Shown here: positions 1-37,023 of the stretch, piece after piece
Position numbering within the stretch: the stretch's first letter is position 1
Layout of the letters: each line of letters opens with the position of its first letter
IMG/VR virus record: IMGVR_UViG_3300042876_000224
Coordinates: 1-37,023 of that record
Length of the DNA stretch: 37,023 bases
Source of the DNA: a virus
Direction: 5' to 3' (one strand)
The notes under the pieces: model-generated
Seen by the model: the letters and a program-made list of their open reading frames with translations, nothing else
Database searches by the model: none
What the model was told of the DNA's origin: nothing
Translations under genes and position numbers: made by a program

Positions 1-127
1 GGGGTCTTTGCCGATCTCGGTGACGATGTCCTCGCCGATGCCCAGCGACAGGCCCGACTTGGCGAACGCGAAGCACGTGCGCGTGGTCGAGACGATCGGC
101 AGAAGCTCGGAGGGGACCCAGGTGAAG
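1..127. repeat. Terminal direct repeat, left copy
   Basis: Bases 1-127 are identical to 36897-37023. The repeat lies inside the major capsid coding sequence and 127 is a common assembler k-mer length. It is therefore best read as the overlap of a circular contig, not as a physical phage end. The unique circle is about 36,896 bp. Confidence 0.95.
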
Positions 128-786
128 CCCATCCATTTGCCGCGCAGCGAGCCGTTCTGGATCATCTGCACGGTCTGGAAGTCGGCGCTGGTGAGCTGCG
201 TGTCCGCCAGCACATCGGCCAGGGCCGACGCGTTGTAGACGAAGTACAGCTCCTCACCGTTCTCCTCGTCGGCTTCCGCGCGACGGAAGAAGCGCTTGGC
301 CTGGAAGATCTTGGCCTTGGTCAGGCCAGTGCCGCCGACCAGAATGCGCTGCGACGACGGCAGGGCCACCGTCGCGGTCGCGCCACCGATGGCGGTCGGC
401 GCGGTGCGGGCCGCGCCCAGCGCGGCGTTGATGATGACTTGATCCTTGGCGCGGTTCAGGCCGGCGACCATCGCTTTCACGTAGTCGCTGGTCGGATCGG
501 CCAGCATGCGGATCTTGTCCTGATCGTCCAGCATGTCGCCGTCTTCCCAGTCACCGAGATCGATGAACCGGGTCGAGTGCGGCTGGTCGTTCAGCGGCGT
601 GTCGCCGTGGCGCGTGGTGCGCTGCTGAGCCGTGCGACGGCCCATGCGGTTGACGGACTTGGAAAGGCCCCGGATGCCCGACTCGACCATGACGGCCGAC
701 TCGAGGCGCGAGACGGACTGCTGCGCAACGTGGCGGAAGTTATCCGCGAACTGCTGCGCAAACGCTTCGGTGATCTGAAAGCTCAT
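1..786 (-). CDS. Major capsid protein (N-terminal 262 codons; cut by window start)
   Basis: The product forms the icosahedral head shell. The start ATG at 786 is preceded by an AGGAG-type ribosome site. The protein begins MSFQITEAFAQQFADNF and holds the blocks RRTAQQRTTRHGDTPLN, STRFIDLGDWEDGDMLDD and LADPTSDYV. I recognise these as conserved in capsid proteins of podophages; the HK97-like fold is inferred. The frame is open to base 1 and continues at 36896-36798, giving 294 residues in the circle. It sits downstream of the scaffold gene, separated by a strong terminator and a 249 bp spacer, so it probably has its own transcription or translation control. The family is fairly sure from sequence and context. 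Confidence 0.9.
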   Translation of the reverse strand, partial: MSFQITEAFAQQFADNFRHVAQQSVSRLESAVMVESGIRGLSKSVNRMGRRTAQQRTTRHGDTPLNDQPHSTRFIDLGDWEDGDMLDDQDKIRMLADPTSDYVKAMVAGLNRAKDQVIINAALGAARTAPTAIGGATATVALPSSQRILVGGTGLTKAKIFQAKRFFRRAEADEENGEELYFVYNASALADVLADTQLTSADFQTVQMIQNGSLRGKWMGFTWVPSELLPIVSTTRTCFAFAKSGLSLGIGEDIVTEIGKDP

Positions 787-823
787 TGCCAGCTCCTGAT
801 TCGGTGAAGGATGGGTTCGTTCG

Positions 824-911
824 CCTGGTCAGGTTGTCCGCGTGCGGGCCTGTAATCGCGAGCGGCGCCGGCTACCGCGCTGCACTCGTGGGCCTGGTCC
901 GGTTGTCCGCG
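824..911. repeat. Imperfect direct repeat pair in capsid leader
   Basis: CCTGGTCAGGTTGTCCGCG (824-842) and CCTGGTCCGGTTGTCCGCG (893-911) differ at one base and start 69 bp apart. Both would be transcribed in the capsid leader. They could be protein-binding sites, promoter elements or a small duplication; function is unknown. Confidence 0.7.
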
Positions 912-953
912 CGCCACTGCGGGCCGGTGCCGCGGAGTGTCTTGCCGATCGAT

Positions 954-969
954 GGGCGGAATCCCGCCC
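954..969. repeat. Palindrome GGGCGG-AATC-CCGCCC, copy 1
   Basis: A 6 bp perfect inverted repeat with a 4-base loop sits immediately after the T tract of the scaffold terminator. Identical 16-mers occur at 4902-4917 and 23667-23682, all in the same orientation. Role unknown: candidate RNA hairpin, protein site or REP-like element. Confidence 0.75.
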
Positions 970-999
970 AAAAGAAAAAGCCCGGCACAGAGGCCGGGC
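970..999 (-). terminator. Rho-independent terminator after the scaffold gene
   Basis: Read on the minus strand, a 7 bp stem GCCCGGC/GCCGGGC with a 6-base loop is followed by TTTTTCTTTT. It lies 36 bases past the scaffold stop and upstream of the capsid gene, so it would separate portal-scaffold transcription from capsid transcription. Confidence 0.85.
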
Positions 1000-1035
1000 G
1001 GAAGGCTGCGAAGAAACAGCCGCGAAGACAGTCGG

Positions 1036-2016
1036 TTACGTCTTGGCCACCAGCCCCTGCTGCGGCTTGTTGCCGTAGCGCCGGTTGTAGAGCGCCTGCT
1101 GCTTGGCCATCAGCACCTTGTGCTCGGGGTGCTTGGCATCGGTAAAGCCGGGATGCGCGCGGATCTCGGCCATCTGCTCGTCCCATGACTGCGCGGCCGG
1201 CGTGCCCGCAAGGATCGGCGCCACGTCCTCCTGCAGCTGCGCACCGATCTTCGCCAGCAGGCGCAGTGCAAGCGGGTTGCTGTCGATCTGCGCGCGCTCC
1301 TCCTCGGTGAGGTCGCCGCCGAACTCGCTGATCGCCTTGAACGCGTGCCGCGCGTTGGCGTTGAACTCCGCCTCGGTCTTCCACACTTCGCGCAGCGCGA
1401 CCACCGCCTTGTCCGGTGTCGGCGCGGCCATCGCCTGCCGCTGGGCAAACTCGTTCAGGATGTAGCCGACCTGCTCGTTCGTCATGCCCTTGGCGTGCGC
1501 ACCCTTCAGAAACGACTTGTAGAGCGGGTCGGCCGCCAGCGCCTCGGCACTCAGGCCCTGCGGCAGTTCGGGCTTGTAGTCGTCGGGCGTGGGCGGCGCG
1601 AGGTTGCCGCTGCCCTGGCGCTTCTCGAGGTGCGCGTAGCTCTCGGCCAGCTTCTTCGCGCTGGCCTCGTAATCGACGGTGCCGTCGGCCTTCTTTACCG
1701 TGAACTTCTCAGGAATCGTCGGCGCTGCGCCCGGTTGCCCAGTGCCGCCTGCGCCTGTTGCGCTTCCTGCGCCAGCCGCAGCAGCTTCGCCTCCCGCCAC
1801 TTGAGTGCCAGCCGCACCGCCGGATGCTGCAGCGCCTGCTGCAAGGACACTCCCTCCCACCGCGCCACTGCCCCCAGGCTGACCGGCTGCGCCTGCCCCA
1901 CCAGCGGCGCCCGCAGCGCTCCCAGTGCCACCGCCAGCGCCAGCCGCTGCTGCCGCACCGCCAGCCGCACTGCCTTCGCTGCCCGCTGCATCCATGACCA
2001 CATGATTAGCCCTCAT
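1036..2016 (-). CDS. Scaffolding protein
   Basis: This 326-residue protein probably directs procapsid assembly and is then lost. Residues 1-100 are almost entirely Ala, Gly and Ser with some Pro and Gln. From about residue 100 follows a charged helical region (TIPEKFTVKKADGTVDYEAS, then YKPELPQGLSAEAL). The C-terminus is basic (YNRRYGNKPQQGLVAKT), as in many scaffolds that bind capsid through a basic tail. Start ATG 2016 has a GAGGAAG ribosome site and overlaps the previous gene by 11 bp. A later in-frame ATG at 1995 is possible. Position between portal and capsid supports the role. The low-complexity N-terminus is unusual and may be an expanded linker. Confidence 0.8.
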   Translation of the reverse strand: MRANHVVMDAAGSEGSAAGGAAAAAGAGGGTGSAAGAAGGAGAAGQPGGSGAVGGSVLAAGAAASGGAAGTQVAGGEAAAAGAGSATGAGGTGQPGAAPTIPEKFTVKKADGTVDYEASAKKLAESYAHLEKRQGSGNLAPPTPDDYKPELPQGLSAEALAADPLYKSFLKGAHAKGMTNEQVGYILNEFAQRQAMAAPTPDKAVVALREVWKTEAEFNANARHAFKAISEFGGDLTEEERAQIDSNPLALRLLAKIGAQLQEDVAPILAGTPAAQSWDEQMAEIRAHPGFTDAKHPEHKVLMAKQQALYNRRYGNKPQQGLVAKT

Positions 2017-2257
2017 CGGTTTCTTCCTCGGTTGGCACCCCGTTCGCGGCGTTGATGCGCGCCAGGATGTAGTTGATCGGGCGCCGCTCGCCGATGCGCA
2101 CCAAGGTTTCGCGCTCGGCGCCGCGGCCGCCCTTCACGTATGGCTCGCGGCAGAACCGCGACACCAACTCCTCGAGCACCGCCTGGCCTTCCGGGGTGCC
2201 CTCGAACACCCGCGCGTAGTAGCTCGGGTGCAGCGGCTCGCGTTTCGCGGCCGACAT
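2006..2257 (-). CDS. Small conserved virion-region protein
   Basis: This gene encodes 83 residues with no recognised domain. The protein is charged and probably helical (EGTPEGQAVLEELVSRFCRE, then ERRPINYILARINAANGVPT). Its ATG at 2257 overlaps the stop of the gene before it as TGATG, and its end overlaps the scaffold start. It is therefore translated together with portal and scaffold. T7-like genomes often have a small gene of unknown role between portal and capsid. Coding is likely, function unknown. Confidence 0.65.
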   Translation of the reverse strand: MSAAKREPLHPSYYARVFEGTPEGQAVLEELVSRFCREPYVKGGRGAERETLVRIGERRPINYILARINAANGVPTEEETDEG

Positions 2258-2637
2258 CAGGGAATCGTGTCGACGGCCAGCGTGTAGTTGAACGCGCCGA
2301 CGCCGCTGTGCAGCACGCGCACGCGAATGCCATCAAGCGGGGCGTCGCTGATCGCCACGTTGGCCACTGGCGTTACGGCTGGGTGCACGGTCAACACCTG
2401 ACGGCCGGTCGCCGCACTTGCTGTGGCGGCGGCAATCTGGCGCCACACCGGCACGGCCGTGGCACTGCCGGCCAGCGCCTGCGGTGGTCCGATGTTCTCC
2501 TCGATCACCAGCTGCACGGTGTCGACGGTGGGCACGGCCGTGACGTCGAGCACGGCCTTGACGCCGCTATCGCCAAGCCGGCGGAAGGCATCGCCATCGA
2601 AGGTGCTGGTACGGCCGGTCAGGGAATAGAACTGCAT
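2257..2637 (-). CDS. Hypothetical virion-region protein
   Basis: The 126-residue product begins MQFYSLTGRTSTFDGDAF. The start at ATG 2637 is chosen because GAGGAGAGG lies 6-7 bases upstream. The sequence is rich in Val, Ala and Thr with beta-strand patterns (KAVLDVTAVPTVDTVQLVIE, RVRVLHSGVGAFNYTL), suggesting a small beta-sandwich, perhaps a minor head or decoration protein. It lies between portal and scaffold, 13 bp from the portal stop. Fold and role are inference only. Confidence 0.6.
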   Translation of the reverse strand: MQFYSLTGRTSTFDGDAFRRLGDSGVKAVLDVTAVPTVDTVQLVIEENIGPPQALAGSATAVPVWRQIAAATASAATGRQVLTVHPAVTPVANVAISDAPLDGIRVRVLHSGVGAFNYTLAVDTIP

Positions 2638-2650
2638 CGGGGCCTCTCCT

Positions 2651-4249
2651 CTACGCGCGCGCCATGCGCTGCGTACTTGCGTCAATCATCTGCGACGCGG
2701 CCTGCTGCTGCAGTGCGTCCTGCTGCGCCCGCTGCTGTGCCTTCAGGCGCGCGTCGCGCAGTTCGTCGACCTTGCGCTTGTCCGGCAGCAGCTTCAGCGG
2801 CACGCCGAGCAGCGCCGCCTTGTGGCGCTTGGCCTCGTCCCAGTCGTACAGGTCGAGCACTTCGGGCTTGACCGCCGCGGTGCCGCCTAGGTCAGCCTCG
2901 AACCGGTCGATCGCGGCCACCTCCTCGAGCTGCTGCGCGCGGGCCAGCGGCGACTTGTACTTGACCGTGGCCGACCTGCCGCGCAGTGCGTCCGGCATCG
3001 GACCCAGCGCGCCGGCACGCAGCGCCAGGCCAAAGCAGCGTGCAACCAGCGGCTGCAGGTACTCGGCCTGCAGGCGACCGAAGCGCGGCCCCAGCAGCTG
3101 ACGCAGCAACGCGACACGACCCAGCCACTCGGTGGCGGTCATCTTCATGTCGGTCGGCGGCTGCAGCTGCTCGGCCATCAGCGTGCGGCGGATGGCCTGC
3201 TGCAGCTGCTCCTTCTTCGTGAAGGTGACGTTGAAGTCGGCGCCGGTCAGCAGCGGCTTCATGCTGTCGACCGAGTTGGCGACGATCACCTTGCGCGGGC
3301 CGACCTTCACCGTGCGCGGGTTCAGGACGCCGTCGTCCTCCGCGATCCACATGCCGCTGACTGCCAGGTCGACGGCCGCGTTCTCGCTGAAGACCAGGTT
3401 GTTGAGCTGGCGAATGTCCGGCAGCGCGTCGTAGATCGGGCCCACACCGAGCGACGAGTTCGGCAGCAGCGACCAGCGCGGTGCCACAACCGGCTGCTCG
3501 TGATAGCCCGACTCGCGCACCAGCTTCTTCGTTGCGACTTCCCATGTGCACGAGGCGATCGGCATGTTCGCCGCCATCTTGGCGCCCGGCTTGCGGTCGC
3601 GGCGCGGATAGATCATCCAGCGCAGCTTCACCTTGTCGTCGGGCTTCTCGATGGCCAGCTTGCGCACGGTGTCGCTGACCATGTTCTCGCCGAACGTGTT
3701 CACGCACTGCTCGGCGCTCAGCTCGTACTGGCGCACGAACGTGTCGAGCACGCCGCCCGGCTTGCTGGCGGTCGCGTACACCGAGCTCGCCGGCCACCAT
3801 TCGAACATCAGCCCGCCGACGTCGCGGTCCTCGTCGACGTACAGCGCGCCCCAGCCGCAGCCGACCAAGTCGGTCGTGACCTCTGGCGCGACCGCGTCGA
3901 AATTGCCCTGGTGAATGTTCTTCCACACCGTCAGCGCGGCGTTGTCGAGCCAGCGGACGGCGTCGCCTTCCAGCCCTTCGACCTCGAGGCCCATCCACTG
4001 CTGGTTGGCCGGCGTCATGCCGCCGACGATCGCGCTGACCAGGATGTTGCCGGCGTCCGTGCTGGTGCTGTCGAGCAGGTCGGCGCGCTTCGTCTGGCCG
4101 CTCAGTGCGTCCAGGTCCTCGCCGCTGAAGCCCTGCGCCCGCAGCGGCCACGAGTGCAGCATGCAGTCGCGCCAGACGGACTCATGACGCGCGCGGGCGG
4201 AGATGATCTCGCCGGCGCGTTTGTCGAGGGCTGCAACATCGGCCGCCAC
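2651..4249 (-). CDS. Portal (head-tail connector) protein, T7 gp8-like
   Basis: At 532 residues this has the usual length for T7-type portals, which form the 12-subunit ring through which DNA is packed and ejected. Recognisable blocks are TSTDAGNILVSAIVGGMTP, LPNSSLGVGPIYDALPDIRQ, LNNLVFSENAAVDLAVSG and PPTDMKMTATEWLGRV. The Gln/Ala-rich helical C-terminus (QQRAQQDALQQQAASQM) fits the barrel region. The start is GTG at 4249, one base after the TGA of the preceding gene. No truncation is seen. It leads the head assembly genes. Confidence 0.9.
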   Translation of the reverse strand: MAADVAALDKRAGEIISARARHESVWRDCMLHSWPLRAQGFSGEDLDALSGQTKRADLLDSTSTDAGNILVSAIVGGMTPANQQWMGLEVEGLEGDAVRWLDNAALTVWKNIHQGNFDAVAPEVTTDLVGCGWGALYVDEDRDVGGLMFEWWPASSVYATASKPGGVLDTFVRQYELSAEQCVNTFGENMVSDTVRKLAIEKPDDKVKLRWMIYPRRDRKPGAKMAANMPIASCTWEVATKKLVRESGYHEQPVVAPRWSLLPNSSLGVGPIYDALPDIRQLNNLVFSENAAVDLAVSGMWIAEDDGVLNPRTVKVGPRKVIVANSVDSMKPLLTGADFNVTFTKKEQLQQAIRRTLMAEQLQPPTDMKMTATEWLGRVALLRQLLGPRFGRLQAEYLQPLVARCFGLALRAGALGPMPDALRGRSATVKYKSPLARAQQLEEVAAIDRFEADLGGTAAVKPEVLDLYDWDEAKRHKAALLGVPLKLLPDKRKVDELRDARLKAQQRAQQDALQQQAASQMIDASTQRMARA

Positions 4250-4250
4250 G

Positions 4251-4553
4251 TCACCCGCCCAGCGATTGCTTGCCGTAGTCGAGCGTCGAGGTCATCGTCT
4301 GCTGCGGCGCCACGCCTTGCGCGCCGGTAGTCAGCAGCGACTGGCCACGCATGCGGCGCTTCTGGTCCGCGCGCGCGAGCTGCGCGTCCTGGGCGGCCTT
4401 CGACTCGGCGGCCTTGCGCTCAGCCTCGGCGCTGGCGATCTGGCCTGCCTGCACGTTGGCGGCAGCCTTCTGCGCTTGGGCAGAGCGGTTGGCCGAGTAC
4501 AGCGTCGCCCCGGCCAAGGCGCCGATTGCAAGCGGCACGGCGGGCAGGCACAT
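4251..4553 (-). CDS. Hypothetical virion-associated protein
   Basis: The product is 100 residues. A hydrophobic N-terminus (MCLPAVPLAIGALAGATLYS) is followed by a long Ala/Glu/Lys helix likely to form a coiled coil (AQKAAANVQAGQIASAEAER) and a tail RRMRGQSLLTTGAQGVAPQQ. Small proteins of this kind often sit beside the portal in podophages. The MC...helix plan resembles the internal virion protein at 32459-32956. It lies 6 bp after the preceding stop and one base before the portal start. A small internal virion or connector protein is my guess. Confidence 0.6.
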   Translation of the reverse strand: MCLPAVPLAIGALAGATLYSANRSAQAQKAAANVQAGQIASAEAERKAAESKAAQDAQLARADQKRRMRGQSLLTTGAQGVAPQQTMTSTLDYGKQSLGG

Positions 4554-4559
4554 CGTCGG

Positions 4560-4841
4560 CTACTTCCGGCCGTTCAGGCCCGGGGGCGCGACGGAGGCCG
4601 GCGGCACGATCATGCCGTGCGGCGTCATGAACGCGCGCGTGTGGCGCTTGCCTTCGAAGTCGACCGTACCGTCCTCGTTGACGACCAGGCCAGGCGTGCG
4701 CGGATCCTCGGCGATGCCGACCTCCTCGACCTCCGCGGGCGCAGCTGCTTGGGTGGCAGCGGGATCGGCAGCCGGCTCGCCGCCAGGCGTGCGAACAGGG
4801 CGCTTCGACTTCGGGGCTTGGGTGGCAGCGGGATCGGACAT
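4560..4841 (-). CDS. Hypothetical protein, first gene of the late block
   Basis: This gene encodes 93 residues with a low-complexity N-terminal half (repeated SDPAATQA/ADPAATQA) and a more ordered tail (RTPGLVVNEDGTVDFEGKRH, then TPHGMIVPPASVAPPGL). ATG 4841 is preceded by GAGG. A 22 bp direct repeat in the gene creates the duplicated peptide. It is the first gene after the replication operon and stands just before portal genes, so its upstream region (4842-4920) is a candidate late promoter zone. Function unknown. Confidence 0.55.
   Translation of the reverse strand: MSDPAATQAPKSKRPVRTPGGEPAADPAATQAAAPAEVEEVGIAEDPRTPGLVVNEDGTVDFEGKRHTRAFMTPHGMIVPPASVAPPGLNGRK
4747..4837. repeat. 22 bp direct repeat inside the 93-residue gene
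   Basis: The same 22-mer, beginning GCTTGGGTGGCAGCG, occurs at 4747-4768 and 4816-4837, 69 bp apart and in frame. It encodes the duplicated peptide DPAATQA and could have arisen by slippage or recombination. Confidence 0.85.
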
Positions 4842-4920
4842 GCGGGGCCTCGTGCGTGCGTGCGTTGGAAGGAGGACGGCGGCAGGGTATGCGCGGGCCG
4901 TGGGCGGAATCCCGCCCGAA
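4842..4920. promoter_or_regulatory. Spacer between early (replication) and late (virion) genes
   Basis: This is the only gap (79 bp) between the end of the leftward early operon and the first late gene. It contains palindrome copy 2 (4902-4917). It is where a late promoter or Q-type regulatory site would be expected from lambda-like organisation, but I see no convincing -35/-10 pair. Confidence 0.35.
4902..4917. repeat. Palindrome GGGCGG-AATC-CCGCCC, copy 2
   Basis: Identical to copies at 954-969 and 23667-23682. It lies 4 bases past the stop of the last replication-region gene and upstream of the first late gene. No T tract follows on either strand, so it is not a standard terminator. Confidence 0.75.
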
Positions 4921-5166
4921 TCAGGCGGCAGGGTCGAACGGGTCGAACAGAGGCACTGACTCGCGCGGCCGGTCCATGTGCAGGCACCAGAACGCGATCA
5001 GCTTCTCGCCGGCATGGTGGCGCGGCTCGCTGATGCGGTTGGCCCAGTCCCGCAGCGACTCGCGAGGGATCCTGGTCGCGTGCTCGATCGCGTAGTGCGA
5101 CCAGCCGAGCCGCTTCAGGTCGGCCAGCAGGCGGAACCAATCGACGCGCAGCTCGACGACGGTCAC
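4921..5166 (-). CDS. Small HTH-like protein, candidate late regulator
   Basis: The product is 81 residues. The start GTG at 5166 overlaps the previous stop as GTGA. The segment LLADLKRLGWSHYAIEHATR with IPRESLRDWANRISEPRHHA looks like a helix-turn-helix of the kind in small phage regulators. The protein ends VPLFDPFDPAA. It is the last gene of the leftward early operon, which is where lambda carries Q, so a role in turning on late genes is possible. That is inferred from position; no Q-family similarity is recognised. Confidence 0.6.
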   Translation of the reverse strand: MTVVELRVDWFRLLADLKRLGWSHYAIEHATRIPRESLRDWANRISEPRHHAGEKLIAFWCLHMDRPRESVPLFDPFDPAA

Positions 5167-5648
5167 GAGCAGTCCACCACGCGGCACTCATACCGCCCGC
5201 TGGCCAGCTTGCGCCATGCGTGCACCTCGATCCGGATGCCGGCCTGGCGCACGATGCCGACGTTCTCGTGGTCCGCGATCTTCTGCACCCGCCTGGACGC
5301 ATCGCCGCCGGCACAAGCTTGCACGGCCAGCACTTCGCCCTTGCGGATGGCGAGCACGTCGATGAACCCGAACAGGTCCTGCCGGATCTTGGCGTGCGGG
5401 TTCCACTTCTCGACGACCTGGACCGTGTAGCCCATCTCGCGCAGGCGCTTCAGGCTTCGCTGCGTGGGGCTTGTTCCCTTTGCCACGCGCTTCGGACCGC
5501 CTTCCACTGCTCGGAGCTCAGGCTGCGTTGCAGGTGCGCCCACATCGCTGCCCGGCTCCCATGTGGTGGGGTCGAGCGGATCAACCGCAGCGCGCAGCAG
5601 GTCCGGCTGAGCAGGTGCAGGCCGGATTTCGTCGTGCACAGGTCGCAT
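5163..5648 (-). CDS. PD-(D/E)xK nuclease-like protein (possible resolvase)
   Basis: The 161-residue product has a disordered N-terminal third. The C-terminal part resembles a restriction-endonuclease-fold core: TQRSLKRLREMGYTVQVVEK, then RQDLFGFIDVLAIRKGEV with LAVQACAGGDASRRVQKI, then a tail ending WRKLASGRYECRVVDCS. The D-x-x-x-x-x-D then E-x-Q pattern has Gln where the catalytic Glu-x-Lys usually lies. I believe this variant is common in phage homologues, but activity is uncertain. It sits among replication genes, so a role in processing replication or recombination intermediates is plausible. ATG 5648 was chosen because it follows the previous stop closely. Confidence 0.6.
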   Translation of the reverse strand: MRPVHDEIRPAPAQPDLLRAAVDPLDPTTWEPGSDVGAPATQPELRAVEGGPKRVAKGTSPTQRSLKRLREMGYTVQVVEKWNPHAKIRQDLFGFIDVLAIRKGEVLAVQACAGGDASRRVQKIADHENVGIVRQAGIRIEVHAWRKLASGRYECRVVDCS

Positions 5649-5652
5649 GGCG

Positions 5653-5934
5653 TCACCCCTGCAGGAGTCGGATGAGTTCGGCATAGGTCGGCATCGGCTG
5701 CACGCCGTCGCGGTAGGCGTCCAGCGCACGGCCCAGCTCGGCCAGCTTGCCCTCGGCTCGCAACGCGCGCTGCTGCCAGCGGTCACGCTCGGCCCGCACC
5801 GCGTTCAGCAGCACGGCGTTCTCGGCGGCTTCCTTGGCGATGTCGCGCACGATCCGTGCGTCGGTCGCCTTTGCCATGTCCTCGGCCAGCGCACCGCGCA
5901 CCATCTGCTTCGCTGTCAGCACTTCCCTGTCCAT
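5653..5934 (-). CDS. Small coiled-coil replication-region protein
   Basis: This gene encodes 93 residues starting MDREVLTAKQMVRGALAEDM. ATG 5934 has a good ribosome site (GAAGGGGAAG). The middle is a strongly helical, charged stretch likely to form a coiled coil (ENAVLLNAVRAERDRWQQRA), followed by LAELGRALDAYRDGVQPMPT. No enzymatic motif is visible. It lies between the initiator-like gene and the nuclease-like gene in the leftward early operon. Function unknown. Confidence 0.6.
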   Translation of the reverse strand: MDREVLTAKQMVRGALAEDMAKATDARIVRDIAKEAAENAVLLNAVRAERDRWQQRALRAEGKLAELGRALDAYRDGVQPMPTYAELIRLLQG

Positions 5935-5969
5935 CGCTTCCCCTTCGTCAAACGCGCACGCGCGCGAGG

Positions 5970-6740
5970 TCAGACCGTGTTCGGCGTATTCCGCCAGTTC
6001 GTCCCCGTCCCCTGCACGAGCGGCAGCTGGTCGGCCTTCAACGGGAACACGTCGAGCCATCCCCTACGCACCGACTGCTGCAGCACAGGCCCCGGTGCGT
6101 GACCGGCCTTGCGCAGCTTCTCGAGCTCGACCACGACCAGCTGCTTGGCTCGCTCGGTCATGGGCTTCTTCGCCTTGCGCCGGTGCTCGTCGAAGGCTCG
6201 CCAGTCGTCCACAGGGACCCAGTCCGGCAGTGCGAACACCGGCAGGGGCGCGTGAGCGCCTTGGGTTTGGGTTTTTCTCTTTCCCTTGGTGTCTGGTGCT
6301 TGGTGTCTGGTGTCTGGTGTCTGGTGAGCATTGCCTTCGCTATGCGTTCGCATTGCGTCCGTTGATGCGTTCGCATGTGCGGTCGCATCTGCGTTCGCAT
6401 TGCCATCGGATTGCGGCGCACGTCCATTCCAACGTGCGGACGCACTGCGCTTGGCCTTCTCCTGCTTGTCCCGATAGCGCGCGATTTCGGCGTCGCAGCG
6501 CTTGTGCGACCAGCCCTCAGCGGTCAGTTCGAAGAACTCGGACAGCACGGTCTGGACGGCCTTGCGCTCGATCGTCGAGGACGCGCGGACCAAGCGGCAG
6601 CAGTCCTTGACTTCGGCGGGCAGCGCCTTTTCCCGGACGTAGTACAGATCCAGCAGCAGGCGGTAGGCGCCGTGTTCGAGCAGGGACAAGTGAGCGGTGT
6701 CCCGCGCGTAGTCGCCGAAGTGGTGCTCGACGTAGTTCAT
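5970..6740 (-). CDS. DUF1376 (YdaU-like) replication initiator-like protein
   Basis: The product is 256 residues. The N-terminal domain starts MNYVEHHFGDYARDTAHLSL and has LEHGAYRLLLDLYYVREKAL, the signature of DUF1376 (YdaU), a winged-helix family that precedes helicase genes in phages and is taken to act like lambda O. A low-complexity linker (about residues 110-165) is encoded by tandem DNA repeats that may be the replication origin. The C-terminal domain runs from WVPVDDWRAFDEHRRKAKKP to the end and may bind the helicase or DNA. ATG 6740 overlaps the helicase stop as ATGA. The initiator role is inferred from family and neighbours. Confidence 0.8.
   Translation of the reverse strand: MNYVEHHFGDYARDTAHLSLLEHGAYRLLLDLYYVREKALPAEVKDCCRLVRASSTIERKAVQTVLSEFFELTAEGWSHKRCDAEIARYRDKQEKAKRSASARWNGRAPQSDGNANADATAHANASTDAMRTHSEGNAHQTPDTRHQAPDTKGKRKTQTQGAHAPLPVFALPDWVPVDDWRAFDEHRRKAKKPMTERAKQLVVVELEKLRKAGHAPGPVLQQSVRRGWLDVFPLKADQLPLVQGTGTNWRNTPNTV
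6261..6422. other. Candidate replication origin: T-rich tract, heptamer repeats, iteron-like array
   Basis: Inside the DUF1376 gene, three elements lie side by side. A T-rich tract (about 6261-6286) stands out in this GC-rich genome. Next come six 7 bp units of GGTGTCT type (6288-6329). Then comes an array of about 11-12 bp units based on TGCGTTCGCAT: exact at 6343-6353, 6366-6376 and 6390-6400, one mismatch at 6378-6388, and weaker flanking copies at 6332, 6354 and 6401. Lambda places its origin inside gene O in the same way. Function here is inferred. Confidence 0.5.
6288..6329. repeat. Six tandem 7 bp units (GGTGTCT)
   Basis: Four exact GGTGTCT units plus two variants (GGTGCTT, GGTGAGC) run head to tail within the linker of the DUF1376 protein. 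Seven is not a multiple of three, so any change in copy number would shift the frame of the downstream C-terminal domain. Confidence 0.85.
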
Positions 6741-7669
6741 TGCGGCAGCCCCCTCTCGAACGCGTAGGGGATCGGGCCCGTCATCCCATCCGGCAGGAAC
6801 TGCATCGACACGGCGTGCTTCCAGAACTTGAAACTGCCCTCGAAAGGCGCGTGGCGCTGCTTGGCGATCTTCAGGTACAGATCCGGCTCGGCCCGGGTGG
6901 CCTCGTCGTCTTTGCCTTCCTCGATCGCTTCCTCCTTCGGCCGGTTGCGCCAGCACATGACGATGTTGTCGGCCTGGTCGCTGATCGTCGAGCTGCCGCG
7001 GATGTCGTAGCGGCTCGGCTTGTCGTTGCCCGCCGGCTTGCGAACGTGGGCCACGATGTGGATGTGCGCGCCGGTGTCCAGGGCCACGCTGTGCGCGTCG
7101 TTCAGGAACTGCTGTTGCTCGCCAGCGGCCTCGGATGAGGCGCTGACGATCTTCGTCAGGTTGTCCAGCGCGATGTGATGCATCTGGCGCTCGACGGCGG
7201 CCCAGCGCAGCAAGGCGATAGCCTCGCGCGTCTTGATCTGGCCTTGGACGTCCACGATGACCAGCGTCTCGCGGGTCGACTCGAGGAAGTCGCGCACCGA
7301 GGTCGCGCGCGGGATGTCCTCGCAGCAAGCCTGACGCGCCATGCGTGCGCCGACCTGTGCCGCGGTCATTTCGAGCGAGGCCAGCATCACGCGGCGGCCG
7401 CGGATGGCCAGGTCGAGCAGCACCTGCGACAGCACCGTCGACTTCCAGCTGCCGTTCTCGCCAGCCCATACGGTGAGCTCGTGCGGTCGCAGGCGCAGCA
7501 GGCGCTGCGTCTTGGCCCACGGCAGCGGGTCGCCCTGCTCGCTCACATCACGCGACAGGTACTCGATGATCTGGTCGGCGAAGTCAGCCAGCGGCCGCAC
7601 GCTGCCGGCGATCTTCGGCGGTTGCGCCCAGCGATCTAGGTCGCCGAGGTCGAGAGATTCGATGCGCAT
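6737..7669 (-). CDS. DnaB-like replicative helicase (RecA-fold domain)
   Basis: The 310-residue product probably unwinds DNA at the phage fork. A short N-terminal part leads into LRPHELTVWAGENGSWKST, a P-loop with Lys76. The last P-loop Gly is replaced by Trp75. Walker B is HHIALDNLTKIV. Then come HIHIVAHVRKP and YDIRGSSTISDQADNIVMCW, the RecA-fold motifs shared with T7 gp4 and DnaB. It has no primase domain and lacks the DnaB N-terminal domain. Start ATG 7669 lies within the end of the previous gene (34 bp overlap). The stop overlaps the DUF1376 start, so initiator and helicase are coupled like lambda O/P or other phage pairs. Confidence 0.85.
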   Translation of the reverse strand: MRIESLDLGDLDRWAQPPKIAGSVRPLADFADQIIEYLSRDVSEQGDPLPWAKTQRLLRLRPHELTVWAGENGSWKSTVLSQVLLDLAIRGRRVMLASLEMTAAQVGARMARQACCEDIPRATSVRDFLESTRETLVIVDVQGQIKTREAIALLRWAAVERQMHHIALDNLTKIVSASSEAAGEQQQFLNDAHSVALDTGAHIHIVAHVRKPAGNDKPSRYDIRGSSTISDQADNIVMCWRNRPKEEAIEEGKDDEATRAEPDLYLKIAKQRHAPFEGSFKFWKHAVSMQFLPDGMTGPIPYAFERGLPQ

Positions 7670-8025
7670 GTGTCTCTGTTGTCGGATTCGGTTGTCAGGC
7701 GCCCAATGAGCCAGAGCGCGGAGTTGGTGCCCGGCAGCCACTGCACGTCTGGGCCGTATGACGGCAGGCCCAGCGCTTTGCAGGCGGCGCGCAGGCGTGA
7801 GGTGTCGTAGAACACGAACCCCCAGCGGTGTTTGTCGACGTCCAGCAGCTCGATCGGCCGCACGTCGCTGGCGCACAAGTCACGCAGCACCTGGCGCATC
7901 CGGAACTCGTCATCGAAGACAACGCGCACCGGCTTGTTCTTCAGCTTCGACAGGTCAGGCAGCGGCCAGCGCGTGCACTGGACGTGCGACGCGGGCTTGA
8001 TGTCGGCCAGGAGGATGTGCAGCAC
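7636..8025 (-). CDS. Hypothetical early protein
   Basis: This gene encodes 129 residues. The start GTG at 8025 shares a base with the TAG of the preceding gene. The protein has mixed alpha/beta character (KPVRVVFDDEFRMRQVLRDL, RPIELLDVDKHRWGFVFYDT, LRAACKALGLPSYGPDVQW). The shape of the middle resembles small phage proteins encoded next to helicase genes, but I do not recognise a named family. The end overlaps the helicase start by 34 bp. The last 15 residues are poorly conserved-looking and may be dispensable. Confidence 0.6.
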   Translation of the reverse strand: MLHILLADIKPASHVQCTRWPLPDLSKLKNKPVRVVFDDEFRMRQVLRDLCASDVRPIELLDVDKHRWGFVFYDTSRLRAACKALGLPSYGPDVQWLPGTNSALWLIGRLTTESDNRDTCASNLSTSAT

Positions 8026-8189
8026 TAGACCCCCAGGCGCTTGGCGATCGCACGCAGCGCCGCATCACGCTGCGCTGGCGTCAGGTTCGGCTGTTCGCGG
8101 TCGAGCTCGGCCTTGGCGCGCTCGTAAGCCCAGAAGGGATTCGGGCGCTGCAGGGGTGGCCGGCGCACCAGCGGGACCTCGCGCGTCAT
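8025..8189 (-). CDS. Small hypothetical early protein
   Basis: The product is 54 residues, basic and helical (PFWAYERAKAELDREQPNLT, then PAQRDAALRAIAKRLGV). The start ATG 8189 overlaps the previous stop as ATGA, the standard spacing in this operon, which is the main reason for the call. No domain is recognised. Confidence 0.55.
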   Translation of the reverse strand: MTREVPLVRRPPLQRPNPFWAYERAKAELDREQPNLTPAQRDAALRAIAKRLGV

Positions 8190-8464
8190 GCGACCACCTC
8201 GACGCGACCATCTGCCACAGTCACGCGCCAGTCTTCGCCAATGACGATCAGCCGCTCGACAACTTTCGTCCGCGTTCGCACAATGACTTTGGGCCGGGCT
8301 TTCACCGGCGCCACATCGCGCGGCGCCATGAGTGATGCCGGCAGATCCTTCGCAGCAAGTGCGCGAGGCTTGCGTGGTCGGCCGGGGCCACGCTTCACAG
8401 GCTCGACTGCGTCGTCGTCGGCGCAACGGTGCACGACCGTGCTGGGGATGTCGGCCATCCTCAT
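8186..8464 (-). CDS. Small basic protein with AT-hook-like motif
   Basis: The gene encodes 92 residues, starting ATG 8464 (ATGA overlap with the HNH gene stop). Near residue 25 is KRGPGRPRKPRA, matching the GRP core of an AT-hook, a minor-groove DNA-binding motif. The C-terminal half is a run of beta-like residues (PKVIVRTRTKVVERLIVIGE, then WRVTVADGRVEVVA). The protein may bind DNA during early infection. That is inferred from the motif alone; AT-hook-like matches also arise in disordered basic segments. Confidence 0.55.
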   Translation of the reverse strand: MRMADIPSTVVHRCADDDAVEPVKRGPGRPRKPRALAAKDLPASLMAPRDVAPVKARPKVIVRTRTKVVERLIVIGEDWRVTVADGRVEVVA

Positions 8465-8985
8465 CGCGCCAGCCCCATCATCGGCGTCGCTTCAGCCCAC
8501 GACTTGTTTCGCCAGATCAGGTAAACCAGCGACCGGTCGATGCCGAACTCGGCGGCAAGCGCGTTGGCCGGCTCCCCACGTCGGGCACGGATTTCGCGCG
8601 CCTTCTCGATCGTCAGCTTCTTCGACGTCTTGCGCCGGCCGATGGCAACGCGCACCGCGTGGCCGATGCCGGTGGCGACAAGCCCGCGCCGGGCGTTGAG
8701 CTTGGGCACTGTCTGCCGCGTCGCCTTCTGCATGTGCTCCGGATTCACGCACTGCGGCTCGTCGCAGATCTCGACGCGACGGGTGAGCACCACGCCGGCC
8801 GGGATTGGGCCGTGCACCAGCGACCAGGCGTAGCGGTGCGCCCAGTGCGATTTGCCGTTGATGCGCAGCCGACCATAGTTGCGGCCAGCAATGCACCCGC
8901 GCCAGACCAAGCAGCCGCACTCGAGCTTGCGCACCGGGTAGCGGCGCACGAACTCGTCCAGGGTGGCGGGTTCCGGCCGTGCCAT
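8461..8985 (-). CDS. HNH-domain protein with C-terminal helix-turn-helix
   Basis: The 174-residue product has an HNH_3-type homing-endonuclease fold: CGCLVWRGCIAGRNYGRLRI, then WAHRYAWSLVHGPIPAGVVL, then ICDEPQCVNPEHM. The usual first catalytic His before the CD motif is missing (RRVEICD), so cleavage may be lost. The C-terminal part SKKLTIEKAREIRARRGEPA with FGIDRSLVYLIWRNKSW is a helix-turn-helix typical of these proteins. ATG 8985 shares one base with the CII-like stop (TGATG). It may be a homing element or a regulator. Confidence 0.75.
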   Translation of the reverse strand: MARPEPATLDEFVRRYPVRKLECGCLVWRGCIAGRNYGRLRINGKSHWAHRYAWSLVHGPIPAGVVLTRRVEICDEPQCVNPEHMQKATRQTVPKLNARRGLVATGIGHAVRVAIGRRKTSKKLTIEKAREIRARRGEPANALAAEFGIDRSLVYLIWRNKSWAEATPMMGLAR

Positions 8986-9344
8986 CACCGCCCCCGCGCT
9001 TGCGTCACCAGCTCGTTCAGCACCGGCAGCAGCTGCGCGATTTGCGCAATGGCCTGCTGCTGCTGTGTGGCCGGATCTCGAAGGAACTTCTCGATCAGCC
9101 AGAAGATCGGCCGATGGTCGCCGGTGCTGGCAACGATGCCTTCCAGATCCTCGACGCGCAGCGGGCGCGGCTCGGCGCCGTCGATGTTCAGCCGCTTCGT
9201 CAGGTCGGTCGGGCTCATGTCTAGATCGCCCGCCACGCCGGCGACGCCCTTGCGGCTGGCGTACACAGCTGCGGCAGCGACCTCGCGTAGCGAGCGGTAC
9301 TGCGCGGTCAGGCCCGGGGTGAAGTTCAGGGTGAGCTGGTTCAT
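8985..9344 (-). CDS. CII-like phage regulatory protein
   Basis: The 119-residue product resembles the CII/CP76 regulatory family of P2- and 186-like phages, which activate lysogeny promoters. Matching blocks are SLREVAAAAVYASRKGVAGV, AGDLDMSPTDLTKRLN and EDLEGIVASTGDHRPIFWL followed by IEKFLRDPATQQQQ. An HTH lies around residues 33-52. It is the second gene after Cro and is separated from it by a terminator, exactly as cII follows cro and tR1 in lambda. Start ATG 9344 has AGGAAGGGG-like sequence only on the other strand, so the ribosome site is weak. Confidence 0.75.
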   Translation of the reverse strand: MNQLTLNFTPGLTAQYRSLREVAAAAVYASRKGVAGVAGDLDMSPTDLTKRLNIDGAEPRPLRVEDLEGIVASTGDHRPIFWLIEKFLRDPATQQQQAIAQIAQLLPVLNELVTQARGR

Positions 9345-9591
9345 AGGAAGGGGTCGCCCTTACGGCGTTCACATGCCTTCACATGGCAAGGTCTGAAGCT
9401 GCGCGGCATGGATCGACACGTCGCAACCTCAGTGGGGGAAGAAAAAGCGGGCGCGATGCTTTGCGCCCTGAGTCGCCGGCCCCAGGGGAGGACAAGCCGG
9501 CAGGGAGACACACGGATCCCCTGCAGCGGATGCGATACGCACTTCTGCAAGCGAGGGCATGAAAAGGCGATGAAGGCCCATGAGGCCTACC
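9345..9591. other. Non-coding stretch between Cro and CII-like genes
   Basis: This 247 bp region on the leftward transcript holds the terminator at 9441-9470. A 69-codon frame (9341-9550) ends with an ATGA overlap on the CII-like start, but the terminator lies inside it and its composition is not protein-like. In lambda the same place carries nutR and tR1. I see no boxB-like arm that I can defend. Confidence 0.5.
9441..9470 (-). terminator. tR1-like rho-independent terminator
   Basis: On the minus strand, GGGCGC (9468-9463) pairs with GCGCCC (9454-9449) across an 8-base loop, followed by GCTTTTT. It sits 122 bases past the Cro stop and upstream of the CII-like gene, so it could limit expression of the replication operon until antitermination or promoter strength overcomes it. 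Confidence 0.75.
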
Positions 9592-9834
9592 TCACATCGA
9601 GGAGCCGCGGAGATGAGCGGATTGCTCGCGCAGAACGTCCCACGCGACATCCGGCCGGAGTTGCTCGCAGCGAATCTCGCCGCGAGTCAGCCGCTCGATG
9701 TCGGGGCACTTCTCGGCAGGCACCGTCCTTTTGCCCTGCAGCCAGAAGTAAACGAGCTGGTGGCTCACACCCAGCGCGGCGGCGGCGCCCTTGGCGCCTC
9801 CCAGCCGTTCGACAGCCTGTTTGATCGCGTCCAT
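9592..9834 (-). CDS. Cro-type repressor, YdaS-like
   Basis: The 80-residue product belongs to the YdaS/Cro HTH group: MDAIKQAVERLGGAKGAAAA, then LGVSHQLVYFWLQGKRTVPA, the recognition helix being around residues 22-38. Family members act as the early lytic repressor opposing cI. It is divergent from cI across a shared operator region. The predicted promoter -10 box ends at 9843 and the ATG is at 9834, so the mRNA would have essentially no leader. First gene of the leftward operon. Confidence 0.85.
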   Translation of the reverse strand: MDAIKQAVERLGGAKGAAAALGVSHQLVYFWLQGKRTVPAEKCPDIERLTRGEIRCEQLRPDVAWDVLREQSAHLRGSSM

Positions 9835-9842
9835 AACCCGGA

Positions 9843-9871
9843 ACTCTACAACTGTCGAGCTGTGACGTCAA
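9843..9871 (-). promoter_or_regulatory. Leftward early promoter (PR-like) for Cro operon
   Basis: On the minus strand, TTGACG (9871-9866), a 17 bp spacer and TAGAGT (9848-9843) form a good sigma70 promoter. Transcription would start near 9836, two or three bases before the Cro ATG. Two operators overlap it, one on each hexamer. Confidence 0.85.
9844..9859. promoter_or_regulatory. Operator OR1-like
   Basis: CTCTACAACTGTCGAG is an imperfect palindrome fitting TCnACAnnTGTnGA. It covers the -10 box of the leftward promoter. An inverted identical copy lies at 11260-11275. Confidence 0.8.
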
Positions 9872-9881
9872 CGGGTGTCGA
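9868..9881. promoter_or_regulatory. Operator OR2-like
   Basis: TCAACGGGTGTCGA fits the operator consensus with one mismatch and overlaps the -35 box of the leftward promoter. Its centre is 23 bp from that of the site at 9844-9859. A matching site lies at 11238-11251 in inverted orientation. Confidence 0.75.
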
Positions 9882-9891
9882 ACTGCTGCGC

Positions 9892-9905
9892 TCTACTTCT
9901 GTTTA
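9892..9905. promoter_or_regulatory. Weak third operator (OR3-like) at the cI promoter
   Basis: TCTACTTCTGTTTA fits TCnACAnnTGTnGA with two mismatches. Its centre is 24 bp from the second site, continuing the same spacing. It overlaps the likely cI -10 (TTTACT, 9902-9907), where Cro binding would shut off cI. Confidence 0.5.
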
Positions 9906-9907
9906 CT
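9902..9907 (+). promoter_or_regulatory. Probable cI promoter -10 box (PRM-like)
   Basis: TTTACT lies 8 bases before the cI ATG (9916) with no good -35 box, as expected for a repressor-maintained promoter. A start at this site would make cI mRNA leaderless or nearly so. No ribosome site is visible upstream of the ATG, which agrees. Confidence 0.45.
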
Positions 9908-9915
9908 CTCGCGCT

Positions 9916-10581
9916 ATGAATCTGGGCTCGAAAGTCAAAGCGGCGCGGCAACGAAAGGGCTGGGAGATTGCGGACCTTGCTCGAGCGTCCGGAGTCGACC
10001 TCAAGACGATCGCTGCCATTGAAAAGCGAGATAGCGTGCGCTCTCAATTCGCGCAGCAGCTCGCCGCCGCATTGGGAGTACCTGTGGACGAAATTCTCAG
10101 CGACGGCGAGTACATCTTCGAGGCGCTTGACCGTCACAAAGAGGGAATGCGCGAATCGCTTGCATTCCTAGGCGAGCCCGTTGCTCGGATGGTCCCGCTT
10201 ATCTCGTGGGTTCGAGCAACCGACTTCGACGAAGCGTTTGACCCTTACGCGCCAGGCGACGCCGAGGATTGGATTCCAGCGCCCAAACGTGCGGGCCGCC
10301 ACGCCTACGCGTTGCGTGTGCGCGGGGACTCAATGTTCAATCCCGGCGGTCCCAAGTCCTACCCCGAGGGTTCGGTCATCGTCGTGGATCCCGAGAAACG
10401 CAGTCCGGTGTCTGGCGACTTGGTCATCGCCAAGATCGATGGCGCGCCTGAGGTCACCTTCAAGCGGTACCGCAACGAAGATGGCAGGCAGTGGTTGCAG
10501 CCGCTGAATCCGACATTTCCGCGCATTGACGATCCGTTCAAAGTGCTGGGAACGGTGCTCGGCAAATGGGAGGACGCGTGA
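9916..10581 (+). CDS. cI-type prophage repressor (HTH + S24 peptidase domain)
   Basis: The 221-residue protein keeps the prophage silent. The N-terminal HTH (residues 1-60) has RQRKGWEIADLARASGVDLK. The C-terminal LexA/S24 domain has Ser139 in RGDSMFNPG and Lys183 in VTFKRY, 44 residues apart as in lambda CI (43). The linker reads VPLISWVRATDF. In related repressors the cleaved pair in this VPLISWVQAG-type motif is Ala-Gly; here it is Ala101-Thr102, so RecA-stimulated self-cleavage may be weak. No ribosome site precedes the ATG. The stop overlaps the next start as GTGA, so the two following genes are probably made in the lysogen. Confidence 0.9.
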   Translation: MNLGSKVKAARQRKGWEIADLARASGVDLKTIAAIEKRDSVRSQFAQQLAAALGVPVDEILSDGEYIFEALDRHKEGMRESLAFLGEPVARMVPLISWVRATDFDEAFDPYAPGDAEDWIPAPKRAGRHAYALRVRGDSMFNPGGPKSYPEGSVIVVDPEKRSPVSGDLVIAKIDGAPEVTFKRYRNEDGRQWLQPLNPTFPRIDDPFKVLGTVLGKWEDA

Positions 10582-10961
10582 AGCGGTTGCTCCTAACGCT
10601 CGGTGTGTTTGCTGCTTTCGGAGCGGTCGATGCGCAAACCGCCTCCAGCGATCCGACGTCGACGGGCGAGATGGTCATAGCGTGCAGCGCGCAGCTGCGC
10701 AGTGAGCGTGGTGAACGCCTTAGCGACCGCGAGTTCTTCGACGCGGGGTTCTGCTCGTACTACTTCGCTGGCGTGCGGGCTGGCTTGGCGCTCCAAGACA
10801 CTCCTCCCCGCTTGAAATGCGTGCCCACGAAGCTCACGAACGGACATGCAGTTCGGATCTTCCAGTCGTATGCATCCACTCGTCCGAGCTTGCACAACCT
10901 GGACGCCGCTTCTGTGCTTGTTATGGCTCTGGCCGACGCATTCCCCTGCGGCAAGCAATAG
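10578..10961 (+). CDS. Rap1a/Tai-like exported immunity-type protein
   Basis: The product is 127 residues with a signal peptide (MKRLLLTLGVFAAFGAVDA, likely cut before QTASS). The mature part has four Cys (IACSAQL, GFCSYYFAG, KCVPT, AFPCGK) and the pattern FC..Y..GV..GL followed by VRIFQSYASTRPSLHN and ALADAFPC, which I recognise from the Rap1a/Tai family. Members neutralise type VI secretion amidase effectors in the periplasm. Start GTG 10578 has GGGAGG upstream and overlaps the cI stop. The gene should be co-transcribed with cI and so expressed in the lysogen. A role in host protection or superinfection exclusion is inferred. Confidence 0.75.
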   Translation: MKRLLLTLGVFAAFGAVDAQTASSDPTSTGEMVIACSAQLRSERGERLSDREFFDAGFCSYYFAGVRAGLALQDTPPRLKCVPTKLTNGHAVRIFQSYASTRPSLHNLDAASVLVMALADAFPCGKQ

Positions 10962-11196
10962 CCATCGCAGCGCGGCCGCGGTAGCCGACTTTCGTCGGGC
11001 GAACCCATGCCCAGCAACAGGTTTGCGCTGGGGCCCCTGCCCCGGCTGGCAGATCGATCATGTTCTATCGCTGTGCGCGGGCGGGCTTGATCGCCCCAGC
11101 AACATGCAGTGGCTGCGAGATCTTGAGCACAAGGTCAATACTCGCTCAGACGTCAAAGCCTGTCGACTGAAGCAGCCCCCTCCCCTCCACGACTGA
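10870..11196 (+). CDS. Putative secreted HNH nuclease
   Basis: The product is about 108 residues. The core AVADFRRANPCPATGLRWGP with CPGWQIDHVLSLCAGG, DRPSNMQW and LEHKVNTR is a complete HNH motif (Asp-His, Asn, His) of the small exported HNH proteins found in proteobacteria. Start is uncertain. ATG 10870 lies in another frame inside the Rap1a-like gene (92 bp overlap) and gives a signal-like N-terminus (CTTWTPLLCLLWLWPTHSPA). An earlier in-frame ATG is at 10846. No strong ribosome site is visible, so the gene could also have lost its own 5' end. Last gene before the rightward promoter. Confidence 0.6.
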   Translation: MHPLVRACTTWTPLLCLLWLWPTHSPAASNSHRSAAAVADFRRANPCPATGLRWGPCPGWQIDHVLSLCAGGLDRPSNMQWLRDLEHKVNTRSDVKACRLKQPPPLHD

Positions 11197-11237
11197 TACC
11201 GCGCTAAGCCTATCGGTCGCGTCTTGTTGCCTTTAGT

Positions 11238-11251
11238 TCGACACCTGTTGA
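11238..11251. promoter_or_regulatory. Operator OL2-like
   Basis: TCGACACCTGTTGA is a near-perfect match to TCnACAnnTGTnGA and overlaps the -35 box of the rightward promoter. Its centre is 23 bp from the next site, the same spacing as on the left side. Confidence 0.8.
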
Positions 11252-11276
11252 CAGTGATGCTCGACAGTTGTAGAGT
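11248..11276 (+). promoter_or_regulatory. Rightward early promoter (PL-like)
   Basis: TTGACA (11248-11253), a 17 bp spacer and TAGAGT (11271-11276) form a near-consensus sigma70 promoter. Transcription should start near 11283, giving a 29 base leader with GGAG at 11300-11303 before ATG 11312. Two operators cover the hexamers, so the same repressor should control it together with the Cro promoter. Confidence 0.9.
11260..11275. promoter_or_regulatory. Operator OL1-like
   Basis: CTCGACAGTTGTAGAG is the exact reverse complement of 9844-9859 and covers the -10 box of the rightward promoter. The identity extends beyond the site (GGAAC... at 9840 against ...GTTCC ending at 11279), showing an inverted duplication of the whole control block. 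Confidence 0.85.
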
Positions 11277-11311
11277 TCCTCCGTCAGAACACAAACAACG
11301 GAGCGAAGACG

Positions 11312-11497
11312 ATGGCAATCAACCCTCAAATGCTGTTTCGTCGCGGACAAGCGGCCTGCGAGATGCGCAGCGCCGAGTTCGACAGCGATACCGGCTACTG
11401 CATTGACGCGCCAAGCACGCTGCCCAAGGGCGGTGCAGTTGCGTTGTGGCACGGCTTGGAAGTCGGTCAGAACTGCGCCGAGCGGGTGGCCGCATGA
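11312..11497 (+). CDS. First gene of the rightward early operon, unknown
   Basis: The gene encodes 61 residues. ATG 11312 has a GGAG ribosome site 8 bases upstream and lies 29 bases past the predicted transcription start. The protein (MAINPQMLFRRGQAACEMRS, then a short Gly/Ala-rich tail) has no recognised domain. It occupies the place of lambda N but lacks the Arg-rich N-terminal motif, so I do not call it an antiterminator. Confidence 0.6.
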   Translation: MAINPQMLFRRGQAACEMRSAEFDSDTGYCIDAPSTLPKGGAVALWHGLEVGQNCAERVAA

Positions 11498-11808
11498 AGA
11501 TCACCGACGCCATGCTCGCGACGGCCCTCGCCGACGAGCGCAACCGCCTCGACTGCATGTATCGCGAGGACGTGACCACGCTCACCGCCGCACTTGGCCC
11601 CGCCGCTGCGCAGGACATGCTGACCGAGCTGCACGCCGCGCTGGTCATGCCGAAAGAACCCGGCCGCACGTTCACGCAGCACCAGGCCACGGTCGGCGCT
11701 GAGGCGATGTGCGTGCTCAACAAGTGGATCGAGTGCGCCGTCGACAAGTCGATGGTGACGTTCGACCCGTGGATCGATGCGCGCGAGCGCCTGGCGGAGG
11801 CTGTATGA
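11494..11808 (+). CDS. Hypothetical early protein
   Basis: The product is 104 residues, ATGA overlap with the gene before. It is helical and acidic (ALADERNRLDCMYREDVTTL, then AAAQDMLTELHAALVMP) with a tail VTFDPWIDARERLAEAV. No known domain. Coding is supported by overlap spacing at both ends and good codon use. Function unknown. Confidence 0.6.
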   Translation: MKITDAMLATALADERNRLDCMYREDVTTLTAALGPAAAQDMLTELHAALVMPKEPGRTFTQHQATVGAEAMCVLNKWIECAVDKSMVTFDPWIDARERLAEAV

Positions 11809-12053
11809 GCAGCGTCGTGATCGACGGGCCGGAGCTGTTGATCGACAGCGACCCAAACACTTGGGACGTGGTGGCGGGGCCGTGGCGCGTCCAGCGCACT
11901 GAGGACCTGTGCCGCTTCGTTGTCGTGCGCGGCGCGCCCGACATTGGGGTGCAGCACCTCACGTCCGCATCTGGCAGGCCGTCGAGGTTCAAGACCAGCG
12001 CGGCCGCCAATCGCGCGCTGCGCGCTCTGCAGAAACAGGAGCGCCAAGCATGA
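11805..12053 (+). CDS. Hypothetical early protein
   Basis: The gene encodes 82 residues, starting at an ATGA overlap. The first half looks like a small beta domain (DSDPNTWDVVAGPWRVQRTE with LCRFVVVRGAPDIGV). The end is a basic helix (SAAANRALRALQKQERQA). No family recognised; small early phage proteins of this shape often modify host functions, but nothing here shows which. Confidence 0.55.
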   Translation: MSSVVIDGPELLIDSDPNTWDVVAGPWRVQRTEDLCRFVVVRGAPDIGVQHLTSASGRPSRFKTSAAANRALRALQKQERQA

Positions 12054-12253
12054 AACGACGCCCAATGCTTCAGACGGTCGCCTGCCGCCGCGGTTGCGGT
12101 CGCACGCTGTCGTCCCTCATCCGTCCGATCTTCTCCTCGGCTGCAACGCACGCGCGCTGGGCCGGCATCTGCTCGCAGTGCTTGACGGACGCCGAGCGCG
12201 CGGAGATGCAGCAGCAGATTGCCGGCGACGCCTTCGCGAAGGTGTGCTCATGA
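12050..12253 (+). CDS. Small Cys-rich (zinc-finger-like) protein
   Basis: The product is 67 residues. ACRRGCGRTL and GICSQCLTDAER supply four Cys in C-x3-C and C-x2-C pairs about 25 residues apart, which could bind one zinc ion. A basic N-terminus (MKRRPMLQ) precedes them. ATGA overlaps join it to both neighbours. Nucleic-acid or protein binding is possible but unproven. Confidence 0.55.
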   Translation: MKRRPMLQTVACRRGCGRTLSSLIRPIFSSAATHARWAGICSQCLTDAERAEMQQQIAGDAFAKVCS

Positions 12254-12663
12254 AGCGCCTTGCGATCCTCGCCGCGCTCCTGCTGACCGCCGCCGCGCAC
12301 GCCAACACCGTCGGCCTGCACCTGGTGTCGCAGCACCTCAACCCCGAACTCGGCCCGCCCGCTGGCTACAACAACGTCAACCCCGGCGCGTACCTGCGTA
12401 CCGATGCGGGCTGGCAGGCGGGCGGCTACTGGAACAGCCACCGCAAGCCCACGTTCTACGCCGGCAAGGTTTGGACCCTGGCGCAGGGCGAGAACTGGGA
12501 CGCCGGTGCGATGGTCGCGGCGGCCACCGGCTACCCAGCCGGCTCCGTCGTGCCGCTGCTCGCCGCGTCCGTGCGCTACGGCGCGCTGCGCCTGACCGCG
12601 ACGCCTCGCATCGGCGACAAGGCCAGCGCCGTCTTGCACCTGTCCGCGGAGTGGTCCCTATGA
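12250..12663 (+). CDS. Exported protein of unknown function (possible outer-membrane barrel)
   Basis: The 137-residue product has a clear signal peptide (MKRLAILAALLLTAAAHA, cut before NTVGL). The mature part is aromatic and Gly-rich with alternating patterns: YNNVNPGAYLRTDAGWQAGG, YWNSHRKPTFYAGKVWTLA, then VRYGALRLTATPRIGD and SAVLHLSAEWSL. The G-x-Y-x-N-S pattern with repeated amphipathic strands resembles small outer-membrane or periplasmic enzymes. An exported protein inside a recombination operon is unexpected. It may alter the cell surface early in infection, for example to block a second phage; this is inference. Confidence 0.65.
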   Translation: MKRLAILAALLLTAAAHANTVGLHLVSQHLNPELGPPAGYNNVNPGAYLRTDAGWQAGGYWNSHRKPTFYAGKVWTLAQGENWDAGAMVAAATGYPAGSVVPLLAASVRYGALRLTATPRIGDKASAVLHLSAEWSL

Positions 12664-12773
12664 GCCGCTCCGACTGGGAAGCTGAGCGCGCTTGGTGGCT
12701 CGCCCTGGGCTTCTGGCTTGGCGTGGCCACCAGCGTGCTGTTGCTCTGGCTCGGATCAGCGGGGCCGGCATGA
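12660..12773 (+). CDS. Small single-pass membrane protein
   Basis: The product is 37 residues: a charged N-terminus (MSRSDWEAERAWW) and one strongly hydrophobic segment (LALGFWLGVATSVLLLWLG). ATGA overlaps join it to the exported protein before and the next small protein, so the three may act together at the envelope. Too short to assign. Confidence 0.6.
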   Translation: MSRSDWEAERAWWLALGFWLGVATSVLLLWLGSAGPA

Positions 12774-12928
12774 ACCTCTGGCACGCCTGCATCGCGGTGC
12801 TCGGCTGGCTGTTCTGGCGCCTGGTCGCGCTGAACGCCGGGCCCAAGCATCCCGCCTACCTGCACGCCATTTGGCGTGCGCACGTGAACCGGCTCGCTGT
12901 GCGGGCTTCCCTTGGAGCTGAACAATGA
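12770..12928 (+). CDS. Small membrane-associated protein
   Basis: The product is 52 residues with an N-terminal hydrophobic helix (NLWHACIAVLGWLFWRLVAL) and a basic tail (HAIWRAHVNRLAVRASLG). It overlaps both neighbours by ATGA. Probably anchored in the inner membrane with the tail in the cytoplasm. No family recognised. Confidence 0.55.
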   Translation: MNLWHACIAVLGWLFWRLVALNAGPKHPAYLHAIWRAHVNRLAVRASLGAEQ

Positions 12929-13839
12929 ACGCAGCAGCACCGAACCTCGACCGGCCGATGGGACTTGTCCTCGGCATGTCGTTCGAGGACTACTTGGCAG
13001 TCGACGCCTTCAGCGCGTCCGCCATGCGCCTGATGGCCCGCTCGCCTTGGCACTACAAGCACCAGGTCGACGCGCCGCCTACCCGTCCCATGCTCAACGG
13101 CTCGCTGGTGCACTGCGCGCTGCTCGAGTCCAATGCTCTGGCGGCTCGCTACGCCATCGTGCCAGACGATGCGCCGCGCCGCCCGACTGCCACACAGTGG
13201 GCAGCCAAGAAGCCCAGTCCTGCCAGCGTCGAGGCCATGACCTGGTGGCGCGCGTTCGAGCAGTCCTGCGCCGGCCGCGCGATCGTGCGCGCCGAGGACT
13301 ACGCCATCACGCAGCAGCAGCTGGCGGCCATCCAGGCCGAGCCGTACCTGCGCGAACTGCTGGCCGGCAAGGGTGACGCCGAGGCGTCGGTCTTCTGGAT
13401 CGACCCCGCGACCGGCGTTTATTGCAAGGCGCGGCCCGACTTCCTGCACTGGGTCGACGGCAAGCGCGTGCGCGTGGTCGAGCTCAAGAGCACGAACGAC
13501 GAGTCGCCCGAAGGCTTCTCCCGCGCGCTCACCAGCCTCGGCTACCACCGGGCGCGGGCGCACTACATCGACGGCGTCCAGGCCGCCACCGGCGCCGAGG
13601 TGATCGAGTACGTCTTCGCCGTCGTCAGCAGCGCGCCGCCGGTTCTGGCGGTGCCGTACTGGCTCGACGAGGAAGACGCGGCCCAGGGCGCGGACGAATG
13701 CGCCGAACTGCGCCAGCGTTTCGCCTGGTGCAAAGCGAACAACCAGTGGCCCGCTTACGGCACCGGCCCGCAAGTGGTCGGCCTGAAGGCATGGGCCAAA
13801 CGCAGCAACGAACTTGAGGTGTCCTATGTCGATGGTTGA
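12925..13839 (+). CDS. RecE-like 5'-3' exonuclease (PD-(D/E)xK, DUF3799 type)
   Basis: The 304-residue product probably degrades one strand of double-stranded DNA ends to start phage recombination. The C-terminal nuclease core shows Asp172 in KARPDFLHW and Glu186-x-Lys188 in VVELKSTND, followed by GYHRARAHYIDGVQAATG, where lambda-exo-like enzymes have a Q/Y-rich helix. The N-terminus starts GMSFEDYLAVDAFSASAMRL, typical of exodeoxyribonuclease VIII-like phage proteins. ATG 12925 has GGAG upstream and overlaps the previous stop. No clear RecT/Bet partner is recognised; the next two genes are candidates. Confidence 0.85.
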   Translation: MNAAAPNLDRPMGLVLGMSFEDYLAVDAFSASAMRLMARSPWHYKHQVDAPPTRPMLNGSLVHCALLESNALAARYAIVPDDAPRRPTATQWAAKKPSPASVEAMTWWRAFEQSCAGRAIVRAEDYAITQQQLAAIQAEPYLRELLAGKGDAEASVFWIDPATGVYCKARPDFLHWVDGKRVRVVELKSTNDESPEGFSRALTSLGYHRARAHYIDGVQAATGAEVIEYVFAVVSSAPPVLAVPYWLDEEDAAQGADECAELRQRFAWCKANNQWPAYGTGPQVVGLKAWAKRSNELEVSYVDG

Positions 13840-14527
13840 TGTCAGCGATCTGCGTCCGACGATCGTCCCCAAGTCCGACCAGCTCAACGCCGAGCAGCTG
13901 CTGGGCGGCCCGATGACGATCCGCGTGACCGACGTGCGCGTCGGTGGCGGCGAGGAGCAGCCGATTCATGTGCACTACGAGGGCGAGAACGGCCGCCCCT
14001 ACAAGCCCTGCAAGACCATGCGCAAGGTGCTGATCCTCGGCTGGGGTCCGGACGGTCGCGAGTGGATCGGCAAGTCGATGACCCTCTACAACGACCCGCA
14101 GGTGAAGTTCGGCGGCGCAGAGGTCGGCGGCATCCGCATCAGCCACATGAGCGACATCGAGCGCGCGATCCAGGTGTCGCTGACGGCCACGCGCGGCAAG
14201 AAGGCGCTGCACCTGATCGAGCCGCTGAAGGTCGACCACGGACCCAGCCTCGCGAGCGTGCTGGCAGCCATCGGCAAGGCCACGAACAAGGCCACGATGA
14301 CCGAGGCGAAGGCGCTGGTGAACCAGCTCAAGAACCCGGGCGACGTCACGGCTGCAGTCGCGGCCTACAACGCGCGCGCCGCGGAACTGAAGGCGCAGGC
14401 AGCGAAGCCTGCAGAGGCACCGATCACGCAGGCTGCCGCAAAGATCGACGAGGCCGATCTGCCTGACCGCGGCGTCGACTCTTGGGTCGCCGACATGAAT
14501 GCAGCCGAGCAGGCTGGCAAGCAGTAG
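13826..14527 (+). CDS. Conserved phage recombination-associated protein
   Basis: The product is 233 residues. ATG 13826 follows TTGAGG and overlaps the exonuclease by 14 bp; ATG 13832 is also possible. Conserved-looking blocks are KSDQLNAEQLLGGPMTIRVT, GRPYKPCKTMRKVLILGWGP and SMTLYNDPQVKFGGAEVGGI followed by RISHMS. I recall this block from phage proteins encoded beside RecE-like nucleases. The C-terminal third is Ala-rich and helical, ending DSWVADMNAAEQAGKQ. A role in annealing or single-strand binding is a guess from position. Confidence 0.6.
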   Translation: MSMVDVSDLRPTIVPKSDQLNAEQLLGGPMTIRVTDVRVGGGEEQPIHVHYEGENGRPYKPCKTMRKVLILGWGPDGREWIGKSMTLYNDPQVKFGGAEVGGIRISHMSDIERAIQVSLTATRGKKALHLIEPLKVDHGPSLASVLAAIGKATNKATMTEAKALVNQLKNPGDVTAAVAAYNARAAELKAQAAKPAEAPITQAAAKIDEADLPDRGVDSWVADMNAAEQAGKQ

Positions 14528-14720
14528 CCAATACACGACAGGGCTGCGGTGGCCGGGGCCGATGTGCTCGCTGTACGGCCTGCCCGCCTAGCTTGGGGAA
14601 CCGCCGGAACTCCCCGCGCGAGCTCGCCGCAAAGCAAGCGCGAAGCCGGCCGAACGATCACTTAACCAAGGACCCCGCGGCAATGCTGACCTCGAGAAAC
14701 AATCCGCCAAGCTCGTTAAC
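14528..14720. other. Spacer inside the rightward operon with a displaced start site
   Basis: At 193 bp this is the largest gap in an otherwise overlapping operon. AAGGA (14668-14672) lies 10 bases before ATG 14683, which opens a 13-codon frame ending TTGA at 14721-14724. The same DNA read one base off continues in frame into the next gene with protein-like residues (ADLEKQSAKLVNL). This suggests a one-base loss after the original ATG or a leader peptide. The first 150 bp hold nothing else I can name. Confidence 0.55.
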
Positions 14721-15182
14721 TTGAATCCCAGGGCCAAGAAGCACGGCGACGAGACCGTCCCGGCCGCGGACCTGAAGTTCACCTTCGACGCGCCGAACGA
14801 CCTGCTGTCGCTGTTCGATCCGGCGCTGAAGTCGAGCTTCTACCGCAAGCCCGACGCGCAGGACGCGCAGGGCGAGCTGGTCGACGAGCCCGGCTATCTG
14901 CCAAAGCTGCGCTTCCCCAAGGTGCCCGGCATCAAGTGGGACGGCGAGATGACCGGCGCCCAGCTGACCGTGCACTACGGCACCGGCGGCAAGAGCGACA
15001 TCGTGCTCGACGTCGATGTCGACGGCTTCTCGTTCGACTTCAAGGACGGCGGCACGGTCACGACCAGCTTCCGCGCGAAGGCCAAGCCGGACGACCGGGA
15101 CATCGCGAAGCTCTACAAGCTGATCCAGTGCGAGGTCGACATCAGCCTGGCGCCGGCGCAGGCCGAGGGCGGTGCGCAGTGA
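14721..15182 (+). CDS. Conserved phage protein, possible ssDNA-binding role; start disturbed
   Basis: The product is 153 residues if translation starts at TTG 14721. The core runs LKFTFDAPNDLLSLFDPAL, SSFYRKPD, PKLRFPKVPGIKWDGEMTG and IVLDVDVDGFSFDFKDGGTV, a beta-rich domain found in phage recombination clusters. The frame extends upstream without a stop to beyond 14650, and the likely original N-terminus (ADLEKQSAKLVNLNPRAKKH) lies outside the TTG start. The natural ATG at 14683 is one base out of frame. The end overlaps the DHH gene by GTGA. Confidence 0.6.
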   Translation: MNPRAKKHGDETVPAADLKFTFDAPNDLLSLFDPALKSSFYRKPDAQDAQGELVDEPGYLPKLRFPKVPGIKWDGEMTGAQLTVHYGTGGKSDIVLDVDVDGFSFDFKDGGTVTTSFRAKAKPDDRDIAKLYKLIQCEVDISLAPAQAEGGAQ

Positions 15183-16033
15183 CGCGCCCCCTCGTCATCT
15201 ATCACGCGAACTGCGCCGACGGCTTCAGCGCGGCGTGGTGTTTCTGGCGCAAGTACGGACCCAGCGCTGACTACTTTCCCGGTGTGTACCAGCAGGAGCC
15301 GCCCGACGTCACCGGTCGCGACGTTTACCTCGTCGACTTCAGCTACAAGCGCCCGGTCGTCGAGACCATGCTGCGCAAGGCTGCGTCGGTCACCCTGATC
15401 GACCATCACAAGACGGCGATCGAGGATCTCCGGCCGCTGTTCCGCAACGACAGCTACATGGGTGGCGAGCCGCAGCTGAACTGGTACGTCGACATTGAGC
15501 GCAGCGGATCGATGCTCGCTTGGCAGTACCTGTTCCCGAACGAGCAGCCGCCGCTGCTGCTGGGCCATATCGAGGACCGCGACCTGTGGCGATTTAAGCT
15601 GCCGGGCACGCGCGAGATCCAGGCGAACGTCTTCAGCTACGAGTACACATTCGAGAACTGGAACCGGCTGATGTTCGCCGACCAGGCAGAGCTACTGAAG
15701 ATGACCGTCGCAGGCGCGGCAATCGAGCGCAAGCACCACAAGGACATCGCCGAGCTTGTGAAGGTCTGCCAGCGGCGCATGACGATCGGCGGCCATGACG
15801 TCCCGGTTGCAAGCCTGCCCTACACGCTGGTTAGCGACGCCGCTCACAAGATGGCGCAGGGCGAAGCCTTTGCTGCCTGCTACTGGGACACTGCGGAGGG
15901 CCGCATCTTCGGGTTGCGCTCGTCCGACGACGGCATCGACGTCAGCGAGATCGCCAAAGGCTACGGAGGTGGCGGCCACGCGAAAGCGGCCGGCTTCACC
16001 GTGCCGCGCGATCACGAACTCGCGAGGGCATAG
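15179..16033 (+). CDS. DHH-family phosphoesterase
   Basis: The 284-residue product has all the expected metal-binding motifs: Asp14 in HANCADGFSAAW, VYLVDFSYK, the DHH triad at residues 75-77 (LIDHHKTA), GHIEDRDLW, and a DHHA1-type end with GGGGHAKAAGF (His267). Relatives include RecJ exonuclease and small-oligonucleotide or cyclic-dinucleotide phosphodiesterases; the short length and single DHH-DHHA1 layout fit the latter group better than RecJ. Start is GTG 15179 overlapping the previous stop. In this operon it could finish exonuclease products or remove a nucleotide defence signal; the substrate cannot be told from sequence. Confidence 0.85.
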   Translation: MTRPLVIYHANCADGFSAAWCFWRKYGPSADYFPGVYQQEPPDVTGRDVYLVDFSYKRPVVETMLRKAASVTLIDHHKTAIEDLRPLFRNDSYMGGEPQLNWYVDIERSGSMLAWQYLFPNEQPPLLLGHIEDRDLWRFKLPGTREIQANVFSYEYTFENWNRLMFADQAELLKMTVAGAAIERKHHKDIAELVKVCQRRMTIGGHDVPVASLPYTLVSDAAHKMAQGEAFAACYWDTAEGRIFGLRSSDDGIDVSEIAKGYGGGGHAKAAGFTVPRDHELARA

Positions 16034-16035
16034 CC

Positions 16036-16224
16036 ATGACCTGCTACGCCTGCGGTCGCCAGCCCGGCGACGTCTGCCGCAACGAGGACGGCTGCACTGC
16101 GCACGACGCGCCGGTGCACAGCTCGCAGCCGCTGAAGCCTCAGCCCCAGAAGAACCGCGCGGCCGGTGAGAAGCCGAAGCCTGGGCCGGCGAGCGCCTGG
16201 CCCTTTCCGAGGAGAGTGCGATGA
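16036..16224 (+). CDS. Small zinc-finger-like protein
   Basis: The product is 62 residues. MTCYACGRQPGDVCRNEDGC gives Cys at residues 3, 6, 14 and 20, a compact zinc-ribbon pattern. The rest is Pro/Lys-rich and probably disordered (QPQKNRAAGEKPKPGPAS). It starts 2 bases after the DHH stop and overlaps the next gene by ATGA. Confidence 0.6.
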   Translation: MTCYACGRQPGDVCRNEDGCTAHDAPVHSSQPLKPQPQKNRAAGEKPKPGPASAWPFPRRVR

Positions 16225-16487
16225 CGAAGCGCGTCACGCCGTACCAGCGCCTGCTGGATTCGTTTCGCGAGTTTGCGCGCGGAGTGGTCTGGCCTAACCG
16301 TCGCCTGATGTGGAGCTATCCGAAGGCGCGGCTGCACGAGGGCTGGAACATGACCGAGCTGTACCAGCGCGTCGCCGCTGCGAAGCAGCTGGGCTACGAG
16401 GTGCACCTGTCCGCAACCGATGAGGGGCTGCATGTGCACTACGTCAAGGCTCGGCCGGTCGAACTGCCCTACGAGATTCGGGGATGA
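16221..16487 (+). CDS. Hypothetical early protein
   Basis: The product is 88 residues: a basic helical N-terminus (TPYQRLLDSFREFARGVVWP) and an alpha/beta C-terminal part (MTELYQRVAAAKQLGYEVHL, then EGLHVHYVKARPVELPYEI). Overlaps of 4 bp join it to both neighbours. No family recognised. Confidence 0.6.
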   Translation: MTKRVTPYQRLLDSFREFARGVVWPNRRLMWSYPKARLHEGWNMTELYQRVAAAKQLGYEVHLSATDEGLHVHYVKARPVELPYEIRG

Positions 16488-16924
16488 AGCGCCACGTCCT
16501 CCACTGCAAGCACTACGACGGCCGCGCTGCGATCTTGGGCGGCTGCTGCGGTGCTGGTGTGCCGATGGACAGCTTCGGTCCGATGGAAGGTGCTGCGTAT
16601 CGGCGCCCCTGCATTCAGGGGCCGAGCTGGGACGCCAAGCGCGCCGCCCTCGGCATCACGGCACAGCCTTGCGACAAGCAGCAGATGCCAACGCCAGAGG
16701 AAGCCGAGCAGGAGTCGCGCGACCTGAACGAGTACGCCGCGAAGGTGATGAAGGTGCTCGCCGAGACGCGGACCTGGCGCGTCAAGGGCAAGCTTTCCGC
16801 CGATCGCGCTGAGGTGATCGAGTGCCCAGCGTGCAAGGGGCGGCTGCACATGCGGCAGAGCGCCTACAACGGGCACGTCGCGGCGAAGTGTGAAACGAAG
16901 GGGTGCGTGTCATGGATGGAGTGA
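16484..16924 (+). CDS. Cys-rich putative zinc-binding protein
   Basis: The product is 146 residues. The N-terminus has scattered Cys/His (LHCKHYDGRAAILGGCC). The C-terminus carries a zinc-ribbon-like pair, VIECPACKGRLHM and CETKGCVSWME, flanking a short stretch. A helical middle (EEAEQESRDLNEYAAKVMKV) links them. Such ribbons often bind nucleic acid. ATG 16484 overlaps the gene before; the end overlaps the next gene by 13 bp. Confidence 0.6.
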   Translation: MKRHVLHCKHYDGRAAILGGCCGAGVPMDSFGPMEGAAYRRPCIQGPSWDAKRAALGITAQPCDKQQMPTPEEAEQESRDLNEYAAKVMKVLAETRTWRVKGKLSADRAEVIECPACKGRLHMRQSAYNGHVAAKCETKGCVSWME

Positions 16925-17145
16925 CCATCGAACGCCAGATCGCCGCGGTCCGCGACGAGATCAGCAAGCGCAAGCGCCTGTACCCGCGCTGGGTCAAGGA
17001 CGGCCGCATGACGCAGGCCGAGGCCGACGACCGGATCGCGTGCATGCAGGCAGTGCGCGAGACGCTTGAGCGGTTGAATGCAGACCAAGAAGCGCGCAAG
17101 GCGCCCGGGCTGGACCTGGGCGACTGGCCGCTGCCGGCCCAATGA
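16912..17145 (+). CDS. Small conserved phage protein
   Basis: The product is 77 residues. ATG 16912 is preferred because AAGGGG (16897-16902) lies 9 bases upstream; GTG 16903 is an alternative. The block ERQIAAVRDEISKRKRLYP, then RWVKDGRMTQAEADDRIACM, is a coiled-coil-like pattern that I recall as a common phage hypothetical. It ends with an ATGA overlap on the methyltransferase start and may be coupled to it. Function unknown. Confidence 0.6.
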   Translation: MDGVTIERQIAAVRDEISKRKRLYPRWVKDGRMTQAEADDRIACMQAVRETLERLNADQEARKAPGLDLGDWPLPAQ

Positions 17146-18674
17146 AGCGCGACGCCTTCACCTTGCCGCTGGGGCTGCGCGCCGAACTGATCGTCGACAA
17201 CTTTGCCGGCGGTGGTGGCGCGTCGTGCGGCATCGAGCAGGCGCTCGGCCGTGCGGTGGACATTGCGATCAACCACGACCCGGAGGCGATCGCCATGCAC
17301 GCGATCAACCACCCTGGCACCAAGCACTACTGCGAGTCTGTCTTCAAGGTCGAGCCGACCGAAATCACGGGCAATCAGCCGGTCGGCCTGGCGTGGTTCT
17401 CGCCCGACTGCACGCATCACAGCAAGGCCAAGGGCGGCGCACCGCGCAGTCCTCGAGTGCGCGGCCTGGCGTGGGTGGTGATCCGCTGGGCCAAGCGCGT
17501 GCGGCCGCGGGTCATCATGCTGGAGAACGTCGAGGAGTTCGCCGACTGGGGCCCCCTTACCGACGACGGCAAGCCGTGCCCGCTGCGCAAGGGCAAGACG
17601 TTCAACCTGTGGCTCAACCAGCTGCGCCGCTTTGGCTACCGGGTCGAGCACCGTGAGCTGCGCGCCTGCGACTACGGCGCGCCCACCACGCGCAAGCGGC
17701 TGTTCGTGATCGCGCGCTGCGACGGCCTGCCGATCGTCTGGCCTGAACCCACGCACGGCCCCGGGCGGCTGCCGTACCGCACTGCTGCGGAGTGCATCGA
17801 CTGGTCGCTGCCGTGTCCGTCGATCTTCGAGCGCGCGCGCCCGCTGGCCGAGAACACGCTGCGCCGGATCGCGCGCGGGGTGATGAAGTACGTGGTGAAC
17901 AGCGGCGACCCGTTCATCGTGCCGCTGACGCACACCGGCGACGCGCGCGTGCATCCGATCGACGAGCCGGTGCGCACGCTGACCACTGCCAAGGGTGGGG
18001 AGTTGACGCTGTGTGCGCCGACGCTGGTCCAGACCGGCTACGGCGAGCGCGAGGGCCAGGCGCCGCGTGTGCCGGGCATCGACAAGCCGCTGGGCACCGT
18101 GGTCGCTGGCGGCCAGAAGCACGCCCTGGTGGCCGCGTTCCTCGCCAAACACTACGGCGGCAACGAAACGCCCGGCACGGCGCTTGGCCGCGCGATCGAC
18201 ACCATCACGACGCAGGACCACCACGCGCTGGTGGCTAGCACGATCACCAAGCTGCGCGGCACCAACACCGGCCACGCAACCGACGAGCCGCTGCAGACCA
18301 TTGCTGCGCGCGGCACGCACTTTGCGGAGGTCCGCGCGCTGCTCATGAAGTACTACGGGTCGGACCAGGACCCGAAGCTGCGCGAGCCGCTGCACACGGT
18401 CACCACGCGCGACCGGTTTGGCCTGGTGACGGTGCACGGCGAGCAGTACGCCATCGCCGACATCGGCATGCGCATGCTGCAGCCCCGCGAGCTGTACCGC
18501 GCGCAGGGTTTCCCGGACAGCTACGTCATCGAGTTCGAGCACAAGGGCCGACCGCTGCCCAAGCACGCACAGGTGCGCATGTGCGGCAACAGCGTCTGCC
18601 CGCCCATTGCAGCCGCCTTGGTGCGCGCGAACTTCGCGCACGAGGCGGCCATCGATCAGGCCGTCGCGGCGTGA
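17142..18674 (+). CDS. C5-cytosine DNA methyltransferase
   Basis: The 510-residue product has the motifs in order: I VDNFAGGGGASCGIEQAL, IV with catalytic Cys90 in WFSPDCTHHSKAKGG, VI ENVEEF (Glu128), VIII TTRKRLFVIA and X MCGNSVCPPIAA. The region between VIII and IX (about residues 270-430) is built from five related units with the pattern (I/L)xxPLxT(I/V)(T/A)T, 30-40 residues apart, likely the target-recognition part. No restriction enzyme is next to it, so it is an orphan that may protect phage DNA from host restriction. Starts by ATGA overlap and ends by GTGA overlap with the excisionase-like gene. Confidence 0.9.
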   Translation: MKRDAFTLPLGLRAELIVDNFAGGGGASCGIEQALGRAVDIAINHDPEAIAMHAINHPGTKHYCESVFKVEPTEITGNQPVGLAWFSPDCTHHSKAKGGAPRSPRVRGLAWVVIRWAKRVRPRVIMLENVEEFADWGPLTDDGKPCPLRKGKTFNLWLNQLRRFGYRVEHRELRACDYGAPTTRKRLFVIARCDGLPIVWPEPTHGPGRLPYRTAAECIDWSLPCPSIFERARPLAENTLRRIARGVMKYVVNSGDPFIVPLTHTGDARVHPIDEPVRTLTTAKGGELTLCAPTLVQTGYGEREGQAPRVPGIDKPLGTVVAGGQKHALVAAFLAKHYGGNETPGTALGRAIDTITTQDHHALVASTITKLRGTNTGHATDEPLQTIAARGTHFAEVRALLMKYYGSDQDPKLREPLHTVTTRDRFGLVTVHGEQYAIADIGMRMLQPRELYRAQGFPDSYVIEFEHKGRPLPKHAQVRMCGNSVCPPIAAALVRANFAHEAAIDQAVAA

Positions 18675-18994
18675 GCGAGCTCCTTACCATCGCCCAGGCA
18701 GCCAAACGCCTGGGCGTCAGCACCAAGACGGTCGACCGGGAAATCGCCGACGGCCGGCTTGCTATCGTCCGCGTCCGCCGGGTGCGCAAGATCGCGCCCG
18801 CCGAACTCGACCGCTACATCAACGACAACACGTGTCGATCCGCAAGCACGGCAACCGCTGGCAGGTCCGCCTCCGCGTGGGAGGTGGCCGACGCGTTGAA
18901 CGCAGCCTTCCAATCGGCGCAACCTACGCCGACGCGAAGGCGTTCAAAGCTCGCCTCCAACACCAGCTCCTCGCCTCTGCGACTGGTGCGCTAG
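18671..18994 (+). CDS. Excisionase-like HTH protein
   Basis: The product is 107 residues starting at GTG 18671 (GTGA overlap). Residues 1-54 form a MerR/excisionase-type winged helix: LLTIAQAAKRLGVSTKTVD, REIADGRLAIVRVRRVRKIA and PAELDRYINDN. The last ~53 residues overlap the integrase start in another frame for 163 bp and look like a read of the integrase frame, not a folded domain. It is placed directly before int as xis is in lambda. It probably directs excision; an adaptor or repressor role is also possible. Confidence 0.7.
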   Translation: MSELLTIAQAAKRLGVSTKTVDREIADGRLAIVRVRRVRKIAPAELDRYINDNTCRSASTATAGRSASAWEVADALNAAFQSAQPTPTRRRSKLASNTSSSPLRLVR

Positions 18995-19827
18995 CCAAGT
19001 ACTCGATCGACGACGCCATCGACCGCTGGGTCGAGACAGGCGCCAAGGCCCTGAAGTCCTGGGAGCGCGATCTGCGCTACCGCGTGGGCATCCTGCGCAA
19101 CTACACCGGCGGCCGACCGCTCGCCGACCTCCCTGAAGTCGCTGACCAGATCAAGGCGCGCGGCCAGAAGGAAGGACTCAGCGCGGCCGCCATCAACCGT
19201 TACGTCGCCCTCCTGCGCCGCGTCGGCAACCTCGCTGAGCGATGGGGCTGGACCGACGCACCGCTAGGCCGGCGGGTGATCCTGCTGCCAGAGAACAGCC
19301 AGCGGCACGTCTACCTGACCGCCGACCAGGTGCGCGCGCTGCAGGCCGCAGCTGATCCGCTGACCGCCGACATGATTGCCTTCGCGGTGCTGACCGGCTT
19401 GCGCCGCTCCGAACTGCTCGCACTGCAGCCGGACCAAGTGCGGGGCAATGTGCTCGCGCTGGACGCCAAGACCAAGAGCGGCCGGCCCCGCGGCATTCCG
19501 TTGCCGCCAGAAGCCGCCAGGATCGCGCGCAAGCGCCTGCCGTGGGGTGTTGAGTACTGGGAGCTTCGGGACCGATTTGAGGCCGCCAGGAAGGCCGCTG
19601 GCCTACCCGGCGTGCGCTGGCATGACCTGCGGCACACCTACGCGTCTTGGCTCGCACAGAAGGGCCAGCCGTTGACGGCGATCCGCGACCTGATGGGGCA
19701 CTCGTCGCTGGCGGTCACAAACCGCTACGCGCACCTTGCGCCGGCACACCTGCGCCAGGCGGTGAACTCACTGCCCGTTCTTGGGGTCAGGGTGGGGACA
19801 CGGAAACGGGCGGGAAAGTCGCGCTAA
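18832..19827 (+). CDS. int: Tyrosine-recombinase integrase
   Basis: The 331-residue product inserts and excises the prophage. The N-terminal arm-binding part starts SIRKHGNRWQVRLRVGG, then a core-binding helical domain (about 55-155) and a catalytic domain with Arg191 (TGLRRSELL), His264-x-x-Arg267 (HDLRHTYASW), His290 (LMGHSS) and nucleophile Tyr299 (NRYAHL). All are present, so it should be active. The start is GTG 18832, where homologous N-termini begin. The stop lies 14 bp from a tRNA-derived attachment core, the usual int-attP arrangement. Last gene of the rightward operon. Confidence 0.92.
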   Translation: MSIRKHGNRWQVRLRVGGGRRVERSLPIGATYADAKAFKARLQHQLLASATGALAKYSIDDAIDRWVETGAKALKSWERDLRYRVGILRNYTGGRPLADLPEVADQIKARGQKEGLSAAAINRYVALLRRVGNLAERWGWTDAPLGRRVILLPENSQRHVYLTADQVRALQAAADPLTADMIAFAVLTGLRRSELLALQPDQVRGNVLALDAKTKSGRPRGIPLPPEAARIARKRLPWGVEYWELRDRFEAARKAAGLPGVRWHDLRHTYASWLAQKGQPLTAIRDLMGHSSLAVTNRYAHLAPAHLRQAVNSLPVLGVRVGTRKRAGKSR

Positions 19828-19841
19828 CTGCCCGTTTTCAT

Positions 19842-19898
19842 TGGCGGAGGCGGTGAGATTCGAACTCACGAAGGGCGGAACCCTTGCCGGTTTTCAAG
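19842..19898 (-). other. attP: attP core: 3' half of a tRNA-Ser(UGA) gene
   Basis: Read on the minus strand, the segment runs from anticodon loop CTTGAAA (anticodon TGA) through anticodon stem ACCGG, a serine-type long variable arm AAGGG/CCCTT, T arm GTGAG-TTCGAAT-CTCAC and acceptor end CGCCTCC-G-CCA. Beyond the anticodon loop the sequence no longer pairs (no CCGGT), so it is not a full tRNA. Phages carry such halves to restore the host tRNA after insertion. Adjacent to the integrase stop. Confidence 0.85.
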
Positions 19899-19989
19899 TC
19901 TTGTGTCCTGACGTGACCGCCCCTGTCTTTCCCTCTCAGGATCGTCCGGCAACAGGCCGGAAACGTCCCCGGGTGGGGTCAGGCTGGGG
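19899..19989. other. Spacer between attP core and lysis genes
   Basis: This short spacer (91 bp) lies between the attachment core and the Rz stop, where rightward and leftward operons converge. Integrase arm sites are expected here; the imperfect repeat GGGTGGGG(T/A)CA, seen near 19788-19800 and 19972-19981 and again at 19983-19991, is a weak candidate. No clear terminator seen. Confidence 0.35.
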
Positions 19990-20547
19990 TCAGTTCTCGT
20001 CACTTGGCCCGGTCACGCGTCCCGCTTTGGGCCAGGCACTGACGCAGGCGACGACCTCGGCAGCGTACTCGTCTCGCTCTTTGGCGGCGACGACAGCAAC
20101 CGCTGCAACCTCTGCAGCGGAGCTTCCAAGGTCGGAAGCATAGGCTGCAAGTGTCGAGGCTCGAGTCTGACAGGCGGCGAGGGAATCCTGGCCGGCTCCA
20201 CCGGCGGCGTAGGCGGCGAGCTGGTTGCGCAGCTGGCCAGCATCAAGCTGCAGGCGACCAAGGCGAGCCGCTTGGTCTGCAATCGTCTTGCGTGCATCGT
20301 CGAGCTCCTTGCGTGAGAGGTCGGCAGCGTCCTGCCAGCGGGCCTCGATGTCGCGCTGCTTGGCCTGCTCCATGGCAATCACGCGCTGCGTGGCGGCCTT
20401 GTGCTGGGCCTCGCGCAGCTCCCAGCGCTCATTGACCTGGGCCTGCACCCACAGCGCTACGCCCGCATGCGACGCGATCAGCAGGCACGCCACCGCGCCC
20501 CAGAACCACGGGCCGAGCGCACCGACCAGGAACGCGATGAGCTTCAC
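19990..20547 (-). CDS. Rz-like inner-membrane spanin
   Basis: The 185-residue product is an i-spanin that joins inner and outer membranes for the last step of lysis. An N-terminal anchor (LIAFLVGALGPWFWGAVACL) is followed by a long periplasmic coiled coil (RWELREAQHKAATQRVIAME, then QDAADLSRKELDDARKTIAD). Start GTG 20547 overlaps the endolysin stop as GTGA. The partner Rz1 gene is nested inside. Context holin-endolysin-Rz/Rz1 supports the call. Confidence 0.85.
   Translation of the reverse strand: MKLIAFLVGALGPWFWGAVACLLIASHAGVALWVQAQVNERWELREAQHKAATQRVIAMEQAKQRDIEARWQDAADLSRKELDDARKTIADQAARLGRLQLDAGQLRNQLAAYAAGGAGQDSLAACQTRASTLAAYASDLGSSAAEVAAVAVVAAKERDEYAAEVVACVSAWPKAGRVTGPSDEN
20013..20297 (-). 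CDS. Rz1-like outer-membrane spanin lipoprotein, nested in Rz
   Basis: The product is 94 residues, in a different frame inside the Rz gene. The signal sequence MHARRLQTKRLALVACSL runs into the lipobox MLASC, giving a lipidated Cys, followed by a Pro-rich stretch (ATSSPPTPPVEPARIPSPPV), both hallmarks of Rz1. Start ATG 20297; an earlier in-frame ATG at 20376 would add a non-signal extension. The C-terminal half is long for Rz1. Confidence 0.8.
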   Translation of the reverse strand: MHARRLQTKRLALVACSLMLASCATSSPPTPPVEPARIPSPPVRLEPRHLQPMLPTLEAPLQRLQRLLSSPPKSETSTLPRSSPASVPGPKRDA

Positions 20548-20960
20548 GTCCGCCAGCCGTTCACGACGTCGATGCGCACCGATTCCCCGGCCTGCAGCGC
20601 CAAGTCGAGCTTGGTGAACAGGTTGTTGTAGGCCGGACGCGAGCGGAACAGCGCGCCGTCCTGCACGTCCTGGCCGACGAGGATGCAACCCTCGGTGTCC
20701 TGGTCCGTGTTACCCGGGTGGATCCGAATGCCTTCGAAGCCGGGCACGCCCAGCAGCAGCGGCATGCGAGTCTTGAAGCGCGGCGACCAAGTGATCTGCA
20801 CCGGATAGTCGCCCTCAGGGATCGCGGTTGCGCCAGGGACCTTGATGCCTGCAGCGCGCACCACGTCCTCGAGCGTGAAGCACTCGAACTGGCCCTCGAT
20901 CGCCAGCTCGCCGATCGTGGCGCGCGCGAACCGCTGTGTGCGGGTGAGCGTGAGCCTCAT
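20544..20960 (-). CDS. DUF5675-type protein, probable endolysin
   Basis: The product is 138 residues. It starts at ATG 20960 with an ATGA overlap on the holin stop. Blocks are LTLTRTQRFARATIGELAIE, FECFTLEDVVR, AIPEGDYPVQITWSPRFKT and GVPGFEGIRIHPGNTDQDTE followed by GCILVG. The IRIHPGN..(D/T)..GCI pattern recalls L,D-transpeptidase-like His/Cys motifs of DUF5675, a family found in phage lysis cassettes. No lysozyme or amidase gene exists elsewhere in the genome, so this is the best candidate for wall cleavage. The activity is inferred. Confidence 0.7.
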   Translation of the reverse strand: MRLTLTRTQRFARATIGELAIEGQFECFTLEDVVRAAGIKVPGATAIPEGDYPVQITWSPRFKTRMPLLLGVPGFEGIRIHPGNTDQDTEGCILVGQDVQDGALFRSRPAYNNLFTKLDLALQAGESVRIDVVNGWRT

Positions 20961-21277
20961 GCCTTGGGGAAGCGGGCCTCGGCCCACTTCTCGATGAGGA
21001 ACAGCGCGCGGCTGCCCATGTGGCCAGCGATACCGATGAACACCGCGGTGAGCAGCGGGTCGATGTTGCCGGCCTGGCACAGCCAGAAAGTGAGCAGGCC
21101 AGCGAAGCCGCTGGTGAACACTTCGCCGACGAACTCGACGATGTTGAACGCGCGGGCGTGACCCTCGCGCAGCTTCCGGAGGAATGACACGATGCCTCCC
21201 AGAATCGAGAGCCCGATCACCCACAGGTACGTCAGAACGTCGTAGGTGAACGGGCTCGGGCTCTTTGGTGGTTCCAA
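20957..21277 (-). CDS. Holin, LydA/superfamily III-like
   Basis: The 106-residue membrane protein has about three hydrophobic segments (YLWVIGLSILGGIVSFL, VFTSGFAGLLTFWLCQAG, LLTAVFIGIAGHMGSRALFL) and a connecting charged loop RKLREGHARAFNIVEFVGE, as in LydA-type holins. It would open the inner membrane at lysis. The start is TTG 21277, with AAGGGG about 7 bases upstream; the weak start codon may keep holin levels low. First gene of the lysis cassette. Confidence 0.8.
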   Translation of the reverse strand: MEPPKSPSPFTYDVLTYLWVIGLSILGGIVSFLRKLREGHARAFNIVEFVGEVFTSGFAGLLTFWLCQAGNIDPLLTAVFIGIAGHMGSRALFLIEKWAEARFPKA

Positions 21278-21287
21278 GTCCGGCCCC

Positions 21288-23567
21288 TTAGTTGTTGCTG
21301 CGGGCGACCTCGACCCACTGGCCGCCGGTGTGGCGCAAGGTGAGGACGGAGCCGGCAGCCGTGACGTAGTTGCCGGCGAGGTTCATGTTTCCGGCGCCGC
21401 CGCCGTCGGTGACGGTCAGCGCGGCCGAGAACTGCAGCGTGACCAGACGACCGCGATACCCGCCGTTGATCGTGCTGATGCCCGTCGTGCCAGTGACCGT
21501 GAAGTAGTCGCCAGCCTCCGGCAGGTCAATCGTTGCGGCGCTTGCAATGCTCCGGTTGTAGATGGCCTCCATGTTGGGGCCAAGCGAGTTGTTGTCGCGA
21601 TTGGTGGCGCTGACAGCGCGAGTGACCCAGGAGTAGATGTTGTTGGTTTGCGCGACGTTGCCGATCGCATTGCCGAACCCGTTCTGCGTAAAGCTGACGC
21701 CGTTCTCCATGCGCGCGGTCGTGTCGATGATCGTGTTTCCGACCACGGAGTTGTAGTCAGCGCCATCGAGCCGAATGCCGTCACGCGAACCAGAGGCGGC
21801 GCCCTGGCCGGTGTTCGCAACGATGTTGCTCGCGATGTGGTTGTACCAACAGAAGGAACCGGCACCGGTGCGCTGGCACAGAATGCCCTCCGCGTCGGTG
21901 TTGTCGATGTTGTTGCCGGTGATCGTCACCCGGTTGTTGTCGAGGTTCATGACCCCGCGCGTGAAGCCGCTGATGCGGTTGTTGGCGATCACGTTGCCGT
22001 TGGCGTTGCCGCTCATACGGATGCCGCCAAAGCCGTTTGTCGTGCGCGTGTCGTTGCCGACGAAGTTGCCATCGACCACGCAGTCGCTGCACGCGCCCAG
22101 GTTCACGCCTGCGTCCGCGCAGTTGCGGATCACATTGCCCTTGACCACGAAGCGATTGCACGCGGACAGGCTGATCGAGTGCCCTGAGGTCAGGCCGCAG
22201 CCGTTGAACTGGTTGTCGGTGATCTGACCGTCGACGCAGTTCACCTGGAACACGATGCCGTTGCCGGCGGTGTTGGTGAAGCGGCAGCGGCGTACCGTCG
22301 GCCGTGTGGCAGTGCTCAGGTCGAGCGCGGCCCCGGCCGTGTTGTTGGTCTTGTTCCCGTCGAACGTAATGTCTTCGACAGTGAAGCCGGTCGTCGCCGA
22401 GCCGGCAAAGATCATGTTCTGGTTGGTGGCGTTGACCAGCTGCAGCGTGGTGAGCTCTCGCCCTTGCCCGCGCAGTGTGACGTTCGAGCGTGCCGTCATC
22501 TGGCCGCCCACCAGGAACACCCCGGCGCCCAGCGTCACGACGCCGCCGCCTACGGCGTTGACCGCGGTCATGGCAGAGTTGATGCCGAAGCCGTCGCCGG
22601 TGCTCGCGCCGTTTCCGATTGCGCCCCACCACTCAGCGCACACCTCTGGCCGGGCCTGCGGGCCGAACGTGCCCTGATAGGTGCCGTTGGCGACGTTGAA
22701 GATGCGACGCCGCTGCGCGATGACCGACGAGTTGACGGTAACCGTCACGCCGCTGTCGGCCTTGAGCTCGGCGCCGGCCTCAAAGATCAGCGTGACGTTT
22801 GTTGGGAACGTGATGTTCGACGCGATCCGGTGCTGGCCTTCAGGGATGAGCACGGTGCGCGAGCCTTGCGCAATGGCCTCGGTCAGGCACGCGTTGATCG
22901 CCGCCCGCACGTCGATCGCGCCGGTGCCTGCGGCAACGTCGGCAATCTGCGCCGCACTGTAGAAGTCGTACAGGCTCAGCGCCTCGCGCCGCAGCTTGTC
23001 CTGCAGCGTGCGCGCCACCGCGCCGGTGCCTGACTGCAGGAAGCCAATGCCGGACGTGCCGCCGCTCGCCGCCAGGGTTGCAGCGAGCGCGGCCGCCGAC
23101 CCGCTGACAGGCGCAGTCAGCAGCGGCTGACCAGCGGCATCGAAGCCGAGTAGCAGGTTCGCGCGGCCCGCCGCGTTGGGCAGATCGTTCAGCGGGAGGT
23201 CGCCCTCCGCCACGCGCAGCGCGCGCCCAACCTTCTCGTCGAGCTGCTGAATCATCATGACCGGGGCGTCCTGGTCATCGTTCAGCGTCGTCGCCGGCAG
23301 ATTGCCGTTGAACTGGTAGTCGGTCGTGCGCGCGATGGCCATGTTGCGCGCGATGCGGATTGCAGCCGCAGCAGCGGGCGCAACCGCAAACGTGATGCTG
23401 CCGCCGGCGGCTTGCCCAACGCCGGCGACGCTGTAGTTCGTGACCAGGAGCCCGTCGACCGTGACCTTCAGGTCGGACGCCTGCAGGATCTTGAACCCGT
23501 AGGCGAAGACGGTCGTGACACCGTTGCCGACGTGATTGTTGAAGGATGGTGCTGCGGGTACGGTCAC
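21288..23567 (-). CDS. Tailspike with T7-fibre-like N-terminus and beta-helix
   Basis: The 759-residue protein is the receptor-binding protein. Residues 1-130 resemble the T7 tail-fibre head-binding domain (GNGVTTVFAYGFKILQASDL, PATTLNDDQDAPVMMIQQLD). From about 200 begins a pectate-lyase-like start (LYDFYSAAQIADVAAGTGAI, VLIPEGQHRIASNITFPTN), then a long right-handed beta-helix rich in N/G/D turns (VIRNCADAGVNLGACSDCV, IANNRISGFTRGVMNLDNN). The C-terminus (YNRSIASAATIDLPEAGDYF) is a beta trimer-type cap. It likely binds or cuts surface polysaccharide. Start GTG 23567 with GAGG upstream. Confidence 0.85.
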   Translation of the reverse strand: MTVPAAPSFNNHVGNGVTTVFAYGFKILQASDLKVTVDGLLVTNYSVAGVGQAAGGSITFAVAPAAAAAIRIARNMAIARTTDYQFNGNLPATTLNDDQDAPVMMIQQLDEKVGRALRVAEGDLPLNDLPNAAGRANLLLGFDAAGQPLLTAPVSGSAAALAATLAASGGTSGIGFLQSGTGAVARTLQDKLRREALSLYDFYSAAQIADVAAGTGAIDVRAAINACLTEAIAQGSRTVLIPEGQHRIASNITFPTNVTLIFEAGAELKADSGVTVTVNSSVIAQRRRIFNVANGTYQGTFGPQARPEVCAEWWGAIGNGASTGDGFGINSAMTAVNAVGGGVVTLGAGVFLVGGQMTARSNVTLRGQGRELTTLQLVNATNQNMIFAGSATTGFTVEDITFDGNKTNNTAGAALDLSTATRPTVRRCRFTNTAGNGIVFQVNCVDGQITDNQFNGCGLTSGHSISLSACNRFVVKGNVIRNCADAGVNLGACSDCVVDGNFVGNDTRTTNGFGGIRMSGNANGNVIANNRISGFTRGVMNLDNNRVTITGNNIDNTDAEGILCQRTGAGSFCWYNHIASNIVANTGQGAASGSRDGIRLDGADYNSVVGNTIIDTTARMENGVSFTQNGFGNAIGNVAQTNNIYSWVTRAVSATNRDNNSLGPNMEAIYNRSIASAATIDLPEAGDYFTVTGTTGISTINGGYRGRLVTLQFSAALTVTDGGGAGNMNLAGNYVTAAGSVLTLRHTGGQWVEVARSNN

Positions 23568-23600
23568 TGGCGGCCTCGCGCGTGAGAACGCGCGGGCCGA

Positions 23601-25262
23601 TCAGGACAGGTCGAGCTCGACCTCGTGAACCCCGCCGTTCGGGCGCCAATCGTGCTGCGGGCGGGCGGGCGGAATCCCGCCCGATTGGGACCCTCGTTTG
23701 CCGATGCGCGCTGGTTCCGAATGGATCGCGCGCGCCGCCGCGTCAAGGAAGTCGTCGGGCTGCTCGACGATGGCCGGGTTCCAGCTGCGCATCTCGTCCT
23801 CGACGGTGTCGATGACGGACGTATGCGCCCACAAGTACCCAGAGCGCAGCGGAGGCTCGAGTGCGGACAGGATCGCCTGGTTCTTGTTGCCCTTGGCCTG
23901 CTCCTCACGCACGCCGCACTGGATCTTGCGCCGCTTCAGGGCCCCGCGCAGGATCGATGGCACATGCCCGCCAATGCCGTTCGTCTCCACGTCGACGCGC
24001 GACAGGTGGAACTCCTCGATCACGTCGCAGATCGTCTCGACCTGGCCCCCTTGGATCATGCCGTCCTCCGTCGGCTCGGCCAGATCGCCGAGCAGCGCGA
24101 TTGCGCGGTGCCAATAGAGGTTGCCCGCCTCGTCTTGCAGCACCAAGCACAGCGCCGACTTGTTCGAGCGCAGCTTGCCGCTGGCGGGGTCAAGCCGCAG
24201 CGTGGCCGACATGATGCGCACCTGCCCTAGCAGCAGGAACGGTTGTCCGTTGACCTCGCGCAGCACCGGCTCGTGCTCGTAGGGAATCAGGCGATCGGGG
24301 TCGAGGCGCGTCTCCTGCACGGGCTTGGCCTCAAGCTGATACTGCGAGTCCCAAGCGTTCAGCGTTCGAGTGTCCTTGCGCCGGCGTTCCAGGTCCTTGC
24401 GGTTGAAGCGCTCCGGCCAGGCGCAGCCGCTGTAGACGTCGAGCACCATGCTGAGCGGCGCGCGCAGCACTAGGTGGCCGCCGCGGTCGATCGAGTAATC
24501 ACGGCCCTCGACCAGCAGGCGCGCGAACTTGCCGATGCCTGCGAACACGTAGATGCCATCGTCCTGCGGCTCGAACGTCAGGCGGTAGCGCGTGTCCTTG
24601 CTGGCGTCCTCGATGCGCTGGGCCTTCGCGAACAGCGGGATCTTCAGCACCGCAGCACCTCCGGCAATCTCCTCGGGGTAGATCGAGTCGTGCGTGTGCG
24701 GCGTGCCGATGTACGTCTTCTGTCCGCCTGGCACCAGGATGTGCGTGCCCTCGCTGATGCGGTCGCGCAGCTTCTCGCGCGCCTCAGCGGTGCGGATGTT
24801 CTTCGGCACCTCGATGTCGTCAAAGTCCACGGCATCAGCGCGCGAGCCGGTTGCGTTCGACAGCACGCCGTGCGCCGCCATCGACGGGTTGCGCGCGTCC
24901 GGCGCCCCGTTGACCCAGAACTCCTCGGTGCCCGTCTGCGGCGGCAGCATGCCCGCGCACCAGGGGTGATGCCGCAGGACGTTCAGCACGTCGCGCGTCA
25001 TCTTCTTCGCGAGTTTCGTGTCCTCGGACCAAACGAGCGACCGGTGTGTCCTGTCGCAGTACAGGCGCCAAGCCTTGTAGACCGCGTAAATGGTCGACTT
25101 GGCTGCGCCGCGGAAGATCATGAGCACGCGCACCGGGTCGTCGCAGTTGTCTAGCCAGTCGACCACCCGCCAGTGAATTACGGGCACTTCCCAGCGCTGG
25201 CGCCGCGCCCACACCCAGAAGAAGGCGCGGAAGCTGGCTGGCTTACTTGCGCTTGCCGACAT
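23601..25262 (-). CDS. Terminase large subunit
   Basis: The 553-residue protein is the packaging motor. The ATPase part has P-loop MIFRGAAKSTIYAV, Walker B AVDFDDIEVP and coupling motif TYIGTPHTHDS. The nuclease part has Asp in RLDPASGKL, VDVETNGIGG and QPDDFLDAAARA. The arrangement matches T7 gp19-type terminases, which follow the ejection proteins in the genome as here. ATG 25262 lies inside the small-subunit gene (20 bp overlap). Near the C-terminus the frame runs through palindrome copy 3 (SGGIPPARPQ), which looks like an insertion into a variable tail. Confidence 0.92.
   Translation of the reverse strand: MSASASKPASFRAFFWVWARRQRWEVPVIHWRVVDWLDNCDDPVRVLMIFRGAAKSTIYAVYKAWRLYCDRTHRSLVWSEDTKLAKKMTRDVLNVLRHHPWCAGMLPPQTGTEEFWVNGAPDARNPSMAAHGVLSNATGSRADAVDFDDIEVPKNIRTAEAREKLRDRISEGTHILVPGGQKTYIGTPHTHDSIYPEEIAGGAAVLKIPLFAKAQRIEDASKDTRYRLTFEPQDDGIYVFAGIGKFARLLVEGRDYSIDRGGHLVLRAPLSMVLDVYSGCAWPERFNRKDLERRRKDTRTLNAWDSQYQLEAKPVQETRLDPDRLIPYEHEPVLREVNGQPFLLLGQVRIMSATLRLDPASGKLRSNKSALCLVLQDEAGNLYWHRAIALLGDLAEPTEDGMIQGGQVETICDVIEEFHLSRVDVETNGIGGHVPSILRGALKRRKIQCGVREEQAKGNKNQAILSALEPPLRSGYLWAHTSVIDTVEDEMRSWNPAIVEQPDDFLDAAARAIHSEPARIGKRGSQSGGIPPARPQHDWRPNGGVHEVELDLS
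23667..23682. repeat. Palindrome GGGCGG-AATC-CCGCCC, copy 3
   Basis: Identical to 954-969 and 4902-4917 but located inside the terminase C-terminal coding region, about 80 bp before its stop. It encodes SGGIPPA and precedes the tailspike gene. Confidence 0.75.
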
Positions 25263-25596
25263 TCTTGGCCCGGCGCGATGCGGCGTCGATCGCGCGCAAC
25301 GCTTCGGCCTCGGCAGTGGCGATTTCCTTCTCGATGTCCGTGTCGTCCGTGGCCGCCTCTGGATCAGGCGGCGCCACGCGCTGCACCGTGCCGATCAGCG
25401 TGTGCAGGCGGGTGAGTGTCGACAGCGTTGCGGCCGCGTTCTTCTTGCACCAGTACAGATCGCCGCGCGTGTCGCGGTCCATGGCGCTGAGCGCGATGCC
25501 TCTGCCTGGCCAGCCGTCCGGGTCGACCTCATTGACGAGGACGTCGGTCAGCTTCTCGGCGAGCCCCTGCAGCTTCTCGTACTGGTCCTGTCGCAT
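25243..25596 (-). CDS. Terminase small subunit
   Basis: The product is 117 residues, one base after the stop of the ejection protein gene and overlapping the large-subunit start. It is helical and charged: QYEKLQGLAEKLTDVLVNEV, GDLYWCKKNAAATLSTLTRL, then an acidic/Ala helix EKEIATAEAEALRAIDAASR and a basic tail RAKNVGKRK. Size, position and the K...NA..TL..L helix pattern fit small terminases of T7-like podophages. Called mainly from position. Confidence 0.75.
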   Translation of the reverse strand: MRQDQYEKLQGLAEKLTDVLVNEVDPDGWPGRGIALSAMDRDTRGDLYWCKKNAAATLSTLTRLHTLIGTVQRVAPPDPEAATDDTDIEKEIATAEAEALRAIDAASRRAKNVGKRK

Positions 25597-25597
25597 G

Positions 25598-28069
25598 TCA
25601 CTGCCCCACGGCGGCGCCGAGGTCCGGTGCGCGGCTCGGCGTCGTGTCGGTCGGGTCCCACCAGAATTGCTGCTTCCAGTCCTTCTGCATCTTCTGCTTC
25701 ATGCGCGCAAGGTAGCCGGGTGACAGCGTCTCCTGCAAGTCGTTGATGAAGGTGCGCTCGAGCGCGGTCTTGGCGTACCAGAGATTGACGTAGGGCAGGT
25801 GCGAGCGCGCGAAGCGCAGCGCCTCCGCACCGGCGTGCGTCTGCTTGCCGCTGATTGCCTCGTCGATGTTGCCCTTGGTGAGCTCGAACAGGTCCGCCAC
25901 GCTGCCCGCCGTCGGCCCGGCCAGGCGGAACATTGGGTCGCTGCGGCTCAGGCTGTCGGCACTGTTTTCGAGCAGCACGTCGCCAAAGAACCCGGCGGCA
26001 CCGCCCTGCGCCATTGCGCGCACCCAGAACTTCGGCTGCGTCATGTCGACCGGGTCTTTGCCTGTGACCACCTGCTTGGCCTGGAACGCGACCGCGCCGA
26101 GCATCGTCAGCGACAGGCCCAGCGCCGAGGCGTAGGCGAGCCGGTTGCCCACCATCGGCGCGCCGTCCAAGTCCGGCACTTCGAACGCCCGCCGCCAGTG
26201 GCGCGAGATCATCGCGATCGGGAACGACTTGAACTGCATCACGCTGCGCCACAGCTCGCCGCGGATCGTGCCGCGCTGCTCGCCGGCCGTCGCCCACGCT
26301 CGTGTCGCCAAGTCCGGGTTGATGATCGCTGTCTGCGACTCGTCGACAATGAGAGACAGCAGCTTGGTGGCGGCCTGCCCATTGATCGAGCGCACGGCGT
26401 CAGGCGTCAGCAGCGGCGTGCCGTTGTAGTCGTCCAGCTTGGCCGTGTTGATGGCCTTCCAGTCGTCTTCGGTCAGGCCCTTGGATTCGAGGCGCCAGCG
26501 GTCGTACTCGGTGAGCTTGGCCCACTCGATGCCATGCAGGCGCGCCAGCCCGCTCATCATGGTCATCTGGAACGACCGGCGCAGGCCATCGGTCCAGGCG
26601 TTCAGTAGCGACAGCCGCATGGTGCTGTTCGCCAGTCGGCCGGTGATGCCGTCGCGCACGTTCTCGCCGGTCCATCGATTCAGGCTAGACAGCAGCGTCT
26701 CGGCCATCAGCCCGTGCGTGCTCATCAGCTCGCGCGCTTCCTTGGTGTTGGCGCGCACGATGTTGGCCAGCGCATCGAAGTAGGACAGCTTGTTGAAGCC
26801 GGTGGTGATGAAGTACGTCCCCAAGTCGGTGACGGACGAGAGCAACGCGCCGGCCAGCTTGCCCGCGGTCTGGATGTTGCGCACGTCCTGGCCGATCTGA
26901 GCCACCAGGCCGCGCCCGGCCACGCTCGACGCGTTGCCGCTGACGATGTTCCAGTACGTTTCGAGCCGCTGGCCGAACACCCGCCGCTCCTCGTTGCCGT
27001 CGGCGCGCTTGGCCAGATCCATCTGCAGGCGCATCTGGTTGTTCGGGTTCGGGCCGTACCGCTCGACCAGCGCAATGTCGCGCGCCTTCTGCGCGATGTG
27101 ACCCATCATCGCGTCGTACATCGACCCGCCGCCGAAGTCCGACAGATACTGCAGGTAGGCGTCGCCGTCCTTGAAATGGATCTCGCGCGCATCGCCGCCA
27201 CGGTTGGCGCGTGCCCCGCTGCCGGTGAAGGCGCCGGGGTCGCGCTTGTTGGCGCCGTCGCTGGTGATCGTCTCGTAGGACCGGCGCAGAAAGTCGAGTA
27301 CCTGCTGGTCGTTCATGCGGCTGCCGTCCTCGTTCAGGTAGCGGCTGCGGTCGAGCAGCGGCAGCACCTGGTTGGCCCAGCCGTCTTTCTGCGCGCGCGC
27401 AATCTTGATGGCGTCATGCGGCTGCGGCAGGTAGCCGTAGTCCAGCTTGCCAACATCGCCGCCGGCGCCGTTGAAGCGCACCCGCGCCGCCTCGATCGTG
27501 TCCAGCCACGCCTTTGCGCCCTTCTGCGCCAGCGCGTTGCCGGTCGAGCCATCCGCCCCGCGGAAGATCTCGAACGCCAGGTCGCGCGTCATCGCCGGGT
27601 TCGACACGTCCCACAGGAACATAGCTGCGCGCCGGCCGACGCCAACGCCCTGCTTGCTGGTCGACGCCTCGATCGTATCCAGCATGCCGGCGGTCATCTC
27701 GCGCTTGATTGCCTCGACTTGCACCTCGGTCTGCTCGAGGTCGCGCACCAGCGCCTCGTGGCGGTTGGCGCCGCCCATCACGCGCTGGTTCGTGCGCAGC
27801 CGCTCCTCGGTCTGCGCGGTCTTCAGCACCTGCAGCGCGGCGTTGCGCACCTTCACCTGCGCCTCGGCCTTGATATCGGCCATCGCCTGCTCAGCCGCCT
27901 TCAGCGTGCGCTGGTCCGCGCTGAGCGAGCGCCACGCCTGCAAGTCGTCGCGCGCCAGCATGGTCGCCGTGCGGCGCAGGCGGCTCTCGATCTCGGCGAG
28001 CTGGTTCTCGGTCAGCCGCCGGCCGGCGGCCTGGTTGATCTGCTGGACGCACTTCGGGTTGATGGCCAT
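25598..28069 (-). CDS. Large internal virion (DNA-ejection) protein
   Basis: The product is 823 residues. The N-terminal 100 residues are a charged coiled coil (MAINPKCVQQINQAAGRRLT, ENQLAEIESRLRRTATMLAR). The middle is mixed alpha/beta (GYLPQPHDAIKIARAQKDGW, GDAYLQYLSDFGGGSMYDAM) and the C-terminal half helical (NIVRANTKEARELMSTHGLM, SLNRWTGENVRDGITGRLA). Large proteins in this place in podophages are carried in the head and injected with DNA, like T7 gp16. No lytic transglycosylase motif is visible. It may include polyvalent-protein segments. Starts 2 bases past the previous stop. Confidence 0.75.
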   Translation of the reverse strand: MAINPKCVQQINQAAGRRLTENQLAEIESRLRRTATMLARDDLQAWRSLSADQRTLKAAEQAMADIKAEAQVKVRNAALQVLKTAQTEERLRTNQRVMGGANRHEALVRDLEQTEVQVEAIKREMTAGMLDTIEASTSKQGVGVGRRAAMFLWDVSNPAMTRDLAFEIFRGADGSTGNALAQKGAKAWLDTIEAARVRFNGAGGDVGKLDYGYLPQPHDAIKIARAQKDGWANQVLPLLDRSRYLNEDGSRMNDQQVLDFLRRSYETITSDGANKRDPGAFTGSGARANRGGDAREIHFKDGDAYLQYLSDFGGGSMYDAMMGHIAQKARDIALVERYGPNPNNQMRLQMDLAKRADGNEERRVFGQRLETYWNIVSGNASSVAGRGLVAQIGQDVRNIQTAGKLAGALLSSVTDLGTYFITTGFNKLSYFDALANIVRANTKEARELMSTHGLMAETLLSSLNRWTGENVRDGITGRLANSTMRLSLLNAWTDGLRRSFQMTMMSGLARLHGIEWAKLTEYDRWRLESKGLTEDDWKAINTAKLDDYNGTPLLTPDAVRSINGQAATKLLSLIVDESQTAIINPDLATRAWATAGEQRGTIRGELWRSVMQFKSFPIAMISRHWRRAFEVPDLDGAPMVGNRLAYASALGLSLTMLGAVAFQAKQVVTGKDPVDMTQPKFWVRAMAQGGAAGFFGDVLLENSADSLSRSDPMFRLAGPTAGSVADLFELTKGNIDEAISGKQTHAGAEALRFARSHLPYVNLWYAKTALERTFINDLQETLSPGYLARMKQKMQKDWKQQFWWDPTDTTPSRAPDLGAAVGQ

Positions 28070-28071
28070 GG

Positions 28072-30261
28072 CTACACCGTGAGAGCGCAGGCAGCGGCCA
28101 CCTGCAACAGGTTGGCGTCGGCGACCTCGGCGCGTGCCTGCTCTTGCGCAAGGCGCAACGCCTCGGCGGCGGTCACGCGCGTGCCGTCTGGGAGTTCGAC
28201 TTCGAGGGAGGGATTGGCGCGCGCAGCCTGCTCGGCCGCGGCAACTGCGGGGTCTACTGCTTCGGCTGATCCGCCGCCAGGCTGGCTGCCTTCAGGTTTT
28301 CCACCATCGCCAGCCCGATCCACTGCGACCGCTCCTTGAGCGGCATCGCCTTGAGCTCGGCTGCCGTCGGGAACTTGATCGGCGAAGCCTCGATAGGTTT
28401 GCTCGGAGATTCGACCTGCTTCACGTTCTTTCTCCAATGCCGCGCGGAGCTTGTCCACATCGACAGGGCTATTTTGCGCCTTCTTGGTCAGTGCCGCAAG
28501 GTCGGCAATTGCTTGATTTCCCTTGCCTTTCGAGTTGTCCACGCCGATGAACATCACGCGCGGATCGTCGGCGTACTCGGCGGCCAGGCGCGGGATCACT
28601 TCGGCCACGCCCTTGTGCGTCTTCAGGTGCTCGGCCAGCGGCACCGTGCGCCCGCTGCCGAACTCCTTGGCCTGCCGCTCGGCGCGCGGAAGCGCCCCGC
28701 CGGTCAGCGCGTCGACCGGGTCGCGGTACACCCACGCGATGGTCACCTCCTTGCCCGCCGCCAGCGCCTGCTCGATCTTGGCCTTGGACGAGTCGTAGGT
28801 GTTCATGTTCGTGTCGTACACGATCTGCGACACGTCTTTCGCCGCTTTCAGCGCCGGCAGGCCGTCGATCGCGCTCGTCTTGCCCGCGCCCGTGCCGCCA
28901 GCAGTGAACAGCACCATCGGCGCCTCGTCACCCTTTGGCGCCTCGGCCAGCTTGCGCTCGTACAGTCGCTTGATGAGCCAGCTGGCTGGCTCGTGCACCG
29001 CGGCCGACTTGGTGCGGTCGCGCAGGTAGTCGGGCGAGAGCTCGCGGGCGACGTCGGTGTTCAGCACCTTGCCGCCGTTGCTGTCCTTCAGCGCGGCATA
29101 GCGGGTGGCGGCCTCGTCGACGTTCTGCACGTCGGCGGCCATGCGCTGCTCGATCGCGCGATCGGCCGGCGCCAGGTCCTTGGCCTGCGGGATGATGGCG
29201 CGCTCGACCTTCTGCGCCATCTCTGCGATCTGCGGCGGCAGCGGCTCGCCCTCGCGCACCGGTGCCACGTCGGCCACGTTGACGCGCTCGCCGGCGGCCA
29301 ATTGCGTCTCGGCGCGGTCGCGGGCGGCGTGGTCGGCAGCATCGGCCGCCAGGTCGCCGGGCTTGGCCAGCGCCTGCTGGTCGGCCACTTCCCGCTGCAC
29401 GACGACGTGCGCGGCGTCGACCTGATCCTGCGTCGGGCGCGGTCCCGGCGTTACGCCCTTGCCGCGCATGGCCATCGCCCCGGCGCCGAACAGGAACGCG
29501 GCGCCCGTCGCTACCGTCAGCCCCAGCGGGTCGAACGGGTCGAACTGCTCGGCCTGCTTGCTGTAGTCGGCGGCCTTCAGGATCTCGCGCGCGGCCAGGT
29601 TCTCGGCGACGTAGGTGCCGGGACCACCGGCCGCAGCCAGTGCGCCAGTCTGTGCCCAGGTCTTGCCAGCCACCGGAAGCGCCACAGTGGCCGCCGCCGT
29701 CACGCCGCGCACCGCTGCGACCTTGGTGGCTGTCGTCGCGTCCACGCCCTGCTGGCGCAGCTCGTCGAAGGTGGCGCCGCCCTCGGACACGCCGACGCCG
29801 CCCATGGATGCCAGCGGCCCGCCCAGGAAGTAGCTCGCGCCGGCCTGGGTGACGAAGTCGCTGACGCCGAACAGCGCCTGCCCAGCAAAGCCTGTCGTCG
29901 TCGGATCCGGTTTGCGCTCGCGCGCCACGCGGCGCAGCTCGTCGGCCATGTCGGACTGCAGAAGGGTGTTGTCCTCGATGCGCTTCAGCGCCGCAGCCCG
30001 CTCCTGCTTGGCTTTCTCCGGGTCGGTGCGATTGATGATCGTCGCGCCGAACGGGTCGAACGCGCCCACCACCGTGCCGAACGCTTCGGCAATGTTGGCC
30101 TGCGCGGCGCCCGCCTTCAGGCCGCCGGAGGCCGCGCCCTTGGGTGCCGCCGACCAGATTCCGGACCAGAAGCCCGGGCTCGACTCCGACGCCCGGCCCG
30201 GCCGTTGCTGCATATCGTCGAGCACCCGATTCGTGCCGTCCTGATAGAGTGCGTCCAGCAT
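28072..30261 (-). CDS. Internal virion / ejection protein with zeta-toxin-like kinase domain
   Basis: The product is 729 residues. Residues 1-250 are Gly/Ala-rich with hydrophobic stretches (VTAAATVALPVAGKTWAQTG, GLTVATGAAFLFGAGAMAM). Residues ~390-610 match a zeta-toxin-like P-loop kinase: ARELSPDYLRDRTKSAAVHE, then VLFTAGGTGAGKTSAIDGL (Walker A from Gly455, Lys461, Thr462), NMNTYDSSKAKIEQALAAG, VTIAWVYRDPVDALTGGA and an RTVPLAEHLKTHKGVAEVI lid-like part. The tail is disordered. Zeta enzymes phosphorylate UDP-amino sugars or other small substrates. Within a virion operon this suggests a polyvalent protein sent into the host with the DNA; the effect is inferred. Confidence 0.75.
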   Translation of the reverse strand: MLDALYQDGTNRVLDDMQQRPGRASESSPGFWSGIWSAAPKGAASGGLKAGAAQANIAEAFGTVVGAFDPFGATIINRTDPEKAKQERAAALKRIEDNTLLQSDMADELRRVARERKPDPTTTGFAGQALFGVSDFVTQAGASYFLGGPLASMGGVGVSEGGATFDELRQQGVDATTATKVAAVRGVTAAATVALPVAGKTWAQTGALAAAGGPGTYVAENLAAREILKAADYSKQAEQFDPFDPLGLTVATGAAFLFGAGAMAMRGKGVTPGPRPTQDQVDAAHVVVQREVADQQALAKPGDLAADAADHAARDRAETQLAAGERVNVADVAPVREGEPLPPQIAEMAQKVERAIIPQAKDLAPADRAIEQRMAADVQNVDEAATRYAALKDSNGGKVLNTDVARELSPDYLRDRTKSAAVHEPASWLIKRLYERKLAEAPKGDEAPMVLFTAGGTGAGKTSAIDGLPALKAAKDVSQIVYDTNMNTYDSSKAKIEQALAAGKEVTIAWVYRDPVDALTGGALPRAERQAKEFGSGRTVPLAEHLKTHKGVAEVIPRLAAEYADDPRVMFIGVDNSKGKGNQAIADLAALTKKAQNSPVDVDKLRAALEKEREAGRISEQTYRGFADQVPDGSRAQGDAAQGAVAVDRAGDGGKPEGSQPGGGSAEAVDPAVAAAEQAARANPSLEVELPDGTRVTAAEALRLAQEQARAEVADANLLQVAAACALTV

Positions 30262-30502
30262 GTGGCGCTACCTCCGCACCAGCACGTCGTTCTGGCTCGT
30301 CGCCGGCTGCTTGGCCGTCGTCGGCGCAGCGTTCGTCGCCGCACTGCTCGAGCACGGCGCGAAGGCGTGGGAGCACATCGGCGTGGCCGGATATGCGGCG
30401 GCCGCCATCGGCACAATCTGGGCCGTCATCGCTGCGCTTGGCTGGCTCATTGCCCGCCTTCTGAGAAGTCCAGGATCACGCGCCGGCCTGCGGCGTCGGT
30501 GA
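30260..30502 (+). CDS. Possible two-helix membrane protein on the opposite strand
   Basis: The frame encodes 80 residues filling the 185 bp gap between two leftward virion genes, but reading rightward. It has two strong hydrophobic segments (FWLVAGCLAVVGAAFVAALL and GYAAAAIGTIWAVIAALGWL) with Arg-rich ends on both sides, fitting a hairpin with both termini in the cytoplasm. It would be the only rightward gene in the late block. The ribosome site is poor (GAGTG) and no promoter is evident. The competing minus-strand frame at 30268-30450 shares its third codon positions, so base composition cannot decide. Confidence 0.4.
   Translation: MWRYLRTSTSFWLVAGCLAVVGAAFVAALLEHGAKAWEHIGVAGYAAAAIGTIWAVIAALGWLIARLLRSPGSRAGLRRR
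30268..30450 (-). CDS. Small hypothetical frame in the virion operon (alternative to 30260-30502)
   Basis: The frame encodes 60 residues. ATG 30450 overlaps the preceding stop by ATGA and its TAG lies 6 bases before the next start, so it fits the operon exactly. The sequence (SQPSAAMTAQIVPMAAAAYP, then CSSSAATNAAPTTAKQPATS) is Ala/Ser/Thr/Pro-rich and does not look like a folded protein. Either this or the opposite-strand membrane protein is real; both are uncertain. Confidence 0.35.
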   Translation of the reverse strand: MSQPSAAMTAQIVPMAAAAYPATPMCSHAFAPCSSSAATNAAPTTAKQPATSQNDVLVRR

Positions 30503-32459
30503 TGAACGTCGAGCCCGCGCGGATCGCGTAGCGGCCCTGTCCGGCATACACCAGCAAGGCATTCGGCAGCTGCGACTGCACCTGCTCGCGCGTCACCGTC
30601 GCCTGTCCGGCGCGCATCTCGCTCGGCAGCTTGTCCGCCGGGTACGTGCGCAACCCCTGCGTGAAGTCGCGCTCCGTCCAGCCATAGGGCAGCGGCAGCT
30701 TGCTGTCGTCCTTCTGCGTGAGCACGCCGCCGGTGGCCAGGCGCACCGCCTGCGACACGTCGGCCTTGCCGTCGGCGGCCAGCCCCAGCAACACGCTGTA
30801 GCTGGCGTCCACCATCCGCTGGCGCAGTTCCTCGTTCGGATAGGCGTTGCCGATCTCGGTCGCGATCGACGCGCGCCAGCCCGTCTCCTTCGCGCGGTCT
30901 TCCTTGATCTTGCCGTCGCGCTGCGCCTGCTCGCCGCGCAGGATGAGCTCCGACACGTAGCGGCCCTTGGTCGTCTTGGTGTCGGCGTACATCAGCGCGG
31001 TGGCGAGGTTCCGGTCCTTGCCGTCGATCTGTCGCGCCAAGGCGATCAGCTGGTCCTTGTCGCCGATCGTCGAGCCCAGGGTGGCCAGCGCGCTCGCCTT
31101 CTGGTCCGGCGGCAGCTGTGCCAGCAACCGCGTCAGCTGCTCAGCTTCCATCGGGCGCAGCGGTGACACCGGCTGCCCAGCCCAGACTGACGCGGTGCGC
31201 GCGGCGCTCACGCGCTCGCCGAGCTGCTGCGGCAGGCTGGCAATGTCGGTGATCTGCAGCGGCCGCAGCGTGGGCACCACGCCGTAGTCGTTGGCCGCGC
31301 CGAGCGCGTCCTGCTTCACGGCCGTCTGCACAGCGCCGAGCACCTTCTCGCGTCGCTTGATCTCGTCCTCGAGTGCCGGCGTGCTGCCCTCGGTGTTGCC
31401 GCGCGTGCGCAGCGTGTCCAGTGCCGCCACCTGCTGCTGCACCGGCAGCGTCGCAGCGGCCGCGTTCTGCGGCCCCGTCTTGATGATCTGCGCCATGGCC
31501 ACCGCGTAGGGCGAGCCGGCGAGGTTGCGCTGCACGAAGTCCGCGTACTCCGGCGTGAACGTCCGGCCGGCCTCGAACACCTTCATCGCGGCGTCGAACA
31601 CCTTCTGCTGCTCGCGCGCGATGCGCTCGGCCTCGATGCGCGCCCTCTCCTGCTGGCGCAGGACAGCAGCGTCAGCCGTGGCCACCAACGCCGCGCGGCG
31701 GTTCGGGTCGAGGTCCGGCAGGAACTCCGGGTTCTTCAGCTGCTGCAGCGCGGCCGCGGGGTTGGCCATCACCAGGTCGGACGCCTGGCGAAAGCGCACG
31801 TTCTCCTTGAACGCCTGCACCGTCTTCTGCGCGTCCAGCCCCGCACGGCCAGCGATACTCGGGATGAACGCCTCGACGCTGCGGATCGCCTCATCCGCCT
31901 GCGCGCCGCCGCGCGCCGCGTGGCGCTGCATCTCCTCGAGGTAGCTGCTGGCGCCCTGCGTCAGGTCGGCCTTGTCCTTGGCGTCGACCAGTTTGCCCAG
32001 CGTCTTGCGGGCGGTGTTGAGGTTGTCGGCGAGCGTCGCCTCGACCAGCGGCCGGTGCTCCTCGTCGACGCCTTCCAGCGCGCCCTGCGTCAGCGCCTGG
32101 CTGCGCGCGGCCCATGTCTCCGCGGCCGTCGTCTTGTCGATCGTGCCGTCGGCCAGCCCCTTGGCGAACTCGTCGTTCAGGTCGTTCAGCCCGTTCTGCA
32201 CCTTGGCGGTGGTCGTCAGCGCGCGCACGCGGTTGGCCTCGCGCTGCTGCTGCTTGGCCTCGGCCTCCTGCTGCCGGCGCAGCGCGTCAGCCTGGCGCTG
32301 CTGCTGGTCGACGATCTGCATGCCGGCGGCGCCCGCGCGTTCGAGCTCCTGCCCGATGCCGGCGCCCGCGTCCTGCGCCGTCGGCAGCACACCGCGCTGC
32401 GGTGCGGCCACGCGCGTGCCGACTGCGAACTCCTGGTCGCCCAGTGGGATGCGTGCCAT
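30447..32459 (-). CDS. Internal virion protein, T7 gp15-like position
   Basis: The product is 670 residues, mostly helical with Gln/Ala/Arg-rich heptads (MQIVDQQQRQADALRRQQEA, QERARIEAERIAREQQKVFD). It begins MARIPLGDQEFAVGTRVAAP and ends TFITDAAGRRVILDFSEGGQ. In T7-like phages the long helical protein after gp14 forms part of the ejection tube across the periplasm. ATG 32459 shares its A with the previous TAA stop (TAATG). Assigned from position, size and helix content. Confidence 0.75.
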   Translation of the reverse strand: MARIPLGDQEFAVGTRVAAPQRGVLPTAQDAGAGIGQELERAGAAGMQIVDQQQRQADALRRQQEAEAKQQQREANRVRALTTTAKVQNGLNDLNDEFAKGLADGTIDKTTAAETWAARSQALTQGALEGVDEEHRPLVEATLADNLNTARKTLGKLVDAKDKADLTQGASSYLEEMQRHAARGGAQADEAIRSVEAFIPSIAGRAGLDAQKTVQAFKENVRFRQASDLVMANPAAALQQLKNPEFLPDLDPNRRAALVATADAAVLRQQERARIEAERIAREQQKVFDAAMKVFEAGRTFTPEYADFVQRNLAGSPYAVAMAQIIKTGPQNAAAATLPVQQQVAALDTLRTRGNTEGSTPALEDEIKRREKVLGAVQTAVKQDALGAANDYGVVPTLRPLQITDIASLPQQLGERVSAARTASVWAGQPVSPLRPMEAEQLTRLLAQLPPDQKASALATLGSTIGDKDQLIALARQIDGKDRNLATALMYADTKTTKGRYVSELILRGEQAQRDGKIKEDRAKETGWRASIATEIGNAYPNEELRQRMVDASYSVLLGLAADGKADVSQAVRLATGGVLTQKDDSKLPLPYGWTERDFTQGLRTYPADKLPSEMRAGQATVTREQVQSQLPNALLVYAGQGRYAIRAGSTFITDAAGRRVILDFSEGGQ

Positions 32460-32956
32460 TAGAAGATCCTCCGGCCGTCACGCGTCACGCCTGTGCCGTC
32501 CGCGTTGTTGCGCACGATGTCGCTGCTGCTGCCCGACATGGCCCAGCCCTGCGCCACCGACGAGCCCGCGCGCAGCACCGACTGGAACAGCGCGTTGCGG
32601 CCGCTGCGCCGCGCCGAGTCGCCCTGCGCGACCAGCTCGCGCGCGCGCCGCTCGCCGGTGAGCAGCGTCATGCGCGCGTCCTCGGCGCCGCGCTGCGTGA
32701 TGTCCTGGCCGATGTCGAGCGAGGTTGCGCTGTCCAGCGTCACGCCGGCGCCCGCCAGCGCCGCCTTCGCCGCGCCCCTGGCCTGTTCGGTGCGCCGGCC
32801 GATCTTGGCGGCCTCGGCAGCCGCTGCGTCGCGCTCGGCGATCGCCTGCGCGTTGTAGATCGTCTGCTGCGCCTGGCCGGCAGCGTTGGCCGCCATGCCT
32901 TGCGAGATCGACCCCGCGGCCTGCATGCCCGCGAAGGCCAGCATCGGGTTACACAT
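32459..32956 (-). CDS. Internal virion protein, T7 gp14-like
   Basis: The product is 165 residues. It starts MCNPMLAFAGMQAAGSISQG, then a long Ala/Gln/Glu helix (AANAAGQAQQTIYNAQAIAE, RDAAAAEAAKIGRRTEQARG) and the segment AALAGAGVTLDSATSLDIGQ often seen in podophage internal virion proteins. It has a Gly/Ser-rich hydrophobic part near the C-terminus (VLRAGSSVAQGWAMSG). gp14-type proteins form a channel in the outer membrane during ejection. ATG 32956 overlaps the previous gene by 8 bp and has AGAGGG upstream. Confidence 0.8.
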   Translation of the reverse strand: MCNPMLAFAGMQAAGSISQGMAANAAGQAQQTIYNAQAIAERDAAAAEAAKIGRRTEQARGAAKAALAGAGVTLDSATSLDIGQDITQRGAEDARMTLLTGERRARELVAQGDSARRSGRNALFQSVLRAGSSVAQGWAMSGSSSDIVRNNADGTGVTRDGRRIF

Positions 32957-33410
32957 GAACGCCCTCTATCTCGAACTCGAGGAACGCGCCGTTCGGGCCG
33001 ACGGGCTCCGGTTTCACATGGAACCCCAGCCACTTGAGCCAGCGGATTGCCCGGCGGTGCTCGGCGTGCACCCAGTTCGACAGCACCGCGAAACGCGCGC
33101 GCATCTGGCCCACGACCTGGCGCGACAGAACCGCACCGGCGACGCCGCTCTCGGCGAACTTGTCGGTCGCGATCATCCAGACGATCCCGCGGTCCGGCTC
33201 GCCCAGCATGGCGTTCACACCGAACAGCGCGACCGGCTCGCCGTCGGCGTACACGGCACCGGCTTGCGCCGCCTCGCGCGCGGCCAGAGCGAACACTTCC
33301 GGCGGGTCCTGCAGGCCAGCGGCCAGCATCTCGGCCCGGTCGGCGCGGCTCAGGTGTTCGAGCACGTAGTCGATCGCGTCCAGCGTCACGGTGCGCACTT
33401 CCAGCTTCAT
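32949..33410 (-). CDS. gp13-like protein (DUF2833, GNAT-like fold)
   Basis: The product is 153 residues. The pattern YVLEHLSRADRAEMLAAGL, YADGEPVALFGVNAMLGEPD, IVWMIATDKFAESGV and SNWVHAEHRRAIRWLKWLGF is that of the T7 gp13/DUF2833 group, with an acetyltransferase-like fold that probably serves a structural or assembly role. The WLKWLGF end is typical of GNAT C-termini. ATG 33410 overlaps the tail tubular B stop. Position between gp12-like and gp14-like genes matches T7. Confidence 0.8.
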   Translation of the reverse strand: MKLEVRTVTLDAIDYVLEHLSRADRAEMLAAGLQDPPEVFALAAREAAQAGAVYADGEPVALFGVNAMLGEPDRGIVWMIATDKFAESGVAGAVLSRQVVGQMRARFAVLSNWVHAEHRRAIRWLKWLGFHVKPEPVGPNGAFLEFEIEGVHV

Positions 33411-35629
33411 GAGTTGGCCGTCACCTTTCGCACGACTGAGAGCAGGTAGAACGGCAGCGGCACGTCCTGCTCGATGACGCAGGCCGCCTCGCCACGGTCC
33501 CAGCCCAGGTTCTCGATGCGTTCCAGGCCGACCGTCGACTCCGGCGCCGCGTCCAGCGTGTTCGTGTCAAGCGTCCGCGTCGGGATCTGCTGGCCGTTGA
33601 TGCGGCCGCCCACGGTGCCGAGGAAGCGCAGCGTGATCTCGCCGATGCGCATGCTGTTGCCCTGCGCGGTGCCGTCCTGCATCTGCAGCTCCGGCGTCAG
33701 CAGTTCGACCGTCGTCGTGTACGGCAGGCCGATCTCGACGATGCGCGACGCGGTGCCGAACGTCACGAGTCCACTGCCGTCGACCGTGAACCGGCCGAGG
33801 TAGCTGCCATCGCCGACGACGTCGACCTGGCGGCCGACCAGGTGCGCATAGCCGCCCGCGACCGATCCGCCGACTACGCCGATGCCGGGGATCACGACAG
33901 ACAGGTCTTGCCGCAGCCCGCCGTCGCTCAGGTAGTCGGACTGGAACCGCTCGACGTAGCGCACCGTCGCGCCGTTGACCACGCGGCGCGTGATCGTCCA
34001 GAGGTTTTCGCCGCCGGCGCCATCGGGCAGCACGCAGATCGAGTCGATGCGGTCGCTGCCGGCATTCGTGCGCAGGGTCCACGCGACGACGTTTTCGTCC
34101 TGCAGCTCGTAGGTGCAGCAGGCAAGGCTGCCGTCCTCGCGCAACGCCCACAGCCACGGCTCAGGCGTCTTCTGCCAGGCGAGCTCGCGGATGCCCGTCA
34201 GCGTGATGTGCTCCGACAGGACGGTGATATCCGGCGCGGTGTAGTCGTCATTGCTGGCGTTGTAGGAGAAGGCGCGCAGCTTCCGCTTGTTCACCTGTAC
34301 AAAGACCTGCTCGCGCCCCACCTTGGCCGGGCGCACCTGCGCGCAGCCGTGGTTGCTGCGCGGCCGGATCTGCACATTCGTCGGTGTGATCGGCTTCTCG
34401 ACGCCACCCTGCAGCGTGAACTCGCCGCCGCCGGTCAGCGCGATCAGCGTGCGTCCGCCGGTGATGTACTGGATCGGGTTGACCTCGTCGGTGGCGATCG
34501 TGAAGGCGAACCCGTCATCGTCGTTCACACCGCGCTGGAAGTTCAGGTACTCGGCGCTGCGCGTGCCCCAAACCGTCTGCGGGAACCGCGTCGACCCGGC
34601 GGCAATCAGGCGCTGCTCCCACAGAGTGCCACTGCGTGGGTAACCATCCAGCGAGTTCCAGACCGAAAATTCAAGCGACCACGCATCCGACTGCGCCTGC
34701 GTCGTGCCACTGAGCGCGCTCACGATCACGCCTTGGGCCGAGGTCGCGCTCGGGATCGTGGTCAAGCGGATCAGGCCGCCGTTGATGCGGATGTAGCCGC
34801 CCGGCGTCACGTTGCGCGCGGTGCTGAAGGCAGCGACGCCCGCGGTCAGGGTGACGCCGCCACCTACAGGGCCAGAGACGTCTGGCGCAAGCGTTGTGAG
34901 CGGGGAGCCGCCCAGCGTCCAGGTGTTGGCCGCGAGGCTTGTGCTCGCGAAGTCGCGCGTGATCGTGACCGTCAGCGACGTGGCCGAGCCGACCGCCGTG
35001 ATGGTGGCCAGCCCGGCGCCGGCGGAGATCGTGCGGCCATTGTCGGCCGCAGAGAAGATGCCAGCGCCCACAGTGAGCGTGCGGCCCGCGCCCACCGTCG
35101 CAGCCGACAGCGTCGCGATCTGGTTGAACCGCTCGCCGATCTCGTCAACCGGCGGGTTCACCCAAGGAGCGGCCTCCATCGTCCAAAGCGTGTCGAGGAA
35201 CCGCTGCAGCCGCTGCACTGGCACCTGCTCGTGAAACAGGAACATCGTGTCGGCGCCCTGGCAGTAGTCCAGCGCCGGCAGCATGGCCTCGGTGTAGGGC
35301 GTGGCGATCTCATAGGCCACGCCGGGCGACGTCTCCACGCGCGTGCCGTCGGCGCGGAACACCCGCATGTACTGATCGCCGAACTCGAGCGCGTATGCCT
35401 GCGTCCGGTTGAAGACGAACGGGATCAGGCGCGAGCGCACCGCATTGTTCTTGGTGCCCGCGATGTAGCGCGAGCCATAACTGCGGATGACGCCGCCCTG
35501 CACCAGGACGTTCGCGTTGCGCAGCTGCTTGGCCCCGTTCTGGTAGCGCGCCACATCGACGCGGCCGTACAGGCGCGGCGACAGCTCGCCGGCCGTGAAG
35601 TTGGTATGCAGCAGCGAGGCGCGCGCCAC
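33407..35629 (-). CDS. Tail tubular protein B (nozzle), T7 gp12-like
   Basis: The 740-residue protein is almost wholly beta-strand. The N-terminus LLHTNFTAGELSPRLYGRVD with VARYQNGAKQLRNANVLVQG and VIRSYGSRYIAG is the conserved start of podophage nozzle proteins. Further on are QYITGGRTLIALTGGGEFTL and NHGCAQVRPAKVGREQVFVQ. It forms the lower tail tube joined to tailspikes. GTG 35629 follows the previous TAA without a gap. Confidence 0.85.
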   Translation of the reverse strand: MARASLLHTNFTAGELSPRLYGRVDVARYQNGAKQLRNANVLVQGGVIRSYGSRYIAGTKNNAVRSRLIPFVFNRTQAYALEFGDQYMRVFRADGTRVETSPGVAYEIATPYTEAMLPALDYCQGADTMFLFHEQVPVQRLQRFLDTLWTMEAAPWVNPPVDEIGERFNQIATLSAATVGAGRTLTVGAGIFSAADNGRTISAGAGLATITAVGSATSLTVTITRDFASTSLAANTWTLGGSPLTTLAPDVSGPVGGGVTLTAGVAAFSTARNVTPGGYIRINGGLIRLTTIPSATSAQGVIVSALSGTTQAQSDAWSLEFSVWNSLDGYPRSGTLWEQRLIAAGSTRFPQTVWGTRSAEYLNFQRGVNDDDGFAFTIATDEVNPIQYITGGRTLIALTGGGEFTLQGGVEKPITPTNVQIRPRSNHGCAQVRPAKVGREQVFVQVNKRKLRAFSYNASNDDYTAPDITVLSEHITLTGIRELAWQKTPEPWLWALREDGSLACCTYELQDENVVAWTLRTNAGSDRIDSICVLPDGAGGENLWTITRRVVNGATVRYVERFQSDYLSDGGLRQDLSVVIPGIGVVGGSVAGGYAHLVGRQVDVVGDGSYLGRFTVDGSGLVTFGTASRIVEIGLPYTTTVELLTPELQMQDGTAQGNSMRIGEITLRFLGTVGGRINGQQIPTRTLDTNTLDAAPESTVGLERIENLGWDRGEAACVIEQDVPLPFYLLSVVRKVTANS

Positions 35630-36226
35630 TTACTGCCCCGAGAACAGACGCGCGTAGCGGGAGAAGTGCTGCGGGAAGTCGCCGAACGTCTCCGGCGGGT
35701 TGTCCTGGCCGTCGACTGCCTTGGCCCGCTTGAACGCCATTTCAGCCTTCTGCAGCCAGCCGTCCGCCACCGCCTGCGACTGCGTGATCGCGTAGGCCAT
35801 GGCCGCCGCCATGCGCGCGGTAGCGACCTCGACCAGGTTGCCGTCCCAGCTGCCGACATCCGCGTTCTGGTACACGTACACCAGCGGCAGCGCCGTGGTG
35901 TCGCACAGGATGCGGCGGCCTTCTTGCCGGAAGTCGAGCGGGACCACGTACTCCCCCACCTGCAGCGTGCGCAGCCAATCGCCGGGCAGCAGGAACGAAG
36001 CGCTGTAGTCGAACTCCGGCGGCGTTGCTTCAGGCGCGAGAAGCACTCGCTTCACGGCGCAGTTCCACGGATGCGCCCTCAAAAGATCGTCGCGCACCTG
36101 CGGCCACAGATTGGCTGCCAGCAGCACCCGATCCGCGTTGCCCTCCGCCGTTGCGGTCAGCGAGTTGATTGGCTTGGCCCCCAGCATCAGCAGGGCGTTG
36201 CTGCAGATCGAGACGTCCGTTGCCAT
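35630..36226 (-). CDS. Tail tubular protein A (adaptor), T7 gp11-like
   Basis: The product is 198 residues. MATDVSICSNALLMLGAKPI, then LAANLWPQVRDDLLRAHPWN and CAVKRVLLAP, is the standard start of gp11-type gatekeeper proteins, which join portal and nozzle. The C-terminal helices (ATARMAAAMAYAITQSQAVA, DGWLQKAEMAFKRAKAVDGQ) also fit. It lies downstream of a terminator, so its transcript starts elsewhere or reads through. Confidence 0.9.
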   Translation of the reverse strand: MATDVSICSNALLMLGAKPINSLTATAEGNADRVLLAANLWPQVRDDLLRAHPWNCAVKRVLLAPEATPPEFDYSASFLLPGDWLRTLQVGEYVVPLDFRQEGRRILCDTTALPLVYVYQNADVGSWDGNLVEVATARMAAAMAYAITQSQAVADGWLQKAEMAFKRAKAVDGQDNPPETFGDFPQHFSRYARLFSGQ

Positions 36227-36242
36227 CTTCTCTCGGCCTCAA

Positions 36243-36270
36243 CAAAAAACCGGGGGCACGAGGCCCCCGG
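36243..36270 (-). terminator. Rho-independent terminator after capsid pair
   Basis: On the minus strand CCGGGGGC pairs with GCCCCCGG around a 5-base loop, directly followed by TTTTTTG. It lies between the 156-residue gene (stop 36308) and tail tubular A (start 36226), matching the T7 layout where a terminator follows the capsid gene. Confidence 0.9.
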
Positions 36271-36307
36271 CGTTCTTCCAAGGTGGCCAGAAGGCCGCCA
36301 GCCTTCC

Positions 36308-36778
36308 TCACTGGTTCGTCACGTAGACGAGCAGCAGGGTCAGCGTCTGGTTGGCACCAAGGTTGGCACCCGCGCACACCGAGCGGATCTCGCTGTGATC
36401 GGTGGCCGTGCCTGGCGCAACGTTGGTGACCTCGAAGCCCGCGCCACCGTTGGCCATGGTGGCCGCCGGCGTGAACGCGATGTTCGTCGCCGACGCCACC
36501 GAACTGGCAGCGAGGTAACGGGCCGGCGTCTGCGGATCGCCCAGGTTCAGCGTCGAGGACGCCGCACCGGCCGAGCACGTCAGCCAGCCGAACAGCACGC
36601 GCGAGGCCAGGGGCAGGAAGCCCCACGAGATGAACTCGCCGATCGCAACGCCACCCGCCGCGGGGTTGGTGACGGTCGCGAACATGATGTTCAGCTCGCC
36701 GCCCTGCTGGTTGCCCTTGACGAGCAGCGGGGGCGTTGCCGCACGCGCGGCAGCGATCGAAGCGTTTTGGTTTGCCAT
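36308..36778 (-). CDS. Probable capsid decoration or stabilising protein
   Basis: The product is 156 residues, with a very strong AGAGGAG ribosome site before ATG 36778. Sequence is Ala/Gly/Thr-rich with beta character (GGELNIMFATVTNPAAGGV, GEFISWGFLPLASRVLFGWL, LTLLLVYVTNQ). It is made with the capsid between two terminators, so it should be abundant. Abundant small beta proteins next to capsid are usually decoration proteins; I do not recognise a specific family. Confidence 0.6.
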   Translation of the reverse strand: MANQNASIAAARAATPPLLVKGNQQGGELNIMFATVTNPAAGGVAIGEFISWGFLPLASRVLFGWLTCSAGAASSTLNLGDPQTPARYLAASSVASATNIAFTPAATMANGGAGFEVTNVAPGTATDHSEIRSVCAGANLGANQTLTLLLVYVTNQ

Positions 36779-36797
36779 GAAGTTCTCCTCTGCCCGA

Positions 36798-37023
36798 TTA
36801 GTTGTCGAGCACTTCGACGGCGACGACCTTTTCCTCCTCCACTCGCACTGCGCCGATGCTCATCTTGGCGTAGATGCGAACGTTGAAGGCTTTGCTGGGG
36901 TCTTTGCCGATCTCGGTGACGATGTCCTCGCCGATGCCCAGCGACAGGCCCGACTTGGCGAACGCGAAGCACGTGCGCGTGGTCGAGACGATCGGCAGAA
37001 GCTCGGAGGGGACCCAGGTGAAG
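36798..37023 (-). CDS. Major capsid protein (C-terminal part; continues from window start)
   Basis: This is the C-terminal end of the capsid gene that starts at 786, with the last 127 bases duplicated from the window start. The frame ends EEEKVVAVEVLDN followed by TAA at 36798-36800. The next gene downstream starts only 19 bases further on (36778) with a strong AGAGGAG ribosome site. Capsid and that gene are therefore a high-output pair between two terminators (970-999 and 36243-36270). Confidence 0.9.
   Translation of the reverse strand, partial: FTWVPSELLPIVSTTRTCFAFAKSGLSLGIGEDIVTEIGKDPSKAFNVRIYAKMSIGAVRVEEEKVVAVEVLDN
36897..37023. repeat. Terminal direct repeat, right copy
   Basis: This is the exact second copy of bases 1-127. 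Joining the window at this overlap restores one uninterrupted capsid reading frame running from base 786 down through base 1 and on to base 36798, which supports circular closure. Confidence 0.95.

What the first reader, a model, noticed from the sequence alone, without database searches (positions are those of the whole stretch)
28072..30261. Zeta-toxin-like kinase domain built into a predicted ejected virion protein
A full Walker A (GGTGAGKTSAID) and surrounding zeta-like elements lie in a 729-residue protein between gp15-like and terminase genes. Zeta toxins usually act with an epsilon antitoxin; none is present. Known polyvalent proteins of phages carry effector domains into the cell with DNA. 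This one could phosphorylate a host metabolite or nucleotide at entry.
Basis: partly seen in the sequence, partly recalled or inferred. Interest (0 to 1): 0.7.

Follow-up and report, generated by a model that had tools for sequence, protein, structure and literature searches.

The report
Zeta-type kinase in phage ejection protein
A temperate short-tailed phage carries an intact enzyme domain, related to bacterial 'zeta' toxins that sabotage cell-wall building blocks, inside one of the proteins it is predicted to eject into the host with its DNA; the idea that phages do this was published in 2017, but this version, its place in the ejection machinery and its wide distribution are new detail.

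Summary
The 729-aa ORF (minus strand, 30261..28072) has a zeta-kinase domain at residues ~365-627 (Pfam Zeta_toxin E 2.4e-13; AlphaFold pLDDT 96.7; best PDB match gonococcal ng_zeta1, TM 0.80). It is not PezT-like. It has the 'rewired' ng_zeta1 order, with catalytic Asp403 before the P-loop Lys461. D403 and K461 are invariant in 76/76 non-redundant relatives; R526 and R538 (= R175/R181 of ng_zeta1) are conserved in at least 74. The N-terminus is an epsilon15-gp16-type ejection protein. The middle of that protein is an exchangeable cassette: SLT, GNAT, PBECR1, ART-PolyVal, ddrB-ParB or zeta in relatives, between a conserved N-module and a C-tail with an invariant Cys. In 28 loci the zeta ORF lies next to (in 23 overlapping) the gp17-like gene. 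No epsilon antitoxin was found, and most loci leave no room for an adjacent one. So 'ejected polyvalent-type kinase' is well supported. The substrate is unknown: one UDP-MurNAc contact (N75) is Ser/Ala, and with ng_zeta1 kinetics 6-12 ejected copies would not outpace wall synthesis. Iyer et al. 2017 already predicted zeta kinases in polyvalent and MuF proteins, so this is a new variant of a known kind.

The parts
28072..30261 (-). P0001, predicted ejected virion protein (epsilon15 gp16-like slot) with zeta-kinase cassette, 729 aa
29239..30261 (-). Conserved N-terminal helical ejection module, residues 1-341 (phrog_11561, phrog_1145; homologous to BcepC6B gp16 and phiV10 p19)
28381..29169 (-). 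Zeta-kinase domain, residues ~365-627, rewired ng_zeta1 topology
29053..29055 (-). Predicted catalytic base Asp403 (= D56 of ng_zeta1), 76/76 conserved
28873..28899 (-). Walker A/P-loop GGTGAGKTS, residues 455-463, Lys461 (= K115 of ng_zeta1) 76/76 conserved
28807..28815 (-). Family signature D483-T-N485 (D and N 76/76), aligned with E-G-Q of ng_zeta1
28684..28686 (-). Arg526 (= R175 of ng_zeta1), 74/76
28648..28650 (-). Arg538 (= R181 of ng_zeta1), 75/75
28075..28212 (-). Conserved C-terminal tail, residues 684-729, ending ..AAxC(F/A)L.. with invariant Cys725 whatever the cassette
25598..28069 (-). P0002, gp17-like virion structural protein (phrog_684; BcepC6B gp17 38% identity), immediate downstream neighbour
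30447..32459 (-). P0003, gp15-like ejection protein, upstream neighbour (homologues occupy the same place in relatives, e.g. L046, L060, L097)
32459..33410 (-). Two internal virion proteins (phrog_418 and phrog_308)

Best explanation
P0001 is an ejection (pilot) protein of an epsilon15/BcepC6B-like temperate podovirus. Its exchangeable middle cassette is an active zeta-family small-molecule kinase with the rewired ng_zeta1 topology. It is made late and packaged without an antitoxin. At infection the N-terminal helical module helps form the trans-envelope conduit and the C-terminal half, with the kinase, reaches the cytoplasm where ATP is available. Asp403 then activates a hydroxyl of a nucleotide-linked substrate, most likely a UDP-activated sugar, for transfer of the ATP gamma-phosphate bound by the P-loop and Arg526/Arg538. 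The product is unusable or inhibitory for the host's wall/LPS precursor pathway and gives the incoming phage a short-lived advantage. Shown by computation: fold, topology, conserved active site, homology to the gp16-type ejection protein, cassette exchange, operon position, no neighbouring antitoxin. Inferred: packaging, ejection, cytoplasmic delivery, activity, substrate class, benefit.
For: Zeta fold: Pfam E 2.4e-13 and 61/61 relatives match; AF2 pLDDT 96.7, pTM 0.93; Foldseek 6EPH TM 0.80, E 3.8e-13, against TM 0.38-0.49 for canonical zeta/PezT. Active site conserved in 76 non-redundant domains, including K461 in the 13 rows matching only the NTD pattern and D403 in the 16 rows without an NTD-pattern match. 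Ejection identity: hhalign of the family against phiV10 p19 99.9%, E 1.5e-33; p19 is annotated as similar to epsilon15 gp16, and epsilon15 gp16 is treated as a gp16-like ejection protein in PMC8954989. In T7 the gp16 C-terminal part is placed in the cytoplasm. Cassette exchange with ART-PolyVal, PBECR1, GNAT, SLT and ddrB-ParB. 28 distinct loci with zeta next to the gp17-like gene.
Against: No virion proteomics or activity data. ng_zeta1 substrate contact N75 is Ser/Ala and K59 is Arg here; the family adds its own signature (D483, N485, H545, H549), so the substrate may differ. With ng_zeta1 kinetics, 6-12 copies give 140-500 turnovers/s on UDP-MurNAc and 0.4-3/s on UDP-GlcNAc, against ~1000-3000 wall units/s made by the cell (the last figure is own knowledge), so simple draining at entry is doubtful. 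In the immediate clade three members lack the zeta cassette, so it is dispensable.
Confidence: 0.55

Rival explanations
1. The ejected kinase acts on a different, scarcer nucleotide-type metabolite (for example NAD+ or a host defence signal) rather than on wall precursors. It would be a counter-defence effector, in line with the other cytosolic cassettes of the same slot.
For: AvrRxo1 (an NAD kinase by own knowledge) is also a fold neighbour. Family-specific residues D483, N485, H545, H549, absent from ng_zeta1, are nearly invariant and N75 is not kept. A scarce substrate suits a few ejected copies. Alternative cassettes are ART-PolyVal, GNAT, PBECR1 RNase and ddrB-ParB.
Against: The nearest fold by a wide margin is the UDP-sugar kinase ng_zeta1 (TM 0.80 against 0.45-0.50), with D56/K115/R175/R181 all kept. 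No direct pointer to NAD or a signal nucleotide.
Confidence: 0.25
2. The kinase matters in the producing cell, not the recipient: made in many copies late in the lytic cycle, it depletes wall precursors and helps lysis; its fusion to an ejection protein keeps it sequestered until then.
For: Late-gene operon position. ng_zeta1 expression lyses E. coli (PMC5923241). Many more copies exist in the producing cell than in one virion (argument).
Against: Fusion to the ejected protein in all 28 slot loci, and the delivery logic of the other cassettes (ART, GNAT, RNase), point to the recipient. Dedicated lysis genes exist in relatives.
Confidence: 0.1
3. A MuF-like polymorphic toxin of a temperate phage used against competitors, with lysogens protected by an immunity protein.
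For: The phage is temperate (integrase, Cro- and CII-like genes). MuF polymorphic toxins of temperate phages are known (PMC5576092). Cassette variability.
Against: MuF toxins typically have a small immunity ORF downstream; here 23/28 loci have the zeta ORF overlapping the next virion gene. No epsilon homologue. The nearby antisense two-TM ORF also occurs without zeta.
Confidence: 0.07
4. A catalytically dead relic or purely structural/ATP-binding domain.
For: Cassette is dispensable in close relatives.
Against: Catalytic D, K and both Args are conserved at 30-60% overall identity.
Confidence: 0.03

Closest known systems
ng_zeta1 of Neisseria gonorrhoeae epsilon1/zeta1 (6EPG/6EPH/6EPI; PMC5923241)
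   Same: Same fold (TM 0.80) and same rewired order (catalytic Asp before P-loop); D56, K115, R175, R181 all have counterparts.
   Different: No antitoxin partner found, no C-terminal OB domain assigned, N75 replaced by Ser/Ala, extra family signature D-x-N and two His, 6-residue insertion between the Args in P0001, embedded in a phage ejection protein.
Zeta-toxin-like kinases in polyvalent and MuF proteins (Iyer et al. 2017, PMC5512222)
   Same: Zeta kinase as effector in proteins predicted to enter the host with DNA; the same proposed role (weakening the wall to help entry) was stated there.
   Different: They reported it in conjugative elements and MuF fusions. Here it is in the gp16-type ejection protein of podoviruses, with rewired topology and conserved active site documented across 76 domains.
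epsilon15/phiV10 gp16 and BcepC6B gp16 ejection proteins
   Same: Homologous N-module and C-tail, same operon slot upstream of the gp17-like gene.
   Different: phiV10 p19 has no recognised enzyme domain; BcepC6B gp16 carries an SLT transglycosylase; P0001 carries the kinase and no SLT.
Streptococcal zeta / PezT (1GVN, 3Q8X, 2P5T)
   Same: P-loop kinase superfamily fold, TM 0.38-0.49.
   Different: Different order of sequence blocks; epsilon/PezA partner; C3'-OH UNAG kinase.

Membership tests
Zeta_toxin (PF06414) | Score above Pfam's curated cut-off | tested here: met
   50.4 bits vs 22.3, E 2.4e-13; 61/61 relatives match
Zeta_toxin (PF06414) | Walker A with catalytic Lys, Asp base and two Arg | tested here: met
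   D403, K461, R526, R538 by profile alignment, conserved 74-76 of 76; superposition of atoms not tested
Canonical zeta/PezT subfamily | Catalytic Asp C-terminal to the P-loop | tested here: not met
   D403 lies 58 residues before K461; TM 0.38-0.49 to 1GVN/3Q8X/2P5T
ng_zeta1 (rewired) subfamily | Rewired order with Asp before P-loop and ng_zeta1 fold | tested here: met
ng_zeta1 (rewired) subfamily | UDP-MurNAc contacts Lys59 and Asn75 | tested here: not met
   Arg in 74/76 (Lys in 2) and Ser/Ala in 76/76
Epsilon/zeta toxin-antitoxin system | Cognate antitoxin gene | tested here: not met
   No PF08998 match in the genome; overlap with next gene in 23/28 loci. An unrelated ng_epsilon1-like antitoxin would not be recognised by that model
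Epsilon/zeta toxin-antitoxin system | UDP-sugar kinase activity and toxicity | not testable with these tools
   needs enzymology
Polyvalent proteins (Iyer 2017) | Encoded among late virion genes | tested here: met
   between gp15-like and gp17-like genes
Polyvalent proteins (Iyer 2017) | Two or more distinct domains, with typical polyvalent effectors | tested here: inconclusive
   P0001 itself: ejection module plus one effector. Slot homologues carry ddrB-ParB, ART-PolyVal or PBECR1
Polyvalent proteins (Iyer 2017) | Packaged and delivered into the host | not testable with these tools
   needs virion mass spectrometry or a translocation assay
epsilon15 gp16-type ejection protein | Homologous N-terminal module and same gene order | tested here: met
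   hhalign 99.9%, E 1.5e-33; blastp 5e-14; order
MuF polymorphic toxin | MuF domain and downstream immunity ORF | tested here: not met
   no MuF domain found by Pfam; next ORF is the gp17-like virion gene

The most novel reading that the evidence does not exclude
The phage family is a distinct branch of rewired zeta kinases (signature NTDxAREL ... GGTGAGK ... YDTNM ... GRTVP..H..TH) with a substrate other than bulk wall precursors, a scarce nucleotide-linked metabolite or defence signal. It would be delivered in a few copies by the ejection machinery as an interchangeable counter-defence or host-takeover cassette.
Probability: 0.22. Interest if true: 0.78.

Novelty: new variant of a known kind. 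Interest (0 to 1): 0.5.

Why it matters
It places an intact, conserved kinase inside one of the ejection proteins of short-tailed phages, and shows that the same slot swaps among at least five enzyme types. Which enzymes phages inject with their DNA, and what they do in the first minutes, is a long-standing open question; here it becomes directly testable by virion mass spectrometry, a UDP-sugar/nucleotide kinase panel and a K461A phage mutant. The family is common in uncultured phages (at least 293 IMG/VR stretches) but was found in only 1 of 50,697 phage records, which may be why it has not been studied.

Tried and rejected
Canonical PezT-type reading: rejected (order of blocks, TM-scores). 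Antitoxin search: PF08998 none; small window genes by Pfam gave no antitoxin. The 185-nt gap upstream looked like room for an antitoxin. It holds an antisense two-TM ORF whose counterparts also occur in relatives without zeta, so it is not a zeta antitoxin. SLT elsewhere in the genome: none. ddrB-ParB in this genome: none. Defence-system library: P0001 matches nothing. NCBIfam: no named family. Full-length AF2 model: ejection module only moderately confident (pTM 0.48) and Foldseek found no ejection-protein match for it. Literature for zeta in internal virion proteins: no hits in the held library. Cassette-change tree: at least 3 changes of zeta presence on the gp17-like tree, but sampling was by zeta and N-module queries, so rates cannot be read from it. 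Circularity: relatives were retrieved by P-loop or NTD patterns, so conservation was re-checked in rows lacking one of the two patterns.

Full report
WHAT WAS CHECKED. The ORF exists at the stated coordinates, on the minus strand, 729 aa. The P-loop GGTGAGKTS is residues 455-463. Pfam gives Zeta_toxin at 2.4e-13 and nothing else. The window is a virus record with a 127-nt direct terminal repeat, so an essentially complete genome of about 36.9 kb. It carries an integrase, a Cro/YdaS-like repressor and a CII-like gene and is therefore most likely temperate. Its closest isolate relative by the neighbouring structural protein is Burkholderia phage BcepC6B, followed by the phiV10/epsilon15 group. 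Relatives of the zeta domain in bacterial assemblies include Thiobacillus, Sulfuritalea, Rubrivivax and other Burkholderiales MAGs, so a betaproteobacterial host is a reasonable guess.

WHAT THE DOMAIN IS. A single-sequence search of the PDB hits only ng_zeta1 of N. gonorrhoeae with significance. A profile from 61 relatives hits it at 1.9e-22. AlphaFold2 with 61 sequences gives pLDDT 96.7; Foldseek ranks ng_zeta1 chains first (TM 0.78-0.80), with canonical zeta, PezT and AvrRxo1 well below (TM 0.38-0.50). In ng_zeta1 two sequence blocks are swapped relative to streptococcal zeta toxins, so the catalytic Asp56 precedes the P-loop Lys115 (PMC5923241). P0001 has this order: NTD403VAR406EL..., then K461. 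By profile alignment D403=D56, R406=K59, S419=N75, K461=K115, R526=R175, R538=R181.

CONSERVATION. Among 76 non-redundant domains D403, G455, G456, G458, G460, K461, D483 and N485 are invariant; R406 74/76, R513 73/76, R526 74/76, R538 75/75, H549 74/74. Because relatives were retrieved with a P-loop or an NTD pattern, I checked the 13 rows matching only the NTD pattern (all keep K461) and the 16 rows without an NTD match (all keep D403, K461 and both Arg). This argues for an active kinase. The UDP-MurNAc-specific contact N75 is Ser or Ala throughout, and the family has its own D-x-N and His signature, so the substrate should not be assumed.

WHERE IT SITS. The N-terminal module is homologous to BcepC6B gp16 and phiV10 p19, an epsilon15 gp16 relative (hhalign 99.9%, E 1.5e-33). 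That slot is the third ejection protein of these podoviruses; in T7 its counterpart gp16 spans the periplasm and inner membrane with its C-terminal part placed in the cytoplasm. [quoted passage not shown] Where an SLT transglycosylase is also present it lies N-terminal to them (L017, L020, L026), an order that fits periplasm first and cytoplasm second (inference). Relatives carry in the same place SLT, SLT+PBECR1, SLT+GNAT, ART-PolyVal, zeta+ddrB-ParB and zeta+ddrB-ParB+(weak) ART, or only coiled-coil-like sequence by eye. The C-terminal tail ending AAxCFL.. with an invariant Cys is kept regardless of cassette.

DISTRIBUTION. 293 viral-contig stretches but only 15 genome-contig loci encode relatives, one phage record and one weak plasmid match. 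Of the 94 distinct zeta ORFs examined, 28 lie next to a gp17-like gene, 23 of them overlapping its start. Others are in giant polyvalent proteins or standalone ~300-aa genes; in three standalone cases examined the gene is just upstream of terminase and portal genes. On the gp17-like tree the window groups with L097 and L123 (zeta) and with L002 (the contig whose slot protein, also held as L015, carries ART), L007 and L009 (no enzyme recognised): the cassette is gained or lost within close kin.

ANTITOXIN. None found: no PF08998, and the next gene downstream starts at once. In the window the downstream gap is 2 nt and the upstream gap 185 nt. The upstream gap is filled by an antisense two-TM ORF that is also found beside zeta-less relatives and so is not a zeta antitoxin. 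A novel antitoxin elsewhere in the genome cannot be excluded.

HOW IT MOST LIKELY WORKS. An ejected kinase acting in the cytoplasm on a nucleotide-linked small molecule, probably a UDP-sugar. A stoichiometric check limits the simple version. With ng_zeta1 constants (kcat 200/s, KM 0.23 mM for UDP-MurNAc), the pool sizes quoted in that paper and 6-12 ejected copies (6 gp16 in T7 after ejection; about 12 in P22), the rate is about 140-500 per second, against about 1000-3000 wall units made per second (own knowledge). It could dent but not stop precursor flow, and with UDP-GlcNAc it would be negligible. So either the product is inhibitory (as UNAG-3P is for MurA), the substrate is scarce, or the enzyme is faster than ng_zeta1.

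KNOWN OR NEW. Iyer et al. [quoted passage not shown] The concept is therefore known. New here, as far as the held library shows: the rewired subclass, the gp16-type ejection slot, the cassette exchange series, the conserved active site across a large phage-borne family, and the kinetic argument. I rate it a new variant of a known kind.

Noticed in passing
window 30260-30502 (+); L001:8623-8814(-), L097:9136-9327(-), L123:9112-9300(-), L007:7291-7491(-), L009:2917-3117(-), L068:10306-10488(-), L112:8818-9000(-): Small ORF with two predicted transmembrane segments, on the strand opposite the ejection operon, filling a 130-245 nt gap between ejection genes in the window's clade, with or without zeta. 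Protein-level similarity (e.g. IIPLxIWGGSGxWRxALHA) and some third-position bias (L007/L009 differences 16/10/26) suggest it is coding; no PHROG match and no sigma-70 consensus promoter. Could be a superinfection-exclusion 'moron' acting on DNA entry.
   Followed up: partly
window 28075-28212 (-) and the C-termini of slot proteins in L001-L136: C-terminal tail motif ..AAxCF(L/I).. with an invariant Cys (C725), conserved while the middle cassettes change: candidate packaging or assembly signal of the ejection protein.
   Followed up: partly
L017:5995-8274, L020:5834-8095, L026:5653-7875, L015:56-1879: Same ejection-protein slot carries PBECR1 nuclease, GNAT acetyltransferase or ART-PolyVal cassettes in BcepC6B-like viral contigs: a compact catalogue of candidate injected effectors.
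   Followed up: partly
L102:7827-8726, L116:7713-8786, L051:5680-6594: Standalone ~300-360 aa genes of the same zeta family lie roughly 0.5-2.5 kb upstream of terminase and portal genes in other phages.
   Followed up: partly
L004:10144-12780 (MW202577.1): The only phage-collection record with this domain is annotated 'thymidylate kinase' in an 878-aa protein; the name looks like a misannotation of the zeta domain.
   Followed up: no
window 9592-9834 (-): 80-aa Cro/YdaS-like regulator (PF15943 E 9.3e-26), and a CII-like CP76 gene at 8985-9344: lysogeny control region.
   Followed up: no
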